64,000 bases of DNA. Source: Pseudoflavonifractor phocaeensis (GTDB lineage Bacteria; Bacillota; Clostridia; Oscillospirales; Oscillospiraceae). The stretch's first letter is position 1; each line of letters starts with the position of its first letter. The position numbers were made by a program, and so were the translations under genes. Below, piece after piece: positions 1-64,000 of the stretch. The notes beneath the pieces are model-generated. The model was not told where the DNA came from, did not search any database, and saw only the letters and a program-made list of their open reading frames with translations. Location: positions 62,001 to 126,000 of the forward strand of contig NZ_JADYUM010000004.1 in NCBI RefSeq assembly GCF_021531815.1, given 5' to 3'.

Positions 1-1
1 T

Positions 2-1579
2 GAGCTCTATATCAAGATGAACTCCCGTGGTAAGCCGCTGACCCAGTTCGAGCATTTTAAGGCCGAGCTAGAGCACTCTCTGCGTTTGGTGGATGAAGCT
101 ACCGCAAAGCGTATCCTCCGTAAGATCGACATCGATTGGACCGATATGCTCTGGTTCTACCGTGGTGAGGATAACATCATTGACGATGAGTTCCTCCGTT
201 ACTTCCGCTTTGTTTGTGACATTATCTGCTATCAGGCAGGCGGCACCACGCAGGGTAAGAGCGATAATGAGTTCGACCTGCTGAAGGAGTACTTCTCTCC
301 GGAAGCTGAGAACGTAATGCTGAACATCACAAAGCTGGAGTCCTATTTCGATTGCTGGTGCTCCTTGGGAGATGTGACTCCCACCGATTTTCTGCTGAAG
401 TTTATTTCCTATGAACATGAGGCAGGGAAGATCCAGATTGAGACCCGTTATGCTTTGGATATCTTTGAGGACTGTCTGCGTACATATGCCGACATTGCTG
501 GTAACGGCAACAGAAGTTTCCCCTTAGGCCGCATCATTCTGCTCTTCGCTTTTGTGACCTATCTGGAGCACCGCACTGATGTATCTGAAACTGACTTTGC
601 CCGGAGACTGAGAATCGTTAATAACCTGATCCAGAACTCCGAGGACGAAATCAGTGACAGTGAACGTCGTACCAGTGGTAACCGTATGCCCACCATTCTG
701 CGTCAGGTCGAGGAAATCATCCTGACCGGTGTGGTGGATGCAGCATTTGAAAAGTCCATGAATCCGAGTCAGCTGCAGGAAGAGGCAGAGAAGATTGTCT
801 GGTTGGAAGAGCATCCTGAGTATGCGGAAGATCTATTTGCTCTCGAGGACCATGAGCTGCTGCAGGGTCAGATCGGCATTGTTGGACTGGAGAATCCGGA
901 ACAGTTTGTCCGGTTTGGCAGACTGTTTGATTGCGATTGGGATAAGATCGATTGTGCCCTTATGTCCATCGGATTCTACGGTCAGAAAGAGCGTAATGGT
1001 TGGCGTTACCAGCTGGGCACCTCGTCCAGAAGAAATACCAAGGCCTGGAGAGCCCTGTTCCATAGAAGCCGTAACAATTCCGGTTTCGATGAAACTAAGC
1101 GCATCTTGAAGGAACTGCTGGCCAGCAAAGAAGACTTCTCTGATGAGTACCTTGACTTCATTAAAGAAGCTTTCATTAAGGGTTGCGAACAAGACAAGCT
1201 GTATCCGTGGCGCTATTACTATGTGAAGTACGATTTCTTCCGGCCCGGCAGTTATGGCAAGTACAGCTGGGATAGCGTTGAAGAGACTCCGTATCTGTTC
1301 TCTGTCATGATGACGGAAACCAAATGGTCTGAGAACACCTATCAGCCGTTCCTGCGTGCAATTGATGAGTCCAGACTCTCTCGTGATGAAATGGGTCAGT
1401 ATCTACTCTGTGGCGACAAGTATATGGAAGCCCTGAATGATGGATATTCCATCTGCGATATGGCCAGAGAAGAGGAAGAAGATGCGGAGATCTACCGTAT
1501 TACTGTCACTCAGAATGAGGATGGCATTGATAAGGAAAACCGCATTGAGAAGATGATGAAGATCTATCCCAATATCTAA
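2..1579 (+). CDS. DUF262 family protein, 5' truncated by window edge
   Basis: The reading frame is open from base 2, so the gene starts outside the window and the ATG at 17 is internal. The first visible residues, YIKMNSRGKPLTQFEHFKAE, match the conserved core of DUF262, the domain of the GmrS half of GmrSD modification-dependent restriction enzymes and of many defence proteins. The remaining roughly 500 residues are rich in charged helices and show no second domain that I recognise; the C-terminal DUF1524 HNH signature is not obvious. It ends 25 bases before the macro-domain gene, which has its own strong ribosome binding site, so the two may share a transcript. A role in nucleic-acid restriction is an inference from the family. 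Family call fairly sure, function unsure. Confidence 0.75.
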   Translation, partial: ELYIKMNSRGKPLTQFEHFKAELEHSLRLVDEATAKRILRKIDIDWTDMLWFYRGEDNIIDDEFLRYFRFVCDIICYQAGGTTQGKSDNEFDLLKEYFSPEAENVMLNITKLESYFDCWCSLGDVTPTDFLLKFISYEHEAGKIQIETRYALDIFEDCLRTYADIAGNGNRSFPLGRIILLFAFVTYLEHRTDVSETDFARRLRIVNNLIQNSEDEISDSERRTSGNRMPTILRQVEEIILTGVVDAAFEKSMNPSQLQEEAEKIVWLEEHPEYAEDLFALEDHELLQGQIGIVGLENPEQFVRFGRLFDCDWDKIDCALMSIGFYGQKERNGWRYQLGTSSRRNTKAWRALFHRSRNNSGFDETKRILKELLASKEDFSDEYLDFIKEAFIKGCEQDKLYPWRYYYVKYDFFRPGSYGKYSWDSVEETPYLFSVMMTETKWSENTYQPFLRAIDESRLSRDEMGQYLLCGDKYMEALNDGYSICDMAREEEEDAEIYRITVTQNEDGIDKENRIEKMMKIYPNI

Positions 1580-1604
1580 ATCAAGTTTGACGGGAGGCGA
1601 AAAT

Positions 1605-2681
1605 ATGCCATTTGAAATCGTTCGAAACGACATAGTGAATATGCATGTTGACGCCATTGTCAATACTGCGAACCCAAAGCCGATTATTGGTTACGGCGTC
1701 GATGCAGGCGTACATAAAAAGGCAGGTCCGGAGCTTCTTGCTGCACGAGAGCAAGTTGGAAGGATTGGTGTCGGGGAAGTTGCTGTCACACCCGGCTTTG
1801 AACTGGACGCCAAGTATGTACTCCATGCAGTTGGTCCCATTTGGCAGGGCGGTAAACATGGTGAAGAGCAGCTGCTTCGGCAGTGCTATGATAAGGCGCT
1901 GCAGGCAGCTCTCGATCAACAGTGTGAGTCAATTGCATTTCCTTTACTCTCTGCAGGAAATCATGGATTTCCCAAGCCATTGGCTCTGCAGATCGCTATT
2001 AATGCATTCAGCTCATTCCTAATGGAGCATGAGATGCAGATCTATCTGGTCGTGTTCAGTAAGAATGCCTTCGAGCTGTCCGAGAAGCTATTCCATTCCG
2101 TTGAGAGCTTCATTGATGAAAATTACATCCTGGATAAGACCCTGGATGAGTATGGCATCGAAAACAAGCGAGACGTCCGAGATGCAGAACTGGAAAAGAT
2201 CAAGCGGGAACTAAACCTGCAGCGCCATCTGCGCAGAAAGATGGAACTCCGGCAGGAGGCAGACGAATGCATATCTGCTGCGATGGGCATCGCATCTGTT
2301 GTATCTCCTGATAATCTGGATGATCTGCTCCAGAATACCGATGCCGGTTTCACGGAGACTTTGCTGAAACTGATTGATAAAACGGGAAAGAAGGACTCCG
2401 AAATTTATAAGAAGGCCAATGTAGATCGCAAGCTCTTTTCGAAGATCCGTAATACCCCGGCCTATAAGCCTTCTAAGGTAACAGCCGTGGCTTTCGCCCT
2501 AGCTCTGGAATTGAATTTGGAAGAAACCCAGAACTTTATTGGTCGGGCAGGCTATACGCTGTCGCACAGCAGCAAATTCGATATTATCATTGAGTACTTC
2601 ATTACTCATGGTAACTACAATGTATTTGAGATCGACGCAGTACTATTCCGTTACGATCAACCACTGATAGGATCTGAATAA
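1605..2681 (+). CDS. Macro-domain protein with C-terminal HTH-like region
   Basis: Residues 1 to about 165 form a macro domain, a fold that binds ADP-ribose or removes it from proteins and nucleic acids. Visible motifs are VDAIVNTANP near residue 12, GYGVDAGVHKKAG near 29 and the phosphate loop LLSAGNHGFPKPLA near 108. After a charged linker (about 180-230) comes a helical C-terminal region with the look of an XRE-type helix-turn-helix (SEIYKKANVDRKLFSKIR), an arrangement seen in other Firmicutes macro proteins. I chose ATG 1605 because GGGAGG lies 7 bases upstream; a TTG at 1587 precedes that site. It sits just before a VWA gene and an ADP-ribosylglycohydrolase, which suggests a shared job in ADP-ribose signalling or in countering toxins. 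Confidence 0.85.
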   Translation: MPFEIVRNDIVNMHVDAIVNTANPKPIIGYGVDAGVHKKAGPELLAAREQVGRIGVGEVAVTPGFELDAKYVLHAVGPIWQGGKHGEEQLLRQCYDKALQAALDQQCESIAFPLLSAGNHGFPKPLALQIAINAFSSFLMEHEMQIYLVVFSKNAFELSEKLFHSVESFIDENYILDKTLDEYGIENKRDVRDAELEKIKRELNLQRHLRRKMELRQEADECISAAMGIASVVSPDNLDDLLQNTDAGFTETLLKLIDKTGKKDSEIYKKANVDRKLFSKIRNTPAYKPSKVTAVAFALALELNLEETQNFIGRAGYTLSHSSKFDIIIEYFITHGNYNVFEIDAVLFRYDQPLIGSE

Positions 2682-2708
2682 AAAGTGTCGCCTTTCATGC
2701 GACCATTT

Positions 2709-2759
2709 GAAGACCTCCACTCGTTAAACTTTAGGTGTAATCAACGAATGGAGGTTTTC
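2709..2759 (+). promoter_or_regulatory. Hairpin that masks the ribosome binding site of the VWA gene
   Basis: Bases 2709-2725 pair with 2743-2759 over 17 positions, with one G.U pair and one C x A mismatch and a 17-base loop. The 3' arm contains GGAGG (2750-2754), the only good ribosome binding site for the ATG at 2763, so folding would block initiation. No U-run follows, so it is not a standard terminator. It may couple translation to the upstream gene or act as a switch. Confidence 0.6.
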
Positions 2760-2762
2760 AAA

Positions 2763-3401
2763 ATGACAGAATTAGTATTTATCCTGGACCGTAGCGGGTC
2801 CATGTCCGGGTTGGAGCAGGACACCATCGGAGGCTTTAACTCCATGATCGAGAAGCAGCGTAAGGAACCCGGTGACGCGGTAGTCTCCACCGTGCTGTTT
2901 GACAACGATTCTGAGGTAATCCATGACCGTGTACGCTTGGATCAGGTGCCTCGTATGACCGACAAAGAGTACTTTGTGCGTGGCTGCACAGCACTGCTTG
3001 ACGCCGTTGGCGGAGCGATCCACCACATCGGCAATGTCCATAAGTACGCAAGACCTGAGGATCGACCGGAAAAGACGCTGTTTGTCATCACGACGGACGG
3101 TATGGAGAACGCCAGCCATCACTATGACTACACCAAAGTCCGTAAGATGATTGAACGTCAGAAAGAAAAGTACGGCTGGGAGTTTTTGTTCCTTGGTGCA
3201 AACATCGACGCTGCAGCTGAGGCAAAGCGATTCGGCATTGCTGAGGACCATGCTGCTAATTATAACTGTGACTCCGCAGGTACAGCACTCAACTTTGATG
3301 TGATTGCAGATGCCGTCTGTAGCGTCCGCATGGGATGCGGTATTGCGGGTGATTGGAAGGCGCGTATTGACGAGGACTATGAGAAGAGGGGGAAGAAGTA
3401 A
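2763..3401 (+). CDS. von Willebrand factor A (VWA) domain protein
   Basis: A 212-residue protein that is essentially one VWA domain. The MIDAS metal-binding motif DRSGSM lies near residue 9, and the TTDGME segment fits the later MIDAS aspartate. Such stand-alone VWA proteins act as metal-dependent protein-binding modules, often in stress or conflict loci together with ADP-ribose enzymes. Start: ATG 2763 follows GGAGG by 8 bases; an upstream ATG in frame at 2685 has no such site. The stop overlaps the start of the next gene (TAATG), indicating translational coupling to the ADP-ribosylglycohydrolase. Specific partner unknown. Confidence 0.85.
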   Translation: MTELVFILDRSGSMSGLEQDTIGGFNSMIEKQRKEPGDAVVSTVLFDNDSEVIHDRVRLDQVPRMTDKEYFVRGCTALLDAVGGAIHHIGNVHKYARPEDRPEKTLFVITTDGMENASHHYDYTKVRKMIERQKEKYGWEFLFLGANIDAAAEAKRFGIAEDHAANYNCDSAGTALNFDVIADAVCSVRMGCGIAGDWKARIDEDYEKRGKK

Positions 3402-4207
3402 TGTACGGTGCAATCCTGGGTGATATCATTGGTAGCCCTTATGAGTTTAATCGCGGAGATAAAACGAAAGATTTCCCGCTGTTTTCTGAGCGATCCCGTT
3501 TTACGGACGACACCGTTATGACTATCGCTGTTGCTGACGCCTTTTTGGATGCGCATCCTAATGCTGCTGATGAATGGACTACGAACCGGTTGATTAATGG
3601 TTTGCGAATGTGGGGCAAGAAGTATCCGCGTGCTGGCTATGGTGTCCGGTTTAACCTGTGGCTTCAGGTCCAGAAGCCTATTCCTTACAACAGTTTCGGT
3701 AATGGCTCTGCCATGCGCGTTTCGTCTATTGCCTGGCTCTATAACGATATGAATGCCGTCCGGAAGGCCGCACGCATGTCTGCCGAGATTACCCATAATC
3801 ACCCCGAGGGGATTAAGGGAGCTGAGGCAACTGCAGCTGCTATCTATCTGGCTCGCACTGGTCACAGTAAGGATGAGATTAAGGAATACATCGTTAAGAA
3901 CTTCCAGTACGATTTGAGTCGCACTTGTGATGAGATCCGGCCTGACTATCGGCACATTGAGAGCTGCCAGCAGACAGTTCCTGAGGCTATTACTGCTTTC
4001 CTGGAAGGTGAAAGCTTTGAGGATGTCATTCGCACTGCAGTTTCCCTTGGTGGAGACTGTGACACGCTGACTGCCATTGCGGGAAGCATCGCAGAAGGCT
4101 TTTACGGCGTCCCTGAGGCGCTGAAGGAAGAGTGCCGACTCAGGTTGCCTGATGATATGAGAGCCGTTCTGGAGCACTTTGATGCGCATCTGAAGGAGGT
4201 GCGATGA
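3401..4207 (+). CDS. ADP-ribosylglycohydrolase (DraG/ARH family)
   Basis: A 268-residue protein of the usual size for the DraG/ARH family, which hydrolyses ADP-ribose from modified proteins or small molecules. Signature segments are GAILGDIIGSPYEF at the N terminus, the metal-binding RFTDDTVMT near residue 35, NGSAMRVSS near 100, and SLGGDCDTLTAIAGSIAEG near 225, which supplies the second set of metal-binding aspartates. All key residues appear intact. It overlaps the VWA gene by one base and the next gene by four (ATGA), so it is in the middle of a tight operon with the macro protein, VWA protein and SseB-HD protein. ADP-ribose turnover is a firm family inference; the physiological substrate is not known. 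Confidence 0.93.
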   Translation: MYGAILGDIIGSPYEFNRGDKTKDFPLFSERSRFTDDTVMTIAVADAFLDAHPNAADEWTTNRLINGLRMWGKKYPRAGYGVRFNLWLQVQKPIPYNSFGNGSAMRVSSIAWLYNDMNAVRKAARMSAEITHNHPEGIKGAEATAAAIYLARTGHSKDEIKEYIVKNFQYDLSRTCDEIRPDYRHIESCQQTVPEAITAFLEGESFEDVIRTAVSLGGDCDTLTAIAGSIAEGFYGVPEALKEECRLRLPDDMRAVLEHFDAHLKEVR

Positions 4208-5736
4208 TGGAAGACAAGTTCCTGATTGGAAATGATATCATTGAAAAAGCACTGGCAGAAGCCAATGCCAACATGAATGATGATACCGTCATGAACTTGG
4301 TCTATGCGATCCAGCAACGCATGGTAGCCGATGGTCATGTTCTTCTGCCGGTCGAGTTTCCTGATCCAGAAGATCCGCATACCTTCAACATGCGTGGCCT
4401 GCCGAATGAAGAAGGTGAAATCTATCTGGCCTGCTTTACAAGCCAGGAAGAACTGGATAAGGGAGAACCCACAGCTGTTGTGTCTCAGTTCATCGACGTG
4501 TTCATCAACGCCGTTCTGGAGTCTGACAGTGTGAAGGGAATTATGATCAATCCCTTCGGGATTACCTGCAGACTTCCCAAGGGCATTCTTCAGATCGTCA
4601 TGGAGGCAAGACAGCCTTCCGCTGATGATTACAAGCGTGAGAATCATCTCCTGGAGAAAGCAATTCATTTTGCAACCAATAAGCACGCCGGTCAGCTCCG
4701 TAAGGGAACAACGACTCCCTATATCGTTCATCCCCTGGAAACGATGAATATTCTGCGATCCATGAACGCGGATACAAACCTTCTGATTGCTGGGCTGCTG
4801 CACGATACCGTGGAGGATACAGATACTACGGTAGAGGAAATTGCGGAAGTATTCGGTACTGATGTTGCTGCTCTTGTCGGAGGCCACAGTGAAGATAAGA
4901 GTAAGACTTGGGAAGAACGAAAGACTCATGCTATTCAGGAGTTGGCTGAGGCCAGTCCGCGTATGAAAATGTTGGTAATGGCAGATAAGGTCTCTAATCT
5001 CCGTAGCATTGCATCGGATTATATTGCCCTAGGCGATGATCTATGGAGCCGGTTCAACGCTCCAAAAGAAAAGCAAGCATGGTATTATTCTGGCATCCAG
5101 GACTCCCTTTGGGATATGCAGACGGACGAAAATGCAAGTCGTGTTTACTGGGAGATGGTGGGCCTCTTTAAGGATATATTTGTTGCGTTCTATGAGGTCC
5201 ATGAGTTATGTCCTCCTGGATATTATGACGACTACATTCTGCAGGTCTGTATGGATGGAACTGCCTATCGCTTTGATAAGGGAAGTCCGACATGGAAAGA
5301 AACCTGGTTCCATGAAAACCAGATTGATGATGATTGTACGCTTGTCACCCGGGAATACGCGGAACGCCTTGAGGATGAGTGGTACAAGCAGTTCTGGGAT
5401 CTGGTTGATCAGGATCTTAAGGATGCAAAATACGTTCTGATCAATAAAAAAGAACGATACGCAGAGATTGTTGTAGAGTCTGGTTGTATGGCTCTCAATG
5501 GTGAAGATCATGGTGCTGCATGCCAGAAGGTAAACGGTAAGGACGAATATGAGTACCACGTTACCCTTGATGCAGATAATACCAGGGAAATCATTGCTCT
5601 GCTAAGGATGAAATATAGCTTGGAACTCAGCTTGAACGATATCCTTACCAGGGAATTTGGTTCGGAAATGCCGTCTTCCAAATTGATGGCATATTGTGCG
5701 GAGAAGGAAATCAAATACAGCTTTGTGTCCTTTTAA
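4204..5736 (+). CDS. SseB-domain / HD (MESH1-like) fusion protein
   Basis: A 510-residue multidomain protein. Residues about 5-140 resemble the SseB N-terminal domain (IEKALAEA, LLPVEFPDPE, YLACFTSQEELDKGEP, VKGIMINPFG). Residues about 150-290 form an HD domain of the RelA/SpoT hydrolase or MESH1 type: AIHFATNKHAGQLRKG, YIVHPLE, and LLHDTVEDTDTT carrying the metal-binding HD pair. This suggests hydrolysis of a (p)ppGpp-like or related nucleotide; there is no synthetase domain. The C-terminal 200 residues are unassigned. The start overlaps the ADP-ribosylglycohydrolase stop, so it belongs to the same operon. SseB-HD fusions are unusual, and the nucleotide substrate is an inference. Confidence 0.8.
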   Translation: MMEDKFLIGNDIIEKALAEANANMNDDTVMNLVYAIQQRMVADGHVLLPVEFPDPEDPHTFNMRGLPNEEGEIYLACFTSQEELDKGEPTAVVSQFIDVFINAVLESDSVKGIMINPFGITCRLPKGILQIVMEARQPSADDYKRENHLLEKAIHFATNKHAGQLRKGTTTPYIVHPLETMNILRSMNADTNLLIAGLLHDTVEDTDTTVEEIAEVFGTDVAALVGGHSEDKSKTWEERKTHAIQELAEASPRMKMLVMADKVSNLRSIASDYIALGDDLWSRFNAPKEKQAWYYSGIQDSLWDMQTDENASRVYWEMVGLFKDIFVAFYEVHELCPPGYYDDYILQVCMDGTAYRFDKGSPTWKETWFHENQIDDDCTLVTREYAERLEDEWYKQFWDLVDQDLKDAKYVLINKKERYAEIVVESGCMALNGEDHGAACQKVNGKDEYEYHVTLDADNTREIIALLRMKYSLELSLNDILTREFGSEMPSSKLMAYCAEKEIKYSFVSF

Positions 5737-5758
5737 GTAAAATCACTGGAGGTGCTCC

Positions 5759-6967
5759 ATGGAGAAGAACGTAAAAAAGCGATCTGCAAGCCATATTTAT
5801 TTTGGCATTGATAAGAATACTGGAGCCCTCCAGCACATTTCTCAAGTGTCGAGTGGAGCAAAGTGTAATTGTAAGTGTGCTTTATGCGGAGAAGCATTTG
5901 AGGCAAGAAAGGGATCCCAGAGGAAGCACCATTTTGCCCATGTATCAAACTATGAATGCATGTATGCCGGTGAAGTGGCCGTGTATATGGGATTTGCTGA
6001 GGCTATTAGGAACCAGAATGTAATTCGTTTGCCGCCAGTCACCTTGTATTTCCCAGTTTGGACAAAACCTGAAATCATTCAACAGGGAAGAACAATGGCA
6101 ATCGAAGAGGTGAGCTATGAGTGCAAAGAACTGGCTTACCCACCCATGCTGCTTATTACCACAAGCGGAAGCAAGCTCAGAATCATCCTGGATTTCGGAC
6201 ACTATTATGATGAAGATGATAAAGCGATGCTGGCAGCAGAGGCGAAACGTGAGGGATATGCACTCATGATGTATCATATGCCGAAAATTGACGATGATAG
6301 CTTTAGCCCTGAGCAACTTGGAAAGATCATCACTGCAGGCGATCAAGCGTATTGGGTATTCAGTAGGCTAGAAGAGCAGTGGAGAGATCGATATCGCAGT
6401 ATGGCCGTTACACCACCTGAACATGGGCTTGGATACTTGTGTCCAATTTCAATTGGGAAGTATAAAGGAAAGTTCTCAGCCCGATACGCTGATTGTGCGT
6501 ACTGTCGTTTTAATCTTGCAGAAGCGCCTGGATGCCTTTGCATTGCAGCTGCCGGTATTCAGAGTAAAGATGATTTCAAAAGATCTGAGACAGAACGTAA
6601 AGCTGATATTGAAAAAATCCGTCTTGCCAATGAAGCTGATATTCAACGCCGCGAAGCAGTAATTGAGGCCCAAAGAGTTGAAAGGGAAAAGCGTATTGCT
6701 GCAATGCAAACGCACTTTACACCCTCTGTAAAAAGTGAGAAACCGAAAGACCCTACACCCCAGGAACTTGAGAATGCTTATCTTGAAGTGAAAGCATCGT
6801 TTAATCCGGATTCAACGGCATGGACGACCGATCGCTACGGACGAAGATGGATCCAATGTAAGGTGTGCGGTGAGATTAAGCGCGACAATCAAATGTCATC
6901 ATATGGCGGTAGCGATGGAGTCAACAGAGGCGTTTGCTCACTGTGTTCGAGAAAAGGGCTCGGTTAA
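5759..6967 (+). CDS. CoiA-like zinc-binding protein
   Basis: A 402-residue protein. The N terminus carries a zinc-binding segment CNCKCALCGEAFEARKGS followed by HHFAH, the hallmark of the competence protein CoiA and related predicted nucleases. The middle is weakly conserved; residues about 285-320 form a charged coiled coil; the C terminus has a second CxxC pair (CKVCGE ... CSLCSRKG). Two further cysteine clusters (CAYCRF, GCLC) lie near 240-260. The ATG follows GGAGG closely. CoiA-like proteins occur in competence loci and in mobile elements with nucleases; here a nucleic-acid role is likely, but no nuclease active site can be fixed by eye. Confidence 0.65.
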   Translation: MEKNVKKRSASHIYFGIDKNTGALQHISQVSSGAKCNCKCALCGEAFEARKGSQRKHHFAHVSNYECMYAGEVAVYMGFAEAIRNQNVIRLPPVTLYFPVWTKPEIIQQGRTMAIEEVSYECKELAYPPMLLITTSGSKLRIILDFGHYYDEDDKAMLAAEAKREGYALMMYHMPKIDDDSFSPEQLGKIITAGDQAYWVFSRLEEQWRDRYRSMAVTPPEHGLGYLCPISIGKYKGKFSARYADCAYCRFNLAEAPGCLCIAAAGIQSKDDFKRSETERKADIEKIRLANEADIQRREAVIEAQRVEREKRIAAMQTHFTPSVKSEKPKDPTPQELENAYLEVKASFNPDSTAWTTDRYGRRWIQCKVCGEIKRDNQMSSYGGSDGVNRGVCSLCSRKGLG

Positions 6968-6988
6968 TACTGAAAATGACTCAGGAAT

Positions 6989-7033
6989 GCGATAAAAGAG
7001 AGGTGTGGCACTGTCACACCTCTCTTTTATCGC
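6989..7033 (+). terminator. Strong intrinsic terminator after the CoiA-like gene
   Basis: A perfect 19-bp stem (6989-7007 with 7015-7033) with a 7-base loop, located 22 bases after the upstream stop. The arms contain a U-rich TCTCTTTTAT segment. It separates the first operon from the XRE gene and the defence array. Confidence 0.8.
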
Positions 7034-7052
7034 AATAAGTTGCGATTATCGG

Positions 7053-7081
7053 TTGCCGAAAGTACACGAGAGGAGTATAAT
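7053..7081 (+). promoter_or_regulatory. Promoter for the XRE regulator and defence array
   Basis: TTGCCG at 7053-7058, a 17-base spacer and a perfect TATAAT at 7076-7081 form a good sigma-A type promoter just after the terminator and 33 bases before the TTG start of the XRE gene. Confidence 0.7.
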
Positions 7082-7114
7082 AGTCTCAAATGCTGTAGAA
7101 GGAGGCTGGTTTGT

Positions 7115-7333
7115 TTGACGATTTCATACAACAAACTCTGGAAGCTGTTAATAGATAAAAAAATGAGTTCCTCTGATCTGCGGAAAGAGGTAGGTATTGC
7201 ACCTAACACGATGACGAGATTGCGTAAGGATGAAGAAGTATCGCTGGCAGTGCTTAATAGGATTTGCAGCGCTCTGAATGTCGATATTGGCGATGTAATG
7301 GAATTCTTACCTGACAATTCTACACAGAAATAA
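7115..7333 (+). CDS. Small XRE/Cro-type transcriptional regulator
   Basis: A 72-residue single-domain helix-turn-helix protein: KLWKLLIDKKMSSSDLRK, then VGIAPNTMTRLRKDEEV as the turn and recognition helix, ending near DIGDVMEFLP. I place the start at TTG 7115 because AAGGAGG lies 9 bases upstream; the longer upstream reading has no ribosome site. It stands 35 bases before the defence array and shares its promoter, so it is the likely local regulator. A close paralogue lies at 46469-46684 on the other strand. Confidence 0.85.
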   Translation: MTISYNKLWKLLIDKKMSSSDLRKEVGIAPNTMTRLRKDEEVSLAVLNRICSALNVDIGDVMEFLPDNSTQK

Positions 7334-7368
7334 GAAGCCTTTTTAGCAAGCTTTCAAGGAGAGTAAGT

Positions 7369-10209
7369 ATGGTAAAATTTGCTCCTGGTATGCGTACCAT
7401 CATTCGAGATGAAGAATGGATGGTCAAAAAAATCGAGACAAACAGCCTTGGAAACAAGGCATTATATTGCGTTGGCATCTCTCCGTTAGTTAAGGATAAA
7501 GAAGCAACCTTTTTAAGCGATTTGGAAGATATTCAGATTGTTAATCCGGCAGAGGTTCGTCTGGTAGCGGATAAATCTCCGTTCTATAAAAAGACCCTTC
7601 TTTACCTGGAGAGTCAGTGGCGTCAGCAGATCCCTACAGATGCCAATCTGCACATAGGTCATCGGGCTGCTATGGATTTAATGCCATACCAGCTGGATCC
7701 TGCAAAACTCTCGCTCCAGCGTCCTCGCCAGCGAATTCTGATCGCTGATACTGTCGGCTTGGGTAAAACCCTTGAAGCAGGTATTCTGATGTCTGAGCTC
7801 ATCGCACGTGGCAAAGGTAAACGCATTCTTGTTGTTACTGTTAAGAGCATGATGACTCAGTTCCAGAAGGAAATGTGGAACCGTTTTACGATTCCTCTCG
7901 TGCGGTTGGACTCTAAGCGGATTCAGGACATTCGCGCGAAGTTGCCTTCGAATTATAATCCGTTTTTCTACTATGATAAGACCATCGTTTCTATTGATAC
8001 GCTGAAGCGCGATGTCGAATACAGGACACATTTGGAGCATGCCTATTGGGATATTATCGTAATTGATGAGGCTCAGAACGTAGCTGAGCGAGGAGATCAT
8101 CAGGCACAGCGTTCCAGACTAGCCAAGCTGCTGGCGGATCGAAGCGACACGATGATTATGCTCTCTGCCACTCCTCATGATGGCAGAGCGAAGAGCTTTG
8201 CTTCTCTTATGAATATGCTGGATCCGACTGCTATTGCGGATCCTCAGAATTACACACCAGAAGATATTAAGGGCCTTTGCATTCGTCGTTTCAAGAAAGA
8301 TGTTAAGAATCAGGTCAGCGGATCCTTCTTGGAGCGTAAAATCACTTTGGAGCGTTGTCGGGCTTCTGCCAATGAAGAACGCGCCTTTAATGTGTTTGCT
8401 GATATGCAGCTGGAGATGGATCTTTCTAAAGCTCGAGGTACTGGTCAGCTGTTTAAGACCAGCTTGGAAAAGTCCCTGTTCTCCAGTCCTGCAGCATGTA
8501 TTAAAAGTATTGAGGCTAGACTTAAGAAGCTCTATAAAAAGTACAGCGCTGATGATATCAAGGATATTCGTCAGCTTGAAGCACTTAAGAGTGCATTGGA
8601 AGAGATTGCCCCGGAGGATTTTACGCGTTATCAGAAGCTGCTGTCCTTGCTGCGCAGTCAGGAGTACGGATGGAACCCCAAGGACACCGGCGATCGTATT
8701 GTTATCTTCACTGAGCGCATCGAGACCATGAAGTATCTTGCTGAGCATCTGCGCAAGGACACTGGACTGAAGGCAAATGCTATCCAGGAGATTTCCGGTG
8801 GTATGAGTGATGCAGAGCAGCAGAAGATTGTTGAAGACTTTGGTAGAACAGAATCTCCTGTTAGAGTTCTTGTTGCTTCTGATGTTGCGTCTGAAGGTTT
8901 GAACCTCCACTATTTAAGCCACCGGTTGATTCATTTCGATATTCCCTGGTCCTTGATGGTATTCCAGCAGCGTAACGGTCGTATCGATCGTTACGGTCAG
9001 CAGCTGCGCCCTGATATTCGTTATATGCTCATTGAGAGCATGAATGAGAAGATCAAGGGTGATATGCGAATCATTGAGATACTCGTTACGAAGGAAGAGC
9101 AGGCTCTGAAGAATATCGGAGATCCAGCAATGCTCTTTGGTAAGTTTAATATTGAAGAGGAAGAACTGATTGTTTCTGACGCAATTGAAAATGGTTCCGA
9201 CGAGGTTGCATTTGAGAACCTGATGAGCAGTGGGGAAGATGAATTCGACCCGTTTGAAGCAATTATGGCAGAAGCGGGGAAGGCGGCTGAGGAAAAGAGC
9301 ACTCAGTCGGAGATTGTTTCCAATGACACGCTGTTCTCTGATATGGAATATCTCTATCAGGCGCTTACATATTTGAACCAGACCGAAAACTATCCTGTAG
9401 AGCGCTTGAAGACTGTTTCCGGACTTGATATTAAGTTGACGCCGGAAATGATTCGCAGACTAAGAGCAATTGTTCCTGAGGAAGCATTAACGCAGGGGGA
9501 AACTTTGCGTGTGTCTGATGACAAGGAATTCTGTATGGAGCAGATGCGGAACAGTATGCAGAAAAACATGGATGAGACCGCATGGCCTTCTACGCAGTAC
9601 CTTTGGCCTCTGCATCCGGTGCTTTCATGGGTGAATGATAAGGCTGGATTACTTGTTAAGCGTGGTGAAGCGCCTGTTGTTGGCTTGCCTGGTAAGCTTG
9701 AGGCCGGTGAGAGCATCTATATTGTTTCGGGTAGCATGCCTAACCTGAAGTCTACACCTCTGGTAGATGAATGGTTTGGCCTCCTGTATCAAGATGGCAA
9801 ATTTGTCAGAGTCCTTTCTATGAATGATGTCATCCAGAAGACCGGTATTGGCAGTACTAATATCCCTAACACGAACTGTATTGGGGATGCTGATTTGGCA
9901 GCTGCAGGTGCTCTGCTTGAGGATGTTGTTACTTGCGCCAAAAGCCATATGGACGAGCATTATACCAGATATCAGGAAGAGATGAATCCGCTTCTGGATG
10001 AGGAAGTTGACAAGTTGATTGAACTGCAGGAGAAGCATCATGAATACTACCAGATGACACTGTTTGAGCATGAGCGAAAGCTTCATGAACAGGAGCGCAG
10101 AGTCACTGAGTTGTTCGATCAGTTTACTAATTGGGTTAAGGATACTCTTACAATTCAGAATAATCCTTATATCCGGATCATTGCAGTGCTTATGGGGGTA
10201 TCACAATGA
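7369..10209 (+). CDS. SNF2-family helicase (DrmD/HepA-like)
   Basis: A 946-residue SF2 helicase of the SNF2/HepA type. Motifs in order: Walker A ADTVGLGKTLEAG (about 126-138), DEAQ box IDEAQN (about 232), SATPHDG (about 265), and the second RecA lobe with VLVASDVASEGLNLHYLS and the arginine-finger segment QQRNGRIDRYGQ (about 530). The long C-terminal part is helical. The domain plan is that of DrmD from class 1 DISARM and of helicases next to large methyltransferases. Its last bases overlap the methyltransferase start by four (ATGA), so the two are coupled. Likely role: ATP-driven translocation on DNA in an anti-phage complex. Helicase call is firm; the defence role is inferred from its neighbours. 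Confidence 0.9.
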   Translation: MVKFAPGMRTIIRDEEWMVKKIETNSLGNKALYCVGISPLVKDKEATFLSDLEDIQIVNPAEVRLVADKSPFYKKTLLYLESQWRQQIPTDANLHIGHRAAMDLMPYQLDPAKLSLQRPRQRILIADTVGLGKTLEAGILMSELIARGKGKRILVVTVKSMMTQFQKEMWNRFTIPLVRLDSKRIQDIRAKLPSNYNPFFYYDKTIVSIDTLKRDVEYRTHLEHAYWDIIVIDEAQNVAERGDHQAQRSRLAKLLADRSDTMIMLSATPHDGRAKSFASLMNMLDPTAIADPQNYTPEDIKGLCIRRFKKDVKNQVSGSFLERKITLERCRASANEERAFNVFADMQLEMDLSKARGTGQLFKTSLEKSLFSSPAACIKSIEARLKKLYKKYSADDIKDIRQLEALKSALEEIAPEDFTRYQKLLSLLRSQEYGWNPKDTGDRIVIFTERIETMKYLAEHLRKDTGLKANAIQEISGGMSDAEQQKIVEDFGRTESPVRVLVASDVASEGLNLHYLSHRLIHFDIPWSLMVFQQRNGRIDRYGQQLRPDIRYMLIESMNEKIKGDMRIIEILVTKEEQALKNIGDPAMLFGKFNIEEEELIVSDAIENGSDEVAFENLMSSGEDEFDPFEAIMAEAGKAAEEKSTQSEIVSNDTLFSDMEYLYQALTYLNQTENYPVERLKTVSGLDIKLTPEMIRRLRAIVPEEALTQGETLRVSDDKEFCMEQMRNSMQKNMDETAWPSTQYLWPLHPVLSWVNDKAGLLVKRGEAPVVGLPGKLEAGESIYIVSGSMPNLKSTPLVDEWFGLLYQDGKFVRVLSMNDVIQKTGIGSTNIPNTNCIGDADLAAAGALLEDVVTCAKSHMDEHYTRYQEEMNPLLDEEVDKLIELQEKHHEYYQMTLFEHERKLHEQERRVTELFDQFTNWVKDTLTIQNNPYIRIIAVLMGVSQ

Positions 10210-13200
10210 GCATGGATTTGACGGGTATCTTCAATAAAAACGAATACTATACCAATCATTATTTCTCGACACTGTTCGAGGAGAATGCTAACGAGTCAAT
10301 TGGCGTTTGGAATGCCGCAGCTAAGGAGTCTGAGGAAATAAAGACCCCTTGGTCGATGCTGCGCCAAAATGCACGACAATTCTATGCTGCACATGACCGG
10401 TTCCTTAGATCTTCGGTCAACATGCAGTATCTGAACAGTGTTCGCAATCTTGCTGACCTGTATCTTTCTTCTCTGGGGTATCCTGAAGCAAAGCCTGAGA
10501 ATGTTGCGATTGATGACACTCTTGTGGCTCCTGTTTATCTGGAAATTAATAAGAGCAATGGCGCACCATTGCTCTGGGTAATCCTGTCTGCATCCAAGGA
10601 TACTGATGTTGGTATTCTGGAGAGCCAGGCCTTTGACAGCACGCTTGTCGGTGAAGATGATACCGGTGCGCTGCAGGCAGGTATCATGAGCCAGTTGACC
10701 AACGAAGACTTGGCTACAAAAGCCCTCTTCGCATCTGCAGAACCTCCTCGTTTCATCATGTTTATTGGTATGAATCAGATCGCGCTGATTGACCGAAACA
10801 AGTGGAATGAGAAAAGGTACTTAGAATTTGACTTGGAGACTGTTTTCTCCCGATTGGAGAATTCCACCCTTCAGGCTGTGGCAGTTTTACTGCATAAGGA
10901 CTCTCTGTGTCCTGATGATGGCAAAATCTTGCTGGATGAGCTGGATGAGCACAGTCAGAGAAACGCATCCGGTGTCTCTCAGGACTTGAAATATGCACTG
11001 CGTGAAAGCATTGAATTGCTGGGCAACGAGGTGCTATATGACATGGCCACGCGTTTGAAGCGAGATTTTGACACGGATCCAGTTGACGCGAACCAGTTAA
11101 CACTGGAGTGCCTGCGGTATATGTACCGTATGCTGTTCGTGCTCTTCATCGAGTCTCGTCCGGAACTAGGATATGCTCCGATTAAGGCTCAGAGCTATTA
11201 TTCGGCTTATTCGTTGGAAAGCTTGCGGGACATTGCTGACAATATCCGTGATGATGTAGACGAAGTCGGCGATGGTTATTACTTACACGAGACCCTGGCT
11301 AAGCTCTATGATCTGATCTATGACGGATACCCTAAGACTGAAGAAGAGCTCAAGGCTGCAGTGGGATCTGATAGCCTTCACGATATGTTCCTCATTGCAC
11401 CTCTGAAGGCCCATATCTTCGATCCTGAGTATACGAAGATGATTACCTGCGCAAAGCTACGCAATAGCTGCATGCTGCGTATCATTGATCTGATGAGCCT
11501 TACCAGAGCAACCGGAAAGAAGAACGGACGCCGTGGTCGTATTTCTTATGCGAATCTGGGTATCAACCAGATGGGCGCAGTCTATGAGGCCCTGCTTTCT
11601 TATCGTGGATTTATTGCAGAGCACGACTTGTATGAAGTTAAGCGTGCTGGCGATAGCTTCAACGAGCTGGATGTTGGCTATTTTGTTTCTGAATCTGAGC
11701 TTGACCAGTACACCGAGGATGAGCGTGTCCGATATGAGCACGGTGAGAAGAAGGGCAAGCTCCGTATGTATGAAAAAGGCACTTTCATTTACCGTCTGGC
11801 TGGACGCGAGCGCGAAAAGTCTGCGTCTTACTATACGCCGGAGGTTTTGACGAAGTGTCTGGTTAAGTACGCCCTGAAGGAGTTGCTGCAAGAGAAGACG
11901 GCAGATGACATCCTTCAGCTGACAATCTGCGAGCCCGCCATGGGTAGCGCAGCGTTCTTGAATGAAGCTATTAATCAGCTGGCCGAAGCCTATATTTCTC
12001 GTAAGGAACAAGAGACCGGCGAGATTATTGGTTATGAAGACCGATTCAACGAGCTGCAGAAGGTCAAGATGTTCATTGCTGACCGTAATGTTTATGGTAT
12101 TGACCTGAACCCTGTTGCAGTTGAACTGGCTGAGGTTTCCTTGTGGCTGAATACAATTTATGAGGGCGGCTTTGTGCCCTGGTTTGGTACCCAGCTTGTA
12201 AATGGCAATTCCTTGATTGGTGCGCGGCGTCAAGTGTACCGAATTGATAATGCTCAAGCAACCTCCAAGGGTATGCGTTGGTACGAGATGGAGCCGGAAC
12301 GACTTCCGTTTGGTACCGCAAGAGCTGATAAGGGGTACAAGTTCGGTCGTAAGCAGATCTACCATTTCCTGCTTGGCGATCCTGGAATGTGCAGTTATAC
12401 GGACAAAGTCATAAAGTCCTTGGAGCCTGACAACATCAAGGCGATGGTTCAGTGGAATAAGAAGTTCATTGAGCCTATTACCGATGATGATGTCATTACC
12501 TTGTTGCGCCTTTCTGCAGCTATTGACAATCTGTGGGATGCGCAGATTAAGCTGCGCAAAGAGGTAGGGGCAAAGACTCAGGATACATTATCCATTTTTG
12601 GCCATGCGGATGATGCTGTCGATTCGCATACGACCATCCGGCAGAAGGATAAGATCTACAGTGAGCTCTATAAGAGTGAACACATGAGAAACGCCGGTCC
12701 ATATGCCAGACTGAAGTTCGCGATGGACTATTGGTGTGCGCTCTGGTTCTGGCCGATTGATAAGGCAGAACTGCTGCCGACAAGAAGCGAATTTCTGTTT
12801 GATATGTCGCTGATTCTTGAAGGAACTATGGCATCGGTGAATGTTAACGCGGGGCAGATGTCGCTGTTCGAGGCGACCGAAATGGAGCAATTGGCAATGG
12901 ATATCATTGATACCTATGGTACTGATACCATCGTTGATATTCCGCGCCTTAGAAAGGAAAACCCGAGACTTGATCTTGCTGCTCAAATTGCCGATCATAA
13001 TAAATTCATGCATTGGGAACTTGAATTTGCTGACCTGTTTGCAGAGCGTGGTGGATTTGATTTGATTATCGGTAATCCACCATGGATAAAAGTTGAGTGG
13101 AATGAGCAGTCTGTCCTTGCAGACAGAGAGCCTCTATTTGCCGTAAAAAACTACAACGCAACTAAAACAGCGAATTTACGCGAAAGAGAATTAGAAGATC

Positions 13201-14966
13201 AAGCGTCTTACTCGCTATATTTTTCTGAGTTTGAAGGTACTGGAGGTATGCAAGCATTCTTAAATGCTGACCAGAACTATCATGTGCTTAGAGGGCAGCA
13301 AACAAATCTGTTTAAGTGTTTTTTGCCTCAGGCGTGGTATTTTGGGGCCTCAACAGGCATCAGTGCCTTTATACATCCAGAAAGTGTTTACGATGATCCG
13401 AAAGGTGATATGCTTCGGATAGAATTATATCCTCGCTTAAGAAAGCATTTCCAATTTGCAAATGAACTTAAGCTGTTCCCTGAAGTACATCATAGCACAG
13501 TTTTTAGTTTGAACGTTTATAGCAACGTTGAAACACAGACATTTGAAACGATCGGAAACTTATTTGCTGTCCACACAATCGAGCAATGCTATGAAAATAT
13601 TAAAACCAAGACTGTACCTGGTATCAAAGATGATAATGGCCAATGGAACACCAGTGGTCATCCGTCTCGTGTGATAAATGTTGGGAAAAAAGAATTACAA
13701 TTATTTGCTAGGTTATTTGATAATAGCAACGAATGGAAGGCAGCAAGATTACCGGTAGTACATGCAAAACAGTTGGTAGATGTTTTGATGTGTTTCAATA
13801 ACCAACCAAGCACGCTAGAAGATCTTCATGAGAATATCTTTTATACCGTTCTCTTCGAAGAGAAGAAAGATCAGCTAAAAGGAACCATAGCGCGTGATGT
13901 CCATTTACCAGAGAATTCCCTTGATATGATATATTCCGGACCTCATATCAGCGTAGCAAATCCTTTGTTTAAGGGCTCTCGTAGAATTTGTGAATTGAAT
14001 AGCGATTATGATTCAATTGACCTAACAAGCATTCCAGAAGACTATCAACAGCGGTGCAACTATAGACCTGCTTGCAGTGTGGATGAGTATTCTTCCCGTT
14101 CGCCGTTCACAACATGGGGCAATAAGTACATGGACGAGTATCGCTTATTCTATCGACTTATGGTAGGGACAGATAGTGAACGTACATTAGCACCGGCAAT
14201 AATCCCCCCGAAGAGTGCTCATATTGATACTGTATTTGGTTTAGCCTTCAAAAACAGAGAAGAATTGATTCACTTTGCAGGAATTAATGCTTCTCTTCCA
14301 TATGATTTCTTTATCAGAGTAAGAAAGAAAAGGCATGTTCGTTTTGATGTGCTGGCGAGTTTACCACTGTTGACGAGCACGAAACAAACTGTGTCAATCA
14401 GCCTCAGGGCGTTGCTCCTAAACTGTCTTACTAAAAAATATGCGGATTTGTGGTCCAATGCATGGTCTGATGATTTTAGAGAAGAGACATGGGCAAAACG
14501 TGACAAGCGCTTGGGTTCGGATAGATTTGTTTCCTTGTGTAATGTGTGGAACAAGGATACTCCGCTCAGATCTGACTTTGAAAGAAGACAGGCCATGGTC
14601 GAACTCGATGTGCTTGTTGCGATGGCATTAGGGATGAACCTGTCTCAACTTATCACAATCTATAGAATTCAGTTTCCGGTATTGCAATCTTACGAAGCCG
14701 ATACATGGTATGATGCAAACGGCAGAATTGTTTTTACCAATAACAGAGGTTTGGTGGGTGTAGGTTTTACAAGAGCTGAATTTGAAGGTGGGATGAAAGA
14801 TGCACCAGCAGGCAAGACGTTCTGTCGAACCTTTACAGATGATACCATGCCTGAAGGTCCGATTGAGCGCACCATTGAGTATGTAGCTCCTTTCGACCGC
14901 TGCGATCGTGAAAAGGATTATGAAACTGCGTGGAAGTTCTTTGAGGAGAAATACAAGCAGGACTGA
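10206..14966 (+). CDS. Very large N6-adenine DNA methyltransferase (DrmMI/PglX-like)
   Basis: A 1586-residue class I methyltransferase. After a 530-residue N-terminal region comes SASYYTPEVLTKCLV, then the AdoMet-binding motif I CEPAMGSAAFLNEA (about 573), a second conserved element VYGIDLNPVAVELAEVSLWL (about 635), and after a long insertion the catalytic motif IV NPPW within FDLIIGNPPWIKVEW (about 955). The C-terminal 500 residues probably read DNA sequence. The size and the separation of motifs I and IV match PglX/DrmMI and type IIG-like enzymes. In this locus it would mark self DNA while the helicase and nuclease proteins act on unmarked DNA. No nuclease motif was seen at its N terminus. 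Confidence 0.9.
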   Translation: MSMDLTGIFNKNEYYTNHYFSTLFEENANESIGVWNAAAKESEEIKTPWSMLRQNARQFYAAHDRFLRSSVNMQYLNSVRNLADLYLSSLGYPEAKPENVAIDDTLVAPVYLEINKSNGAPLLWVILSASKDTDVGILESQAFDSTLVGEDDTGALQAGIMSQLTNEDLATKALFASAEPPRFIMFIGMNQIALIDRNKWNEKRYLEFDLETVFSRLENSTLQAVAVLLHKDSLCPDDGKILLDELDEHSQRNASGVSQDLKYALRESIELLGNEVLYDMATRLKRDFDTDPVDANQLTLECLRYMYRMLFVLFIESRPELGYAPIKAQSYYSAYSLESLRDIADNIRDDVDEVGDGYYLHETLAKLYDLIYDGYPKTEEELKAAVGSDSLHDMFLIAPLKAHIFDPEYTKMITCAKLRNSCMLRIIDLMSLTRATGKKNGRRGRISYANLGINQMGAVYEALLSYRGFIAEHDLYEVKRAGDSFNELDVGYFVSESELDQYTEDERVRYEHGEKKGKLRMYEKGTFIYRLAGREREKSASYYTPEVLTKCLVKYALKELLQEKTADDILQLTICEPAMGSAAFLNEAINQLAEAYISRKEQETGEIIGYEDRFNELQKVKMFIADRNVYGIDLNPVAVELAEVSLWLNTIYEGGFVPWFGTQLVNGNSLIGARRQVYRIDNAQATSKGMRWYEMEPERLPFGTARADKGYKFGRKQIYHFLLGDPGMCSYTDKVIKSLEPDNIKAMVQWNKKFIEPITDDDVITLLRLSAAIDNLWDAQIKLRKEVGAKTQDTLSIFGHADDAVDSHTTIRQKDKIYSELYKSEHMRNAGPYARLKFAMDYWCALWFWPIDKAELLPTRSEFLFDMSLILEGTMASVNVNAGQMSLFEATEMEQLAMDIIDTYGTDTIVDIPRLRKENPRLDLAAQIADHNKFMHWELEFADLFAERGGFDLIIGNPPWIKVEWNEQSVLADREPLFAVKNYNATKTANLRERELEDQASYSLYFSEFEGTGGMQAFLNADQNYHVLRGQQTNLFKCFLPQAWYFGASTGISAFIHPESVYDDPKGDMLRIELYPRLRKHFQFANELKLFPEVHHSTVFSLNVYSNVETQTFETIGNLFAVHTIEQCYENIKTKTVPGIKDDNGQWNTSGHPSRVINVGKKELQLFARLFDNSNEWKAARLPVVHAKQLVDVLMCFNNQPSTLEDLHENIFYTVLFEEKKDQLKGTIARDVHLPENSLDMIYSGPHISVANPLFKGSRRICELNSDYDSIDLTSIPEDYQQRCNYRPACSVDEYSSRSPFTTWGNKYMDEYRLFYRLMVGTDSERTLAPAIIPPKSAHIDTVFGLAFKNREELIHFAGINASLPYDFFIRVRKKRHVRFDVLASLPLLTSTKQTVSISLRALLLNCLTKKYADLWSNAWSDDFREETWAKRDKRLGSDRFVSLCNVWNKDTPLRSDFERRQAMVELDVLVAMALGMNLSQLITIYRIQFPVLQSYEADTWYDANGRIVFTNNRGLVGVGFTRAEFEGGMKDAPAGKTFCRTFTDDTMPEGPIERTIEYVAPFDRCDREKDYETAWKFFEEKYKQD

Positions 14967-14988
14967 TTAGGTCAGGAAGTAGGTCTTT

Positions 14989-16371
14989 ATGGCAATTCTA
15001 TTTTCAACCGAATTCAATATTTCAAAAGAACGTCTTCGAGATGTAGGGGTTTTCGATGTCTTATTGGATGAAGACAGTCCATTCTTTATCAACGTTAAGC
15101 GTCTGCAAAAGTGCACCGAACCAGAGTTTGCTGGTTCATATGAAAGAATCAATCGTAGATTTCGTGATATAGGATTGCTTCTTAAGAATGCAGTGCCTGG
15201 GGGCAAGCTTTATAGAACCGCTTATGAAAAATTTGATTTTTCAGAAGTAAATGGAATTAATCTTGGCTTTTCTTCTGGTCGGCATGGTGCAGGGTTTGGC
15301 CCTGGTCTTCGAAGTCAAATCATAAAAGACGCATATGAAATTATCAAATCTGGCAGTGAGCAACCGGAAATCTTCCAACTCATTAGCCTCTTTGAGGATA
15401 ACGTCGGTCCAGATCGTCTAAGTGACATGATCGCTCGGATAATCTATCCTGACATTGTTGCTTATTCTCAGCGGGTTTATAGGGAACTCGGAATTACTCC
15501 TGAAGCACATCCGAAGTATAGGTTCAAAAACGGGCTTCTTAAAAACCCGTATAAGAAGTACTTCTTATTACTTCTACCGGAAAGCATTATTCATGAACTG
15601 CCGATTGCCCGTTGTTGGGATGACATTGATCGTGTATGTGCTGAGAATCAGGCTATCCGAGCCGAAATCAATGAAATGGTCAGCTCTGAGTGGACAAGGA
15701 TGTCTTCACCTGCTCGGAAAGAGTACTTACGCGAGCAAGTATTCAAGGATCCTGATAAGTTGGGGAGAATCATTGATGCATATCAGGAGGAAGAGGTGGA
15801 AGCGTGCAACGTATTCAGAACTCCTGAGTATGTCACTGGAGTACTAAAAAGTACCTACCAGATTCCACCAAGCGAGAGTGATAACTCGTTTGATGCATCG
15901 CTCGAAATCATTGAAAGCTTCAAGGCATGGGTTGAATTTCACCGAGGTGCTACTGTAATCAATGGTAATAGCGCAAAACCTTCGGAGAAGTTAATCCAAA
16001 TAATGATCCATGGCGTTGCCCAGATGTTTTGTGATAAGTTCAACTGGGACTTCAGCCCGGAAACTGATAGTGGTCGTGGACCGGTTGACTTTAAGGTCAG
16101 CCGAGGCACGGATAAAACTGTGCTAGAGGTCAAGCTTACATCCAACCGGGAATGCGTACATGGTTTGGAAGTTCAAATCGAAGAGTATGCCAAGGCAGAG
16201 AACACCCAGAACAAGCTTTATATTCTTGTTGATACTGGAAGCAACAGCTACAGAGTGCAGCAGGTCGAGCAAAAGAGAAATCAGATGCTTGAAGCAGGTT
16301 TGAACCCAGCTAAAGTCGTTGTTGTTGATGCTGTTCCAAAAGTCTCTGCAAGTAAATTTGAACCGGATTGA
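14989..16371 (+). CDS. Predicted PD-(D/E)XK nuclease-like protein of the defence array
   Basis: A 460-residue protein without a recognised N-terminal domain. Residues about 363-382 read GPVDFKVSRGTDKTVLEVKL, a clear D...ExK pattern of the PD-(D/E)XK fold with an expected upstream helix (LIQIMIHGVAQMFCDKF). This makes it the best candidate for a stand-alone nuclease effector between the methyltransferase and the big helicase. It begins 22 bases after the methyltransferase with a weak ribosome site (AGGAAGTAGG). Canonical DISARM has a phospholipase D-type DrmC in that role, so this is a departure. Nuclease call rests on motif spacing only. Confidence 0.65.
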   Translation: MAILFSTEFNISKERLRDVGVFDVLLDEDSPFFINVKRLQKCTEPEFAGSYERINRRFRDIGLLLKNAVPGGKLYRTAYEKFDFSEVNGINLGFSSGRHGAGFGPGLRSQIIKDAYEIIKSGSEQPEIFQLISLFEDNVGPDRLSDMIARIIYPDIVAYSQRVYRELGITPEAHPKYRFKNGLLKNPYKKYFLLLLPESIIHELPIARCWDDIDRVCAENQAIRAEINEMVSSEWTRMSSPARKEYLREQVFKDPDKLGRIIDAYQEEEVEACNVFRTPEYVTGVLKSTYQIPPSESDNSFDASLEIIESFKAWVEFHRGATVINGNSAKPSEKLIQIMIHGVAQMFCDKFNWDFSPETDSGRGPVDFKVSRGTDKTVLEVKLTSNRECVHGLEVQIEEYAKAENTQNKLYILVDTGSNSYRVQQVEQKRNQMLEAGLNPAKVVVVDAVPKVSASKFEPD

Positions 16372-16393
16372 TACAACTAAGGAGGTACGAGGT

Positions 16394-19300
16394 ATGTTAC
16401 CGTCCATACTCGCAAAACAACTACAGAAGGGGATTGGGGACTATATAGAAACAACGTTCCCAATGACAAATCTCCCTTTTAAGGGATCCGTACGGAATAT
16501 GATTGATACAAAGGACTCAGTTTATCATGAGCCCTATGTTTCCGTACGCCTTCCATTCAGAGTTGCTGAGGAGATGCCGACTTGTTTTGAGGCAATCCAC
16601 CCTGCGTACCTCCCTTATGTTCATCAGCAGAAGGCGTTTGAACGACTGACTGGCAATGATGGTAGATCTACGTTGGTTGCAACCGGTACCGGCTCTGGTA
16701 AAACTGAGTGCTTCCTGTATCCCATTCTTGAATACTGCTACCAGCATAGGGGTGAGCGGGGTATCAAAGCTCTCATCATTTATCCTATGAATGCTCTGGC
16801 TACCGACCAGGCTAAACGTATTGCTGAGCTGGTCTATGGCAGTAACGAGCTTCGCAGCAATGTTACCGTAGGTATGTATGTGGGTGGACAGGATGAAACA
16901 CCTGCCAGAATGATGAGTGAACATGGCGTTATCACTGACCATGAAACGATGCTGAATAATCCACCGGACATTCTGCTCACCAACTATAAAATGCTCGATT
17001 ATCTCCTGGTTCGTCCGAAGGATAGTACGCTCTGGCAGGACAACGATCCCGAAACTCTCAAGTATATCGCAGTTGACGAATTACATACCTTTGATGGCGC
17101 TCAGGGTACCGATCTGGCATGTTTGCTGCGTCGCCTCAAGCGTCGCCTCGGGATTTATGATGGCTATTTGTGCTGCGTTGGCACATCTGCAACAATGGGT
17201 TCCAAGGAGAATAATGGTAGTATTCTCGAATATGCTGCTGAAATCTTTGGTGAACCCTTTGATAAGGATGCAATCATTACGGAGGATCGACTGAGTGCAC
17301 AGGAGTTCTTCGAGGGCTGTGAGGTAACTGAGTTTGCTATGCCTTCTGCTGAGCAGGTGGAGGACTTGGAGCGTCATTCTGTAGATGATGATCCTTCTGC
17401 TTACCTTGCAGATGCTGTTGCTGCATGGTTTCCTGAGTATAAAGGTGATGTTGGCAGCGATGAAGGAAGAATTGACCTTGGTCATCAGTTAATGCATCAC
17501 AGCTTTATGCAGGCTACGATCAATTTGACCGGTGGCAATTACTACCAGGTTTCCAAGATCGCGGAAGAGCTGCAAGTGCACTATCCTCAGTTGAAGTCCG
17601 TGTCCGATCCGACTGCAGTCATTAATTCGTTATTCGCTTTGGTATCCCATGCTAGGAGCGGATCCGTAGGCAAATTGCGCCCGTTCCTCAATGTGCAGGT
17701 ACAGCTCTGGATGAGAGAGCTGCGTCGTCTCGTAGCCAAGGTTGACGCGGAAGACGTTTCGTATGAAATCGCACATGATCTTAACAAGCACCAAGCAAAA
17801 CAGTATCTACCTGTAGTTAACTGCCGTGATTGCGGAATTACTGGTTGGGTTTCCGTGCTGAACGAGCGCGGAAATGCAGCTATGACAAACTTGGATGCGT
17901 TCTATAACCTGTATTTCAGAGCCGACGATAAGATAGCCATGCTGTTCCCGCACAGTCACGACGAGCATGTGACTGGTATGATCCCTGGTCGTATTTGCCC
18001 TGATTGCCTACAAGTCAAAATAGGGGAAGAGGGGACTGGATCCTGTCCGGATTGTGGAGCAGAGATGGTTGATGTTCTCATTCCTAACCCAATCAAGGTG
18101 TCCGGATCTAAGGATCACAAGCAGTACATTTGCCCATGCTGCGGCAGCCGTCGTGGCCTTTCCCTGATGGGTCTACGAAGTGCTACGGAGATTAGTGCAA
18201 GCATTTCCCAGCTATTTGCATCTCGTTTTAATGACGATAAGAAGACGTTGGCGTTTTCTGACAATGTCCAGGATGCTGCGCATCGTGCCGGTTTCTTTAA
18301 TTCCCGCACTTGGCGCTTTGGACTTCGTACTGCCATTCAAAAGTATTGCAAAGAAAAGGGGAACGGCCAATCTCTCGCTGATTTCCAGAACGGATTCATT
18401 GAATACTGGCGCACCAATATGTCTGTTGAGCAGTTTGTCAGTTTCTTTATTGCACCGAATATGACCTGGAAACATGCCTATGAGGACATGGTAAAGGATC
18501 GTAAGTTCGGGAAGGGAAAGCAAGCAGAGATCCTTCTTTATGAAATTGAGCAGCGTCTGAAATACGAAATTTTGCTGGAATTTGGTTTAGCCGGAAAGAT
18601 TGGTCGAACCCTTGAAAAGTCTAGCTGTTCAGTTCTGTCGTTTGATAACAACGAGATCCGTGAGATTGCCGATTTGGTACAAGAACGCACAGTTAATGAG
18701 CTGGGCATTTTAACCTCTGAACCAAAGCGTTCCTTTGAACGAATGGTTTTAGGATATCTGTATCTCATGCGGATTAATGGCGCATTTTTGGATCCCGTAT
18801 TTGATGAGTATACTCTCAGCAATTTTAACGGCTACATGCTTTCCAGCGATAGAAACCGTTGGCTGCCAGGTCGTCAGTCTGGTCGTAATACGCCGAGATT
18901 TGTTGCAGAACACGTTGGCTCTGGTAGAAGATCTTTTGAATATGACTCTCCTGCTGCGGAAAAGTATGTAAGCTGGATTGCATCTTGCAGTGACGAAGTC
19001 ATGATTGAGGAAAGCAACTACTATACAATTAGTCGTTTCATTTTAGAAGCGGCCCTTAAGCAAGGGGTTGTATCCGTCGTTCCTTCTTCTGTCGATTACA
19101 AGATTTACGGTTTGAACAAGGAACATGTATTTATCAGTGCAGAAGTGCGTCAGATGCGCTGTGATAAATGCGGTACGAGTTATTCTGTATCTGCAGAGAA
19201 TGCTGAGATCTGGAATGGTGCATCGTGCCAGAGAGCAAACTGTGCTGGTACTATCGTGCCTGATGAAAATGTTGAAACTAATTATTATGGTCGTCTTTAT

Positions 19301-22300
19301 AGCACTGGTGATCTTGCTCGCATAAATGCTCATGAGCATACGGGTCTGTTGGAGCGTCCGGATCGTGAAAAGATAGAGATTGATTTTAAGCGCGGAAAGG
19401 ATTCGCATGCCATCTGGGATCCAAATGTGCTTTCGTGTACCCCTACCATGGAGATGGGTATCGATATTGGCGACCTCTCTACTGTCATTCTGTGCAGTAT
19501 GCCACCGGCACAGAGCCAATTTTTGCAGCGTGCTGGTCGAGCTGGTCGAAAGGATGGTAATGCACTAACATTGGCCATCGCAAATGCAAGACCACACGAC
19601 CTCTATTTCTATGCGGATCCGCTGGACATGATTGCCGGCAATGTCACGCCGCCTAAAATCTTCTTGCGTGCATCTGCGGTTTTGGAGCGGCAGTTTATGG
19701 CTTTCTGTATGGACTCCTGGGTAAAGAAGGGAATCCCCGATGGAGCAATTCCGGAGAGAGTAGGCCAGATTCTCAAAAAACTGGATACGCGCCCTAAGGA
19801 TATGTTCCCGTTTAACTTCTTGGAGTACGTCCAAAGCACTTTGTCGCGCCAGCTTAACAGCTTCATGCAAATGTTTGCCGCATATCTTGACTCCGGTGCG
19901 AGGGAAGAGCTCCAAGTTTTTGCGCGTGGTAAAGATGGCGGCGATAGTCCCATGTGTGTCAAAATTGTTGATGCATTTGAGGATTTGAAGAAACAGGAAA
20001 AAGCGCTACAGAGTAGTAGAGATGCTCTGAAGGCCATGATCAAAGAACTGGAAGCAAAGCCCAAAGACAGCTCTTATGATGAGGAAATCAAGGAACTTAA
20101 GAGTGAAGACAATGCGTTGTTGAATGTTCTTCGTGAGATTTCCAATAAGAATACGTTTAGTTTCTTGTCTGATGAGGGCCTCTTGCCGAACTATGCTTTC
20201 CCTGAAGCGGGCATCATTCTGCGTGCAGTTTTGTATCGTAAAGAGGACGATCCTTCTGTACCTGAACCTGCAACTAAAAAGTTCGAAAAAATGGTCTATG
20301 AGTATAGCCGTTCTGCAGCATCTGCGATCAGTGAATTTGCGCCCAATAACAGCTTTTACGCCGGAGGTCGTAAACTGACGATAGATCAGGTTGATCTTAC
20401 CACTGCGCAAACTGCAAGTTGGCGTCTTTGTCCGAATTGCTCACATGCACAGCTTGAAAAAGCAGGTGAAAATGTTGCCGCTTGTCCGCAGTGCGGTAGT
20501 CCTGCTTGGGCTGATGCCGGTCAGGTTCGAACGATGCTTAAGGTTCAGATGGTTTATTCCAATATGGACTACACCAAGAGTCTTATCAGTGATGAGAGTG
20601 ATGATCGATCCAATGTTTTCTATTGTAAGCAACTCCTGGTTGATGTTGACGAGAATAACGACATCTCGAGTGCTTATAGAATGGACAACCAAGATTTCCC
20701 GTTCGGTTTTGAATTTGTCCGTAAGGCCACATTGAGAGAGATCAACTTCGGCGAGAGTGACATGGTCGGTGAAAAGCTGTCCGTTTCCGGTGTTGAAGAT
20801 GTTAGAAAGGGTTTCAAGATCTGCAAGTATTGCGGAAAGATTCAACCTGATCATGGTAAACCGAATCATGCCTTTGCATGCAAAACCAGGAAACAACCGG
20901 CGCTGCTGCAGGGTGATGCATTCGAAGAGTACCTGTTCCTTTATCGTGAATTCCATACCGAAATCCTGCGGCTTTTGGTACCCGCGACAACTATGGACAC
21001 GACCTCGACAAAGATGGAGTCGTTTGTGGCTGCATTTATGCTTGGTATGAAGGAGTATTTTGGCAACGTCGATCATTTGCGTGCTACAGTAAGCGAGGTA
21101 CCTGTGCCTGATGCAGACTATCGAAAGCAGTATTTGGTGATTTACGATTCTGTGCCTGGTGGCACCGGATACCTTAAGCAGCTCATGAACGAAAAAGATG
21201 CCTTGGTAGACATCTTCGAAAGGGCCTTGCATGTTCTGGAGAATTGTTCTTGTAAGGATGATGCTCAAAAGGATGGCTGCTATCACTGCTTGTACGCATA
21301 TCGACAGAGTCAGCAGATTGGTAATATTTCAAGAACAACAGCCATTCGTTTGCTCAAGTCCATTCTTTCCGGCAAGGGCAATTTGCAGAAGATCAGCAAG
21401 ATTAACGACATTCCTGTTAATCCTTTGTTTGATAGCGAACTGGAACTCCGCTTTATGGAAGCTATTAGAGCAAAAGTAGGGGCAGCCAACGTAAGCGACA
21501 CAATTCGAAATGGAAAGCATAGCTACTATGTCAAGTTCGATAATTTGGCATGGGAAATTGAGCCTCAGGTCTTGCTTGGTCCGGAGGAGGGCGTAAAGAA
21601 TACCTGTAAACCCGATTTCATGTTCTGGCCTGTGTCTGCTCCCGATCATTTGCCTGTAGCCGTATTTACTGATGGTTACCTTTACCATAAGGATATCGTT
21701 ACTGACGATACGATAAAGAGAGAATCCATCAGAAGAAGCGGTAATTTCAGAGTGTGGTCTTTAAGTTATAAAGATGTCCAAAGCGTGTTTGCACCTCAAG
21801 GCGATAACGCCACGCCTACACTTACTGCGGAGAAAATGCCTTATGGTACTGCAATGTATCAGAGCTATATCCGGAAAGTCGGCGCTGATAGCATCAACCC
21901 GGCGAAGACATCTCCGTTCGATATGCTGCTGACCTACCTAAAGACGGAAAATGCTGAGGAGCTTTTCAGTGCCCATGCATATGCATACTCACTTTCCTTG
22001 CTGGATCCGAAGCTCATGAGTAATAGTCTGGCATTCAACAGTTGGGACAAGCTTGTAAGTGCCGTAAATGATCAAACGCATTTTACCGATGTGGACTTCG
22101 CTTTCCCGGGAACCGCATTTGGTAGCTGGGTTCCAAGATCACAGAACGCTCATTTGTCTATTCATGCAGGTATTATCGCAACGGATTTGAAGTCTGGAAA
22201 ACCTGTGGCAGTTTGTGCAGTCCTGAACGATGAAAAAGATGCAAGGACTGATAAATACGAACTTGAATGGAATGGCTTCTGGCAGTTTTTCAATGTTATG

Positions 22301-22705
22301 CAGTTTTCCAAAGCATTTGTTGGTGTAGCTCATACAGGCATGGAGCGAATGGATTACCTTGCGTTGCCTGTTGTAACTCAGGCAGAGGAGATCCAGGTAG
22401 CTGCTGATGATGCTTGGGCAGAGATTATTGAGCTTCTTTTTGATGACGAGGCAAAAGCTTTTGTTGAAGTCGTGAAGAGTCTCGGCATTCCTGCCCCAGC
22501 AGCTGATGACATTGGTTATGAACTGACTGGTGATGATGGTGAGGTCGTAGCTACGATCGAAATTGCGTGGTCGGAGAAGAAAATTGGCTTTATGACCACT
22601 GAACAGCTCGAAGATAGAGACACTGTCGAAGCTTTAGGTTGGAAGATTGTAAATGCGATTGATGTTGTTGATTCCACAGCACTATTTGGAGGTGACAAGC
22701 AGTGA
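16394..22705 (+). CDS. DrmA/DrmB-like helicase with DUF1998 and Vsr-like C terminus
   Basis: A 2103-residue protein. The start is ATG 16394, preceded by GGAGG; upstream in-frame codons overlap the previous gene. Order: SF2 helicase lobe 1 with TGTGSGKTE (about 97) and VDELHTF (about 228), TSATMG (about 265); a zinc-ribbon block with at least four CxxC pairs (about 475-585); helicase lobe 2 with TPTMEMGIDIG and QRAGRAGRKDG (about 1045); a coiled coil (about 1200-1265); another zinc ribbon; the DUF1998 cysteine signature CYHCLYAYRQ (about 1630); then a Vsr/DUF559-like endonuclease region (KPDFMFW, VAVFTDGYLYHKD, FRVWSLSYKDV, about 1725-1795). It unites what DISARM splits into DrmA and DrmB and adds a nuclease. 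Confidence 0.85.
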   Translation: MLPSILAKQLQKGIGDYIETTFPMTNLPFKGSVRNMIDTKDSVYHEPYVSVRLPFRVAEEMPTCFEAIHPAYLPYVHQQKAFERLTGNDGRSTLVATGTGSGKTECFLYPILEYCYQHRGERGIKALIIYPMNALATDQAKRIAELVYGSNELRSNVTVGMYVGGQDETPARMMSEHGVITDHETMLNNPPDILLTNYKMLDYLLVRPKDSTLWQDNDPETLKYIAVDELHTFDGAQGTDLACLLRRLKRRLGIYDGYLCCVGTSATMGSKENNGSILEYAAEIFGEPFDKDAIITEDRLSAQEFFEGCEVTEFAMPSAEQVEDLERHSVDDDPSAYLADAVAAWFPEYKGDVGSDEGRIDLGHQLMHHSFMQATINLTGGNYYQVSKIAEELQVHYPQLKSVSDPTAVINSLFALVSHARSGSVGKLRPFLNVQVQLWMRELRRLVAKVDAEDVSYEIAHDLNKHQAKQYLPVVNCRDCGITGWVSVLNERGNAAMTNLDAFYNLYFRADDKIAMLFPHSHDEHVTGMIPGRICPDCLQVKIGEEGTGSCPDCGAEMVDVLIPNPIKVSGSKDHKQYICPCCGSRRGLSLMGLRSATEISASISQLFASRFNDDKKTLAFSDNVQDAAHRAGFFNSRTWRFGLRTAIQKYCKEKGNGQSLADFQNGFIEYWRTNMSVEQFVSFFIAPNMTWKHAYEDMVKDRKFGKGKQAEILLYEIEQRLKYEILLEFGLAGKIGRTLEKSSCSVLSFDNNEIREIADLVQERTVNELGILTSEPKRSFERMVLGYLYLMRINGAFLDPVFDEYTLSNFNGYMLSSDRNRWLPGRQSGRNTPRFVAEHVGSGRRSFEYDSPAAEKYVSWIASCSDEVMIEESNYYTISRFILEAALKQGVVSVVPSSVDYKIYGLNKEHVFISAEVRQMRCDKCGTSYSVSAENAEIWNGASCQRANCAGTIVPDENVETNYYGRLYSTGDLARINAHEHTGLLERPDREKIEIDFKRGKDSHAIWDPNVLSCTPTMEMGIDIGDLSTVILCSMPPAQSQFLQRAGRAGRKDGNALTLAIANARPHDLYFYADPLDMIAGNVTPPKIFLRASAVLERQFMAFCMDSWVKKGIPDGAIPERVGQILKKLDTRPKDMFPFNFLEYVQSTLSRQLNSFMQMFAAYLDSGAREELQVFARGKDGGDSPMCVKIVDAFEDLKKQEKALQSSRDALKAMIKELEAKPKDSSYDEEIKELKSEDNALLNVLREISNKNTFSFLSDEGLLPNYAFPEAGIILRAVLYRKEDDPSVPEPATKKFEKMVYEYSRSAASAISEFAPNNSFYAGGRKLTIDQVDLTTAQTASWRLCPNCSHAQLEKAGENVAACPQCGSPAWADAGQVRTMLKVQMVYSNMDYTKSLISDESDDRSNVFYCKQLLVDVDENNDISSAYRMDNQDFPFGFEFVRKATLREINFGESDMVGEKLSVSGVEDVRKGFKICKYCGKIQPDHGKPNHAFACKTRKQPALLQGDAFEEYLFLYREFHTEILRLLVPATTMDTTSTKMESFVAAFMLGMKEYFGNVDHLRATVSEVPVPDADYRKQYLVIYDSVPGGTGYLKQLMNEKDALVDIFERALHVLENCSCKDDAQKDGCYHCLYAYRQSQQIGNISRTTAIRLLKSILSGKGNLQKISKINDIPVNPLFDSELELRFMEAIRAKVGAANVSDTIRNGKHSYYVKFDNLAWEIEPQVLLGPEEGVKNTCKPDFMFWPVSAPDHLPVAVFTDGYLYHKDIVTDDTIKRESIRRSGNFRVWSLSYKDVQSVFAPQGDNATPTLTAEKMPYGTAMYQSYIRKVGADSINPAKTSPFDMLLTYLKTENAEELFSAHAYAYSLSLLDPKLMSNSLAFNSWDKLVSAVNDQTHFTDVDFAFPGTAFGSWVPRSQNAHLSIHAGIIATDLKSGKPVAVCAVLNDEKDARTDKYELEWNGFWQFFNVMQFSKAFVGVAHTGMERMDYLALPVVTQAEEIQVAADDAWAEIIELLFDDEAKAFVEVVKSLGIPAPAADDIGYELTGDDGEVVATIEIAWSEKKIGFMTTEQLEDRDTVEALGWKIVNAIDVVDSTALFGGDKQ

Positions 22706-24792
22706 GCGCTAATACCAAAGTTGCAATTTCATCGGATTTCTTAACGGCATTTGCTCGCTTGCCTAGACAGATTCAAGGTAGAGTCACAGAATTCGTAAAC
22801 AAATTCCGTAATGATCCTATGTCTCCAGGCATTAATTATGAAAAGCTGTCCAAGGGTATAGATAAGAAGATCTACTCTGTTAGGATAGATGACACATATA
22901 GGGGGATCGTAGTTCGTCAGCCGGAGTCAGGAGTCTATCTCTTGCTCTGGGTGGATCATCATGATCGTGCGTATGAATGGGCAGAGCGGAAACGCTGTGA
23001 AGTCAACCCGAAAACTGGTGCTATTCAGGTGTTCGATGTGCAAACTGTTGTAGAAACGGTTGTGTCTGATGCTGCCCCGTCCTTGTTTGCACAGGCAACA
23101 AATGAGGACCTGATGAACTTGGGTGTACCCGAGCAGCTACTGGAGTATGTTCGCAGTTTTACTGATCCTAGCATTTTTCATGAAGCGAAGAGCAAAATGC
23201 CCCAAGATGCCTATGAGTATCTATCCTGGATTGTCGAAGGTTTTTCTGTGGCTGAGGTGCTTGAACTTGCAGCAGAGGAACAGGGACAGGCAGCTGCCGG
23301 AGATCTGGCGACTGCGCTTGATGCCCCATCTACACAAAAGAGTTTTGTTGTTGTTGAAGGGGAAGAGGAGCTCCGAAGGATCATGGCTGAACCTCTTGAG
23401 ATGTGGAGAGTCTTCCTTCATCCTACCCAGCGGAAAATTGTGTCTAAGAATTATTCTGGTTCTGCTCGTGTTCTTGGTGGAGCTGGAACTGGTAAGACGG
23501 TTGTTGCCATGCACAGAGCAAAGCAGCTCGCATCAGCGATTAGTGGGCAGCAGAGAATACTGTTCACTACATTTACTGCTAATCTAGCTGCTGATATCAG
23601 AGAGAACTTGCGCAAGATTTGTTCTGTTGAGGAACTCCGGAAAATTGAGGTAATTCACCTTGATGCCTGGGTCAATCAGTTCCTTAAGGAGTCTGGTTTT
23701 TCTGCGCAAATTGGTTATGATGATGTGATCGAACCGCTCTGGGAAAAAGCCGTCTTAGCTGCCAATCTTGATTTGCCGTTTGAAACTTCGTTTTATGAAG
23801 AAGAATGGAACCGTGTTGTAATTGCGCAAGAAGCTCTTACACTTGAGAAGTATATTAAGGCGACAAGAAATGGTAGAGGAACCAGATTAGATCGAAAGCG
23901 TAGAATGCTTGTTTGGAAAGTATTCGAATGCTATCAGAATCTTATGAAGGAAGGCCAAGTTCGCGATATCAACACAGCGATGTATGAGAGCTCCAAGCTT
24001 CTTGCTGCAGGCGCCGGTAAGGGACGATATGCGCATGTAATTGTCGATGAGGGACAAGACTTCAGTGACAATGCTTATCGACTGATTAGATCTATGGTGG
24101 ACGAAGGTCCAAACGATATTTTCATCGTTGGCGATGCCCATCAGCGAATTTACCGAAACCATCCAACGCTATCGAAATGTGGAATTAACGTACGTGGTCG
24201 GAGTAGTATTCTCAAGATCAATTACCGTACTACGGAGGAGATTAGAAAGTATGCCTTTGCACTGTTGAATGGCATTTCTTTCGATGATCTTGATGAATCT
24301 ACAGATCTCGGAGATAAGTGTCAGTCCTTGACTCATGGCGAAAAGCCTGTCATAGAAAACTTCAAAGACGCAAATGCAGAATTTGAGTATTTGCAGGAAG
24401 AGATTAAGAAGCTTAGGGCTGCAGATGTTGCGTTGAATGATATTTGCGTTGTTGCACGTACCAAGAAATTGGTTGAAGACTACATTGCCCAATTTACGAA
24501 GGTCGGTATTAGATGCTATGCAATCAAGCGCAACAAGAGTGATGACCGAAGCTTTGATGGCATCCGTATTGCTACCATGCATCGCGTAAAAGGATTGGAG
24601 TTCAAGTATGTATTCGTTGTTGCAATGAACAATAGAATCGTACCTCTTCCTTCTGCCATCAATAAAACCGATGCTATTTCCGAGGCTGAGTCCATTGCAT
24701 CTGAAAAATGCCTAGTCTATGTGGCTTTAACACGAGCTCAGCAGGGTGCATATATTACGAGCTATGGAAAAGCATCCGAATTCTTAGACTGA
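22702..24792 (+). CDS. UvrD/Rep-type helicase with N-terminal RelE-like domain
   Basis: A 696-residue fusion. Residues 1-100 resemble the RelE/ParE toxin fold (LPRQIQGRVTEFVNKFRNDP, YSVRIDDTYRGIVV, YLLLWVDHHDRAYEWA). The rest is an SF1A helicase: Walker A GGAGTGKTVV (about 259), DEGQDF (about 449), NYRTTEEI (about 508), TMHRVKGLEFKYVFVV (about 630) and YVALTRAQ near the end. GTG 22702 overlaps the upstream stop and follows GGAGGTGAC. The RelE-like part could be a toxin-like RNase or just a binding module. It closes the defence operon. A terminator lies 50 bases downstream. Confidence 0.85.
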   Translation: MSANTKVAISSDFLTAFARLPRQIQGRVTEFVNKFRNDPMSPGINYEKLSKGIDKKIYSVRIDDTYRGIVVRQPESGVYLLLWVDHHDRAYEWAERKRCEVNPKTGAIQVFDVQTVVETVVSDAAPSLFAQATNEDLMNLGVPEQLLEYVRSFTDPSIFHEAKSKMPQDAYEYLSWIVEGFSVAEVLELAAEEQGQAAAGDLATALDAPSTQKSFVVVEGEEELRRIMAEPLEMWRVFLHPTQRKIVSKNYSGSARVLGGAGTGKTVVAMHRAKQLASAISGQQRILFTTFTANLAADIRENLRKICSVEELRKIEVIHLDAWVNQFLKESGFSAQIGYDDVIEPLWEKAVLAANLDLPFETSFYEEEWNRVVIAQEALTLEKYIKATRNGRGTRLDRKRRMLVWKVFECYQNLMKEGQVRDINTAMYESSKLLAAGAGKGRYAHVIVDEGQDFSDNAYRLIRSMVDEGPNDIFIVGDAHQRIYRNHPTLSKCGINVRGRSSILKINYRTTEEIRKYAFALLNGISFDDLDESTDLGDKCQSLTHGEKPVIENFKDANAEFEYLQEEIKKLRAADVALNDICVVARTKKLVEDYIAQFTKVGIRCYAIKRNKSDDRSFDGIRIATMHRVKGLEFKYVFVVAMNNRIVPLPSAINKTDAISEAESIASEKCLVYVALTRAQQGAYITSYGKASEFLD

Positions 24793-24841
24793 GCGTGTGC
24801 CTAAAAGCATACTCTTTGAGACAGTGAAAATCGCATAAGAA

Positions 24842-24893
24842 AAGCGCCCCAGAAGTGTGCCAGAAAGCTTGGCAACACTTTTGGGGCGTTTCA
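24842..24893. terminator. Bidirectional terminator between convergent operons
   Basis: A stem of about 19 bp with one bulge, pairing GCCCC..GTG..CCA (24845-24862) with TGG..CAC..GGGGC (24871-24889). Runs of T follow on both strands (TTTCATTTT on plus, CTTTTCTTATG on minus). It lies between the RelE-UvrD stop and the minus-strand DUF4230 gene. Confidence 0.85.
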
Positions 24894-24932
24894 TTTTGGG
24901 GAGATATGTTTTGGAACAGGGGAGAGGGGCGA

Positions 24933-25628
24933 TTATTTGAATTCCACGATGACTGAGTATCTCCGGTCAATTGCCTTTACAATAGGCTCGTAGACTTCTT
25001 TCACCATTTTGATGGCCAGGGCATCGGCTTCCTGTCCGTTGGCTGCTGTATCGAATTTCTTCTCAAGTCGCGTACGCAGATCTTTTTCGATGGCATTGTA
25101 ATCGGAGACAGTCAGCTCGATATCACCACGAGCGAAAAGGCTTTCCTTAACTTCGTCGATGATGATATTATTCGGGTCGATTTCAATAGCCTGCAGATAA
25201 GCATGATCGATTTTGATTGTGATGGTCCGCGTTTCATTATCCTCGATAATATTGGAAGCGGTTAGATTATCAAGATCAACCACAAAGTAGCCAGTTCCTG
25301 TATAGGACACTGTCTGGGTCTTTTTCAGGAAATTGAAATCTAACTGCTTAATGAGCCGATCGGTCAATTCAGTAGATACTTTTCCTTCCTGCGTACTGAC
25401 AATAAGCTTTCTGGTCTCTTTATGATCAGAGAGGATTACTTCGGAAAAATTCACCTCAACACCACTTGCGTTCAGGTAGATCGTGTCTAAATCAATTTGC
25501 TCAATCCCATCAGACATGTCCATCTGCAAGGGATTGTTTTCTCGTAAGAGACCAGAGATGAGTACGACGACTAGAAGACCTGCAAGAATGTAAACAGCTA
25601 TGTTATAACGTTTCTGTTTATTCATCAT
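24933..25628 (-). CDS. DUF4230-like membrane-anchored protein
   Basis: A protein of about 231 residues with one N-terminal membrane helix (YNIAVYILAGLLVVVLISGLL) and an extracytoplasmic domain of beta strands and helices that resembles DUF4230 proteins. The start is one of two adjacent ATG codons (25628 or 25625) preceded by GGAGGGG; these overlap the end of the upstream membrane-protein gene, so translation is coupled. The family has no known biochemical function. Together with the next two genes it forms a membrane-related minus-strand operon. Confidence 0.65.
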   Translation of the reverse strand: MMNKQKRYNIAVYILAGLLVVVLISGLLRENNPLQMDMSDGIEQIDLDTIYLNASGVEVNFSEVILSDHKETRKLIVSTQEGKVSTELTDRLIKQLDFNFLKKTQTVSYTGTGYFVVDLDNLTASNIIEDNETRTITIKIDHAYLQAIEIDPNNIIIDEVKESLFARGDIELTVSDYNAIEKDLRTRLEKKFDTAANGQEADALAIKMVKEVYEPIVKAIDRRYSVIVEFK

Positions 25629-26490
25629 CGTGATCCCCTCCAATAGCAACGAGTGAAGTCTCTTCCTTGCGCTCGCGACGCTTTTGGTTAATCTGCTTAA
25701 GGTTGGGGGTCGGGATCACAATATGGAAGGTTTCATTTAGGATCCATTTGAGCACAAAGAACGTAAGTATCGGCATCACAAAGTTCGTAAAGATTAAAAT
25801 TGCAATGGAGTTCATGCACCTACGAACGTTGTTTTGGAAGTGTAGCATGAGGTCGGAAATGTCTCTGATAGCTGTTTGGAAAAGTTCTGACAGCTTCTCG
25901 AAGATATTCATATCTTCCTCGTTACTTTCCATGGCAGTGTTTAGCTTATCCGCACCATTCTCAGTCTCGGCAATTGTTTCTTCTACATAGGCCGTTAGAT
26001 CAGCAGCCACATATTCAGTAATGTGGGTGCTGCAAGGAACAACTAGAGCTATGGCAAGGCTGAGAATGCAAAGACGAACTGCAAACGAATGAAGATAGTT
26101 CTTTTTTGTAGCTATAGCAATGGCACCTGCGATACATGACCATGGAATTAAAAGAGCGAAAGAGAGTTTGGTTCCATAAATGATTATTATTTTTTCTAAT
26201 AGTAGGACGACAAGAATTGCGATGAAGTAGGTGTTCATGTCCGTAAGGTGCTCAGCTATAGGTGTTGCAAAATCATCCGGTAAAGCTGTGATAGCTAAAG
26301 ATGCAGATAGCGTTGCGGCTGAAAATGCCATGACAGTTTGATTGCTTTCCTCGATACTTTCGAGGGACTCTTTAACAAAACCTGTATCCGAGAACCATGA
26401 TGTTGCATAGAAGAACGATAAGGCAGCTACAAGAAGCAGGGCCAAAATCTTAACTGCAAGTTTTGCGTGATCGGTTGACAGCATTCGCAT
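25618..26490 (-). CDS. Polytopic membrane protein, unrecognised
   Basis: A 290-residue protein. Hydrophobic segments occur at about 12-30, 60-70, 90-105, 110-127, 137-155 and 230-250, separated by an acidic, probably external loop around 165-190 and ending in a basic, cytoplasmic-type tail (QKRRERKEE). GGAGGG lies 6 bases before the ATG. I do not recognise the family. It is flanked by DUF4230 and EcsC-family genes, so an envelope role such as stress response or a membrane complex is possible, but nothing in the sequence fixes it. Confidence 0.6.
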   Translation of the reverse strand: MRMLSTDHAKLAVKILALLLVAALSFFYATSWFSDTGFVKESLESIEESNQTVMAFSAATLSASLAITALPDDFATPIAEHLTDMNTYFIAILVVLLLEKIIIIYGTKLSFALLIPWSCIAGAIAIATKKNYLHSFAVRLCILSLAIALVVPCSTHITEYVAADLTAYVEETIAETENGADKLNTAMESNEEDMNIFEKLSELFQTAIRDISDLMLHFQNNVRRCMNSIAILIFTNFVMPILTFFVLKWILNETFHIVIPTPNLKQINQKRRERKEETSLVAIGGDHDDE

Positions 26491-26502
26491 TATCAGCCCT
26501 CC

Positions 26503-27504
26503 TTACTTCGCAGTGCTTTCATCATCTGAAGGCTCTTCTGAGGTGAAGGCTACATCAATGACTGCATCGTTCAAAATGAGATCGTCATCTTCCTTAGAGG
26601 GACAATAATCGGGATTGCTAAGCATGGTGTTTTTCAGAGTCGCTCTCAGCTTATCACAGCAGGGCTTAAAGGAAACAAAGGTGAGTCCTCCACCGACAAC
26701 GCCGCCAACTACAGGAATGGCTTTCTTAAAGAAGCCTGCAAACACCTGCTTGGTCATCTTTACGCCAAACCATTTGGCAACACTTTTAACGATAGGATAA
26801 ATAGTGCCTTTAGTCAGAGCCTGACGGAGCAACTGTTTTTCAACACCGGTAGCCAACGCCTTGGCCATCGCCTTAAGTGCATTATTTGCGCCTGCAACAC
26901 CGTACATGACACCAAGACAGATGATCAGGGTATTCATAGTCTCTGAGTCAAATGTCTGATCCTTTTCGTCCAAGTCAATGGCCGGGAAGCCATAAAGGTA
27001 CATCAGCTTCTGGGTGGCACGAAGCATGTAGCCATAGTACTGCGCAATGTCAGCAGGGATCGTTGCAGCCATGGCAACTCCACCGGGCATACCGAGAGCA
27101 GCTGAGATGCCGGAGACGCAGTTACGTTCATACTTGATAACTTCATCTGCAATCTTCTCAATTAATTCAGAAGGTATATTGGCATGCAGCGGATTGAAAG
27201 TAATTGCATCATCAATGACGTCCTGAGGTAGTTTTGTCTTAAATTCATTCTGCAGGAACTGGGCTCGATCAATCCGGATGCCGGGAACCTTGAGGCCCAT
27301 AATAATGACATCTTCAATATCGACTTCGCCATTACCATTCTGGTCAATGGCTCCAAGAATAGCTTGCTGAGATTTTTCAGTGAGTTCCTTGGTTTTTCCT
27401 GCAACAGAAACGGCTGTTTTGCCAACGCTCTGAGCGGCATCAACGGTGGCTTTCCCGGCTTTATTAGCCAGTTCCTTTAGATCAATCTTTGGTTTCTTTT
27501 CCAT
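26503..27504 (-). CDS. EcsC-family protein with an EF-hand-like loop
   Basis: A protein of about 333 residues. The core (about 115-300) has the EcsC-family pattern: ISAALGMPGGVAMAATIPADIAQYYGYMLRATQKLMYLYGFP, followed by glycine-rich hydrophobic helices (AIPVVGGVVGGGLTF). Near residue 55 is DQNGNGEVDIED, a textbook calcium-binding EF-hand loop with dockerin-like spacing. The N terminus is a lysine/alanine-rich amphipathic helix. I chose ATG 27504, after GGAGG, over a TTG six codons earlier that lies inside that site. EcsC proteins associate with ABC exporters and membranes in Firmicutes; the exact role here is unknown. Confidence 0.75.
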   Translation of the reverse strand: MEKKPKIDLKELANKAGKATVDAAQSVGKTAVSVAGKTKELTEKSQQAILGAIDQNGNGEVDIEDVIIMGLKVPGIRIDRAQFLQNEFKTKLPQDVIDDAITFNPLHANIPSELIEKIADEVIKYERNCVSGISAALGMPGGVAMAATIPADIAQYYGYMLRATQKLMYLYGFPAIDLDEKDQTFDSETMNTLIICLGVMYGVAGANNALKAMAKALATGVEKQLLRQALTKGTIYPIVKSVAKWFGVKMTKQVFAGFFKKAIPVVGGVVGGGLTFVSFKPCCDKLRATLKNTMLSNPDYCPSKEDDDLILNDAVIDVAFTSEEPSDDESTAK

Positions 27505-27641
27505 ATTTGTTTTATCCTCCAAAGTATATTAGGACCCGTAACAACGATCCCTATTACAGGCGTTGTATTTTTCGCGAGCAAGTATTGTCGTATTTTGTCG
27601 CCTAAATAATACCATGTTACAGCTAAAAAGTACAGTGGAGG

Positions 27642-27866
27642 TCAGACGGAACTGCTCAATAGAGCGATGGCACCAATCATCATCAATACCGGGATGATAA
27701 GGAGTAGGCCACCAGCAAAAAGGATACAAATCACCAAAGAAGGTAATGCAACAACGAACAACAGCGAAGCAATAAGCTTTGCCACTCCCCATGTGATCTT
27801 TAGAGCTAGACCTATGAACTTATAAGAGAGCCAGAGGAATAGAACTGAAATAAGAAGTTCCAACAT
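27642..27866 (-). CDS. Small two-helix membrane protein
   Basis: A 74-residue protein composed almost entirely of hydrophobic segments (LELLISVLFLWLSYKFIGLAL and LIASLLFVVALPSLVICIL, then a third stretch LLLIIPVLMMIGAIALL). The start at 27866 follows AGGAGG. It lies 14 bases after the exonuclease gene on the same strand. Function unknown. Confidence 0.65.
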   Translation of the reverse strand: MLELLISVLFLWLSYKFIGLALKITWGVAKLIASLLFVVALPSLVICILFAGGLLLIIPVLMMIGAIALLSSSV

Positions 27867-27880
27867 AAGATAAGACCTCC

Positions 27881-28804
27881 TCAGTAGGAATATGCCGGAA
27901 TAACATACTTGCTCCACGCTGCAGCCTGCTCAACACAGGCCTGGTAATCAGATCTAAGAGCATCTGTGAGCTCGTATACAAAGCGCTTAACAGATACTTT
28001 GTTATTGGGTGCAGGGCGGAATTTGAGCTTGATCAGATACTCCTGGCCATCAGAGCATTCGCCAGTAGACAGCAGAATTGAAGTATCGTTCTTTCGAACC
28101 CAGTTATCACCCCAGACAATATCTCCGCAATTGGGACATTCGAAGGAAACAACATAATCGTCACTCAACGCGTCGCTGATGTCTTCGTAAGCCTCATCAA
28201 AGGAATAGGACTCCACCACGCCATCTTTATGCTCAACGAGTTCCTTATACTCGGCAAGGCCTTTCAGCATATCCAGATGATTGCATAGAAGCATAGTGCT
28301 CTTAGCATCATTGAGTGCATCATGTGCCTCGAAGGGTGTTTCATTGAAATGTGCAAGGGCTCTGGACAACCGATACTGGCGAGTATCATGGGTTACTTGT
28401 TCAGCGAATACATTCTGAAGATTAAAGCACATGGGCATGAAGCTAGTGTCAATACCATGGAGCTCCATGTTCTTCTTGAGGATACGGAGATCTTCGGTGC
28501 CCCAGATCAAAAATGCAAAGTTGGTTCCGCACCAGTCACAGAAAGAGGAAAACACATCAACAAACGGTTTTCCGTTACGAAGATCGCGCTGCTCAAGTTT
28601 CGTGACCTCTGCAACCTGAGGATGGAGTTCAGTATAGTACTGGGGAATGACACGTCCGTTGAAGGAACTGACAGGTTGGAATTCATCGTTCAGCATAACA
28701 GCGCCTATTTGGATGATCTCGCCGGTCAGGAATACAGGGTTCTTGACCATGTCGGCATAAGTAATCGCCTGGTTCCATTCCATATCTAAAACGACGTAAT
28801 TCAT
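27881..28804 (-). CDS. DEDDh 3'-5' exonuclease (RNase T/DnaQ-like) with zinc ribbon
   Basis: A 307-residue protein. The N-terminal 175 residues form a DEDDh exonuclease: LDMEWNQ supplies D7 and E9, the third acidic residue lies near WGTEDLRILKK (about 105), and HDALNDAKST supplies H161 and D166. All catalytic residues are present. Residues about 225-245 contain CPNCGDIVWGDNW, half of a zinc ribbon. The family trims single-stranded RNA or DNA; related Firmicutes proteins are annotated KapD-like. The gene has a TGTMC-N8-GGACA operator 51 bases upstream of its start, shared with a divergent XRE gene. Confidence 0.85.
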   Translation of the reverse strand: MNYVVLDMEWNQAITYADMVKNPVFLTGEIIQIGAVMLNDEFQPVSSFNGRVIPQYYTELHPQVAEVTKLEQRDLRNGKPFVDVFSSFCDWCGTNFAFLIWGTEDLRILKKNMELHGIDTSFMPMCFNLQNVFAEQVTHDTRQYRLSRALAHFNETPFEAHDALNDAKSTMLLCNHLDMLKGLAEYKELVEHKDGVVESYSFDEAYEDISDALSDDYVVSFECPNCGDIVWGDNWVRKNDTSILLSTGECSDGQEYLIKLKFRPAPNNKVSVKRFVYELTDALRSDYQACVEQAAAWSKYVIPAYSY

Positions 28805-28854
28805 ATTGGCAGCTCCTTTGATATTTCTTGTTGTACTAAGGATATCAAGGATGC

Positions 28855-28872
28855 TGTACCAAAAAACGGACA
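28855..28872. promoter_or_regulatory. TGTMC-N8-GGACA operator, copy 1
   Basis: The inverted repeat TGTAC-CAAAAAAC-GGACA lies in the divergent space between the exonuclease gene (minus) and an XRE gene (plus), 51 bases upstream of the former. Near-identical sites occur at 35307, 46435 and 55207. Confidence 0.55.
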
Positions 28873-28977
28873 GCGGTGAAGAATGATGAATGCTGCTACG
28901 CTGGGGTACAGCAGCATATGAACTGAAATGTTTGGAAGCATATGATAGAATTGATATTATAGGAGGTGTGAAATTAA

Positions 28978-29349
28978 ATGACTTTACAGGAATGGACCGG
29001 CCAGCTCGTTATGCAAGCTAGGGAAGAACAGGGGTATTCGCAGCAATACGTAGCAGATGAGGTGGAAATTGATCTACGTACCCTCAAGAAAATTGAAGAG
29101 GGGAAGTCGGACCCGGATTACATCACAATCTATAAACTGATCCACTTACTCTACATCTCGCCGAAGATCATGTTTTATGCTGAGCAATCACAGGCGGGGC
29201 TCACGATGGACCATGAGTATAGACGACTACTGCGGTTTACGCCAGATCAGATTGCTATGATTTCGGAATCTGCTTTGCATGTCAGATCGTGGTACGAATC
29301 ACATCCTGATGAATATCAGGAATTTATGGAAAAGAACGGCCTCTGCTGA
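28978..29349 (+). CDS. XRE-family regulator
   Basis: A 123-residue protein with an N-terminal helix-turn-helix (VMQAREEQGYSQQYVADEVEIDLRTLKKIEEGKSDP, residues about 10-46) and a helical C-terminal region of the kind that mediates dimerisation. AGGAGG precedes the ATG by 10 bases. It is divergent from the exonuclease operon and has a TGTMC-N8-GGACA site and a 7-bp hairpin (28890-28917) in its upstream space, so it may bind there and be the regulator of the other copies of that operator; this is inference. The last codons lie in the terminator stem. Confidence 0.85.
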   Translation: MTLQEWTGQLVMQAREEQGYSQQYVADEVEIDLRTLKKIEEGKSDPDYITIYKLIHLLYISPKIMFYAEQSQAGLTMDHEYRRLLRFTPDQIAMISESALHVRSWYESHPDEYQEFMEKNGLC

Positions 29350-29370
29350 GAAGCAGAGGCCGTTCTCTCT
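29334..29370 (+). terminator. Terminator overlapping the XRE stop codon
   Basis: A perfect 14-bp stem (29334-29347 with 29352-29365) and 4-base loop, followed by TCTCT. The last codons and stop of the XRE gene form the 5' arm and loop. Its core GGCCTCTGCT/AGCAGAGGCC is repeated in the terminator at 31365. Confidence 0.75.
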
Positions 29371-29433
29371 GGCTAATGGAGCTAAATCATGATATACTAA
29401 AAAAACACAGTGATAGAAGAGGAGGGCGAGGCC

Positions 29434-30954
29434 ATGAAGAATAAAACCTATATTGCGATTGACCTGAAGTCCTTCTATGCTTCAGTGGAATGTATGGAAC
29501 GAGGGCTGGATCCCATGACCACCAATCTGGTAGTAGCTGATGCCAGTCGAACAGAGAAAACGATCTGTCTTGCAGTTACACCGTCACTGAAACGGCACGG
29601 TATTTCTGGACGTGCAAGATTGTTTGAAGTCGTACAGCGAGTTAAAGAAGTAAATGCGCATCGAAAATCCAAGGCTCCTGGACATGAACTTACTGGATCC
29701 AGCAGTAATGCATCGGAACTTGATTCGAATCCTTCACTTGCACTGGATTATGTTGTTGCACCTCCACGCATGGCTCATTACATTGAGCACAGTACAAAAA
29801 TCTACAATGTTTATCTGAAGTATGTAGCGCCAGAAGACATCCATGTTTATTCTATCGATGAAGTGTTTATGGATGTTACGGATTATCTCGGAACCTATCA
29901 ATTGTCAGCACGGGACCTTGCGATGAAGATCATCCTGGATGTATTGGAGACAACCGGGATTACAGCCACGGCAGGAATCGGAACGAATCTGTATCTTGCG
30001 AAGGTTGCCATGGATATAGGGGCTAAGCATATTGAACCAGATAAAAACGGCGTGCGAATCGCTGAACTTGATGAGATGAGCTATCGCAAGCAGCTTTGGG
30101 AGCATCGACCCCTGACGGATTTCTGGCGGGTAGGACGTGGTTATGCAAAGAAGCTTGAAGCCCATGGAATGTTCACCATGGGTGACATTGCACGCTGTTC
30201 GATTGGTAAGGCCAATGACTATCTGAATGAGGATCTGCTATACAAGCTATTCGGTGTGAATGCGGAGCTTCTGATTGATCACGCATGGGGCTGGGAGCCT
30301 TGTACAATTGCGGATATCAAGGCATATAAGCCATCTACGAATAGCCTGGGTGCCGGTCAGGTTCTGCAGTGCGCATATCCAGCAGATAAGGCGAGACTCG
30401 TCATGCGGGAAATGGCTGATGCGCTATCCCTAGATCTGTTTGATCATGATTTGGTAACGAACCAGCTGACTATTACTGTTGGTTATGATATTGAGAACTT
30501 GAGTGGATCGGCAGGGAAGTCCTACGCCGGTGAGATCACGACAGATTTCTATGGCCGCAAGGTTCCTAAACACGCCCACGGAACCACGCATCTTTCAAAG
30601 TATAGCTCCTCCACAAAGCAGATACTTGCTGCCGTGACGGAATTGTATGATCGGATTGTAGATAAGAACTTACTTGTGCGCCGCCTGAATATTGTTGCCA
30701 ATAATGTTATCGCAGCGGGTGACGTAGATGAGAAGCCCTCCTTTGTGCAGCTTGATTTATTTACTGATTATGCTGCGAAGAAGGAACAGCAGGAGCAGGA
30801 GACATCAGCTCTTGAAAGAGAGAAGAAGATGCAGGCAGCCATGCTGGCCATAAAGAAGAAGTACGGTAAAAACGCCATTCTAAAAGGAATGAATTTTGAA
30901 GAGGGCGCTACTGCTCGGGATCGAAATAAGCAGATTGGAGGTCATAAAGCATAA
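29434..30954 (+). CDS. Y-family DNA polymerase, UvrX/UmuC-like
   Basis: A protein of about 506 residues. The N terminus AIDLKSFYASVECMERGLDP is the Y-family catalytic motif I, and VYSIDEVFMDVT (about 130) provides the catalytic SxDE-type acidic pair (here SIDEVF). A helix-hairpin-helix region (FWRVGRGYAKKLEAHGMFTMGDIA) and little-finger domain follow. An insertion around residues 75-105 is typical of the UvrX branch found on phages and plasmids. ATG 29434 follows GGAGGG by 7 bases. It overlaps the YolD gene at ATG/TAATGG, the standard UvrX-YolD pairing. Role: error-prone bypass of DNA damage. Confidence 0.9.
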   Translation: MKNKTYIAIDLKSFYASVECMERGLDPMTTNLVVADASRTEKTICLAVTPSLKRHGISGRARLFEVVQRVKEVNAHRKSKAPGHELTGSSSNASELDSNPSLALDYVVAPPRMAHYIEHSTKIYNVYLKYVAPEDIHVYSIDEVFMDVTDYLGTYQLSARDLAMKIILDVLETTGITATAGIGTNLYLAKVAMDIGAKHIEPDKNGVRIAELDEMSYRKQLWEHRPLTDFWRVGRGYAKKLEAHGMFTMGDIARCSIGKANDYLNEDLLYKLFGVNAELLIDHAWGWEPCTIADIKAYKPSTNSLGAGQVLQCAYPADKARLVMREMADALSLDLFDHDLVTNQLTITVGYDIENLSGSAGKSYAGEITTDFYGRKVPKHAHGTTHLSKYSSSTKQILAAVTELYDRIVDKNLLVRRLNIVANNVIAAGDVDEKPSFVQLDLFTDYAAKKEQQEQETSALEREKKMQAAMLAIKKKYGKNAILKGMNFEEGATARDRNKQIGGHKA

Positions 30955-31355
30955 TGGGCCGATATGACGACATTATCAACCTCCAGCATCCAACATCCAG
31001 GAAGTATCCTAGAATGGCAATGGTCGAACGTGCAGCTCAGTTTTCGCCATTCCAGGCGTTGACTGGGTATGCATCTGCCATCAAAGAAACTGCTCGATTA
31101 ACCGATCAGTGGATCGAACTGGATGAAAGCTCCAAAGCGGACCTAAATGAAAAACTGAGAATTCTGGTTGCTCAGATCCCAAATGTACCGGTTGCAGCAT
31201 TTACGTATTTCGTGCCGGACCAGCATAAAGACGGTGGTGAGTACGTTACCCGAAGAGGGATTCTTAAGAAGGTAGATCCAATTGAACAGGTGATTGTTCT
31301 AGCGGATGGGTGCATCATACAAATCAACTCCATTACAGCTATTGAAATTGAATAG
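30954..31355 (+). CDS. YolD-like protein
   Basis: A 133-residue member of the YolD family, the usual partner of UvrX-type polymerases. Characteristic segments are GRYDDIINLQHPTSRKYPRM and MVERAAQFSPFQALTGY at the N terminus and the beta-rich C-terminal half ending in INSITAIEIE. Its start overlaps the polymerase stop. YolD proteins are thought to act with the polymerase, by analogy with UmuD and UmuC, although they are not homologous to UmuD. Confidence 0.9.
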   Translation: MGRYDDIINLQHPTSRKYPRMAMVERAAQFSPFQALTGYASAIKETARLTDQWIELDESSKADLNEKLRILVAQIPNVPVAAFTYFVPDQHKDGGEYVTRRGILKKVDPIEQVIVLADGCIIQINSITAIEIE

Positions 31356-31364
31356 AAGATAGGC

Positions 31365-31398
31365 AAGGGCCTCTGCTGAATAAACAGCAGAGGCCCTT
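31365..31398. terminator. Bidirectional hairpin between convergent genes
   Basis: A perfect 14-bp stem (31365-31378 with 31385-31398) with the loop AATAAA, between the YolD gene (plus) and a minus-strand gene. The stem core matches the terminator at 29334. T-rich sequence after either arm is modest. Confidence 0.7.
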
Positions 31399-31407
31399 CG
31401 AAATTAA

Positions 31408-32226
31408 TTATTTAGCGGTATATTCAGTTTCTTCGGCGATAAGAATAGCCGTCGAAGAAGATACACAGCATTTGCGGTTCTCATTATATCGTTTGTCATC
31501 ATCAATCTGACCACGGTACATGGAATGTTTATTTTTGCCACCAAACGCATGGTACATTTTCAGCGTATCCTGAAAATTGTACTGGGTCAAGTAGATGCGG
31601 TCACGACCGCTAGAACTTCCTAATCCATTTTCAATCACCCTGCGGCACAAAATAATCGTATCAGTATCCTCATTACCAATAGCGCGAGGTCTCCAATCGG
31701 GTAGGATTAAGTGAGTGTCCCAGTTTTGCTCGAGATCTGCAGGAGGCTGCGTCATTATGATGTCCCAATTGTCCCTCTCAAAACGTGTATAAGGGATTGC
31801 GTGAAGGAAGAGGTCACAGAGTAAAGCTTCAAAATAACCATCGCGGCTACCGTCATTGTAGATTGCTTCCATTGGAGGAGCTGCGGTTTCTGGAAGTTCA
31901 AAGTGCTGTCCGTGGAATAGTTTTGATAGCCAGGCGTCCTTTTGATCAACGACAGGGTCTGAAGGATCGCCATCCTTGACGGCAGCAATTCTGCCCCAGA
32001 TGCCATGATATTCTCTCGCCAGATAGCAAATGAGCTTATAGTTCTCATCAAGCTCCAAGTGCGGGAAGCAGGATAGGACGTTAGAGATATCGAAAGTGAT
32101 TACTCCATTTTGATGGATGTTTTCAGATATAGAAGTCCAGTCCATACCCTCAAGGAGAAATCTCTGGCAAATAGCATAGTGTTCTTCCAGTGGATATCCA
32201 TCAAGGTAGTGACAAATAATACCCAT
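31408..32226 (-). CDS. Hypothetical protein, last gene of the WYL operon
   Basis: A 272-residue soluble protein, acidic, with several tryptophans and no signal peptide or membrane segment. I do not recognise a domain. AAGGAGCG precedes the ATG. The gene lies 25 bases downstream of another unassigned gene and is the last of a five-gene minus-strand run headed by two WYL regulators. Nothing supports a specific function. Confidence 0.55.
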   Translation of the reverse strand: MGIICHYLDGYPLEEHYAICQRFLLEGMDWTSISENIHQNGVITFDISNVLSCFPHLELDENYKLICYLAREYHGIWGRIAAVKDGDPSDPVVDQKDAWLSKLFHGQHFELPETAAPPMEAIYNDGSRDGYFEALLCDLFLHAIPYTRFERDNWDIIMTQPPADLEQNWDTHLILPDWRPRAIGNEDTDTIILCRRVIENGLGSSSGRDRIYLTQYNFQDTLKMYHAFGGKNKHSMYRGQIDDDKRYNENRKCCVSSSTAILIAEETEYTAK

Positions 32227-32251
32227 AAAAATCGCTCCTTATTCCTAAGAA

Positions 32252-32671
32252 TTATAAAACCTTCTGCAGAACTGCATCGTAGACTACTTCATCGTCATAG
32301 ATGAGGTAGATATCAGATGGAATAAAGGTTCTGGAAGATAAGGCTACCTCGAGAGATTCTACAAACGCATCAAAATTATCCCAGGCACTGGTAAGGGCAA
32401 AATCCTCATCGTCTCCAGGATGTAACATCACATCAACTTCATCAAAATCAAGCTCCCAGTCTCGACTGTAAGTGCCGTAGAATTCAAAGTTCTTACATTG
32501 GCTCATCAGAAGTTGAAGGGCTTGTTCCCGGACAAAAGCTTTGTCATACGTATGTTCAACAATGAAGAAGCAATGAAAATTTCGGTTAGGTGTGAGCGTA
32601 GTTTTACCGGTGAAAAGATCCATGCTATAAAAATTGTTGCTCAACTTAATGCACCGAGGCACGCTAATCAC
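32252..32671 (-). CDS. Hypothetical protein
   Basis: A protein of about 136-139 residues with an acidic middle (DWELDFDEVDVMLHPGDDEDFAL) and no recognised domain. The start is GTG, at 32671 or three codons later at 32662, which has better spacing from AAGGA. It lies 22 bases after the CFI-box protein gene in the same operon. Confidence 0.5.
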   Translation of the reverse strand: MISVPRCIKLSNNFYSMDLFTGKTTLTPNRNFHCFFIVEHTYDKAFVREQALQLLMSQCKNFEFYGTYSRDWELDFDEVDVMLHPGDDEDFALTSAWDNFDAFVESLEVALSSRTFIPSDIYLIYDDEVVYDAVLQKVL

Positions 32672-32693
32672 ATCCTTTTGATTGGGGGAAGAA

Positions 32694-33098
32694 CTAATCC
32701 TTATACGGATTATCAGAATATCCGCGTCGTTTCAAATAACAAACAAAAGCAGAAAGAATAGTTTTGATGGGTAAGCGAAACCATGTGGAGGAACCAAAAA
32801 CAGAAACGACTTTCGGTGATACAGCGTAGTAGGCTTTGATAAATAGCCTACCCCAATAGGAACGTTTCAGATAGTTGTCGCGAAACCGTCTAAGAGTCCA
32901 AACTTCAGGACAATCGTAGGATCCGTATACGCATGTGGCTACATAGCAACCACCAGAGTTTTGCGGTCGTCTGTGATAACTGCCGGAAGATCCTGCTTCA
33001 TAGCCATCCTCGTAGCCTTCTTCATATGCTTCGTCTTCGTCCATCATTTCCATGATTAGCATGTCATCCCAAAAGTCGTCTTCATCGTGATCGAACAT
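32694..33098 (-). CDS. CFI-box C-terminal domain protein
   Basis: A 134-residue protein. After an acidic N terminus (DHDEDDFWDDMLIMEMMDEDE) it carries GGCYVATCVYGSYDCPEVWTL followed by LRRFRDNYL, GRLFIKAYYAVSP and a hydrophobic stretch; this is the CFI-box-CTERM pattern (CxIATxxYGS...LRxFRD). The domain is found at the C termini of many bacterial proteins and its function is not established. GGAGG precedes the ATG, and only 2 bases separate it from the WYL gene upstream. Confidence 0.8.
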   Translation of the reverse strand: MFDHDEDDFWDDMLIMEMMDEDEAYEEGYEDGYEAGSSGSYHRRPQNSGGCYVATCVYGSYDCPEVWTLRRFRDNYLKRSYWGRLFIKAYYAVSPKVVSVFGSSTWFRLPIKTILSAFVCYLKRRGYSDNPYKD

Positions 33099-33100
33099 AA

Positions 33101-34024
33101 TTAATCCTCCGAATGGTCAGCAACGAATGCTGCTTGCTTGAAAAGTCGTTCTTTAATGAGCGTGATGAAAGCATCAGGAGCTACAACCTCCAGCACAGGA
33201 CCGAAAGAAAGAACACGAATGAGAAGTTCGGTCTCATCGTCCTTATCATACCGGAGCTTAATCTGATAGAGCCGATGATCAAGCTTCAAAGTCTCCTTCT
33301 CGAAATGAGAGAAGTGGAGAAGGACACGCTCAAGGGCATTTCTCTCGTCATGAAGCAACATGGTAAGTTCACACATACGCTCCTGCGGGATCTGCATACT
33401 GTCTGCTTCATATTCCTCCAGAAGCTCACAGGACCGGACACGGGCGAGATTGATGATGTGCATATTGCGCTTTCCACGGGACTGGAGCCGGAACTTATCG
33501 TCTTTTGAAGAGTACTCCAACCGGTAGGGCATACAGACCAGAGAATGACGAATGCCGGTGTGCCCACGGAACCTGATGCGCAGCATTCTCTTCTCACGGA
33601 TCGACTGAAGCACTGTGCGGAAACAGGCAATGTAGTTTTCATCCTCATAGGGATCGCCATCAGAATACTGGTCGAAGAGCACGAACGTGCCGGGCTTATA
33701 CAGTGGTTCGACATCCTCAAGACCGGTGGTATCAGGATTGAACAAAGCAATACGCGGATCCTGGAGCAATGCCTTCAGCCAGCGCTTCTGCAGCTCGGTC
33801 AGGGGCATGGTGGGGGAGTGCTGGATCACAGTATTCTGATCTCTGTCCAAAAGGGGCCATGCCTCTTTTTTCAGTGCAGCAGGAATGGAGAGGGAACTTT
33901 CTGCAAAGGCCTTGTCCTGGATCAGCTCTGTCATACGCTTGTCCGTCAGACAACCGGCAGACGCCTCAGAGAGAATGGCGGCAACAACGTTAAAGTAGCT
34001 GCCATAGATTTCACTGAACAGCAT
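33101..34024 (-). CDS. WYL-domain regulator 2
   Basis: A protein of about 307 residues. The central segment (about 150-225: FRTVLQSIREKRMLRIRFRGH, MPYRLEYSSKDDKFRLQSRG, NLARVRSCELLEE) is a WYL domain, a ligand-binding fold that senses nucleic acids or nucleotides and controls transcription, often in defence and RNA-repair loci. No clear N-terminal helix-turn-helix is seen. ATG 34024 follows GGAGGTG and lies within the last codons of the preceding WYL gene, so the pair is translationally coupled and may act as a heterodimer like PafB-PafC. Confidence 0.8.
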   Translation of the reverse strand: MLFSEIYGSYFNVVAAILSEASAGCLTDKRMTELIQDKAFAESSLSIPAALKKEAWPLLDRDQNTVIQHSPTMPLTELQKRWLKALLQDPRIALFNPDTTGLEDVEPLYKPGTFVLFDQYSDGDPYEDENYIACFRTVLQSIREKRMLRIRFRGHTGIRHSLVCMPYRLEYSSKDDKFRLQSRGKRNMHIINLARVRSCELLEEYEADSMQIPQERMCELTMLLHDERNALERVLLHFSHFEKETLKLDHRLYQIKLRYDKDDETELLIRVLSFGPVLEVVAPDAFITLIKERLFKQAAFVADHSED

Positions 34025-35258
34025 CGTTGTCACCTCCGTACATAGCATTCATCCGTTCGAGATCTTCATAGAATGTCTTCACCACGAACTGGCTGCTACA
34101 CTGCAGATCCACGATCCGGCCAATAAAGGTACGGAGCCACGGCAGCATTTCGGATGCATCATAAACATCAGCAACGAATTTACAGGTATGCTCGTCAATG
34201 ATCTCAATGTGGCCATGCCGCTTCTCACGCTCCAGACGCTGCAGGATGAATTCTTCGCCAGGACCATGATGGATGGTCATTTCGATATGATCCAAGTTGT
34301 GATCCGGACCAGTCGATACTCCCCAGAGGTGCTGATCGAACTTTTCCTGGTACCCGACGTACTTGGCGTATTGCTTTTCGATGTTGCCAATAGCGACTTT
34401 CTTAATGGCATCCAGTCGGAAGAAAGTCATGTGCTTACCTCGATAGTGATAGCCCAGTAAGTACTGGCGTCCGGATTGTGTGCTGACATAGATATTCAAG
34501 GGGCAAACCGTGCGTTGGTAGTCTTTGCCGCTGCGCAAGCTCTTAACGGTCAATTCAACAGCACGCTGCTCATCAATGGCCAGCAGGAGGTCACACAGAA
34601 CATCACTATCCAAGGCGTGGAGTATGTAGTGATGCTTGAAGCGGAAGGCATCAGAGTTATTTTCCAGCTTGTCCATAAGGAAAGAGCCCACAACACCCAT
34701 AGGATTTTCTTCAGAGAAGAATGCCAGGGCATCAACCCATGTAGTGAGATCAAAGGACTCATCGTCCGTTCTTTTGTAAAAAACTTCACGGCCACGCTTC
34801 TCAGAGCAGATGAGACCGAGCGTTTCATACTCCTTCAGCTTCTTTCGAACGGTGGATTCATCCAAGGAAAAGGCGTCATTGAAGTGGGACAGGTAGTTAT
34901 CCGAAATTCGATCGATGATTTCCTTCGACGACAGGGAATTGCCATCAGCCAGGATATCTAAAATGTAAAAATGTAGTGTAATATCCTTATCTGTAAAGCT
35001 TTTTGCCTTGAAAGCTTTATGGAGCGGATTATGGGGGATTCTTCGGCTATCTACGGACAGAAATACATTCTTACCAGAAGAATCCTGATGGAAAGACATA
35101 TAGTCGCCAAGCCAGCTTTCAATTCTGCGGCGCTCATTATCGTAGCTGCGAGCGCTCTTGGAATCGTATTCTTCACGGCTCTTGAAACCATATACATAGA
35201 ACTCACGCATGTAGTCACGAATGCGTTCGAAGTTCTTTATCAGTTCACTGTATGCCAT
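34011..35258 (-). CDS. WYL-domain transcriptional regulator 1
   Basis: A protein of about 415 residues. An HTH-like region lies at about 105-165 (FYILDILADGNSLSSKEIIDRIS, then DESTVRKKLKEYETLGLI), followed by a WYL domain (about 235-330: LLLAIDEQRAVELTVKS, CPLNIYVSTQSGRQYLLGYHYRGKHMTFFRLDAIKKVAIG) and a WCX-like C-terminal extension. ATG 35258 follows GGAGGTGG; upstream in-frame codons cross the promoter. A TGTMC-N8-GGACA operator overlaps the probable promoter 49 bases upstream. The gene is divergent from the operon leading into the RNA array, so it is the obvious candidate regulator for that locus. Confidence 0.85.
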   Translation of the reverse strand: MAYSELIKNFERIRDYMREFYVYGFKSREEYDSKSARSYDNERRRIESWLGDYMSFHQDSSGKNVFLSVDSRRIPHNPLHKAFKAKSFTDKDITLHFYILDILADGNSLSSKEIIDRISDNYLSHFNDAFSLDESTVRKKLKEYETLGLICSEKRGREVFYKRTDDESFDLTTWVDALAFFSEENPMGVVGSFLMDKLENNSDAFRFKHHYILHALDSDVLCDLLLAIDEQRAVELTVKSLRSGKDYQRTVCPLNIYVSTQSGRQYLLGYHYRGKHMTFFRLDAIKKVAIGNIEKQYAKYVGYQEKFDQHLWGVSTGPDHNLDHIEMTIHHGPGEEFILQRLEREKRHGHIEIIDEHTCKFVADVYDASEMLPWLRTFIGRIVDLQCSSQFVVKTFYEDLERMNAMYGGDNDAVQ

Positions 35259-35306
35259 CAAATCCACCTCCATTTCCGGGTTATACGCTAATTTTACCAT
35301 ATTCGC

Positions 35307-35324
35307 TGTACCAATAAAAGGACA
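35307..35324. promoter_or_regulatory. TGTMC-N8-GGACA operator, copy 2, with minus-strand promoter
   Basis: The inverted repeat TGTAC-CAATAAAA-GGACA lies 49 bases upstream of WYL regulator 1. On the minus strand the repeat contains a possible -35 element (TTGTCC) followed after 18 bases by TATGGT, so a bound protein would cover the promoter. Confidence 0.55.
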
Positions 35325-35349
35325 ACTGGAAAACATATAAAACGATTAG

Positions 35350-35378
35350 TTGCTTATTCATCCAGAGATGAGTACAAT
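35350..35378 (+). promoter_or_regulatory. Promoter for the 35400 operon
   Basis: TTGCTT (35350-35355), a 17-base spacer and TACAAT (35373-35378) lie 22 bases before the ATG at 35400 and face away from the WYL operon. Confidence 0.6.
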
Positions 35379-35399
35379 AGGGAACAGGTGGTGATATGT

Positions 35400-35855
35400 A
35401 TGAGCTCTTCTGGAAACAACGTATTGATCTCTGAGAAAATAAAAAGAATATACGCGATTACTGCAGAACTTGAGGCTCTGTATCCCGGTCGCCACTTTAC
35501 TCCAGATGGCCACATGGTTGGCAGCATCGGAGAAGTGTTGGTTGCTGAGCATTACGGCTTGCAACTCTTGACGGCATCATATGAAACTCACGATGCAATT
35601 GCGCCAGATGGCCGCTATGTGCAGATCAAGGCCACCCAGGTTAATCGGATCGCGATCAGCAGTGAACCGGACTACCTGATCGTCATAAGGCTCTTGCCAG
35701 ACGGCTCCTTTGAAGAATGTTATAATGGAACTGGAGCCGAAGTATGGAATGCTGCCGGTCCCATGCAGAAGAATGGTCAGCGGAGCATTTCCTTGGCCAA
35801 GCTTATTAAGCTTAATAGGGAGCAGAAGGATTCTGACCGCATCCAACGTCGATAA
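35400..35855 (+). CDS. DUF6998-like, PD-(D/E)XK-fold protein
   Basis: A 151-residue protein. The pattern GSIGEVLVAEHYGLQL, then HDAIAPDGRYVQIKATQ, gives E...D...QxK, the arrangement of the PD-(D/E)XK nuclease-like fold, and resembles small DUF6998-type proteins of Firmicutes. ATG 35400 follows AGGTGG; a GTG four codons earlier is less well placed. It is the first gene divergent from the WYL regulators. Whether it cuts nucleic acid is unknown. Confidence 0.6.
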   Translation: MSSSGNNVLISEKIKRIYAITAELEALYPGRHFTPDGHMVGSIGEVLVAEHYGLQLLTASYETHDAIAPDGRYVQIKATQVNRIAISSEPDYLIVIRLLPDGSFEECYNGTGAEVWNAAGPMQKNGQRSISLAKLIKLNREQKDSDRIQRR

Positions 35856-35870
35856 CGTGGAGGAATAGAC

Positions 35871-36884
35871 ATGGACATCATTGGAAAAGAAGTCTTACAT
35901 AAAACACTGGGCGTTGGAACAATCATTAACCAGGAAGGGAAGACCCTATCCGTTCATTTCGAGAGTAAGGATACGAAGTTCATTTATCCGGACGCCTTTA
36001 AGCAGCATCTGACCTTTGTAGATCCTTATGTATCCACCCAAATGGCAAGTGAGCTTGCTGCGGCTGAAGAAAAGAAGAAGGCCGCCTATACCGCTAAGAT
36101 CGCAACGCCGATTGAGGTTCCTGTAGAGAAGATACGGAAATACAAACGGGTTGAGAAACCCAATATCGCATTCAAATGTAATTACTGCGATGGAGGTATT
36201 AAGGAGAACGACATTGGCTTCTATGGTGTATGCAGTGACGCAATTATCTATAACAACATCGAAGTTGAACATAAGACCTGGTGTAGCGCAGAAGAGTGCC
36301 CTTGCATGCAGTTTATGAACGGTCAAATTTCTCGTCAGGATCTTGATGATATTCTTGCTAACGGAGATCTGGTCTGTTATGAAAGCCAAATGCTACGGGA
36401 ATGGAAGGCTATGGCAGGCGTTGTTCAAAATGGTGACCGTAAGGGACAGCCAATGCATTTGAGTGGCGTTCAGTCGAACAGCCTATGTGTTTTGACTACG
36501 CGTGAACCCTACACAACAGAAGAGGATCGCTTTATCTTTGCAGTCTTCCTGGTAGATCAGACCTACGATGGAGACGATCTGGATGAAGGGTTCGTTTCCA
36601 CGCAGTCCAAGTATAAGATCAAGCTTACCACTGAGCAGGCCCATCAGATGCCGTTCTGGCGCTACCATGCAAATGAAAAGCAGCCGGAAATTGCTGTCTG
36701 GAGCTCTGGACTGCATCGGTACTTCAATGATGAACAGGCTGCGCAGATCCTTAGAGATATCGTTGAGATCAAGAAGGGGACAGCGGATGAGGCTCTTGCA
36801 AGGGAGTTCTATGAAACTTTCTGTACAATTACAAAGATCAATTCTGAGTCTCTCAGCGATCCCAATGGCGCTCTTTGCCAATAA
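35871..36884 (+). CDS. Conserved hypothetical protein with cysteine-rich centre
   Basis: A 337-residue protein. The first 55 residues (GKEVLHKTLGVGTIINQEG, LSVHFESKDTKFIYPDAF) look like a small beta-barrel module common in Firmicutes proteins of unknown role. The middle has cysteine pairs (CNYCDGGI and CSAEECPCMQF, about 102-145), possibly metal binding. The C-terminal half is unassigned. It follows the upstream gene by 15 bases with GGAGG and ends at a strong terminator that precedes the RNA array. Confidence 0.55.
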   Translation: MDIIGKEVLHKTLGVGTIINQEGKTLSVHFESKDTKFIYPDAFKQHLTFVDPYVSTQMASELAAAEEKKKAAYTAKIATPIEVPVEKIRKYKRVEKPNIAFKCNYCDGGIKENDIGFYGVCSDAIIYNNIEVEHKTWCSAEECPCMQFMNGQISRQDLDDILANGDLVCYESQMLREWKAMAGVVQNGDRKGQPMHLSGVQSNSLCVLTTREPYTTEEDRFIFAVFLVDQTYDGDDLDEGFVSTQSKYKIKLTTEQAHQMPFWRYHANEKQPEIAVWSSGLHRYFNDEQAAQILRDIVEIKKGTADEALAREFYETFCTITKINSESLSDPNGALCQ

Positions 36885-36894
36885 GAATTGAACG

Positions 36895-36930
36895 GAGCCA
36901 CGGTTGATTAAGTTCAACCGTGGCTCTGTT
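36895..36930 (+). terminator. Intrinsic terminator upstream of the RNA array
   Basis: A 13-bp perfect stem (36895-36907 with 36914-36926) with a 6-base loop, followed by TGTT. It closes the 35400-36884 operon. Confidence 0.75.
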
Positions 36931-37262
36931 GCGCTTCAAGCCTTCCAAACAGAGGGCTAAGCGCACGTATAAATGTGTGTACAGGAATGGAAATGAATCC
37001 GTCTACCTGCCTCTATACTATATATGTTTGTTCAGAACAGCAAAATGTGGTATCAAATTAGAAATTTCCTCAATTTTTTCTGCTCTATACAAGTTTCTAT
37101 ATAATAAGACACTTCAACTCTGAAAGTGCAACATGAAATATAAGGATATTTGAAAATTTATTGTTACTTCTCGTGTTCTTATGGTGAATTCAAAGCGTGT
37201 ATTGGAGTTCGCAACTTTTTTTCCGTGATTTTCCTCTATGTGCGCGGTATTCTTAACTCACG
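36930..37262 (+). other. Non-coding leader of the RNA array
   Basis: No credible gene is seen in these 330 bases. Bases 36931-36963 fold into a two-part hairpin (GCGCTT/AAGCGC, then AGCCTTC/GAGGGCT). A TATAAT at 37100-37105 and a TTGTTC-17-TATCAA pair (37028-37056) are possible promoters for the downstream RNAs, neither convincing. The stretch is A/T-rich. Confidence 0.4.
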
Positions 37263-37372
37263 AAAAGCACAAACAGCAACGCTTAAAAGCATACGACTGT
37301 TAACCGTAGAAGCTATGTCCCTTCTGCAATCAATACCGGTTGCAGCGCTGGGGCGGATACAATGTGCTTTGT
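37263..37372 (+). ncRNA. Y-RNA-like unit 1 (AACAGCAA motif)
   Basis: A closing stem of 8 bp (37264-37271 with 37363-37370) surrounds a folded core. Right after the 5' strand comes AACAGCAAC, the motif shared by units 1, 2, 5, 6, 7 (variant ATCAGCAA) and 8, and the 3' strand ends in CTTTG like its siblings' CTTG. Inside is a 6-bp hairpin (CTGCAA/TTGCAG) in the place of a T-arm. It begins a tandem row of eight structured units leading to a Ro60-like gene, so I read it as a Y-RNA-like partner of that protein. Confidence 0.6.
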
Positions 37373-37373
37373 A

Positions 37374-37496
37374 AAAGACGCCAACAGCAATTCCTGATAT
37401 TGTTCCTACATTAGCTCACTTAAGGAGCACCTGACTTCGGGTCAGGCCAAAGTTGGGTGAGATCCCCAACATGTAATTATCATGATGGCGTCTTGT
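37374..37496 (+). ncRNA. Y-RNA-like unit 2 with a full cloverleaf core
   Basis: The closing stem is 9 bp (37375-37383 with 37486-37494), followed by AACAGCAA. The core 37407-37475 folds as a cloverleaf with tRNA geometry: acceptor-like TACAT/ATGTA, a two-base TA linker, D-arm-like GCTC/GAGC, one base, anticodon-arm-like CCTGAC/GTCAGG with a TTCGG loop, a 5-base variable loop, and T-arm-like GTTGGG/CCCAAC. The loops lack tRNA consensus bases (no GG in the D loop, no TTC in the T loop), so it is a shape mimic with its own sequence rather than a decayed tRNA. Confidence 0.65.
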
Positions 37497-37500
37497 AGCT

Positions 37501-37595
37501 GAGGAATGCATCATACTGGTAGTTCGGCTGGTAGAATAGGAGACTAATAATCTCGGTGTCGCAGGTTCAAGTCCTGTCCGTATGATGCATTCTTA
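37501..37595 (+). ncRNA. tRNA-like unit 3 with a hyper-extended acceptor stem
   Basis: A perfect 13-bp stem (37504-37516 with 37580-37592) continues through a bulged T and two G-C pairs into a tRNA body: TA linker, D-arm GTTC/GAAT with loop GGCTGGTA, anticodon arm with loop CTAATAA (anticodon position AAT), variable loop, and T-arm GCAGG-TTCAAGT-CCTGT. It lacks the AACAGCAA motif and an encoded CCA. The long acceptor rules out an ordinary tRNA; it resembles the tRNA-mimic modules of bacterial Y RNAs. Confidence 0.65.
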
Positions 37596-37600
37596 CCATC

Positions 37601-37679
37601 AATAACGGTAGCTGGCCGTGAGATATCCACTTTCGACTGCACTGCAGTTTGGGATGTAGAGGATCGGTCTACCGCTATT
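37601..37679 (+). ncRNA. Structured unit 4 of the RNA array
   Basis: AATA-A-CGGTAG (37601-37611) pairs with CTACCG-C-TATT (37669-37679), a 10-bp stem with one A x C mismatch. The core contains ACTGCACTGCAGT and paired ATCC/GGAT segments. The AACAGCAA motif is absent. It sits between units 3 and 5 with only a few bases on each side, so it is most simply another member of the array, of a different subtype. Confidence 0.5.
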
Positions 37680-37681
37680 AT

Positions 37682-37781
37682 AAAGGCACCAACAGCAACT
37701 GACGAATAGCTAAGTTGGTTATAGCAGATGGTTCATACCCATCGTTCGTGGGTTCGACTCCCACTTCATATGGTGCCTTGT
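37682..37781 (+). ncRNA. Y-RNA-like unit 5 enclosing a tRNA-Met/Ile-like core
   Basis: The closing stem is 9 bp (37683-37691 with 37771-37779) plus AACAGCAAC. Inside, three of four tRNA arms are intact: TA then D-arm GCTA/TAGC with loop AGTTGGTTA; anticodon arm GATGG/CCATC with loop TTCATAC (anticodon CAT); T-arm GTGGG-TTCGACT-CCCAC. The acceptor is reduced to about three pairs (GAA/TTC) and merges into the closing stem. The sequence similarity to tRNA is clear, so this unit was probably derived from a tRNA gene by replacement of the acceptor with the Y-RNA-type stem. Confidence 0.7.
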
Positions 37782-37791
37782 ACTTATCAAT

Positions 37792-37903
37792 AAAGATGCC
37801 AACAGCAATCAAACTAGACGGTTTTGGATCCGACACTATCGCTACCAATGGGCTGTCGGAAGCATGACAGCTCATGTAGGCGGTAAATCTAATGGCATCT
37901 TGT
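37792..37903 (+). ncRNA. Y-RNA-like unit 6
   Basis: The closing stem is 9 bp (37793-37801 with 37893-37901) followed by AACAGCAAT. Internal helices include TAGA/TCTA, CCGAC/GTCGG and the hairpin CATGA-CAGC-TCATG, which sits where a T-arm would. Loops do not match tRNA consensus. Confidence 0.6.
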
Positions 37904-37904
37904 T

Positions 37905-38032
37905 AAAGGCGCGATCAGCAATTTAGCAAAGGTCTAGCTCATGCTCTTGAGCCACTCATTTTGTCCGGCAGTAGCGATGAGTGATTGCATGGCTGTCTGA
38001 TGTTGCCGGAACTGAAGACAGCAGCGCCTTGC
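37905..38032 (+). ncRNA. Y-RNA-like unit 7 (divergent motif)
   Basis: The closing stem is 7 bp (37906-37912 with 38024-38030) followed by ATCAGCAAT, a variant of the shared motif. The longest core of the array contains GCTCA/TGAGC, CACTCAT/ATGAGTG, GCTGTCT/AGACAGC and a possible long-range pairing CCGGCA/TGCCGG that would cross the others. Confidence 0.55.
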
Positions 38033-38036
38033 TAAT

Positions 38037-38103
38037 AAAGGCACCAACAGCAATAATTGGTAACGTCTCTTACGCTGGGTTCAAATCCCTAATGGTGCCT
38101 TGT
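38037..38103 (+). ncRNA. Y-RNA-like unit 8, minimal tRNA-like
   Basis: The shortest unit (67 bases). The closing stem is 9 bp (38038-38046 with 38093-38101) followed by AACAGCAAT. The core keeps a D-loop-like AATTGGTAAC and a T-arm GGG-TTCAAAT-CCC but no anticodon arm. It ends 34 bases before the ATG of the Ro60-like gene with no terminator in between, so the array and that gene may share a transcript. Confidence 0.6.
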
Positions 38104-38137
38104 ATTTACGAATTCTATCACGGAGGAGTGATTTTAC

Positions 38138-39598
38138 ATGCTTAAGTTTCTGAAGAAAGAAGCGAATATGACCTATACCGAGAACGGCGCAGCTACATAT
38201 CGATCCACCCAGTCTGAATGTCTGGATCTGTTTGCAACGATCGGTGCCCTGCGCAGAGAAAGTGATGAAGAGATCACCAATCGCTTCCTCCGTGCCTATG
38301 CTGAGGACGCAGACCTGGCAATGAAGACCCTGTTCTTCGCCCGCGATATCCGTGGCGGTATCGGTGAGCGTCGAGTGTTCCGGACTATCCTGAAGTGGCT
38401 GGCGGCCAATGAGCCCCAGTCTTTGGAGAAGAACATCCAGTACATTGCAGAGTATGGTCGTTACGATGACTTGCTGGCTCTGATGGGCACTACCTGTGAA
38501 GGTAAGGCTCTGCAGCATATTAAGAAGCAGCTAGCTGCAGATTGTGCTGCACTGGAGTCTGGCGATTCCGTGTCCCTGCTGGCCAAGTGGCTGCCTTCTG
38601 TCAACGCATCCAATGATGATACTGTTCGCCATGCTAAGCGAATTGCACGTGCAATGGGTATGAACGATGCCCAGTACCGTAAGACGCTGAGTGCCCTGCG
38701 TGCGAAGATCAGTATCATTGAGAATAATCTTCGCGAAAAAGACTACACCTTCGATTACTCCAAGCAGCCCTCTAAGGCAATGTTCAAGTACCGTAAGGCT
38801 TTCATGCGTAATGATGGTGACCGATACGGTAACTTCATGAACAGAGTCGCCGAGGGAGTGGAGCAGATCCATACCGGTGCCTTGACTCCCTACGAGATGA
38901 TTAAGCCTTTCTTCAATAGAGGTTCCATCTCTGACGCGGAGCGCAAGGCAATCGATGCCACCTGGAAGGCGCAGGAGGATTTCACTGGCGGCGAGAACGC
39001 TCTGGTCGTTATTGATGGCTCCGGCTCCATGTACGGTGGTGCGGATCCCATTCCCGCAACGGTAGCGCTGTCTCTGGGAATTTACTATGCCGAGCGTAAC
39101 ACCGGCGCATTCCAGAACCATTTCATTACCTTCTCTGAGAATCCCAAGCTGGTTGAGATCAAGGGCAAGGATATCTATGAAAAGGTACGTTACTGTCATC
39201 AGTTCAACGAGGTGGCCAACACCAACATCCAGCGCGTGTTCGAGCTGATTCTGAAGACTGCTGTAAAGAACCGGGTGCCTCAGGAAGATATGCCTGCCAA
39301 GGTCTACATCATCTCTGATATGGAGTTCGACTACTGTACCGAAGATTGTTCTCTGACCAACTTCGAGTACGCACAGCGACTCTTTGCAGAGCATGGCTAC
39401 CAGCTGCCTGAAGTGGTGTTCTGGAACGTGGCAAGCCGTAACCAGCAGCAGCCCGTCAAGGTTAATGATAAGGGCGTTGCACTGGTCTCCGGTTGTAACC
39501 CTCGTGTCTTCTCCATGCTGAAGGCAGGCATCCTGTCTCCCTACGCCTTCATGATGGATGTGCTGGGTTCTGAGCGTTACGCACCCATTGTGGCATAA
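38138..39598 (+). CDS. Ro60-like RNA-binding protein (TROVE/DUF2828 plus VWA)
   Basis: A 486-residue protein. The N-terminal 280 residues are helical repeats of the TROVE/DUF2828 kind, with the conserved elements FFARDIRGGIGERRVFR and YIAEYGRYDDLLALM that recur in Ro60 homologues. The C-terminal part is a VWA domain with a MIDAS motif VVIDGSGSMYG near residue 292 and IISDMEFDY near 395. Ro60 proteins form a ring that binds Y RNAs on its outside and the 3' ends of misfolded RNAs in its centre, feeding RNA decay or repair. GGAGGAG precedes the ATG. The tandem Y-RNA-like units directly upstream and rtcB downstream support this role. Whether DUF2828 or TROVE is the better family label needs a profile search. 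Confidence 0.8.
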   Translation: MLKFLKKEANMTYTENGAATYRSTQSECLDLFATIGALRRESDEEITNRFLRAYAEDADLAMKTLFFARDIRGGIGERRVFRTILKWLAANEPQSLEKNIQYIAEYGRYDDLLALMGTTCEGKALQHIKKQLAADCAALESGDSVSLLAKWLPSVNASNDDTVRHAKRIARAMGMNDAQYRKTLSALRAKISIIENNLREKDYTFDYSKQPSKAMFKYRKAFMRNDGDRYGNFMNRVAEGVEQIHTGALTPYEMIKPFFNRGSISDAERKAIDATWKAQEDFTGGENALVVIDGSGSMYGGADPIPATVALSLGIYYAERNTGAFQNHFITFSENPKLVEIKGKDIYEKVRYCHQFNEVANTNIQRVFELILKTAVKNRVPQEDMPAKVYIISDMEFDYCTEDCSLTNFEYAQRLFAEHGYQLPEVVFWNVASRNQQQPVKVNDKGVALVSGCNPRVFSMLKAGILSPYAFMMDVLGSERYAPIVA

Positions 39599-39607
39599 AG
39601 CTGTTGA

Positions 39608-39653
39608 AGCAGGAGGTGATAGCATTGCTGTTATCATCTCCTGCTATTTTCAT
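39608..39653 (+). terminator. Terminator or attenuator between the Ro-like gene and rtcB
   Basis: A 14-bp stem with one G.U pair (39608-39621 with 39632-39645) and a 10-base loop, followed by ATTTTCATTTTTTC. It starts 9 bases after the Ro-like stop, so it should limit read-through into rtcB. Confidence 0.8.
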
Positions 39654-39676
39654 TTTTTCATGAATGCCAAAAACTG

Positions 39677-39705
39677 TTGCTGTAAGGCGCATTTGCTCGT
39701 AAAAT
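39677..39705 (+). promoter_or_regulatory. Promoter for rtcB
   Basis: TTGCTG (39677-39682), a 17-base spacer and TAAAAT (39700-39705) lie between the terminator and the rtcB start, giving the downstream repair genes their own promoter. Confidence 0.6.
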
Positions 39706-39735
39706 TAAGTATAGAGAGTATTAAAGGAGATCGTT

Positions 39736-40938
39736 ATGGTTACGATTCAAGGTTTATATAATACCGCTGTCTGTTACACTCCCGAGCTGGAGGAACTGGC
39801 AGCGAAGCAAATTAAGGCGGTGTGCGATCAGGTGGAGTTTGCCGGTTGCAAGATCCGCATCATGCCTGACGTGCATGCCGGTAAGGGCTGTACCATCGGC
39901 ACCACCATGACCATCCAGGATAAGATTGTTCCCGGTATGGTTGGCGTCGATATTGGCTGCGGCATGGAGACGGTTGAAATTGCAGAGCGTGATATTGACT
40001 TCGCCAAGCTGGATGCTCTGATCCGGAAGGAAATCCCTTATGGCCGAGAGGTCAGAGATACCCTTCACGCACTGAATGCCGAAATTGATCTGACTCAACT
40101 GCGCTGTGCCGATCAGGTTAATTTGAACCGAGCTATGCGAAGCATTGGTTCTCTGGGCGGTGGTAACCACTTCATTGAAATAGACCGCGCTGAGGATGGC
40201 CGCCTGTTCCTGGTAGTTCACTCCGGCTCCCGGCACTTCGGCACCGAAGTTGCTGAATACTATCAGAATGAGGGCCGTCGTGCGCTCTGGGGCGGTGCAC
40301 AATACCAGGTTCAGGAAGTGATTGCGCAGCTGAAGGCAGAAGGTCGGTTCCAGGAAATCCAGAAGACCATTAAGGCGCTGAAGAAGGAACATGATCTTTC
40401 TATCCCTAAGGATCTGGCCTATGTAGAGGGCAAGCTGTTTGAGGACTACATCCATGATATGAAGATCACTCAGCAGTTTGCCATGCTCAACCGTAAGGCC
40501 ATGGTGGATGTCATCATGACCGGCATGGGCTTCACTGCTGTGGAAGCATTCACCACCATCCACAACTATATCGATACTGACGCCATGATTCTGCGTAAGG
40601 GCTCTGTGTCCGCTAAGGCAGGGGAGAAGCTGTTGATCCCCATCAACATGCGCGATGGCAGCCTCATCTGCATTGGTAAGGGCAATGAGGAGTGGAACTG
40701 CTCTGCACCTCATGGCGCTGGTCGCCTTATGAGCCGTCGTGCAGCCTTTGGTGCGCTTTCCATGGAAGAGTTCCAGAAGGAGATGGAAGGTATCTATACC
40801 ACCTGCGTGCTGCCTGACACCCTGGATGAGTCTCCTATGGCATACAAGAGCATGGACGAAATCGTTGCGCAGATCGGTCCCACCGCAGATATCATTGAGC
40901 GCATCCGACCTGTTTATAACTTCAAGGCTGCCGACTAA
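39736..40938 (+). CDS. rtcB: RNA-splicing ligase RtcB
   Basis: A 400-residue GTP-dependent RNA ligase that joins 2',3'-cyclic phosphate (or 3'-phosphate) and 5'-OH ends. Metal- and GTP-binding motifs are all visible: MPDVHAGKG, GVDIGCGME (metal cysteine near 75), SIGSLGGGNHFIE, VVHSGSRHFG, and CSAPHGAGRLMSR with the guanylated histidine at 326. AAGGAG precedes the ATG. The length fits the RtcB family. It has its own promoter and is followed 11 bases later by a small gene, the RlaP-like transferase and cca. In this setting it would reseal RNAs, for example tRNAs cut by toxins, held by the Ro60-like protein; that link is inference. Confidence 0.95.
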   Translation: MVTIQGLYNTAVCYTPELEELAAKQIKAVCDQVEFAGCKIRIMPDVHAGKGCTIGTTMTIQDKIVPGMVGVDIGCGMETVEIAERDIDFAKLDALIRKEIPYGREVRDTLHALNAEIDLTQLRCADQVNLNRAMRSIGSLGGGNHFIEIDRAEDGRLFLVVHSGSRHFGTEVAEYYQNEGRRALWGGAQYQVQEVIAQLKAEGRFQEIQKTIKALKKEHDLSIPKDLAYVEGKLFEDYIHDMKITQQFAMLNRKAMVDVIMTGMGFTAVEAFTTIHNYIDTDAMILRKGSVSAKAGEKLLIPINMRDGSLICIGKGNEEWNCSAPHGAGRLMSRRAAFGALSMEEFQKEMEGIYTTCVLPDTLDESPMAYKSMDEIVAQIGPTADIIERIRPVYNFKAAD

Positions 40939-40949
40939 GGAGGAGCATC

Positions 40950-41270
40950 ATGGATAACTATGAAGCAATCCTGCGTATGGATAGAACCGCAATGGAAGGA
41001 TTCTTGGATCAGGTATATCTGGCCGGAATGAATGCCGGGTTATATGCAGCTCGACTTCCAAACGAAAGTGAGGAGCAGTTTGAGGTGCTCGATGAAAACC
41101 CGTTTGATTCTTCCTGGCTTTCTGGTGAGGCAGAACACGCCGTGTTAGGCACGATCGTCGAAGATGGGGATGAATATATGCTTGATGCGCTAACTACTGC
41201 GGTATTTCGTAACGCAGGGATTGACCCAAAGGAGGAAGGTGAACCGGGCGATGGAGGCATTGATCCGTGA
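40950..41270 (+). CDS. Small acidic hypothetical protein of the RNA-repair operon
   Basis: A 106-residue acidic protein (many D/E, ending in a glycine-rich GEPGDGGIDP) without a recognised domain. GGAGGAG precedes the ATG. Its 3' end overlaps the start of the nucleotidyltransferase gene by 20 bases, so translation is probably coupled. Function unknown; conserved position would suggest an accessory role. Confidence 0.6.
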   Translation: MDNYEAILRMDRTAMEGFLDQVYLAGMNAGLYAARLPNESEEQFEVLDENPFDSSWLSGEAEHAVLGTIVEDGDEYMLDALTTAVFRNAGIDPKEEGEPGDGGIDP

Positions 41271-42006
41271 AAAACTGAAAGAAATTGAACAGCGCGAAGG
41301 TTGCCGAATCCTGCTCGCTGTTGAGTCCGGAAGTAGAGCCTGGGGCTTTGCTTCTCCGGATAGCGACTACGATGTACGCTTCATTTACGTGCGACCTAAG
41401 GAGTCCTATTTGCGGCTGGATCGGGTACGTGACGTAATTGAAGTGCCCATCAACGATGAGTTGGACATCAACGGTTGGGATGTAGATAAGGCTTTGAAAC
41501 TACTCCACAAATCTAACCCTACTGTGTTTGAGTGGTTCTCATCTCCAATCATCTATCAGACCAGCGAGTTCGCTGAGAAGTTCAAGCATATTATGAGGAA
41601 GTATTTTTCTTCCAAGAGTGGCCTGTGGCATTACCTTCATATGGCTGAAGGCAACTTCCGCGAGTTTCTGCGTGGTGACAGGGTCAAAGCCAAAAAGTAT
41701 TTCTATGTACTTCGACCTATTTTGGCTTGCCGCTGGATCCTTGAGAAGGGAACCCCACCCCCGATGCTGTTTTCTGAACTCATGGAGAGCCAGTTAGATG
41801 AAGGCCTGAAAGAGACCGTTTATGAGCTCTTGGATCTGAAAATGAATGCACCGGAAGTGAAGACGATTCTGCGTATTGATGTGCTCAACGAATATCTGGA
41901 TCGCAGTATCATCGAAGTGAAAGAAATGATCGAGCGCCTGCCTAAGGAGCAGACGCATGAGTGGGAGGAACTGAACGAATTGTTCCTCTCAGTATTGGAG
42001 TTGTGA
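41251..42006 (+). CDS. RlaP-like nucleotidyltransferase (RNA-repair associated)
   Basis: A 251-residue protein of the DNA polymerase beta superfamily. The active-site signature LAVESGSRAWGFASPDSDYDVRFIYV (about 22-47, given here in part: SGSRAWGF and DSDYDVRF) is that of PF10127, which Burroughs and Aravind named RlaP for its link to RNA repair loci. The helical C-terminal half has YFYVLRPILACRWI and a KxxP-rich tail. I take ATG 41251, with AAGGTG upstream, although a TTG at 41221 extends the frame. A nucleotidyltransferase next to RtcB and a CCA enzyme suggests adding nucleotides or phosphate-end processing of damaged RNA; the reaction is not known. Confidence 0.85.
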   Translation: MEALIREKLKEIEQREGCRILLAVESGSRAWGFASPDSDYDVRFIYVRPKESYLRLDRVRDVIEVPINDELDINGWDVDKALKLLHKSNPTVFEWFSSPIIYQTSEFAEKFKHIMRKYFSSKSGLWHYLHMAEGNFREFLRGDRVKAKKYFYVLRPILACRWILEKGTPPPMLFSELMESQLDEGLKETVYELLDLKMNAPEVKTILRIDVLNEYLDRSIIEVKEMIERLPKEQTHEWEELNELFLSVLEL

Positions 42007-42010
42007 TGAT

Positions 42011-43372
42011 ATGATGTATGTGCCACCACAAGTGAATACCGCTTTGGATCTGCTCGCTGCAGCTGGTTATGAGGCTTACCTTGTTGGTGGTGCTGTCCGT
42101 GACTATGTCAGAGAGAACCGGCAGGGGAAGGACTGGGATATTACAACCAGTGCGCTTCCGGAAGAAGTTGAGCGAGTGTTTGCCGGATACCGTCTGATCG
42201 AAACCGGCCTGAAGCACGGCACCGTCACTGTTGTGATTGATGGAGAGCCTTTGGAGATCACCACTTACAGAGTTGATGGTAGCTATTCTGACCACCGGCG
42301 TCCGGACTCCGTTAGCTTTACCAGGAGCCTCCGGGAGGATGTCGAGCGCAGAGACTTCACCATGAACGCTCTAGCCTATAATCCATCTGCAGGTGTCGTT
42401 GATCTGGTCGGTGGCGTGAAGGATATCGAAGCTAAGATCTTACGTTGCGTAGGAGATCCTGATCGGCGCTTCCAGGAAGATGCCCTTCGTATACTCCGAG
42501 CTTTGCGTTTTGCATCTGTCCTTGGCTTGGAGATTGAGTCCGCAACTGCAGAAGCAGCGCATAAGAATAAAGCTCTTCTGAAGGAGATTGCAGCTGAACG
42601 CATCCAGGTTGAATTGACGAAGATGCTTTGTGGTGAGGGTATTCAGGAAGTACTTGTGAAATACTCAGACATCCTTGCTGTTGTCATGCCCGAGCTTGAA
42701 CCGATGTTTGGCTTTGAGCAGCAAAATCCACACCATAACAGTGATGTTTGGTATCATACCGTCAAAGTTGTTACCAACGCACCGGCTGAACCGGTGATGA
42801 GATGGACTGCGCTGCTGCACGATGTCGGTAAGCCTCACTGCTTCTCGCTGGATGAGCAAGGTATTGGGCACTTCTTTGGACACGCCAGCAAAAGCACCGT
42901 TATAGCAGATGAGTTGCTTCAACGGCTTCGTTTTGATAACGCTACACGGGAGCGGATCACTTTGTTGGTTAAAAATCACGATACACCGCTGCCGTCTGAT
43001 GAGCGTGGCGTCAAACGACTGATGAACCGACTTGGTTCAGAGGCTGCGCTTCAGATTGTAAATATCCACCGGGCAGATACCGCTGGTCAGCACCCAGACT
43101 GTGCGTATAGATATGTTGAGTTCGATGAGGTAAAGGCAATGATGCAGAAGGTACTCGATGAGCAGGCTTGCTTCTCTGTGAAGAACCTTGCCATCAACGG
43201 TAATGACGTGCTGGCAAAAGGACTACGCGGCAAACAGGTAGGTGAAGCGCTCCAGAGGACGCTTAATGCGGTAATGGACGGTGAAGTGCCTAACGAGAAG
43301 AACGAATTGCTTATCTTTTTGGATTGTATCCTGGACGAGTACATGGAAGACTACAGGAAAATGTCCGAGTAA
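42011..43372 (+). CDS. cca: CCA tRNA nucleotidyltransferase
   Basis: A 453-residue class II CCA-adding enzyme with HD domain. Motifs: LVGGAVRDYV (about 25), DWDITTSALPEE (catalytic DxD, about 42), DFTMNALAYNP with RRDF (about 115), EDALRILRALRFA (about 156), and an HD phosphohydrolase region ALLHDVGKPH (about 268). It builds and repairs the 3' CCA end of tRNA. Every tRNA gene in this window encodes its own CCA, so the element has no need of this enzyme for maturation; repair of damaged tRNA, or CCA addition to the tRNA-like RNAs of the array, is more likely. It follows the RlaP-like gene by four bases. Confidence 0.95.
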   Translation: MMYVPPQVNTALDLLAAAGYEAYLVGGAVRDYVRENRQGKDWDITTSALPEEVERVFAGYRLIETGLKHGTVTVVIDGEPLEITTYRVDGSYSDHRRPDSVSFTRSLREDVERRDFTMNALAYNPSAGVVDLVGGVKDIEAKILRCVGDPDRRFQEDALRILRALRFASVLGLEIESATAEAAHKNKALLKEIAAERIQVELTKMLCGEGIQEVLVKYSDILAVVMPELEPMFGFEQQNPHHNSDVWYHTVKVVTNAPAEPVMRWTALLHDVGKPHCFSLDEQGIGHFFGHASKSTVIADELLQRLRFDNATRERITLLVKNHDTPLPSDERGVKRLMNRLGSEAALQIVNIHRADTAGQHPDCAYRYVEFDEVKAMMQKVLDEQACFSVKNLAINGNDVLAKGLRGKQVGEALQRTLNAVMDGEVPNEKNELLIFLDCILDEYMEDYRKMSE

Positions 43373-43402
43373 TCGGCGATGCCCATGGAGGTGTAAATAC
43401 GA

Positions 43403-43570
43403 ATGAAACAGCTTATCCCTCTGAATAAACAGAGTAAGAAAAAGCAAAAGGAATATCACGATAAGCAGCGGGGGAGTTGGAATGGCATCTCGCCGGTCAC
43501 GCGCACTGTACCAAATGGAAAGGCGTATGACCGAAACAAAGTGAAGCGTGAGGTACACACTTCTGAATAA
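43403..43570 (+). CDS. Small basic protein at the end of the RNA-repair operon
   Basis: A 55-residue lysine/arginine-rich protein (MKQLIPLNKQSKKKQKEYHD, then RGSWNGISPVTRTVPNGKAY). GGAGGT lies 10 bases before the ATG. It reads as a real small gene because of the ribosome site, its even codon use and the terminator straight after it. Highly basic composition suggests RNA or DNA binding. Similar short proteins occur in Clostridia as far as I recall, but I cannot name a family. Confidence 0.6.
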   Translation: MKQLIPLNKQSKKKQKEYHDKQRGSWNGISPVTRTVPNGKAYDRNKVKREVHTSE

Positions 43571-43574
43571 GCAC

Positions 43575-43620
43575 AAGGGACATAGAACGTGGAAAGTTCC
43601 GCGAACTATGCCCCTTTTTA
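43575..43620 (+). terminator. Intrinsic terminator of the RNA-repair operon
   Basis: A stem of AAGGG-A-CATAG with CTATG-C-CCCTT (one A x C mismatch, 43575-43613), followed by TTTTTATAA. Confidence 0.75.
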
Positions 43621-43668
43621 TAATTCAAGATAAATTTTTTGAAAATATTTGATTTTTGGTGTCCGATT

Positions 43669-43832
43669 TTGGGCTTCTAAAACGAAATTATATATAGAGG
43701 GACAAGAAGAGAGGCAGAGACCTCCCTTGTTCAACAACTTTATAATAGCGTTTAGCCTCACGCGAATAGCGGTGGCTTGAAACACCGAGCCTGACCACAG
43801 GCATGTAATGTGCCTGTGGTCTACTCGTTTAT
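43669..43832 (+). ncRNA. Candidate small RNA with own promoter and terminator-like hairpin
   Basis: TTGGGC (43669-43674), a 16-base spacer and TATATA (43691-43696) form a promoter. The following 130 bases have no reading frame but at least four helices: GGACAAG/CTTGTTC around GAGG/CCTC, GCGT/ACGC, CGGTG/CACCG, and a perfect 11-bp stem (43793-43803 with 43811-43821) ending in TACTCGTTT, which could terminate it. A half operator (TGTCC at 43660) precedes the promoter. Identity unknown; it is not a tRNA or a standard riboswitch that I recognise. Confidence 0.5.
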
Positions 43833-43838
43833 GAAAAT

Positions 43839-43868
43839 AGACGTGAAGTAGATTCCTACCTCACGTCT
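43839..43868 (-). terminator. Terminator of the minus-strand tRNA array
   Basis: AGACGTGA (43839-43846) pairs with TCACGTCT (43861-43868) around an inner GTAG/CTAC hairpin; on the minus strand ATTTTC follows. It lies directly downstream of tRNA-Tyr. Confidence 0.7.
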
Positions 43869-43872
43869 TATC

Positions 43873-43956
43873 TGGTGGGCCAGGTTGGACTCGAACCAAC
43901 GCATGATTAACCGGCGCATTTACAGTGCGCTGCCATTGCCGCTAGGCGACTGACCC
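43873..43956 (-). tRNA. tRNA-Tyr (GTA)
   Basis: The acceptor GGGTCAG/CTGGCCC closes with one G.U pair, the anticodon loop is CTGTAAA (GTA), a class II-type variable arm follows, and the T-arm is GTTGG-TTCGAGT-CCAAC. ACCA is encoded at the 3' end. Confidence 0.92.
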
Positions 43957-43959
43957 ATA

Positions 43960-44045
43960 TGGCGGAGAGCGCAGAATTCGAATCTGACACCGTGAAGTGC
44001 GATCCGCTTAGCGGGCGGTCCCCGGACCTTCCGGGTTCACTCTCC
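43960..44045 (-). tRNA. tRNA-Ser (GCT)
   Basis: The acceptor GGAGAGT/GCTCTCC, anticodon loop CCGCTAA (GCT), long variable arm and T-arm CAGATTCGAATTCTG fit a serine tRNA. CCA is encoded. Confidence 0.9.
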
Positions 44046-44051
44046 GTATTT

Positions 44052-44126
44052 TGGCTGGGGTGGCTGGATTCGAACCAACGAATGGCGGAGTCAGAGTCCG
44101 CTGCCTTACCACTTGGCTACACCCCA
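44052..44126 (-). tRNA. tRNA-Gln (CTG)
   Basis: The acceptor TGGGGTG/CACCCCA, D-arm TAGCCAAGTGGTAAGGCA, anticodon loop CTCTGAC (CTG) and encoded GCCA end mark a glutamine tRNA. Confidence 0.93.
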
Positions 44127-44130
44127 ATAT

Positions 44131-44206
44131 TGGCAGGGGCAGAGTGACTTGAACACCCAGCACGCGGTTTTGGAGACCGCTGCTCTACCAGTTGAGCTAT
44201 GCCCCT
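44131..44206 (-). tRNA. tRNA-Trp (CCA)
   Basis: The acceptor AGGGGCA/TGCCCCT, D-arm TAGCTCAACTGGTAGAGCA, anticodon loop CTCCAAA (CCA) and encoded GCCA end identify a tryptophan tRNA. Confidence 0.93.
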
Positions 44207-44209
44207 ATG

Positions 44210-44286
44210 TGGTGATGCCTGCGGGACTTGAACCCGGCATTACAAGCTTGAGAGGCTTGCGTCCTGACCAATTAGACGAAGGCACC
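44210..44286 (-). tRNA. tRNA-Glu (CTC)
   Basis: The acceptor GGTGCCT/AGGCATC (one G.U), anticodon loop CTCTCAA (CTC) and T-arm CCGGG-TTCAAGT-CCCG fit a glutamate tRNA; ACCA is encoded. Confidence 0.9.
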
Positions 44287-44289
44287 GTA

Positions 44290-44366
44290 TGGAGATCCGC
44301 ACCGGACTCGAACCGGTCATCGCAACCGTGAAAGGGTTGTGTCCTAACCTTTTAGACGAGCGGACC
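44290..44366 (-). tRNA. tRNA-Glu (TTC)
   Basis: The acceptor GGTCCGC/GCGGATC (one G.U), anticodon loop CTTTCAC (TTC) and T-arm ACCGG-TTCGAGT-CCGGT fit a glutamate tRNA. The discriminator base reads T before the encoded CCA, which is unusual for Glu. First tRNA in the direction of transcription. Confidence 0.88.
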
Positions 44367-44394
44367 ATAGAGCAGGGAAGTGATCCCTGCAAAG

Positions 44395-44631
44395 TTATGC
44401 GACGGAAATGTCTGTGATGAGGATATCATCTATACGAACATGCAGCAGAGCTGCAAGAACAAGCAGATTATCAACGGTCGGCAGTGCGGTTCCGTTTTGC
44501 CACTTGTAAATGGCTTGTGGGGAGTTAAAGCCAAACGCCATTTGGAGATCATGAACAGAAAGACCGGCTGCCTTGCGTAAGTTCATGATATTGGCACCTG
44601 TCAGTGCAAGGTTAATCGTTGGAAAGTCCAT
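44395..44631 (-). CDS. XRE-family regulator upstream of the tRNA array
   Basis: A 78-residue helix-turn-helix protein (NIMNLRKAAGLSVHDLQMAFGFNSPQAIYKWQNGTALPTVDNLL, quoted in part: GLSVHDLQMAFGF and PQAIYKWQNG). AGGAGGTG precedes the ATG. It lies 28 bases before tRNA-Glu(TTC) on the same strand with only a weak 7-bp hairpin (44372-44390) between them, so the tRNAs may be co-transcribed with it. Confidence 0.8.
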   Translation of the reverse strand: MDFPTINLALTGANIMNLRKAAGLSVHDLQMAFGFNSPQAIYKWQNGTALPTVDNLLVLAALLHVRIDDILITDISVA

Positions 44632-44676
44632 CTCGTGAACACCTCCTATCTAATCTGAATATTTGCCGGTAGGCAC

Positions 44677-44715
44677 GAAAAAGCCGCTTGTCTCGAACTT
44701 CAAGACAAGCGGCTT
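44677..44715 (-). terminator. Minus-strand terminator upstream of the XRE gene
   Basis: A perfect 13-bp stem (44681-44693 with 44703-44715) with a 9-base loop; on the minus strand the 3' arm runs into TTTTTCG. It ends the transcript carrying the 42-residue gene. Confidence 0.85.
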
Positions 44716-44764
44716 CAATCATTCAGATAGGAGAGTCCTGGAACAGTCCTAGAATCCCGGACCG

Positions 44765-44893
44765 TTAGGAGACCAATCCAATCATGTTCTTCTGCTTATC
44801 TTGAAATGGGCGTGCTTCGCTATAGCTATATTCCTGCTGGAAGATAGCCTGCCACTCGCTCATATAGAAGATAGCGGAAGAGATGTTCTTCAT
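44765..44893 (-). CDS. Small hypothetical protein (42 residues)
   Basis: The frame encodes MKNISSAIFYMSEWQAIFQQ and continues to NMIGLVS. AAGGA lies 9 bases before this ATG; another in-frame ATG two codons earlier is too close to that site. It ends 50 bases before a minus-strand terminator. No known family; supported by the ribosome site and position only. Confidence 0.45.
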   Translation of the reverse strand: MKNISSAIFYMSEWQAIFQQEYSYSEARPFQDKQKNMIGLVS

Positions 44894-45003
44894 GGTCATA
44901 TGTCCTTTCTGTAGAGTAGTTTATCTTGGTTTCTGAATGTACTATAACACATGGAACTGAGTTTGTCATTCAACCTGTAGTTAAAATAATGAAATTGTAA
45001 CAT

Positions 45004-45198
45004 TCAGAATACGGAGTACATCACCCACATGATGAGGATGCAAGGAGTTAGGAACAGTGCCGTTCCTTTCAGCAGCCGTCCCTTTACCAGCTGAAAGTCA
45101 TGAGGCAAGTATGGGATACACGAAAAGATCATCTGAATGCCGATGGTTATGGAGATAATCATCGCAACACTGACAATACAGAAGATAGCAACAAGCAT
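45004..45198 (-). CDS. Small membrane protein (64 residues)
   Basis: Two hydrophobic helices (LVAIFCIVSVAMIISITIGI and a C-terminal GTALFLTPCILIMWVMYSVF) joined by a basic loop. AAGGAGT lies just before ATG 45198, and this ribosome site overlaps the stop of the frame-shifted extension of the upstream gene. Function unknown. Confidence 0.6.
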   Translation of the reverse strand: MLVAIFCIVSVAMIISITIGIQMIFSCIPYLPHDFQLVKGRLLKGTALFLTPCILIMWVMYSVF

Positions 45199-45287
45199 AG
45201 ATAACTCCTTACCTGCAGGCACAGAACAGCTCAGGATCAATTGTAGCGCCTGCGTGTTGCAGCATTTTCCGAATGCGCTTTTCAATA

Positions 45288-45632
45288 TCAGGGCCAAAAG
45301 GAGGGCTCCAGGGTGCCGTGAATTCTAATCGGCGTGGATCTGCCTTGACGCACGTTAATATTCCACATGAAGCCATCGCAGACATCAACACTGTAATCAG
45401 GGATCCAGGCCTCGGTATCCATCATTACCTGATCGATTAGAACAAACAGGTCATAGATCTCGTCGGCATTGACTCTAACAAGTTCATCGTGGATCAGATC
45501 ATGGCGGCCATTAAATTGCTTAACATGAATCGTACTCGCTGCTCTGGAAATGGTTGTTCTCTCCAGCACCATGTCATCGCTGCTGCATAGAACCCAGTTA
45601 TGCCATTCAATTGTAAGGGAAGTGCTCTGCAT
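45288..45632 (-). CDS. Hypothetical protein, probably frameshifted at its 3' end
   Basis: A 114-residue frame with GGAGG before its ATG; beta-strand-rich and acidic, no recognised domain. It stops early at GTLEPSFWP. In the next frame the same DNA continues as PPFGPDIEKRIRKML and runs to a stop at 45209 that overlaps the ribosome site of the next gene. One base fewer in the CCC tract near 45308-45312 would join the two into a product of about 140 residues. I regard the shorter form as a frameshift product or a site of recoding. Confidence 0.5.
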   Translation of the reverse strand: MQSTSLTIEWHNWVLCSSDDMVLERTTISRAASTIHVKQFNGRHDLIHDELVRVNADEIYDLFVLIDQVMMDTEAWIPDYSVDVCDGFMWNINVRQGRSTPIRIHGTLEPSFWP

Positions 45633-45649
45633 ACAAGCCTCCTAAAGCA

Positions 45650-45760
45650 TCAGTTGAGGCGCAGTTCTGCAATCAATTCATCAAATGTAATTTGACCCAG
45701 AAGAGGCTCATTGTCCTCCCCGTGCTCAGTCGTATCAATCATGATATCTTTATCTTCCAT
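45650..45760 (-). CDS. Small acidic protein (36 residues)
   Basis: The frame encodes MEDKDIMIDTTEHGEDNEPL and ends ITFDELIAELRLN. The ribosome site is weak (CGGTGA). It lies between two minus-strand genes of similar style and fills an otherwise empty gap. Function unknown and the call tentative. Confidence 0.4.
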   Translation of the reverse strand: MEDKDIMIDTTEHGEDNEPLLGQITFDELIAELRLN

Positions 45761-45813
45761 TCTAATCACCGAGGAAAGATTGTATCGTTAAATCGGCTGA
45801 AAGTCAAATTGGA

Positions 45814-46035
45814 TTACTTATCTGCAGATGCTTCAAACTGGGTGAGATCTACCTTTCCTGTTTCAAATAACTCACGCATGAGAGAGTCGGCATTCGCCTT
45901 CACGATGCGATGTACAGTGTAATCATAGTTTTCAGAAGCAACATACAGCTCCTGCGCCTGTTCGTCATAATACAGGCTTTCAGCTTCCAGAACGATATAG
46001 GTGTTGTCGCTCTGATCTCTCAGCAATACACGCAT
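45814..46035 (-). CDS. Small hypothetical protein (73 residues)
   Basis: An acidic, beta-rich protein (VLLRDQSDNTYIVLEAESLY, then SENYDYTVHRIVKANADSLM). GGAGG in the last codons of the upstream coiled-coil gene serves its ATG, so translation is coupled. No family recognised. Confidence 0.6.
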   Translation of the reverse strand: MRVLLRDQSDNTYIVLEAESLYYDEQAQELYVASENYDYTVHRIVKANADSLMRELFETGKVDLTQFEASADK

Positions 46036-46036
46036 A

Positions 46037-46387
46037 TTACAGGTCCTCCATTTTATCTTCTACGTCAGAGATCTGGGACTCAAGCTCAGCAATCATGCCC
46101 TCTAAGCGTTCTTTTCGGCGTTCCCACCGGGCATATGCAACTGAGGTGCAGTCTTCCGGCTCTTTATCTTCAAGGTCTGAAAGCTTGTCCTCCAGATCAG
46201 ACAGTTCGTCTTCCAAACTGTCTAATTCCTCCTCCAGAGCTTCCAGGGCAATCTCGTCGTCGGTATCCTCGTCATCTCTATCGGTCTCGGCCTCCTCGCC
46301 GAGGCTCAGAACAATGCTTACACCTACCGCGTGCTCAAAGGCATCAGTCTCACCGTCGTGATTAAAATCAAAAAGTCCGCCAAACAT
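46037..46387 (-). CDS. Acidic coiled-coil protein with an EF-hand-like N terminus
   Basis: A 116-residue protein. It begins MFGGLFDFNHDGETDAFEHA, where DFNHDGETDAFE is an EF-hand-like calcium loop, has a short hydrophobic stretch, and continues as a heptad-repeat coiled coil (LEEELDSLEDELSDLEDKL and LEGMIAELESQISDVEDKM). AGGAGGTG precedes ATG 46387; the longer frame crosses the operator at 46435. Similar short proteins with this N terminus occur in clostridial elements, but I know of no function. Confidence 0.65.
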   Translation of the reverse strand: MFGGLFDFNHDGETDAFEHAVGVSIVLSLGEEAETDRDDEDTDDEIALEALEEELDSLEDELSDLEDKLSDLEDKEPEDCTSVAYARWERRKERLEGMIAELESQISDVEDKMEDL

Positions 46388-46434
46388 AAATGGGGCACCT
46401 CCTTCACTTGATACCTTAATGATATCGAAGGGGG

Positions 46435-46452
46435 TGTCCCATTTTACGGACA
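46435..46452. promoter_or_regulatory. TGTMC-N8-GGACA operator, copy 3
   Basis: TGTCC-CATTTTAC-GGACA is a perfect inverted repeat located 48 bases upstream of the coiled-coil gene and just after the XRE gene at 46469. Flanking bases match copy 1 as well (a GATATC lies 11 bases further on the gene side in both). Confidence 0.6.
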
Positions 46453-46468
46453 ACGAAAGTGAAAGTTA

Positions 46469-46684
46469 TTATTCATCAGTAGAATCAGGGAGGAATTCCA
46501 TGATATCTCCGATGTCAGCTTGGAGTACACAACAGATCCGGTACAGAATGGACAAGCTCACTTCCTCGTCGCGCCGGATACGTGTCATGGTATTAGGTGC
46601 AACCTTGGATGCCTGTCGCAATTCAGAACAGGTCATCTTTCGGTCTATCATGAGCTTCCACATCTTATTATAGGAGAGGGTCAT
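46469..46684 (-). CDS. Small XRE/Cro-type regulator, paralogue of the one at 7115
   Basis: A 71-residue helix-turn-helix protein. It begins TLSYNKMWKLMIDRKMTCSE, has VAPNTMTRIRRDEEVSLSIL as the recognition region, and ends DIGDIMEFLPDSTDE. Aligned by eye it matches the regulator at 7115 at about two thirds of positions, with no gaps. ATG 46684 follows AGGAGG by 7 bases. It lies next to operator copy 3. Confidence 0.85.
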   Translation of the reverse strand: MTLSYNKMWKLMIDRKMTCSELRQASKVAPNTMTRIRRDEEVSLSILYRICCVLQADIGDIMEFLPDSTDE

Positions 46685-46700
46685 GGGGAACCTCCTAGTC

Positions 46701-47309
46701 TCAGAAGATATAATAGAGAATGCGTGTCTTATATGCCTGAAGATCTCTGACCGGTATATCCTTACGATAGGGGATGGAGTGATTGAAAGCCTCAAGTTGG
46801 TCATGCACTTTCTCTACCATGCGGCGCAGCTGGTTACGTGTGTCGTAGGGAAAGTCCCATTTGAGCAGAACGTATTCACGTCTGGCTTCTTCAGGGAGGC
46901 CCAGTAATTCATGTGCTGTCAGGACTTCGCTGGGATCTTCGTCATTACCGTTTTCAATTAGCGCTGCGTCGTTTCGGGTGACATATCCCTCATACATGTA
47001 TGGGGAATTCAAAGTCGTCTCCAGAGTCTTTAGATCGCCCAGAACGAAGTATTTGCCAAGGCGGACATAGTCCTCTTGTTCTTCTTTTGTTTCCTCCAGT
47101 AGCAATGTCTGAGATGATTCGGCCAGTTCTTCAAAGTTCAGGCAATGTCCGCTTGGAATCAGCGGTTCCAGAAGACCAAGGAAAGAGCGGGAAATGTTGG
47201 CGAGATACTGATGGTTAAGCCCCCCATCAGTACCCTGAGTGAGATAATCGATGTTATACCATTTACCGGCATAGAATGCTTCTGCGAAAAATTTGTAAGT
47301 AGTGCTCAT
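46701..47309 (-). CDS. Hypothetical protein (202 residues)
   Basis: A soluble protein with aromatic N terminus (STTYKFFAEAFYAGKWYNID) and a charged middle (LLLEETKEEQEDYVRLGKYF). No domain recognised. It overlaps the phosphoesterase stop by one base, so the two genes are coupled, and it precedes the XRE gene. It might read out or modulate the phosphoesterase, but that is guesswork. Confidence 0.55.
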   Translation of the reverse strand: MSTTYKFFAEAFYAGKWYNIDYLTQGTDGGLNHQYLANISRSFLGLLEPLIPSGHCLNFEELAESSQTLLLEETKEEQEDYVRLGKYFVLGDLKTLETTLNSPYMYEGYVTRNDAALIENGNDEDPSEVLTAHELLGLPEEARREYVLLKWDFPYDTRNQLRRMVEKVHDQLEAFNHSIPYRKDIPVRDLQAYKTRILYYIF

Positions 47310-48226
47310 TATATTTCTCCTTCAATATCGTCCAAAAGCCCCAGGGCCTGAACGATTTCGGCTTGTCGCTCCATGCGACGGATCAACTCAGCCTCTTCTT
47401 GCATATTAAGCGTTTGAGGTAAGATGTCATAGTCCTCAAACATGAATTGAATCTTATCGATCTTCTTTGCAAGATGGTAGTGGCCACAGTACCACCGCTC
47501 ATAAGTAAGCTTCTGCTCAATTTCCTCGAGCCATATCTCTGTACTCTTATCTACAGTGCTCTGGTCGATCATGGGGAGGAAGACTTCCACAGGCTCGTAG
47601 CGAAGAGGACAGGTGTGGGCAAATACTACATCGACTTTCCAATCACGTGCTGCCAGCACAGATTCAACTTTACGTTTGATTTCTTCGGACGGCTGCTCAT
47701 CTGGAAACCAACGATAACCACGAGCGAGGCGGTAATATTTATCAACGCTATATGCACCACCAATGACGAGACAGGAGTAACCCATAAAGTCGTAGATCTC
47801 GCCGTCAATTGCAAACAGAATGTTAGGATATGCTGGTTCTACCCATACTTTGCCGCCACGATACTCTTGTATTTCATAGCCCAACGCCTTAGATGGTCGA
47901 AGCTCATGGTTACCGTGGATGCAGAAGAAGGTGACTGGAATCTTTGAAAGCTTTTTCTTACCTTTGCGATCGGTACCTCCACCGAAATAGTTCAAGCCCA
48001 CATCGCCAAGAATGATGAATGTATTCTCTGGCTCGACTTCATGTTGCTGGCAGAAATTTTTGATCCGTTCGAATTCTCCATGTGTGTCACCAGTAATGTA
48101 AAAGACGTTCTTAGCGGAGAATTTCTCTTCCAGCTCAGCAAATACCTCTTCAGAAGGGCGGCCAGTGCCTTCCTTCGCCTCATCCAGCATTGCCATGAAT
48201 TCCTTCTTCGCTTGTTCTTTATCCAT
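47309..48226 (-). CDS. Metallophosphoesterase
   Basis: A protein of about 305 residues of the calcineurin-like phosphoesterase superfamily. Metal-binding motifs: YITGDTHGEFERI (about 43), ILGDVGLNY (about 73), CIHGNHELRP (about 103), VVFAHTCPLRY (about 205) and YCGHYHLA (about 250). ATG 48226 follows AAGGAG. A 25-residue amphipathic N-terminal helix precedes the domain. Substrates in this superfamily include phosphoproteins, nucleotides and nucleic acids, and the motifs do not decide between them. Confidence 0.85.
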   Translation of the reverse strand: MDKEQAKKEFMAMLDEAKEGTGRPSEEVFAELEEKFSAKNVFYITGDTHGEFERIKNFCQQHEVEPENTFIILGDVGLNYFGGGTDRKGKKKLSKIPVTFFCIHGNHELRPSKALGYEIQEYRGGKVWVEPAYPNILFAIDGEIYDFMGYSCLVIGGAYSVDKYYRLARGYRWFPDEQPSEEIKRKVESVLAARDWKVDVVFAHTCPLRYEPVEVFLPMIDQSTVDKSTEIWLEEIEQKLTYERWYCGHYHLAKKIDKIQFMFEDYDILPQTLNMQEEAELIRRMERQAEIVQALGLLDDIEGEI

Positions 48227-48321
48227 AAGCTCACGCTCCTTAGATTGTCTTTTAATCAGTTCTACGATCCAGTAACAGAACCGACAACAAATCAATCCTG
48301 ATTTTATAGTAACCGAACAGG

Positions 48322-48339
48322 TGTACCATTTTCCGGCCT
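48322..48339. promoter_or_regulatory. Imperfect TGTMC-N8-GGACA operator, copy 4
   Basis: TGTAC-CATTTTCC-GGCCT matches the left half and spacer of the motif, and the right half in part. It lies 96 bases upstream of the phosphoesterase start; on the minus strand TATAAA follows at about 48302-48307. Confidence 0.35.
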
Positions 48340-48366
48340 GCGAATGAAAAGCATGTTATAAAAGAA

Positions 48367-48397
48367 TTACCACATAGGCGTTTGGCCTATGCGGTAA
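48367..48397. terminator. Hairpin in the intergenic region between phosphoesterases
   Basis: A 13-bp stem with one mismatch (48367-48379 with 48385-48397). T-runs are weak on both strands, so it may be a terminator or another structured element. Confidence 0.4.
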
Positions 48398-48461
48398 CTT
48401 CATTATCTATTGCTGTAATCATTGAGTCAATGTGCTGGACGAATTCATAGTGATATGAATT

Positions 48462-48490
48462 GGTTCGGGCAATATTGTTGCCCGAACCTC
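48462..48490 (-). terminator. Hairpin after the second phosphoesterase
   Basis: A perfect 11-bp stem (48462-48472 with 48478-48488) lies 15 bases after the stop at 48505. The T-run on the minus strand is poor (CCAATTC). Confidence 0.5.
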
Positions 48491-48504
48491 ATTTCATTCA
48501 AGCA

Positions 48505-49149
48505 TCAAGTGTAAAACTCTTCCATGTCGTCTAACCTTAAGCAGCCGAGATGCCTGAGAAGGGTTTCGTTCCCGCAACCGCAGTCGATGTCGATGATTCC
48601 ATTTCCGTGCCAGATTGCAAAAGGATTTCTTTCGTCCTTGTTCATATAGCAGGTTGGTGTGTGACCTACAATCACTGTGCGATCAGGGAAGGGTGGAGGA
48701 GCTGAAGGCGAAGGGCGATCCCAGATTCTAATGTTTGGATCATCAGAAGGGGAGTCATGTACCAAGTGGAATTTCTTGCCGCCCACCTCGATATCCAAGT
48801 GGTCAGGTAAGCTGGCTAGAAACATGATAATGCGATGACGTTCTGTAGGAGTCATCATGTACATCAACTCGCGGTAGGTGTCGCTGCCTCCATTTTGAAG
48901 CCACAACGCTCGACTGCCGTATACGTTATTTGGACCCAGTGTGTCGAGGCACATTTGCTCATGATTTCCTAACAATAGGACCATATTGTTCGATGCCATG
49001 ATTTGTTTGAGGATATCAATGCCTCCGGGCTTGCGATCGATCACGTCGCCGATAATATAAAGTGTATCGGAATCAGAAAACTTTATTAATTCCAACATCT
49101 TCTGGAACCGATCATATTCACCGTGGATGTCAGACATGCAGTAGATCAA
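48505..49149 (-). CDS. PP2A-type metallophosphoesterase
   Basis: A protein of about 214 residues of the bacterial serine/threonine phosphatase or ApaH-like group. Motifs: YCMSDIHGEYDRFQKML at the start, YIIGDVIDRKPGGIDIL (about 35), LLGNHEQM (about 62), VHDSPSDD (about 125) and VGHTPTCYM (about 160). I place the start at TTG 49149 because GGAGGTGG lies 6 bases upstream; longer readings run back through the preceding gene. The family dephosphorylates proteins or dinucleotide polyphosphates. Confidence 0.85.
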   Translation of the reverse strand: MIYCMSDIHGEYDRFQKMLELIKFSDSDTLYIIGDVIDRKPGGIDILKQIMASNNMVLLLGNHEQMCLDTLGPNNVYGSRALWLQNGGSDTYRELMYMMTPTERHRIIMFLASLPDHLDIEVGGKKFHLVHDSPSDDPNIRIWDRPSPSAPPPFPDRTVIVGHTPTCYMNKDERNPFAIWHGNGIIDIDCGCGNETLLRHLGCLRLDDMEEFYT

Positions 49150-49213
49150 GGGAGCCACCTCCGATAGCTTTATGATAGCACGGTGCAGCTCAGAAATCCA
49201 TTTATGAAAATTT

Positions 49214-49615
49214 TCATATACGGTAGCGCCGGTTGAACTCATCATAAGCCGCCCACTTGGGATTATCGAAGATCCGGGATGCATGGAGCTCAAGCGCGTA
49301 GGTTTCAATCTCCTCTCTGGTGTGCTGGAATGGGCAACAGTCCTTAACCCACTTCAGAAGTTGCTCATGCAGCGTCTGTTCATGAGCCTTTTCAATCAGG
49401 CCATGAACAAGCTCACGCCAACGGCTGAGTTCAAAATCGCCAACATCGGTCATGACACCACTACGATAGGAGTACTTCTTATCCCTTCCGGAACCGGAGA
49501 GAAGGATAGACCTGCCGGTGAAGAAGTGTACACTGAGATCTTCGAATGTGACAGAGTCGGCAAGCTGGTCTGCAGTTGCGACTCTACAATAACAAGCAAT
49601 CCTTGGTTTACTCAT
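49214..49615 (-). CDS. Protein with a serine-recombinase-like N-terminal remnant
   Basis: A 133-residue protein. The first residues, MSKPRIACYCRVATADQLA, match the YxRVSTxDQ start of serine recombinases, but the rest (HFFTGRSILLSGSGRDKKYS, then ELVHGLIEKAHEQTLHEQLL) does not. It overlaps the end of the true resolvase gene by eight bases and has GGAGG before ATG 49615. It may be a chimera made when an unrelated frame acquired a recombinase start, or a domain that I do not know. Confidence 0.55.
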   Translation of the reverse strand: MSKPRIACYCRVATADQLADSVTFEDLSVHFFTGRSILLSGSGRDKKYSYRSGVMTDVGDFELSRWRELVHGLIEKAHEQTLHEQLLKWVKDCCPFQHTREEIETYALELHASRIFDNPKWAAYDEFNRRYRI

Positions 49616-50219
49616 GAGTGTCCTCCTTTGCTTGATTGACGAGACGATAGAAGGTGGATCGGCTGATACCCATTTCTCGGCAACACTGGTTTGCCGTGAT
49701 TTCGTTTGCCAGCCACTTGGCGTACCATAGATCCCAGTCCTTCGGAAGCTTCTTCGGGCGTCCGAATTTGACGCCTCGCATATGTGCTGCGGCGATTCCT
49801 TCCCGCTGTGCTTGGGACTTCGTATCGACCTCAAGCTGGGCACCGAAGGAGAGCACGGCCAGAACGATGTCGGTTATGACGCTGCCCAGCAGGTCCTTGA
49901 ACTGAGTCGTATCAAGAATAGGTGTATCGAGGACAATGATATCAGCGCCTATCGTCTTGGTAATATACTCCCATTCGGTACGAATAGCGGAATAGTTGCG
50001 CCCGAAGCGATCAATGGACTTGACAACCAACACATCACCTTCACGAAGAATGTTGTCACGTAGGATCATGTAATTGGTGCGGTTGAAGGTTCTACCACTT
50101 TGCTTATCGATAAAGATATCGCGCTCGTTGATGCCATATTCCAGAAACTCAAGTACCTGCCGGTCCTCGTTCTGGTCAGTAGAGGAAACGCGTCCATACG
50201 CAAATTTCTTCTGCGCCAT
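49608..50219 (-). CDS. Serine recombinase (resolvase/invertase)
   Basis: A 203-residue small serine recombinase. The N terminus FAYGRVSSTDQNEDRQ gives the catalytic serine (S12 or S13), and KSIDRFGRN supplies the conserved DRxxRN near 70. The long E helix and a C-terminal helix-turn-helix (ITANQCCREMGISRSTFYRL) complete the resolvase plan. Next to parM and parR-like genes it probably resolves plasmid multimers; inversion is the alternative. Confidence 0.92.
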   Translation of the reverse strand: MAQKKFAYGRVSSTDQNEDRQVLEFLEYGINERDIFIDKQSGRTFNRTNYMILRDNILREGDVLVVKSIDRFGRNYSAIRTEWEYITKTIGADIIVLDTPILDTTQFKDLLGSVITDIVLAVLSFGAQLEVDTKSQAQREGIAAAHMRGVKFGRPKKLPKDWDLWYAKWLANEITANQCCREMGISRSTFYRLVNQAKEDTHE

Positions 50220-50230
50220 TACTGCTCACC

Positions 50231-50548
50231 TCATTTCCGGAATGCGGACATGAAATCACCCAGATCACTGGCGTCCTCATCAGATAGCTGTGAGCTGTCT
50301 GGTTTTGAGCTGTTCAGGACGAAGGTGCCATTGGCCTGCATTTCATTAATGACTTCAACTACAACTTCTCGAATGGCAGCTTTATTGAATTCCTGTTCGG
50401 CATCCGGGCAGCTGACGAAATGCAAAATGGCATTGACAACCAGATCGGTCATGTTCCGAGGTCTTGCCCGAAGAATGTCCAGTACTTTTCGATGCCGGAA
50501 ATCAAACTCATTGAACTGCAGAACGATTCTTGGCTTACCGGTTGGCAT
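50231..50548 (-). CDS. ParR/StbB-like partition adaptor
   Basis: A 105-residue protein whose start overlaps the 3' end of the parM-like gene. The N-terminal half (PRIVLQFNEFDFRHRKVLDI, then MTDLVVNAILHF) looks like a ribbon-helix-helix or ParR-type DNA-binding region, with an acidic C-terminal tail (SQLSDEDASDLGDFMSAFRK) that could bind the filament. Call based mainly on position after a ParM-like ATPase and on size. Confidence 0.65.
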   Translation of the reverse strand: MPTGKPRIVLQFNEFDFRHRKVLDILRARPRNMTDLVVNAILHFVSCPDAEQEFNKAAIREVVVEVINEMQANGTFVLNSSKPDSSQLSDEDASDLGDFMSAFRK

Positions 50549-51464
50549 TGGCGGTCACCTCACTCTTGTAGAGGAGCTCATAGCCCTGCGCATTGGCGTA
50601 GATGTTATCAATGAAGATGGGGAACCCAACCTTACCGCTACGTTCAATCATGTTTCTCAGCAGCATGGAACCACCACCGGCGAAGACACACTTGCTGCTC
50701 TTCACGTCGATGCCACGCTCACGAAGGAAATTGTAGAACTCATTCAGGAACTGTTGGGCATGCGTACGGATCAGCAGCTGAATCTCACCGGGAAGGATGG
50801 TAGGCTCACCCCGGATTACCTCATCGATGTCGCTATCCTCAAGCAGACGATCGTACTGGGAGTTGCACTGACTCGTAATTTTGTTATAGAGAGTAATGAT
50901 GCCCTGTTCGAAGCTCTCCATAACCTCCAAATCCGGCTTACCACGACGTAGCTTAAGGACGTCAACGGTAAATCCGCCAATGTCGATGATGTAGGATACG
51001 GCATGGTTCTTCAGATCACCGTAACGAGTCACAGCTGCAGCCAGTGCCTGGGCATAGCTGACCACCTTGTTGACGCGGATAGAGAAGCAGCGGTCATTGA
51101 ATTCAAAGTCTACAATCTCCCGCTTCCGGAAGAAGTAGTCCTCGAACCGGCGATGGAGCTGTCCGTAGTGTGCAGGGGGGAGACCTACCAAGAGGGTGAT
51201 GTCGATGGGATCCAGACTTTCCGGAACACCTCTACGCTCCAACTCATAGGCGATTGCGAAGAGGGTCAGTACATAAAAACGGTCATCTTCAGTCTTGTCC
51301 CTCATGTACGAGATGCGCTTTTCCGTGAGAGTGTAGTACTTGCCCTCCCAGAAAACGTAATCGCTCTTGATTCCAAACTTGTTGTCAGAAACAATGACGC
51401 CGGATGTGAACAGGGAAGTTGGGGTCTTAATGCTGCGGTTGCCGTGATCGACAGAAATAATCAT
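50535..51464 (-). CDS. parM: ParM-like actin ATPase for plasmid segregation
   Basis: A 309-residue actin/Hsp70-fold protein. Phosphate 1 loop VDHGNRSIKTP (about 5), phosphate 2 loop YIIDIGGFTVDVLKL (about 164) and adenosine loop CVFAGGGSMLLRNM (about 262) are all visible. The length fits ParM/StbA-type proteins. These form filaments that push plasmid copies apart with a ParR adaptor bound to a parC centromere. parC was not identified; the upstream region 51465-51595 has no obvious iterated repeats. The gene has a good promoter (51498-51526). Confidence 0.85.
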   Translation of the reverse strand: MIISVDHGNRSIKTPTSLFTSGVIVSDNKFGIKSDYVFWEGKYYTLTEKRISYMRDKTEDDRFYVLTLFAIAYELERRGVPESLDPIDITLLVGLPPAHYGQLHRRFEDYFFRKREIVDFEFNDRCFSIRVNKVVSYAQALAAAVTRYGDLKNHAVSYIIDIGGFTVDVLKLRRGKPDLEVMESFEQGIITLYNKITSQCNSQYDRLLEDSDIDEVIRGEPTILPGEIQLLIRTHAQQFLNEFYNFLRERGIDVKSSKCVFAGGGSMLLRNMIERSGKVGFPIFIDNIYANAQGYELLYKSEVTANANR

Positions 51465-51497
51465 ATGACAAAGGTCCTCCTTTTCTTTATCTATCAG

Positions 51498-51526
51498 GTA
51501 TTACGTACAACGTAGGCGAACGACAA
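51498..51526 (-). promoter_or_regulatory. Promoter of the parM-parR operon
   Basis: On the minus strand TTGTCG (51526-51521), 17 bases, then TAATAC (51503-51498). The spacer contains the palindromic ACGT/GTACGT elements, possible operator sequence. The start codon follows 34 bases later. Confidence 0.55.
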
Positions 51527-51595
51527 CAATTTTTCTCTAGTTGCCCAGGACATAAGCAAAGGGATATACTCATGCCCTGGGCTGCGTGGTGAAAG

Positions 51596-51994
51596 TTACT
51601 CGTTGAGCAGACGGCGCAGCTTCTTCAGCGCCAATTCTACGGACTGGCGCACGGAAGGAATGCTGATGCCTTCCTCGTGTGCGATTTCTGTGTAATTCAT
51701 ATCGTCCATGAGCATGTAGATTCGTTTGCGCTGCAGGGGAGTGAGTTCAGCAATTGCACGGTAGAGGCGTCGGATTTCTTCCTGCCGAATGATCTCTTCT
51801 GTGAGAGGATCGAACCCAGGGGTGGACCAGTCATTCTCTACGTCGTCAAATGGGACATAGCAGCCGTGGTAGTTCTTGTACTTGTTCTGTCGGTCTTCCT
51901 CACGATGGAAGTTGCGGAACTCTTCATAGAGCTCGTCAGATACGGGGATTTCCTGATAGATGCCATAGTAGTCTTTAATTTTGATGGTTTTCAC
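51596..51994 (-). CDS. Sigma-70-like factor (region 4 type)
   Basis: A protein of about 132 residues. The C-terminal 60 residues are a sigma region 4: LYRAIAELTPLQRKRIYMLM, NYTEIAHEEGISIPSVRQSV, ALKKLRRLL. The N-terminal half carries an acidic stretch and no clear region 2. I prefer GTG 51994 (GGAGG 8 bases upstream) to the TTG at 52018. Such short sigma-like proteins are common on clostridial plasmids and conjugative elements. Confidence 0.8.
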   Translation of the reverse strand: MKTIKIKDYYGIYQEIPVSDELYEEFRNFHREEDRQNKYKNYHGCYVPFDDVENDWSTPGFDPLTEEIIRQEEIRRLYRAIAELTPLQRKRIYMLMDDMNYTEIAHEEGISIPSVRQSVELALKKLRRLLNE

Positions 51995-52107
51995 GTCATA
52001 TTCCTCCAAGTCGTTCAAAGTCGTTTAGCGGTTCGAAATGACCTGGAAGGGGGGGCTCTTGCCCTCAAATACAGTTGCCGCATAGGTTTGCTCCCGAATT
52101 CGGGCAA

Positions 52108-52149
52108 CAAAAAAGCCGGGCACCTGCTTTTTCAGCAGATGCTCGGCTT
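52108..52149 (-). terminator. Second minus-strand terminator of a tandem pair
   Basis: AGCCGGGCACCTGCT (52114-52128) pairs with 52134-52148 with one G.U and one mismatch; on the minus strand TTTTTTG follows the stem. Confidence 0.75.
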
Positions 52150-52181
52150 AATTGCTCCCGTTATTGGCCGGGATAGGTATG

Positions 52182-52216
52182 AAAAAAGCCCCTCAGACCG
52201 ATATGGTCTGAGAGGC
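52182..52216 (-). terminator. First minus-strand terminator of a tandem pair
   Basis: GCCCCTCAGACC (52188-52199) pairs with 52205-52216 (one mismatch or wobble), with a 5-base loop and a run of six T on the minus strand. It lies downstream of the ArpU-like gene. Bases 52217-52337 hold no gene. Confidence 0.85.
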
Positions 52217-52337
52217 AATACCTGCTCCAGCATAACCTATTATACGGGGCTGGCCTGTTCGTTACAATTTCGTATGACTCCTATCTATCCATCAATTCTC
52301 TATCGTTTTCCATCTCATCAGGCTATCATTTTGCCTC

Positions 52338-52895
52338 TCAAGAGACTCTCATCGGACTCTCATCAAGACTGTCAGCAGTATCCCAATTATGTTCCGCAAT
52401 GATGAGATCAGGGATCACTACGCACCACAGGTTAGCAGCATAAGTGCGGATGGCAGCCTTGATATGGCGGTAATAGGTAGAAGAGGAAATGCCAAGAGAG
52501 AGGAAGGCATCTTCATTCGTTTTACAATAGGCATCGAAATACCGGGCTCGGAGGATGTTGAAATACATCGCACCATGGGTGGGAGTTGCTTTTACGAGAA
52601 GGAGAGCTTCTTCCATCACTTCAAGCAGCTGCATGGAGTGCCCCATGCCAGCCAACCTGTCTGCAATGCGTTTGCGATCTGCGTCGCGATCGAAGTCAAT
52701 GGCGAGGTTAATGAAATCCGAAACAGACTGCCTGCGACGCTCAAAGCATTCGTCTTCCAGCTCTGCGATGCTGCGGCCAGCACGCTGCAGTGTGGGCCCG
52801 TAAAGGTTCAAGAGAGTAACAGTCTTTTCAATGTCCTCGTCGGTAATGGTGCTGGTAATATCGAACTGAGAGATCAGGTTCTGGAATTTAGTCAT
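52338..52895 (-). CDS. ArpU/RinA-like phage-type regulator (tentative)
   Basis: A 185-residue helical protein. The segment LRARYFDAYCKTNEDAFLSLGISSSTYYRHIKAAIRTYA (quoted in part: LGISSSTYYRHIKAAI, about 135-150) has the look of the C-terminal helix-turn-helix of ArpU/RinA-like late regulators of phages. The N-terminal part is charged helices. It lies between DNA-repair genes and the tandem terminators. Assignment tentative. Confidence 0.5.
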   Translation of the reverse strand: MTKFQNLISQFDITSTITDEDIEKTVTLLNLYGPTLQRAGRSIAELEDECFERRRQSVSDFINLAIDFDRDADRKRIADRLAGMGHSMQLLEVMEEALLLVKATPTHGAMYFNILRARYFDAYCKTNEDAFLSLGISSSTYYRHIKAAIRTYAANLWCVVIPDLIIAEHNWDTADSLDESPMRVS

Positions 52896-52916
52896 CTTTG
52901 GTCCTTTCTGCCTGAG

Positions 52917-53255
52917 TTAGTGATAGAAGTTAAAGGAACCCAGGACTTTGGCGTGGATTTGTTTACGGTCGTGGAGAATACGTTCTTCGTCTTCAGCTGC
53001 GATCTCGCTATCTTCACGGTAGAGATAGATTGTCGGCACATCGCCATCAAAAGCGACAACGAGATCTCCATCGCCAACTTCGGCATTTTTACAACAGTAA
53101 AGCAGGCTATCGTCTGCGATACCGTACTTGTGATAGCGGTGGCCCTTGGCTACGATACAAAAGCACTCGTCAGAGGAAATGTCGTTGTAGCCCTCAATCA
53201 TCAGCGTACCTTTGTGATTCACAAAAACGGTGTGGTGACGGTAATCAACATTCAT
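52917..53255 (-). CDS. LexA/UmuD (S24)-like C-terminal domain protein (tentative)
   Basis: A 112-residue beta-rich protein. The segment YGIADDSLLYCCKNAEVGDGDLVVAFDGDVPTIYLYR (quoted in part: AEVGDGDLVVAFDGD) resembles the region around the catalytic serine of LexA/UmuD-type S24 peptidases, although the usual GDSM is replaced by ADDSL. It lies 14 bases after dinB on the same strand, a UmuD-like position. Whether it is catalytically competent cannot be seen. It could be a degenerate S24 module. Confidence 0.5.
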   Translation of the reverse strand: MNVDYRHHTVFVNHKGTLMIEGYNDISSDECFCIVAKGHRYHKYGIADDSLLYCCKNAEVGDGDLVVAFDGDVPTIYLYREDSEIAAEDEERILHDRKQIHAKVLGSFNFYH

Positions 53256-53269
53256 CTTAAACCTCCTCC

Positions 53270-54514
53270 TTAATGGTACATAACGGATGGCATCTTATAC
53301 TCCACCTCTTTGTGTGCGGGCATTTTCAGCCCAGAAGTCAGAGCGGCAAAATTAATAGCATTCAGACCAAAACGGCGTCTGATATCGTCTACAGTCTTTT
53401 CAAGTGTAAGTCTGCGTGTGTGCTTACTGTAATCAGACCACAGATCCAGCTGCACGGGTGTATCACTAGGGACCAAATCGATGGCGCTGATGGTCAAAGA
53501 CCGGATATCGTTGTTCCAGGAATGGCGGCGTTGGAACAGATCGAAGCCTGCTTTTGCAATCGTGGTGTAACTCTGCGTTGGATAGTCTAATTTACATTGA
53601 TATCCATGATGTGACAAGGAATTATCCCTTACATAAATTCGAACACCAGATGCGGCAAGATTCTGCTTTCGCAGCTTATATCCAACCTCCTGAGCCAGTT
53701 CCATGAGCACGTGATTTACCTCTTCCTGACTCAAAAGATCGGACGTACAGGTAATTCCGTGACCAATGCTTTTGATTGGTGGCTCATACTCACATGGCAT
53801 GACTCGTGAGGTATCCAAGCCATTCGCGTACACCCATAACTTTTCGCCGTTGATTCCAAGAAGCCGCTTCAGGAACTCAGGATCAGACCGAGCAAGGTCC
53901 CCAATTGTATGAATTCCGTAGCGACGCAATTTCTCTGTCGTAGCTCGACCGACATACAATAGCTCAGAGGCGGGGAGAGGCCAGATCTGGGTGCGGAACG
54001 ATTCTTCCGTGATCTCAGTAACGGCATCAGGCTTTTTCATATCAGAGCCAAGCTTGGCGAAGATCTTATTGAAACTGACGCCGATAGATACCGTGAGCCC
54101 TGTTTCTGACTTTACGGTCTCCCGGATTTCATTGGCGATTTCTGCCGGACGCATACGGCTCAGAAGAGGGGAGCCGGTCAATTCGATCCAGGATTCATCG
54201 ATACCAAATGCCTCTACCTCAGGTGAGTACCGCAAATAAATTGATCTCACCAGCTTTGAGAACTTGAGGTACTGATCCATGTGTGGCTCAACAATTGTAA
54301 GCTGCGGACACTTCTGCTTTGCTTCCCAAATTACATCACCAGTTTTCACACCACATTTCTTAGCCAGTTGGTTCTTTGCTAAAACGATTCCATGCCGATC
54401 CTCTGTACTGCCACAGACAGCGATGTACTTACCCTGCAGTTCCGGATGCAGCATGGTTTCGATGCTGGCATAGCAATTGTTGAGGTCGCTATGCAGCACA
54501 ATTCTTCCTCCCAT
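53270..54514 (-). CDS. dinB: DNA polymerase IV (DinB)
   Basis: A protein of about 414 residues, typical for DinB. Motifs: VLHSDLNNCYASIETML (catalytic aspartate near 8), FGIDESWIELT (catalytic DE near 104, with S/W variant), SIGVSFNKIFAKLGSDMKKP, a helix-hairpin-helix (LLYVGRATTEKLRRYGIHTIGDLA) and a little finger. ATG 54514 follows GGAGAG. It is the second Y-family polymerase in the window and differs from the UvrX-like one. Its promoter region holds seven phased AACTTC repeats that also cover the promoter of the divergent repressor. Confidence 0.93.
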   Translation of the reverse strand: MGGRIVLHSDLNNCYASIETMLHPELQGKYIAVCGSTEDRHGIVLAKNQLAKKCGVKTGDVIWEAKQKCPQLTIVEPHMDQYLKFSKLVRSIYLRYSPEVEAFGIDESWIELTGSPLLSRMRPAEIANEIRETVKSETGLTVSIGVSFNKIFAKLGSDMKKPDAVTEITEESFRTQIWPLPASELLYVGRATTEKLRRYGIHTIGDLARSDPEFLKRLLGINGEKLWVYANGLDTSRVMPCEYEPPIKSIGHGITCTSDLLSQEEVNHVLMELAQEVGYKLRKQNLAASGVRIYVRDNSLSHHGYQCKLDYPTQSYTTIAKAGFDLFQRRHSWNNDIRSLTISAIDLVPSDTPVQLDLWSDYSKHTRRLTLEKTVDDIRRRFGLNAINFAALTSGLKMPAHKEVEYKMPSVMYH

Positions 54515-54549
54515 GGTTTCTCTCCTCCTGTCATAGAATATCTTTCGAA

Positions 54550-54651
54550 AACTTCCTCTAACTTCCACTAACTTCCTATTGACAACGAGGTTTCTTCCGC
54601 TTATACTGGGATTAAACTTCCTTTAACTTCTTTTAGCTTCTACAAACTTCC
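54550..54651. repeat. Seven AACTTC direct repeats with exact 10-bp phase
   Basis: AACTTCC begins at 54550, 54560 and 54570, and AACTTC (one copy AGCTTC) at 54615, 54625, 54635 and 54645. Each block is exactly 10 bp, one turn of the helix. The two groups bracket a consensus promoter (54579-54607). An inverted copy GAAGTT lies at 54694-54699 beside the minus-strand promoter. They look like operator sites for the XRE repressor at 54741. Confidence 0.8.
54579..54607 (+). promoter_or_regulatory. Promoter of the XRE repressor gene
   Basis: A full consensus TTGACA (54579-54584), a 17-base spacer and TATACT (54602-54607), between the two blocks of AACTTC repeats. The RNA would have a leader of about 125 bases before ATG 54741. 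Confidence 0.75.
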
Positions 54652-54661
54652 TGTTGATGAA

Positions 54662-54691
54662 ACAATAGCAGGTACTAGACTGGTTTGTCAA
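54662..54691 (-). promoter_or_regulatory. Promoter of dinB
   Basis: On the minus strand TTGACA (54691-54686), 18 bases, then TATTGT (54667-54662). All seven direct repeats lie downstream, between this promoter and the dinB start, so a bound repressor array would block transcription. Confidence 0.6.
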
Positions 54692-54740
54692 TAGAAGTTT
54701 TTCGAGGACAGTCCAAATCAGTAGAAAGAGGAAATGTATT

Positions 54741-55181
54741 ATGAAAACAACAGGTGAAAAGATCAAAGAACGCCGCATTACCCTGAATATGACGCAGAAA
54801 GATTTGGCTGATCAGGTAGGGACCACGGTTCGGACGATCAGCAGTTATGAAGCTGCTGGCTCTAAGCCTCGCGGTCTCAATCTGCGTAAGCTCTGCTCTG
54901 TGCTGAATGTGTCTGAGGCATACTTGCTCAAGGATGAGATTGAAGATGAGACCTACGGCCTTGATGAGGCACCGTACATTGAAAATGCTCGTGCAACCTA
55001 TGGTAAGAAGGGTGCCGATGATATCAGCCGGTTACTGCTCGAGACTCAGGCTATGTTTGCCGGTGGTGAAATCCCTGAAGAGGACAAGGATTTGTTTTTC
55101 CAGGCAATTACTGAGGCGTATTTTGCCAATAAAAACAAGGCCAGCGAACGATTCACTCGCAAGGACTACAAGAAGGATTAG
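54741..55181 (+). CDS. XRE repressor, ImmR-like
   Basis: A 146-residue protein with an N-terminal helix-turn-helix (TGEKIKERRITLNMTQKDLA, VGTTVRTISSYEAAGSKPRG, residues 4-60) and an acidic helical C-terminal part. AAAGAGG lies 11 bases before the ATG. Followed by an ImmA/IrrE-type protease, it matches the ImmR-ImmA arrangement of ICEBs1 and the DdrO-IrrE pair, in which the protease cleaves the repressor after DNA damage. The phased repeats upstream are the likely binding sites. Confidence 0.85.
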   Translation: MKTTGEKIKERRITLNMTQKDLADQVGTTVRTISSYEAAGSKPRGLNLRKLCSVLNVSEAYLLKDEIEDETYGLDEAPYIENARATYGKKGADDISRLLLETQAMFAGGEIPEEDKDLFFQAITEAYFANKNKASERFTRKDYKKD

Positions 55182-55206
55182 TACATTTTTCAAAAGCATG
55201 CCCTGT

Positions 55207-55224
55207 TGTACGTTTTTTGGGACA
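55207..55224. promoter_or_regulatory. TGTMC-N8-GGACA operator, copy 5, at the ImmA promoter
   Basis: TGTAC-GTTTTTTG-GGACA lies between the XRE stop and the protease gene. The TTGTAC at 55206-55211 could be a -35 element with TATGCT 18 bases later (55230-55235), so the operator would overlap the promoter. Confidence 0.5.
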
Positions 55225-55285
55225 GCTTCTATGCTACCCTTAGACTGTACGATAGGATTATCCTGTCTTGAAAGAGGTGAGTGAT

Positions 55286-55825
55286 TTGCTGGCGACTGCG
55301 ATTAAACAGGAAGCGAATCGTTTGAAAATTAAATACCAGACCGACGATCCGTATGAGATCTGTGATTCAATGAAGATTCAGGTTATGAAGCGTCCAATGG
55401 GCACAAACCCACGATCTTGCAAAGGTTTCTTCATGGTGAGTTCTCGATGCAAGGCCATTGTGGTCAATAGCGATTTGTCTGAGAGCATTCAGCGAATCAT
55501 TCTTGTGCATGAATTGGGCCATGCTGCCCTGCATGAAAGTTCCGCTTTAAGCGCATTCCATGAGTTTGCACTCTTTGATAACACGGATCGAATGGAATAC
55601 GAGGCTAATATCTTTGCTGCCGAGTTTCTGTTGGAGGATACTGATGTTATGAATGCGCTCGAAGAGGGTGACGACTTTTTCCGGATTGCCAATTGTTTGT
55701 GTGTGCCTCCGGAACTTCTGGATTTTAAGCTCCGTATCCTGCAGCGTCAGGGCATAGAAATCAATGCTCCATACATTGCACATGGAGACTTCCTGAAGCG
55801 CAATTTGGAGCAACCTTTAGGTTGA
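55286..55825 (+). CDS. ImmA/IrrE-type metallopeptidase
   Basis: A protein of about 179 residues with the zinc-protease motif LVHELGHAALH (HELGH near 75) and a downstream acidic residue within EYEANIFAAEFLLED, the standard ImmA/IrrE pattern. The frame opens at TTG 55268, but TTG 55286 has GAGGTGAG at proper distance, so I prefer it. It probably cleaves the XRE repressor encoded upstream on a DNA-damage signal and so releases dinB. It overlaps the next gene (TGATG). Confidence 0.9.
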   Translation: MLATAIKQEANRLKIKYQTDDPYEICDSMKIQVMKRPMGTNPRSCKGFFMVSSRCKAIVVNSDLSESIQRIILVHELGHAALHESSALSAFHEFALFDNTDRMEYEANIFAAEFLLEDTDVMNALEEGDDFFRIANCLCVPPELLDFKLRILQRQGIEINAPYIAHGDFLKRNLEQPLG

Positions 55826-56121
55826 TGCCCATGGTGTCAGGAGCTGCTTATAAGGCCTATGTTCCCGTTGATGTGAGCTTCACAGAGGAAGGTCAGATGC
55901 TTCCGCGAGCTGTTGTATGGGAAGATGGGCAGCGTTATGAAATCGACCGCGTGAAAGATATACGCCCCAGCTACGCGGCAAAAGCCGGTGGCCAGGGCGA
56001 TCGGTATACCATTCTTGTGAAAGGTCAAGTAACCTATTTATATTTTGAAAGAACGACCAATCTCTCTGGTAATATCATTGGTCGTTGGTTTGTGGAGAGA
56101 AAGGTACCTATTGAGGTATGA
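55825..56121 (+). CDS. Small conserved protein of the DinB/ImmA locus
   Basis: A 98-residue beta-rich protein (YVPVDVSFTEEGQMLPRAVV, DGQRYEIDRVKDIRPS, GRWFVERKVPIEV). It overlaps the protease stop by one base. The pattern of a strand-rich protein that mentions an expected chromatography-like fold is not enough to name a family. Its place in a damage-response cluster suggests a repair accessory role. Its stop overlaps an ATG that opens the next, frameshifted small frame. Confidence 0.65.
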   Translation: MPMVSGAAYKAYVPVDVSFTEEGQMLPRAVVWEDGQRYEIDRVKDIRPSYAAKAGGQGDRYTILVKGQVTYLYFERTTNLSGNIIGRWFVERKVPIEV

Positions 56122-56286
56122 AAAACGGCAGTTGAAAAGAGAGAACATGAATGCTGGATCAGTGAGCAGGAGCGAATCGCCTCATTTCATGAAATGAGCG
56201 GTTATAAACGACACGATTACATCAATCACAGTTATTTCATTGCATTTCTACATTCGCTGCAGGAGCGAGGCTACAGATTTCAGTAA
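56118..56286 (+). pseudogene. Small gene broken by one extra A after its start
   Basis: ATG 56118 overlaps the preceding stop (ATGA). The sequence reads ATGAAAAACGG; as written the frame ends after five codons. With four A instead of five it would read MKTAVEKREHECWISEQERI and continue to an end of LHSLQERGYRFQ, 55 residues, stopping at 56284-56286 just before a terminator. The second frame is clearly protein-like and has no other start codon. So this is a frameshifted gene, a slippage site, or an assembly error in an A-run. Confidence 0.6.
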
Positions 56287-56292
56287 TGGCAT

Positions 56293-56330
56293 ATTACCCC
56301 TCTGGGACATCTCCAGAGGGGTAATTCTAT
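56293..56330 (+). terminator. Terminator of the repressor-protease operon
   Basis: A perfect 13-bp stem (56293-56305 with 56313-56325) with a 7-base loop, then TCTATTTA. Confidence 0.8.
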
Positions 56331-56339
56331 TTATGAGTA

Positions 56340-56575
56340 AGGATTATGTTTTCTAAACCCATAAATCATCTACAAAAAATGATGTAGGTTTCGGTATCAT
56401 GGAAACACCTCTCCAAGAATGATAAGCTAACCATGTATTTATTAGAATGATTCTCCCGATGGGAACTTGGTAAGCAGTGACGCCGATGGCCGGAAGGCTT
56501 CGGACAATCATGGGCATAGCCCACCAGAATGCACTTTGATTTGTTATGTACAAGTCGAAGTGCTCTTTTTTTGTT
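56340..56575 (+). ncRNA. Structured leader or small RNA ending in a terminator
   Basis: No gene is seen in these 240 bases. Helices include CATC/GATG, GTTTC/GAAAC (56392-56410 region), CCGA-GGCC/GGCT-TCGG with a GGAA tetraloop (about 56482-56503), TGGGC/GCCCA (about 56513-56525) and a 14-bp stem with two wobbles (56531-56544 with 56550-56563) followed by seven T (56566-56572). The terminator stands 57 bases before the ATG at 56630, so it could be a riboswitch-like attenuator for the recombination operon or a separate sRNA. It matches no riboswitch class that I could recognise. Confidence 0.5.
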
Positions 56576-56629
56576 CAAATTCCGGTGACGGATTTGAAAA
56601 TACATTTTTGGAAAGGTGGTTAACCACAA

Positions 56630-57781
56630 ATGACGGAAAGCAAGATTTATGCGGACAACTACAGCTGCACTTTTAAGGAGCCTGGAGAGTTTTTGGACTT
56701 TCTCAGGGACCGTAAGGAGCATAGTCAATGGCTGACAGCTCCTTCGAAAAGTTTGCAGTTGCAGTCCATCGAAAAGGACAGCGCTTTTGGTAACCTGTAT
56801 ATGCAGTTATATCAGCATAACGGGCGTGCCGAGATCTTGGCTGATACGATGGAGAACACAAGCATCATGCTCAGTGTGCATGGGCAGGAGTATCCCGTGC
56901 GATCCTGTGCCCTGAAGACCATTCTGGAACGAGCCAGAATCTCTGGACATGCATTGAACAAGGTATCTAAAGAAGTGTTTACGCAGATTCTGAACTACTG
57001 CCTGGGTGTGGCCTCTGGCGACAGCCTCATTAAGGTGGCAGATGAGAAGGTGTCTGCAGTACATGGCGGAGATCCCGATGACTATGCCGTGCTGGAAATG
57101 CTGCCGCTGTTCGAGAAAGTTCAGGACTATCTGGAGAGCGAGTTTCCTGGTTGTCATTTCATGACCGGAAGCTTCGACCACACACTGGCAATGGCAATTT
57201 GGAGCCTAGATGGGCAGTCTGACGAGCTGTTGGATACCTATCGTCGTGAACTGCTGGCAAAAGGCCTTGGAAACAAAGTGATTCGGCCTGGTCTGCGGTT
57301 TATGACTTCTGATGTGGGTGTCAGTGGCGCAAACCTGTATCCAATCCTGTTGGTTGGCAGCGCAAACAAGATTGTGCCCCTGGGATATCCCATCAAGACA
57401 GAACATAGCAACAGAGCCAATATGGATTACTTCGATGAGCAGCTTAGACTGCTCTATGCCCGCTTTGAGGATGCGATTGAGAAACAGACGAAGCTGATGC
57501 ACATCGATATCCAGTATCCCTATACTGCAATGCTGGGTGCCCTGAAGCGGGTTGGCGTGACGAAAAAGCTGAGCTATGAGGCGGCAGACATGTTCGCTGC
57601 GCAGAATGGCTTGGATCCGTGTACTGCCTACGAGGTGTTTCTGGCGATGACGGAAGTAATCTTTCTGGCCCAGTGCAATGGTGCCACTGCCGGTAGGATT
57701 GCTCAGCTGGAAGAGTATGTTGCGCGTGCGCTCAGCATCAACTGGCATGAGTATGATCGTCCTGGCGACTTCAAGTGGTGA
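56630..57781 (+). CDS. Conserved plasmid/phage-type protein, unassigned
   Basis: A 383-residue soluble protein. Segments such as ILERARISGHALNKVSKEVF, SGDSLIKVADEKVSAVHGGD and YAVLEMLPLFEKVQDYL recall the DUF932-like proteins that sit with recombination genes on plasmids and phages, but I am not certain of the family. GGAAAGGTGG precedes the ATG. It starts the rightward operon of YqaJ nuclease, RecD2, annealing protein and primase, and follows a probable transcription attenuator. Confidence 0.55.
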   Translation: MTESKIYADNYSCTFKEPGEFLDFLRDRKEHSQWLTAPSKSLQLQSIEKDSAFGNLYMQLYQHNGRAEILADTMENTSIMLSVHGQEYPVRSCALKTILERARISGHALNKVSKEVFTQILNYCLGVASGDSLIKVADEKVSAVHGGDPDDYAVLEMLPLFEKVQDYLESEFPGCHFMTGSFDHTLAMAIWSLDGQSDELLDTYRRELLAKGLGNKVIRPGLRFMTSDVGVSGANLYPILLVGSANKIVPLGYPIKTEHSNRANMDYFDEQLRLLYARFEDAIEKQTKLMHIDIQYPYTAMLGALKRVGVTKKLSYEAADMFAAQNGLDPCTAYEVFLAMTEVIFLAQCNGATAGRIAQLEEYVARALSINWHEYDRPGDFKW

Positions 57782-57786
57782 GCAGT

Positions 57787-57969
57787 ATGCCAACATACAG
57801 GATTCCGCTGACGTGGGAAGTATACGGACACGTCACAGTGACTGCACCAACCCGTGAAGACGCGATTGAATACGCACTTGGTCCCGACTGTTCCTTACCT
57901 GAAGGAGACTACGTGGATGATTCCGTGCGTGTGGATGACCTTGTAAATATTGTTGTTTTGGAGGAATGA
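57787..57969 (+). CDS. Small DpnD/PcfM-like protein (60 residues)
   Basis: A 60-residue acidic protein (PTYRIPLTWEVYGHVTVTAP, then TREDAIEYAL and YVDDSVRVDD) that resembles short DpnD/PcfM-like proteins of mobile elements. The start overlaps the end of the upstream gene region, and it ends three bases before the YqaJ gene. Function unknown. Confidence 0.6.
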   Translation: MPTYRIPLTWEVYGHVTVTAPTREDAIEYALGPDCSLPEGDYVDDSVRVDDLVNIVVLEE

Positions 57970-57972
57970 GTC

Positions 57973-59007
57973 ATGGCGCTGAATTTGAATTATAAACCTA
58001 ACGTTTTTGTGAAAACCGAGAATCTGCCTGAAGATGAGTGGCTGGAGTGGCGTCGTAAAGGTATCGGTGGCAGCGATGTTGCTGCCGCCCTGGGCCTGTC
58101 GCCGTATAGAACGATGCGTGAGCTGTACTACGATAAAATCGGCGTTGTGGCAGTCGAGGAGGGGGAGGACAAGTCCATTACCTTCCAGATCGGTCACCTG
58201 CTGGAAGACGTGGTTGCTCAGATCTTCGCTAAGAAGACGGGTCTGAGTGTCTACCGAGATCAGACCATGTATCAGCATCCTTTATATCCGTTCATGCTTG
58301 CGGATGTGGATCGTTTCATCCATATGCCTGATGGAACGACGGCAATTCTTGAGTGTAAAACGGCTCACTACGATACCCAGTATCTGTGGGCAAATGATGC
58401 TGTACCGCGCCATTACGAGATGCAGGTGCGTCACTACATGAGTGTCATGAACATTGATGTAGCGTACATTGCCTGCCTGTTCTCTAATAGTGAGAAGGAC
58501 TTTGTTTGGCGGAAGATCGAACGTGATCTGGACGAGGAAGAGAACACCATTATGCTGCTCCAGGACTTCTGGACTCGATATGTGTGTAATCGTGCTGAGC
58601 CGCCTCTGAATGAGAAGCCTGACATGGTGCTTGATGTTTTGCGCCGGTTCTATGGACCTGGTGATACTTCTGCACCTGCCGTATCTCTAGTCACTTCTTT
58701 TGTCCCTGTTCTGGAGCAGCTGCTTGTGATGAAGGCTGAGAAGTCTGATTTGGAGGGCAGAGTTCGAAAACTGGATGCACAGATCAAATCGGCATACGCA
58801 CCGATCGCTGAGCTCATGGGCCCTGCCTGCAGTGCTACCTGTGTCGATAAGGGCGTGACGTATAGCGTTACGTTCAATCCTCAGAGCAGGGAAGGCATTA
58901 CGAAGGACAAGCTCTCTGCGCTGAAGGCACAGTATCCGGACATCTATGATGAGTTCGTAGATACGACTGAGTGGCGCACATTTAAGTTGACGAAATCTCA
59001 AAACTGA
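57973..59007 (+). CDS. YqaJ-like viral recombinase (lambda-type exonuclease)
   Basis: A 344-residue protein with the YqaJ nuclease domain in its first 200 residues: EWRRKGIGGSDVAAALGLSPY (about 25), LADVDRF (about 110, catalytic aspartate) and AILECKTAH (about 123, ExK motif), then YEMQVRHYM. The C-terminal third is a coiled coil (EKSDLEGRVRKLDAQIKSAY) and a small beta domain. Such enzymes resect double-stranded DNA 5'-3' and work with a single-strand annealing protein, here possibly the product of 61646-62413. Confidence 0.9.
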   Translation: MALNLNYKPNVFVKTENLPEDEWLEWRRKGIGGSDVAAALGLSPYRTMRELYYDKIGVVAVEEGEDKSITFQIGHLLEDVVAQIFAKKTGLSVYRDQTMYQHPLYPFMLADVDRFIHMPDGTTAILECKTAHYDTQYLWANDAVPRHYEMQVRHYMSVMNIDVAYIACLFSNSEKDFVWRKIERDLDEEENTIMLLQDFWTRYVCNRAEPPLNEKPDMVLDVLRRFYGPGDTSAPAVSLVTSFVPVLEQLLVMKAEKSDLEGRVRKLDAQIKSAYAPIAELMGPACSATCVDKGVTYSVTFNPQSREGITKDKLSALKAQYPDIYDEFVDTTEWRTFKLTKSQN

Positions 59008-59019
59008 AGGGAGGCACAT

Positions 59020-59385
59020 ATGATGCCGCTTACCTACGTTTGTTCTCCACTCTCCGCACCTACACGTGCGGAGATGCTGGCAAATGCGGCGAAGGCTTGT
59101 ACCTACTCGGCATGGGCAGAGAAGGAATTTGGCGGTCGTGCTGTTGCTCCTCACGCCTATCTTCCGTATTTACTGGATGATAGGAATCCTGCGGAGCGAG
59201 CATTGGCCCTGGAATTTGATTTGAAACTTCTGGCCATGTGTGAGCGCATTGTGGTGTACGGAACACGTATCTCGTCTGGCATGAAAGGGGAGATTGAAAA
59301 CGCACAACGCCTCGGTATTCCTGTGATCTACAGACAGGATACAGTAGCTTCGCAGAAGCCTGGAGGTGAGAAAAATGCTGTGTAA
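59020..59385 (+). CDS. DUF4406/SLOG-like nucleotide-binding protein
   Basis: A 121-residue protein resembling DUF4406/DUF7768-type Rossmann-like proteins related to nucleoside 2-deoxyribosyltransferases and SLOG domains: TYVCSPLSAPTRAEMLANAA, HAYLPYLLDD, ERIVVYGTRISSGMKGEI. Two adjacent ATG codons (59020, 59023) follow GGGAGG. The 3' end overlaps the recD2 start. Such genes are common on phages and plasmids; a role in nucleotide metabolism or signalling is likely. Confidence 0.7.
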   Translation: MMPLTYVCSPLSAPTRAEMLANAAKACTYSAWAEKEFGGRAVAPHAYLPYLLDDRNPAERALALEFDLKLLAMCERIVVYGTRISSGMKGEIENAQRLGIPVIYRQDTVASQKPGGEKNAV

Positions 59386-61588
59386 ATTTGAACGCTCCAT
59401 CTTTCAGTCGGCAAATGGATACTGCGTGTTTGCCTATAACACAAAAGATGAGAGTGTTCCGGTAGCTGCCAGAAGTACGCAATACCATCGTGATAAGAAG
59501 ATTCATATTACTGCTGTCGGCTATAACTTACCTGCAACTGACGCCATTGACGTCGATCTGCAGGGCAAGTGGCAGCCTTCCAAGTACGGGATGCAGCTGA
59601 TAGTCGAAAGTTTTGAGCAGATGCTGCCACAGGATACGAATGGTATCGTTGCCTATCTGAGTTCCGGACTGATCAAGGGAATTGGCCCGGAGACAGCGAA
59701 AGCCATTGTAGCACGATTTGGCAGCAGCACACTGGATGTGATGGAGAACGATCCTGAGCAGCTGCTGGCGGTAAAGGGCATTGCGCGTACGAAACTGAAA
59801 AAGATCATTGCCAGTTACTCGGAAACAAGAAAGCTCCGGGAATTAACGGCTTATCTGGCTCCTTACGGGGTTTCCATGAAAAAGATTGCGAAGATCCAGG
59901 AGACCTTTGAGGATAACAGTCTTCGTGTCGTTCAAAGCGATCCGTTCCAGCTATGCAGGATCCGTGGCTTTGGTTTTCTAACGGTGGATGAAATTGCGAG
60001 AAAAACAAAGGTCAGTCTCAGAAACCCTTTGCGATATGCCGGTGCCATTCATTACTGTCTGGAAGAAGCTCGCTCCAATGGGCATCTTTTTCTTCCGCAT
60101 GATGAACTCGTTGATAAGTGCTATGAACTTCTTAATCGTGAGTGCGAAGGGGAAGTGGTGCCCATGTACGATGTAACCGGCGCAGTCAGTCAGGAAGTGA
60201 AGGCAAAACAAATATACAACGAGAATGGACGCATCTACTTGTCGTTTGAACGCTTATGTGAAGTGAAGACGGCAAAGCGGATTGTGTCCATGTTGCTATC
60301 TGAGGGGATGCCAATGGTTTCTGACCTGTCGAAGCAGATTGCACTTACCGAAAGTAATCTGCCACATCCACTGGCTCCATCTCAGAGAGAGGCAGTTAAG
60401 CTATGTTTGTCGCATCCGTGTTCAATCATGACTGGTGGCCCTGGTGTGGGTAAGACAACAACGCTAAAGGCAATTCTGGAGATTTATCATCGTGTTTTCC
60501 CGGATCATGAGATCCTACTTGCGGCCCCTACAGGGAAGGCAAGCAGGCGAATGAGTGAACAGACCGGCTTTCCGGCATCTACACTTCATTCCGCCATGGG
60601 AATTCTCAGCGACGATGACATTGAAACGAATGGGCCTGAGTTCTTATCGGCTGATTTTGTTGTCGTTGATGAGTGCAGCATGGTCGATATGCGGCTCGCT
60701 TACGCACTTTTTGAACGACTGAAACCTGGAGTCAAGCTCTTGTTTGTCGGCGATCCTGACCAGTTACCTGCAGTCGGCGCTGGCAATGTGCTGCGTGAAA
60801 TGATACGTAGTGGCATTGTGCCTACGGCAGTTCTGGATACGGTCTTCCGGCAGGCAAGCAATAGCCGGATAGCCTTGAACGCTTATGCTGTCAATCATAA
60901 TGACACGAAGCTTCTTTATGGTGACGACTTCCTGATGCAGGATGTACAGACAAGCGAAGACGCTGCAGATCTTGTCATGAAGTGCTTCTTTGACGAAGTC
61001 ACTCAACATGGGATTGAGAATGTACAGATCCTATCTCCGTTCAGGAGGCGGGGTGCTGTCTGTGCGGATAACCTGAATATTGCAATTCGTGAAATGATTA
61101 ATCCCAAGCGAAGTGGTGTCAATGAGCTGAAATGTGGCACTAAAGTGTTCCGTGAAGGAGATCGGATTATCCAGACACGAAACTGTGATGGTGTATCAAA
61201 CGGTGACGTTGGTGTGATTACGCGAATCTATCTGGATGAAGATGGTGAGCAGCTGATCGATATCAAGCTCTTAGATGGCCGTGAGTTAGTCTACACGGTT
61301 GACAAGATGGAGAATATCGACCTCTCTTACTGTATTTCGATCCATAAGAGTCAGGGCGCAGAGTTCCCGGTCGTTATCATTCCAATTATGAAAGAGCATT
61401 ACATCATGCTTAGAAGGAACCTTTTGTACACTGCGATCTCCAGAGCAAAAGCGAAGGTGATTCTCATTGGACATAGACAAGCTGTGTTTACTGCAATTCA
61501 TAAAAATGATGTTGATAAACGAAATACCGTCCTTGCTGATCGGATCACAGTCTATTACGAGCGTGAAACGCAGAAAAGAGCGGTATAA
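59375..61588 (+). CDS. recD2: RecD2-like SF1B helicase
   Basis: A protein of 737 residues of the RecD2/TraA type. An N-terminal OB-like and helix-hairpin-helix region (LSSGLIKGIGPETAKAIVARFG, PEQLLAVKGIARTKLKKI) is followed by Walker A MTGGPGVGKTTTLKA (about 351), VVDECSMVD (about 430), VGDPDQLPAVGAGNVL (about 455) and the C-terminal SIHKSQGAEFPVV and YTAISRAK motifs. ATG 59375 follows GGAGGTGAG. RecD2 unwinds DNA 5'-3' and acts in repair; plasmid copies may serve replication or transfer. Confidence 0.93.
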   Translation: MLCKFERSIFQSANGYCVFAYNTKDESVPVAARSTQYHRDKKIHITAVGYNLPATDAIDVDLQGKWQPSKYGMQLIVESFEQMLPQDTNGIVAYLSSGLIKGIGPETAKAIVARFGSSTLDVMENDPEQLLAVKGIARTKLKKIIASYSETRKLRELTAYLAPYGVSMKKIAKIQETFEDNSLRVVQSDPFQLCRIRGFGFLTVDEIARKTKVSLRNPLRYAGAIHYCLEEARSNGHLFLPHDELVDKCYELLNRECEGEVVPMYDVTGAVSQEVKAKQIYNENGRIYLSFERLCEVKTAKRIVSMLLSEGMPMVSDLSKQIALTESNLPHPLAPSQREAVKLCLSHPCSIMTGGPGVGKTTTLKAILEIYHRVFPDHEILLAAPTGKASRRMSEQTGFPASTLHSAMGILSDDDIETNGPEFLSADFVVVDECSMVDMRLAYALFERLKPGVKLLFVGDPDQLPAVGAGNVLREMIRSGIVPTAVLDTVFRQASNSRIALNAYAVNHNDTKLLYGDDFLMQDVQTSEDAADLVMKCFFDEVTQHGIENVQILSPFRRRGAVCADNLNIAIREMINPKRSGVNELKCGTKVFREGDRIIQTRNCDGVSNGDVGVITRIYLDEDGEQLIDIKLLDGRELVYTVDKMENIDLSYCISIHKSQGAEFPVVIIPIMKEHYIMLRRNLLYTAISRAKAKVILIGHRQAVFTAIHKNDVDKRNTVLADRITVYYERETQKRAV

Positions 61589-61596
61589 CGAACCGT

Positions 61597-61621
61597 GGCA
61601 TGGGAGAGTTTCTCCCATGCC
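61597..61621 (+). terminator. Hairpin between recD2 and the annealing-like gene
   Basis: A perfect 11-bp stem (61597-61607 with 61611-61621) with a 3-base loop and no U-run after it. It may be a partial terminator or an RNA stability element setting the ratio of the flanking genes. Confidence 0.45.
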
Positions 61622-61645
61622 CGGAATGATTGGAGGATTTATTAA

Positions 61646-62413
61646 ATGACGGAAAATACCATGAAAAGCATTCCCAGCATCAATACGGTGGATGGCTTCA
61701 ACCCTGCAGAATTTACTCGTGAGCTTCCCAATGAGGATGGAACTCTGAGCCTGTATCTGGACGTCAAGTATCGGATGCTCTGGTTCCGACTTCATAGGCC
61801 CAACGGAAAGATCGACACAGAAATCATCCACGTTGATGAGAAGTCCGCTGTAGTCAGCTGCAAGCTCTATTCTGATCGAGGTGATCCTGCTAATCAGTAT
61901 CTGGCAAAATCCTGTGCTCAGCGTTTCGTAAGCCAGGAAAAGTATGGCGATCGTTACCTTGAAATCGCGGAGACTGCTGCAATCGGTCGTGTTCTTGCAG
62001 CCGCTGGCTATGGAACTCAGTTCTGTGGCGCTACGGATATGCTCAGCGGTATTATCGCTGATGCTCCGGTAGATATGACTGCTATAGAAGACGCTGCAAC
62101 GGCCCCTGTAGAGGCCAGCAGCCGCGTTATTCATCAGGTGAGACCTACGTCTCAGCCTAGCGAAGAGAAGCCTGTAGCCCCGAATAAACGTGAAATGACG
62201 ACCCTTGAAGACTACCTCAACGGCATGACGTTGGAGGATGCGAAAAACGTTGTCGTGGATGTCGGAAGATATTCCGGTACCAGGCTTGGTGAGATTGTTA
62301 TGAGCAATCCGAAGGACCTGGATTGGTACGTGAAGTATTATGCTGGTAAGAACTTGGCATTGAAGGCGGGAGCGATCCTTCTGATGGAGGCAGCTACTGC
62401 TAAGGCGAGCTGA
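61646..62413 (+). CDS. Putative single-strand annealing or ssDNA-binding protein
   Basis: A 255-residue protein. The segment AQRFVSQEKYGDRYLEIAETAAIGRVLAAAGYGTQF (quoted in part: ETAAIGRVLAAAGYG, about 112-126) resembles the signature of ERF/Rad52-like annealing proteins of phages and plasmids. The first 100 residues are beta-rich (SLYLDVKYRMLWFRLHRPNG). A proline-rich linker (about 165-185) leads to a C-terminal helical tail (TLEDYLNGMTLEDAKNVVVD). GGAGG precedes the ATG. It lies between RecD2 and the primase and in the same operon as a YqaJ nuclease, the expected partner. Confidence 0.6.
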   Translation: MTENTMKSIPSINTVDGFNPAEFTRELPNEDGTLSLYLDVKYRMLWFRLHRPNGKIDTEIIHVDEKSAVVSCKLYSDRGDPANQYLAKSCAQRFVSQEKYGDRYLEIAETAAIGRVLAAAGYGTQFCGATDMLSGIIADAPVDMTAIEDAATAPVEASSRVIHQVRPTSQPSEEKPVAPNKREMTTLEDYLNGMTLEDAKNVVVDVGRYSGTRLGEIVMSNPKDLDWYVKYYAGKNLALKAGAILLMEAATAKAS

Positions 62414-62444
62414 TGCAAGCCCTGCAGATTGGAGGTGAAGTAAA

Positions 62445-63548
62445 ATGGGCATTGATCATAATCTGCCGTTCAGCATTGGGGATGTTGTAGAACTCCTGGG
62501 AATCAAGGTAGTTCGAAACACCGGTACCCAGCTGCATTGCAGATGTCCATTTTGCGATGATAAGAAGGCACATCTGAATGTGAGATTGAACAAGAACGTC
62601 TTTCGCTGCAATCGCTGTGGCAAAGGCGGTGGCATTCTTCACCTTTATGCTGCAGCGCATGACGTTTCTCTGAATATGGCATACGAAGAACTGTGCCGGG
62701 TTTATCAGGCAGATAATCGACCAGTGCAAAAACCTCTCAGTACGCCAACAATTATTCAGCCGGAAATGCCAATTGCATCGAGTGCTGTACGAAACAACAC
62801 CTATAGTAATCTGCTTTCCATGCTTTCATTAGGTGCAAATCATCGGGAGTCCCTGCTTTTGCGGGGACTCTCAGGTGAGGATATTGTCAGGCTCGGGTAC
62901 AAAACGACTCCCGCAGTCAGAGCACCGAAAATCGTAACACAATTGCTGGAACGAGGTTGTGAACTTCAAGGTGTTCCTGGTTTCTATTGCGATAGCGATT
63001 CTGGTCGCTGGAAGCTTGATATCAGAGGGTCTGGCATCATGCTGCCGGATAGAAACAGCAATGGGGAGATTGAAGCAATCCAGATCCGACTGGACAAAGT
63101 CTATAAGTCGAAGTTCAACAATTTGACGAGCGTTGACCAGTACTATGGAACGAGCGCTGCCTGTTGCCCACACTTTGTTGGCGTTACTGATGGCATAGAG
63201 TCGGTTTATCTGACAGAAGGCGTTATGAAGGCCGACATTGCCCACCACCTTTCTGCAGAACTCGGGTGCCCCAGACCTTTTGTAGGCCTTACCGGAGTTG
63301 GTAACATAAATCAATTTCTCAGGGCGCTGGATGAGTTGGACAGAATGGGCGTTAGAAAGATCATGGTGGCATTTGATATGGATGCTATGGTGAATGATAG
63401 TGTTCGGAAAGCTAAGGATCGGGTTATGGAAACGGGCTGTGATGCCGGATTTGATATGACGCCGATTACATGGGATCCGCAATACAAAGGAATTGATGAC
63501 CTGCTATATGCCGCAAAGAAAAAACGGCTATTTCGTTTGGAGGAATGA
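62445..63548 (+). CDS. Plasmid/phage-type DNA primase (zinc finger plus Toprim-like)
   Basis: A 367-residue protein. A CHC2-type zinc finger at about 34-63 (CRCPFCDDKKAHLNVRL, then FRCNRCGKGGGIL) is followed by a linker and a Toprim-like DUF3854 domain: SVYLTEGVMKADIAHHL (glutamate near 258) and KIMVAFDMDAMVND (DxD near 312). It would make RNA primers for element replication. GGAGGTG precedes the ATG. Confidence 0.88.
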   Translation: MGIDHNLPFSIGDVVELLGIKVVRNTGTQLHCRCPFCDDKKAHLNVRLNKNVFRCNRCGKGGGILHLYAAAHDVSLNMAYEELCRVYQADNRPVQKPLSTPTIIQPEMPIASSAVRNNTYSNLLSMLSLGANHRESLLLRGLSGEDIVRLGYKTTPAVRAPKIVTQLLERGCELQGVPGFYCDSDSGRWKLDIRGSGIMLPDRNSNGEIEAIQIRLDKVYKSKFNNLTSVDQYYGTSAACCPHFVGVTDGIESVYLTEGVMKADIAHHLSAELGCPRPFVGLTGVGNINQFLRALDELDRMGVRKIMVAFDMDAMVNDSVRKAKDRVMETGCDAGFDMTPITWDPQYKGIDDLLYAAKKKRLFRLEE

Positions 63549-63549
63549 A

Positions 63550-63702
63550 ATGAGCGTTGATTTTTACTATTCAGATCTGCGTCCTGATGCTCAGGAGCGA
63601 TTTCTGAAAGCGCAGGGGATAACAGATCCAAAAGAAGGGAACTTCGACATGGATATTGTTCCTCTGTTCACTGTTGAAGATATGAATACGGAGGGATGCT
63701 GA
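63550..63702 (+). CDS. Small hypothetical protein (50 residues)
   Basis: The frame begins MSVDFYYSDLRPDAQERFLK and is short and acidic. GGAGG lies 8 bases before ATG 63550, which nearly abuts the primase stop. It ends one base before the next ATG. Similar short proteins accompany primase genes on clostridial elements, without a known function. Confidence 0.6.
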   Translation: MSVDFYYSDLRPDAQERFLKAQGITDPKEGNFDMDIVPLFTVEDMNTEGC

Positions 63703-63921
63703 ATGGATGAAGTGAAGCACAATCGCTTTGTAAAAGTCGTTGAGAAACGAATGGAAGTTCTTATCAACGATTTCTATAAGCTCGGAAATTGCGCATCCAG
63801 AGTGTCTTATGATTACACAGAGGATGAAGTGAACGTGATTCTTAATGAATTGGAGAACCAGATTACAATTCTTAAAGAACGCTTCGCCGGTCGTAAGCGA
63901 TTCACTTTAGGGCCTGACTAA
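63703..63921 (+). CDS. Small hypothetical protein (72 residues)
   Basis: A helical protein (MDEVKHNRFVKVVEKRMEVL, NCASRVSYDYTEDEVNVILN) that begins directly after the preceding stop (TGAATG) and is served by GGAGG there. Composition suggests a small helical bundle. Function unknown. Confidence 0.6.
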   Translation: MDEVKHNRFVKVVEKRMEVLINDFYKLGNCASRVSYDYTEDEVNVILNELENQITILKERFAGRKRFTLGPD

Positions 63922-63941
63922 TAAAGGAGGGAAGACAGCAT

Positions 63942-64000
63942 ATGATGATACCGAATGAACTTTCTGCTAAATTCAATACGTTGGAGGGCAGAAAGCAGAT
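63942..64000 (+). CDS. Start of a further gene, cut by the window edge
   Basis: AAAGGAGGG precedes ATG 63942 (a second ATG follows directly). Only about 19 codons are visible (MMIPNELSAKFNTLEGRKQ), too few to identify the product. Same operon as the primase. Confidence 0.55.
   Translation, partial: MMIPNELSAKFNTLEGRKQ

Follow-up and report, generated by a model that had tools for sequence, protein, structure and literature searches.

An array of probable Y-RNA-like tRNA and rRNA mimics upstream of a Ro60-like gene

The array and its operon

The window, the whole stretch of 64,000 nucleotides analysed here, is part of the 2.67-Mb genome of Pseudoflavonifractor phocaeensis (contig C40). It encodes at 38138..39598 (+) a Ro60-like protein with the domains DUF2828 and DUF7788 (helical repeats and vWA). 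The genes of the RNA ligase RtcB (39736..40938, +; Pfam PF01139), the RNA-repair nucleotidyltransferase RlaP (41221..42006, +; Pfam PF10127) and a CCA-adding tRNA nucleotidyltransferase (42011..43372, +) follow on the same strand; no RtcA was found among the operon proteins scanned. A terminator-like hairpin of 17 pairs (39608..39645, +) lies 3′ of the Ro-like gene and separates it from the RtcB gene. It is one of two terminator-like sites in the region, where shuffles average 4.8; the other is weak and lies within unit 5 of the array described below. Two WYL-type regulators are found upstream of the array and divergent to it: a WYL-domain protein (34011..35336, -) and a second one (33101..34048, -), which matches the PADLOC WYL model (E 5.4e-8) and falls below the cut-off of Pfam WYL and WCX. 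The upstream side also carries a DUF6998 protein (35388-35855) with a weak PADLOC match to methyl-directed restriction enzymes (E 4.7e-7), and directly beyond the operon five tRNA genes (Tyr, Gln, Trp, Glu, Glu) stand in opposite orientation (43873-44366, -).

In the window protein, Pfam reported DUF7788, DUF2828 and a weak VWA_2 match only. Rsr-type Ro proteins carry TROVE, whereas no match to TROVE (PF05731) was obtained here at E ≤ 1. Both DUF2828 and DUF7788 matched 50 of 50 relatives, and TROVE was absent among the 25 of 30 Pfam families listed for them. The structure model predicts a helical-repeat ring and a vWA domain, which is the architecture of Ro60/Rsr, proteins that bind Y RNA and misfolded RNA. 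An initial AlphaFold prediction based solely on close homologues reached pLDDT 62 and was discarded, and a profile search of solved structures returned one irrelevant weak match (E 0.045).

Upstream of this gene we found a tandem array of structured elements, whose last unit ends 36 bases 5′ of the gene start at 38138, so that the array leads straight into the gene as a preliminary description of this DNA had proposed. That description had also assigned to six units a terminal stem of 7-9 bp, a motif of the ACAGCAA type and a CTTG or CTTTG end. A fixed rule returned six units at these places, with the stems, motif and 3′ ends as described: the 5′ stem strand is followed in each by AACAGCAA (once by the variant ATCAGCAA), and all six end in CTTG or CTTTG. 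The paired strands are AAAGCACA/TGTGCTTT, AAGACGCCA/TGGCGTCTT and AAGGCACCA/TGGTGCCTT in units 1 to 3, and AAGATGCCA/TGGCATCTT, AAGGCGC/GCGCCTT and again AAGGCACCA/TGGTGCCTT in units 4 to 6.

Unit 1 (37264..37370, +), with the AAAGCACA stem and ACAGCAA, shows by eye an Asn-type CTGTTAA anticodon loop; an A·C mismatch beside the loop places it outside the hairpin counts given below. In unit 2 (37375..37494, +) the AAGACGCCA stem encloses a tRNA-like body with the variant T loop TGAGATC, which ARAGORN calls tRNA-Arg(tcg) (37406-37477). Unit 3 (37683..37779, +) is composed of the shared stem, ACAGCAA, a 3-bp acceptor stub, a D arm, an anticodon arm (GATGG-TTCATAC-CCATC) and a T arm. The interiors of unit 4 (37793..37901, +; AAGATGCCA stem) and unit 5 (37906..38030, +; AAGGCGC stem, GATCAGCAA variant) have no recognised resemblance, and unit 6 (38038..38101, +) consists of the shared stem and a T-arm-like hairpin (GGGTTCAAATCCC). 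Two elements of another type, likewise seen before, both lie between units 2 and 3. One is a tRNA-like fold without the shared stem (37505..37591, +), closed by the 12-bp stem AATGCATCATAC/GTATGATGCATT, with the loop CTAATAA and no CCA, called tRNA-Ile(aat) by ARAGORN (fold z-score -2.5); the other is a stem-loop (37602..37681, +; ATAACGGTAG/CTACCGCTATTAT; fold z-score -2.8). ARAGORN and Rfam combined called three array elements tRNA. At gathering scores, Rfam gave tRNA matches only in the window, and no Y RNA family.

The strict rule demanded a stem of at least 7 bp with at most one G-U pair, CAGCA[AG], AA[AG] within the stem and a terminal TTG. It gave six matches in the array region against a mean of 0.004 (maximum 1) in 1000 dinucleotide shuffles, and one extra place per strand in the remainder of the window; 30 shuffles of 64 kb, both strands scanned, gave a mean of 0.7 (maximum 4). 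A looser rule, with neither the AAR nor the TTG condition, was unspecific, with 22 places on both strands of the window. Fold z-scores of units 1 to 6 were -2.4, -4.1, -3.5, -4.7, -1.6 and -1.9, so that units 5 and 6 are unexceptional by folding energy alone.

Relatives and promoter

Homologues of the Ro-like protein made up 7973 of 8000 scored candidates. The distribution of the gene is patchy: it was above the Pfam cut-off in 15/295 genomes of the order and 23/400 of the family, and absent from the nine other same-genus genomes listed. It was present in 673 of 50,697 phage records and in 4 of 72,556 plasmids. Carriers include Clostridia and Synergistaceae (many gut-sampled according to the sequence records), phages and plasmids; related arrays are present, for example, in Oscillibacter sp. 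MSJ-31 (L033) and Anaeromassilibacillus sp. An200 (L032). As genome loci we used the best 80 of 473, ten of them with less than 2.5 kb upstream. Eleven phage and plasmid loci were chosen from 677 records: phages of Listeria, Bacillus, Mycobacterium, Enterococcus, Klebsiella, Salmonella, Campylobacter, Staphylococcus and Synechococcus, a faecal contig and a Subdoligranulum plasmid.

By the strict rule, and with a genome-locus scan built to count units upstream of the Ro-like gene, at least one upstream unit was found in 75/80 genome loci and none in 5/80. At least two units were present in 56/80, with a maximum of eight. The eight-unit array had been presented as new; it is real, but arrays are common in this gene family, and eight is the top of the range. 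The strict rule found units in 7 of the 11 phage and plasmid loci and 0 on the other strand, and by the looser rule units lay beside the gene in 11/11 (28 sense versus 1 antisense). In the Staphylococcus and Mycobacterium phages they are located downstream of the Ro-like gene. Among viral contigs, 5/22 had an upstream unit (strict rule), and several phage relatives are located in tRNA clusters. A count over 103 loci gave 209 sense units versus 1 antisense, and the 5′ stem strand follows the pattern A-A-R-R-Y-R-C/T in 195/210 units. Stems and motif, on whose conservation in relatives the preliminary description had staked its proposal, both recur beside the same gene in genomes and phages.

The arrangement of the array is kept in G173 and L039. 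In G173, whose protein is 96% identical, the array is collinear; by eye, unit 2 reads TCA where the window has TCG, the additional tRNA-like element has AAA in place of AAT, and the counterpart of the stem-loop has altered stem letters. In Listeria phage cka15, three stem+CAGCAA units (L189:4651-4915) lie upstream of CKA15_055, behind a promoter-like TTGACA...TATCAT site. Very abundant RNAs are described for three regions of this phage, of which the one with printed coordinates is 26,236-26,727, in a paper that cites Chen et al. 2014 for phage Y RNAs (PMC12282133). We rejected these RNAs as proof of unit expression because that region (L189:3477-3968) lies upstream of the three units and is without CAGCAA.

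The neighbouring genes are kept to different extents. Downstream, in 49 loci with at least 6.5 kb, we found RtcB in 32/49, RlaP in 8/49 and the CCA enzyme in 2/49; upstream, in 60 loci with at least 5 kb, each WYL gene was found in 37/60. None of the RtcB, RlaP, CCA-enzyme or WYL genes was found in the viral contigs.

A conserved promoter box, TCGCAACTTTTTTTCC, was located at 37209..37224 (+). Its consensus CGCAACTTTTTTTCC gave 33 sites in 32/103 loci, window included, and the box is unique in the window genome at up to 2 mismatches. In 30 of the 33 sites a TA[AT]NNT hexamer lies exactly 23 nt 3′ of the box, and at most sites the first AAR stem is reached ~37-38 nt past the box. The window hexamer TATTCT (37248..37253, +) is, by this fixed distance, a putative -10 element. 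Since unit 1 begins ten bases past the hexamer, transcription probably starts at the array, with the predicted transcript start right before unit 1. The box was present in 24/37 loci with a WYL gene versus 2/24 without (p 1.2e-5, by a statistic that ignores shared descent).

tRNA-like anatomy and the displayed loops

Only sequences with CAGCAA (or CAGCA[AG]) and a paired stem pass the finder; an invariant motif and a paired shared stem are therefore given by construction. We aligned 22 of the 210 units, which read in the order shared stem, ACAGCAA, 3-bp acceptor stub, D arm, anticodon arm, T arm. As these were picked by eye for a full tRNA body, the percentage of pairing is biased to that structure: 96.2% of cells pair, versus 34-48% in slid controls. 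Both-sided changes were observed in 15 of 24 pairs, with 61 such cells versus 17.1 in shuffles (0/500), and beyond the shared stem in 12 of 16 pairs. The stem strands covary as had been claimed, and the helices outside the shared stem covary too. Within the shared stem the acceptor stub of 3 bp was paired in 89% of cells. The 22 units do not have the 7-bp acceptor stem and the CCA or CCA-ready end of a tRNA gene, and without these the tRNA-like units should be neither charged nor translation-competent. Many units are non-permuted tRNA bodies in which the acceptor stem is cut to ~3 bp and the shared stem substituted, an architecture newly observed here.

A covariance model of the 22 units was used to search the whole genome. 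Unit 3, itself part of the model, scored 106 bits, and three other array elements scored 28-43 bits, including the tRNA-like element at 37505-37591 (43 bits) and unit 6 (34 bits); the 36 further matches (27.6-42.7 bits) were all at tRNA genes. After exclusion of units with an interior above 160 nt from the hairpin and rRNA counts (203-204 remain), a canonical anticodon hairpin was found in 61/203 units versus 4.5 in shuffles, and a T arm in 47/203 versus 0.3. Up to 2 kb upstream in 81 loci, ARAGORN called 36 sense tRNA-like elements, 21 of them inside units, and 2 antisense. A T[GA]A[GA]A loop caps hairpins in 10/204 units (4 and 3 in the controls), among them the window unit at 37375-37494; in two of these ten, which have a normal T loop as well, the hairpin is that of the D arm.

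Variability is greatest in the anticodon loop, with an identity of 0.35 (anticodon stem, 0.51), while the D arm (0.755), T stem (0.777) and T loop (0.856) are better kept. Among the 22 aligned units the loop is canonical in 14 and short or altered in 8. The five sequences closest to unit 3 show the anticodons CAT, TAC, TGA, CAT and TAT with conserved stems. CAT, TAT, TGA, GAA, GTC, GTT, TCG and TTT are among the anticodons displayed in a looser set of 84 hairpins that includes rRNA-like and chance cases. Concomitantly, 25 of the 61 canonical loops are identical to a tRNA loop of the window genome (45 loops, 59 tRNAs); when letters were permuted within loop positions (2000 runs) the mean was 7.0 and the maximum 14. 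That tRNA bodies carry diversified anticodon arms is more surprising than the size of the array, and had been overlooked in the preliminary description.

Four units of relatives (L046:7438, L056:7273, L044:6451 and L033:7871) carry a 23S rRNA hairpin of the window genome, which we take to be H71, with scores of 50, 40, 38 and 32. The copies in L046, L056 and L044 extend over 24, 20 and 19 letters free of mismatches, and that in L033 has 2 mismatches in 21. These units carry GTCAGGTAAGTTCTGACC or a near variant where others have the tRNA part. No antisense or reversed control reached a score of 30; the 23S tallies include matches to tRNA genes flanking the rRNA locus, and the four units are the only ones counted as copies. 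Three further units (L058:7527, score 29; L089:5229 and L042:3846, both by eye) have GAAT.GGCTAG...GAACC in common, like another 23S stretch. We conclude with high confidence that the array is a Y-RNA-like set of tRNA and rRNA mimics.

Possible functions and known systems

The earlier proposal of a structured-RNA family, built around a stem resembling a protein site and placed next to a Ro60-like gene, agrees with the relatives and with the predicted Ro60 fold; the stem would then be a binding site for the Ro-like protein. The system resembles YrlA and Rsr, in which a closing-stem ncRNA with a tRNA-like domain is encoded beside a Ro60-fold gene, in some bacteria in an rtcBA operon (PMC7790460, PMC8394870). 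Adjacency to the Ro60-type gene holds in 75/80 genome loci, and a tRNA-like domain is present in part of the units (the 22 selected, with covariation; T arm in 47/203). YrlA (6CU1) is reported to match tRNA structurally in circularly permuted order (PMC11472068), whereas the 22 aligned units keep the D-anticodon-T order with the docking stem at the acceptor position. ACAGCAA, the docking motif, is also unlike GGUCCGA, the motif of human Y RNAs (PMC11277228). The Salmonella rsr-yrlBA-rtcBA operon likewise combines a Ro protein, a tRNA-like Y RNA and the RtcB ligase (PMC7790460); it has the regulator RtcR, RtcA and two named RNAs, whereas we found a WYL pair, no RtcA among the scanned operon proteins, RlaP with a CCA enzyme, and up to eight RNA units. 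According to the same paper, the nuclease studied in Salmonella left YrlA uncut, and a role as competitive inhibitor was suggested; what Ro and Y RNAs do in RNA-repair operons is, by its own account, outside its studies (PMC7790460).

A further likeness is to phage tRNAs that evade anticodon nucleases, in the diversity of the anticodon loops and the possible encounter with such nucleases (PMC10264068). The phage molecules are proposed to function as tRNAs that resist cutting (PMC10264068), whereas the units, without acceptor stem or CCA, should not replace tRNA. The genomic setting is similar: DUF2828 occurs in many phages, several adjoining tRNA genes. In mycobacteriophage Wamburgrxpress, three stem+CAGCAA units lie next to a gene annotated as Ro-like RNA binding protein; unlike the window array, they are downstream of the gene.

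We propose that the units are Ro-docked tRNA and rRNA mimics that lure RNA-cutting enzymes within an RNA-repair operon. Transcription would run from the promoter box through the array, and single units may be released from the transcript. The docking stem (AA-R-R-Y-R-C... with ACAGCAA) is most likely bound by the Ro-like protein. The display part would imitate a cellular RNA: in some units a tRNA body whose anticodon arm is intact, in others a single anticodon or T hairpin and, in relatives, the 23S rRNA hairpin. Anticodon nucleases, whether from phages, from rival bacteria or from toxin-antitoxin systems, would meet anticodon loops presented on the protein platform, and tRNAs that had been cut would be repaired by RtcB, RlaP and the CCA-adding enzyme. 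The WYL pair would probably activate the promoter upon sensing RNA damage. The fidelity and diversity of the loops, the repair genes and the phage distribution argue for a bait function. Because YrlA is uncut in Salmonella and a competitive-inhibitor role is proposed for it, sequestration fits better than cutting. Several observations run contrary to baits: a canonical anticodon hairpin is found in only 61/203 units, an anticodon-nuclease bait would not need the short or altered loops of 8/22 aligned units, many units (here 4 and 5) have no recognised resemblance, RlaP (8/49) and the CCA enzyme (2/49) are uncommon partners, units are missing from 5/80 genome loci and occur in only 5/22 viral contigs, and Salmonella YrlA escaped the nuclease it was examined with. 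Furthermore, relaxed constraint could cause the variable anticodons. With all its steps, the proposal is tentative, and we consider it close to evenly balanced between right and wrong. Its extension, in which Ro-bound arrays form an evolving heritable bait library, each unit offering another vulnerable site of the translation machinery, displays being swapped between species as RNA-cutting weapons change and repair enzymes being co-encoded, is possible and somewhat more doubtful.

The units may instead be ordinary Y-RNA scaffolds that tether Ro to effectors recognising tRNA-like folds, such as PNPase in Deinococcus, or that gate the Ro ring, the letters of the anticodon being irrelevant. Bacterial Y RNAs do tether Ro to PNPase via their tRNA-like domain (PMC8394870), and the D and T arms are more conserved than the anticodon arm. 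One effector, however, should select one module, whereas the interiors span full tRNA bodies, lone hairpins and the 23S hairpin, the last of which argues against a purely tRNA-directed scaffold; U33, purine 37 and genuine tRNA loop sequences are also retained in the anticodon loops far above chance. We judge this account unlikely as it stands. A cis-acting role, in which the array would serve as a 5′ sensor that stays part of the Ro mRNA and Ro binding or cleavage alters operon stability or translation, appears markedly less probable. It is consistent with the conserved promoter before the first unit, with the interval between unit 6 and the Ro-like gene, where no terminator-like site was found (a weak one lies inside unit 5), and with the upstream position of units in genome loci, which follows from the design of the scan; the downstream units of Staphylococcus and Mycobacterium phages speak against it, and up to eight units are long for a leader. 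That the elements are functionless tRNA genes decaying on a mobile element could be read from the three tRNA calls by ARAGORN and Rfam and from the phage relatives within tRNA clusters. Covariation in helices outside the shared stem, recurrence of stem and motif beside the gene on one strand only, and the arrangement kept in G173 and L039 would not result from decay, which makes this origin highly improbable.

If the bait proposal is true, the arrays represent an RNA-level immune repertoire in Clostridia, Synergistaceae, phages and plasmids; if it is false, they still supply many natural, likely Ro ligands that share a clear docking motif. Whatever the outcome, they define a class of Y-RNA-like molecules that are non-permuted and bear an anticodon, and the combination of one docking stem with many displays makes it directly testable what Ro and Y RNAs do in RNA-repair operons. 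Among the literature matches listed, no paper on these arrays was found.

We also scanned loci of TROVE genes. In six of them, a few loci only, stem+CAGCA[AG] matches beside the gene were at chance level (2 sense, 1 antisense), and both strands of L204 and L205 gave scattered CAGCAA-unit matches. Upstream of the TROVE gene in L206 there are two YrlA-like RNAs (L206:1295-1436 and L206:1712-1820) with a CCGAGG/CCTCGG stem, the former showing, by eye, permuted tRNA parts and an Asn-type CTGTTAA hairpin. On the Rhizobium rhizogenes plasmid pC5.7c (L250:4019-4935), about six repeats in tandem, patterned as GGCGAATGCCG...ACTACAGG...CTCGTCGCC, were recognised by eye between a TROVE-type gene, which adjoins rtcR, and rtcB. 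Several of these repeats have T-arm sequences, and together they read as an array of canonical Y-RNA-like units, which indicates that arrays are not confined to the DUF2828 family.
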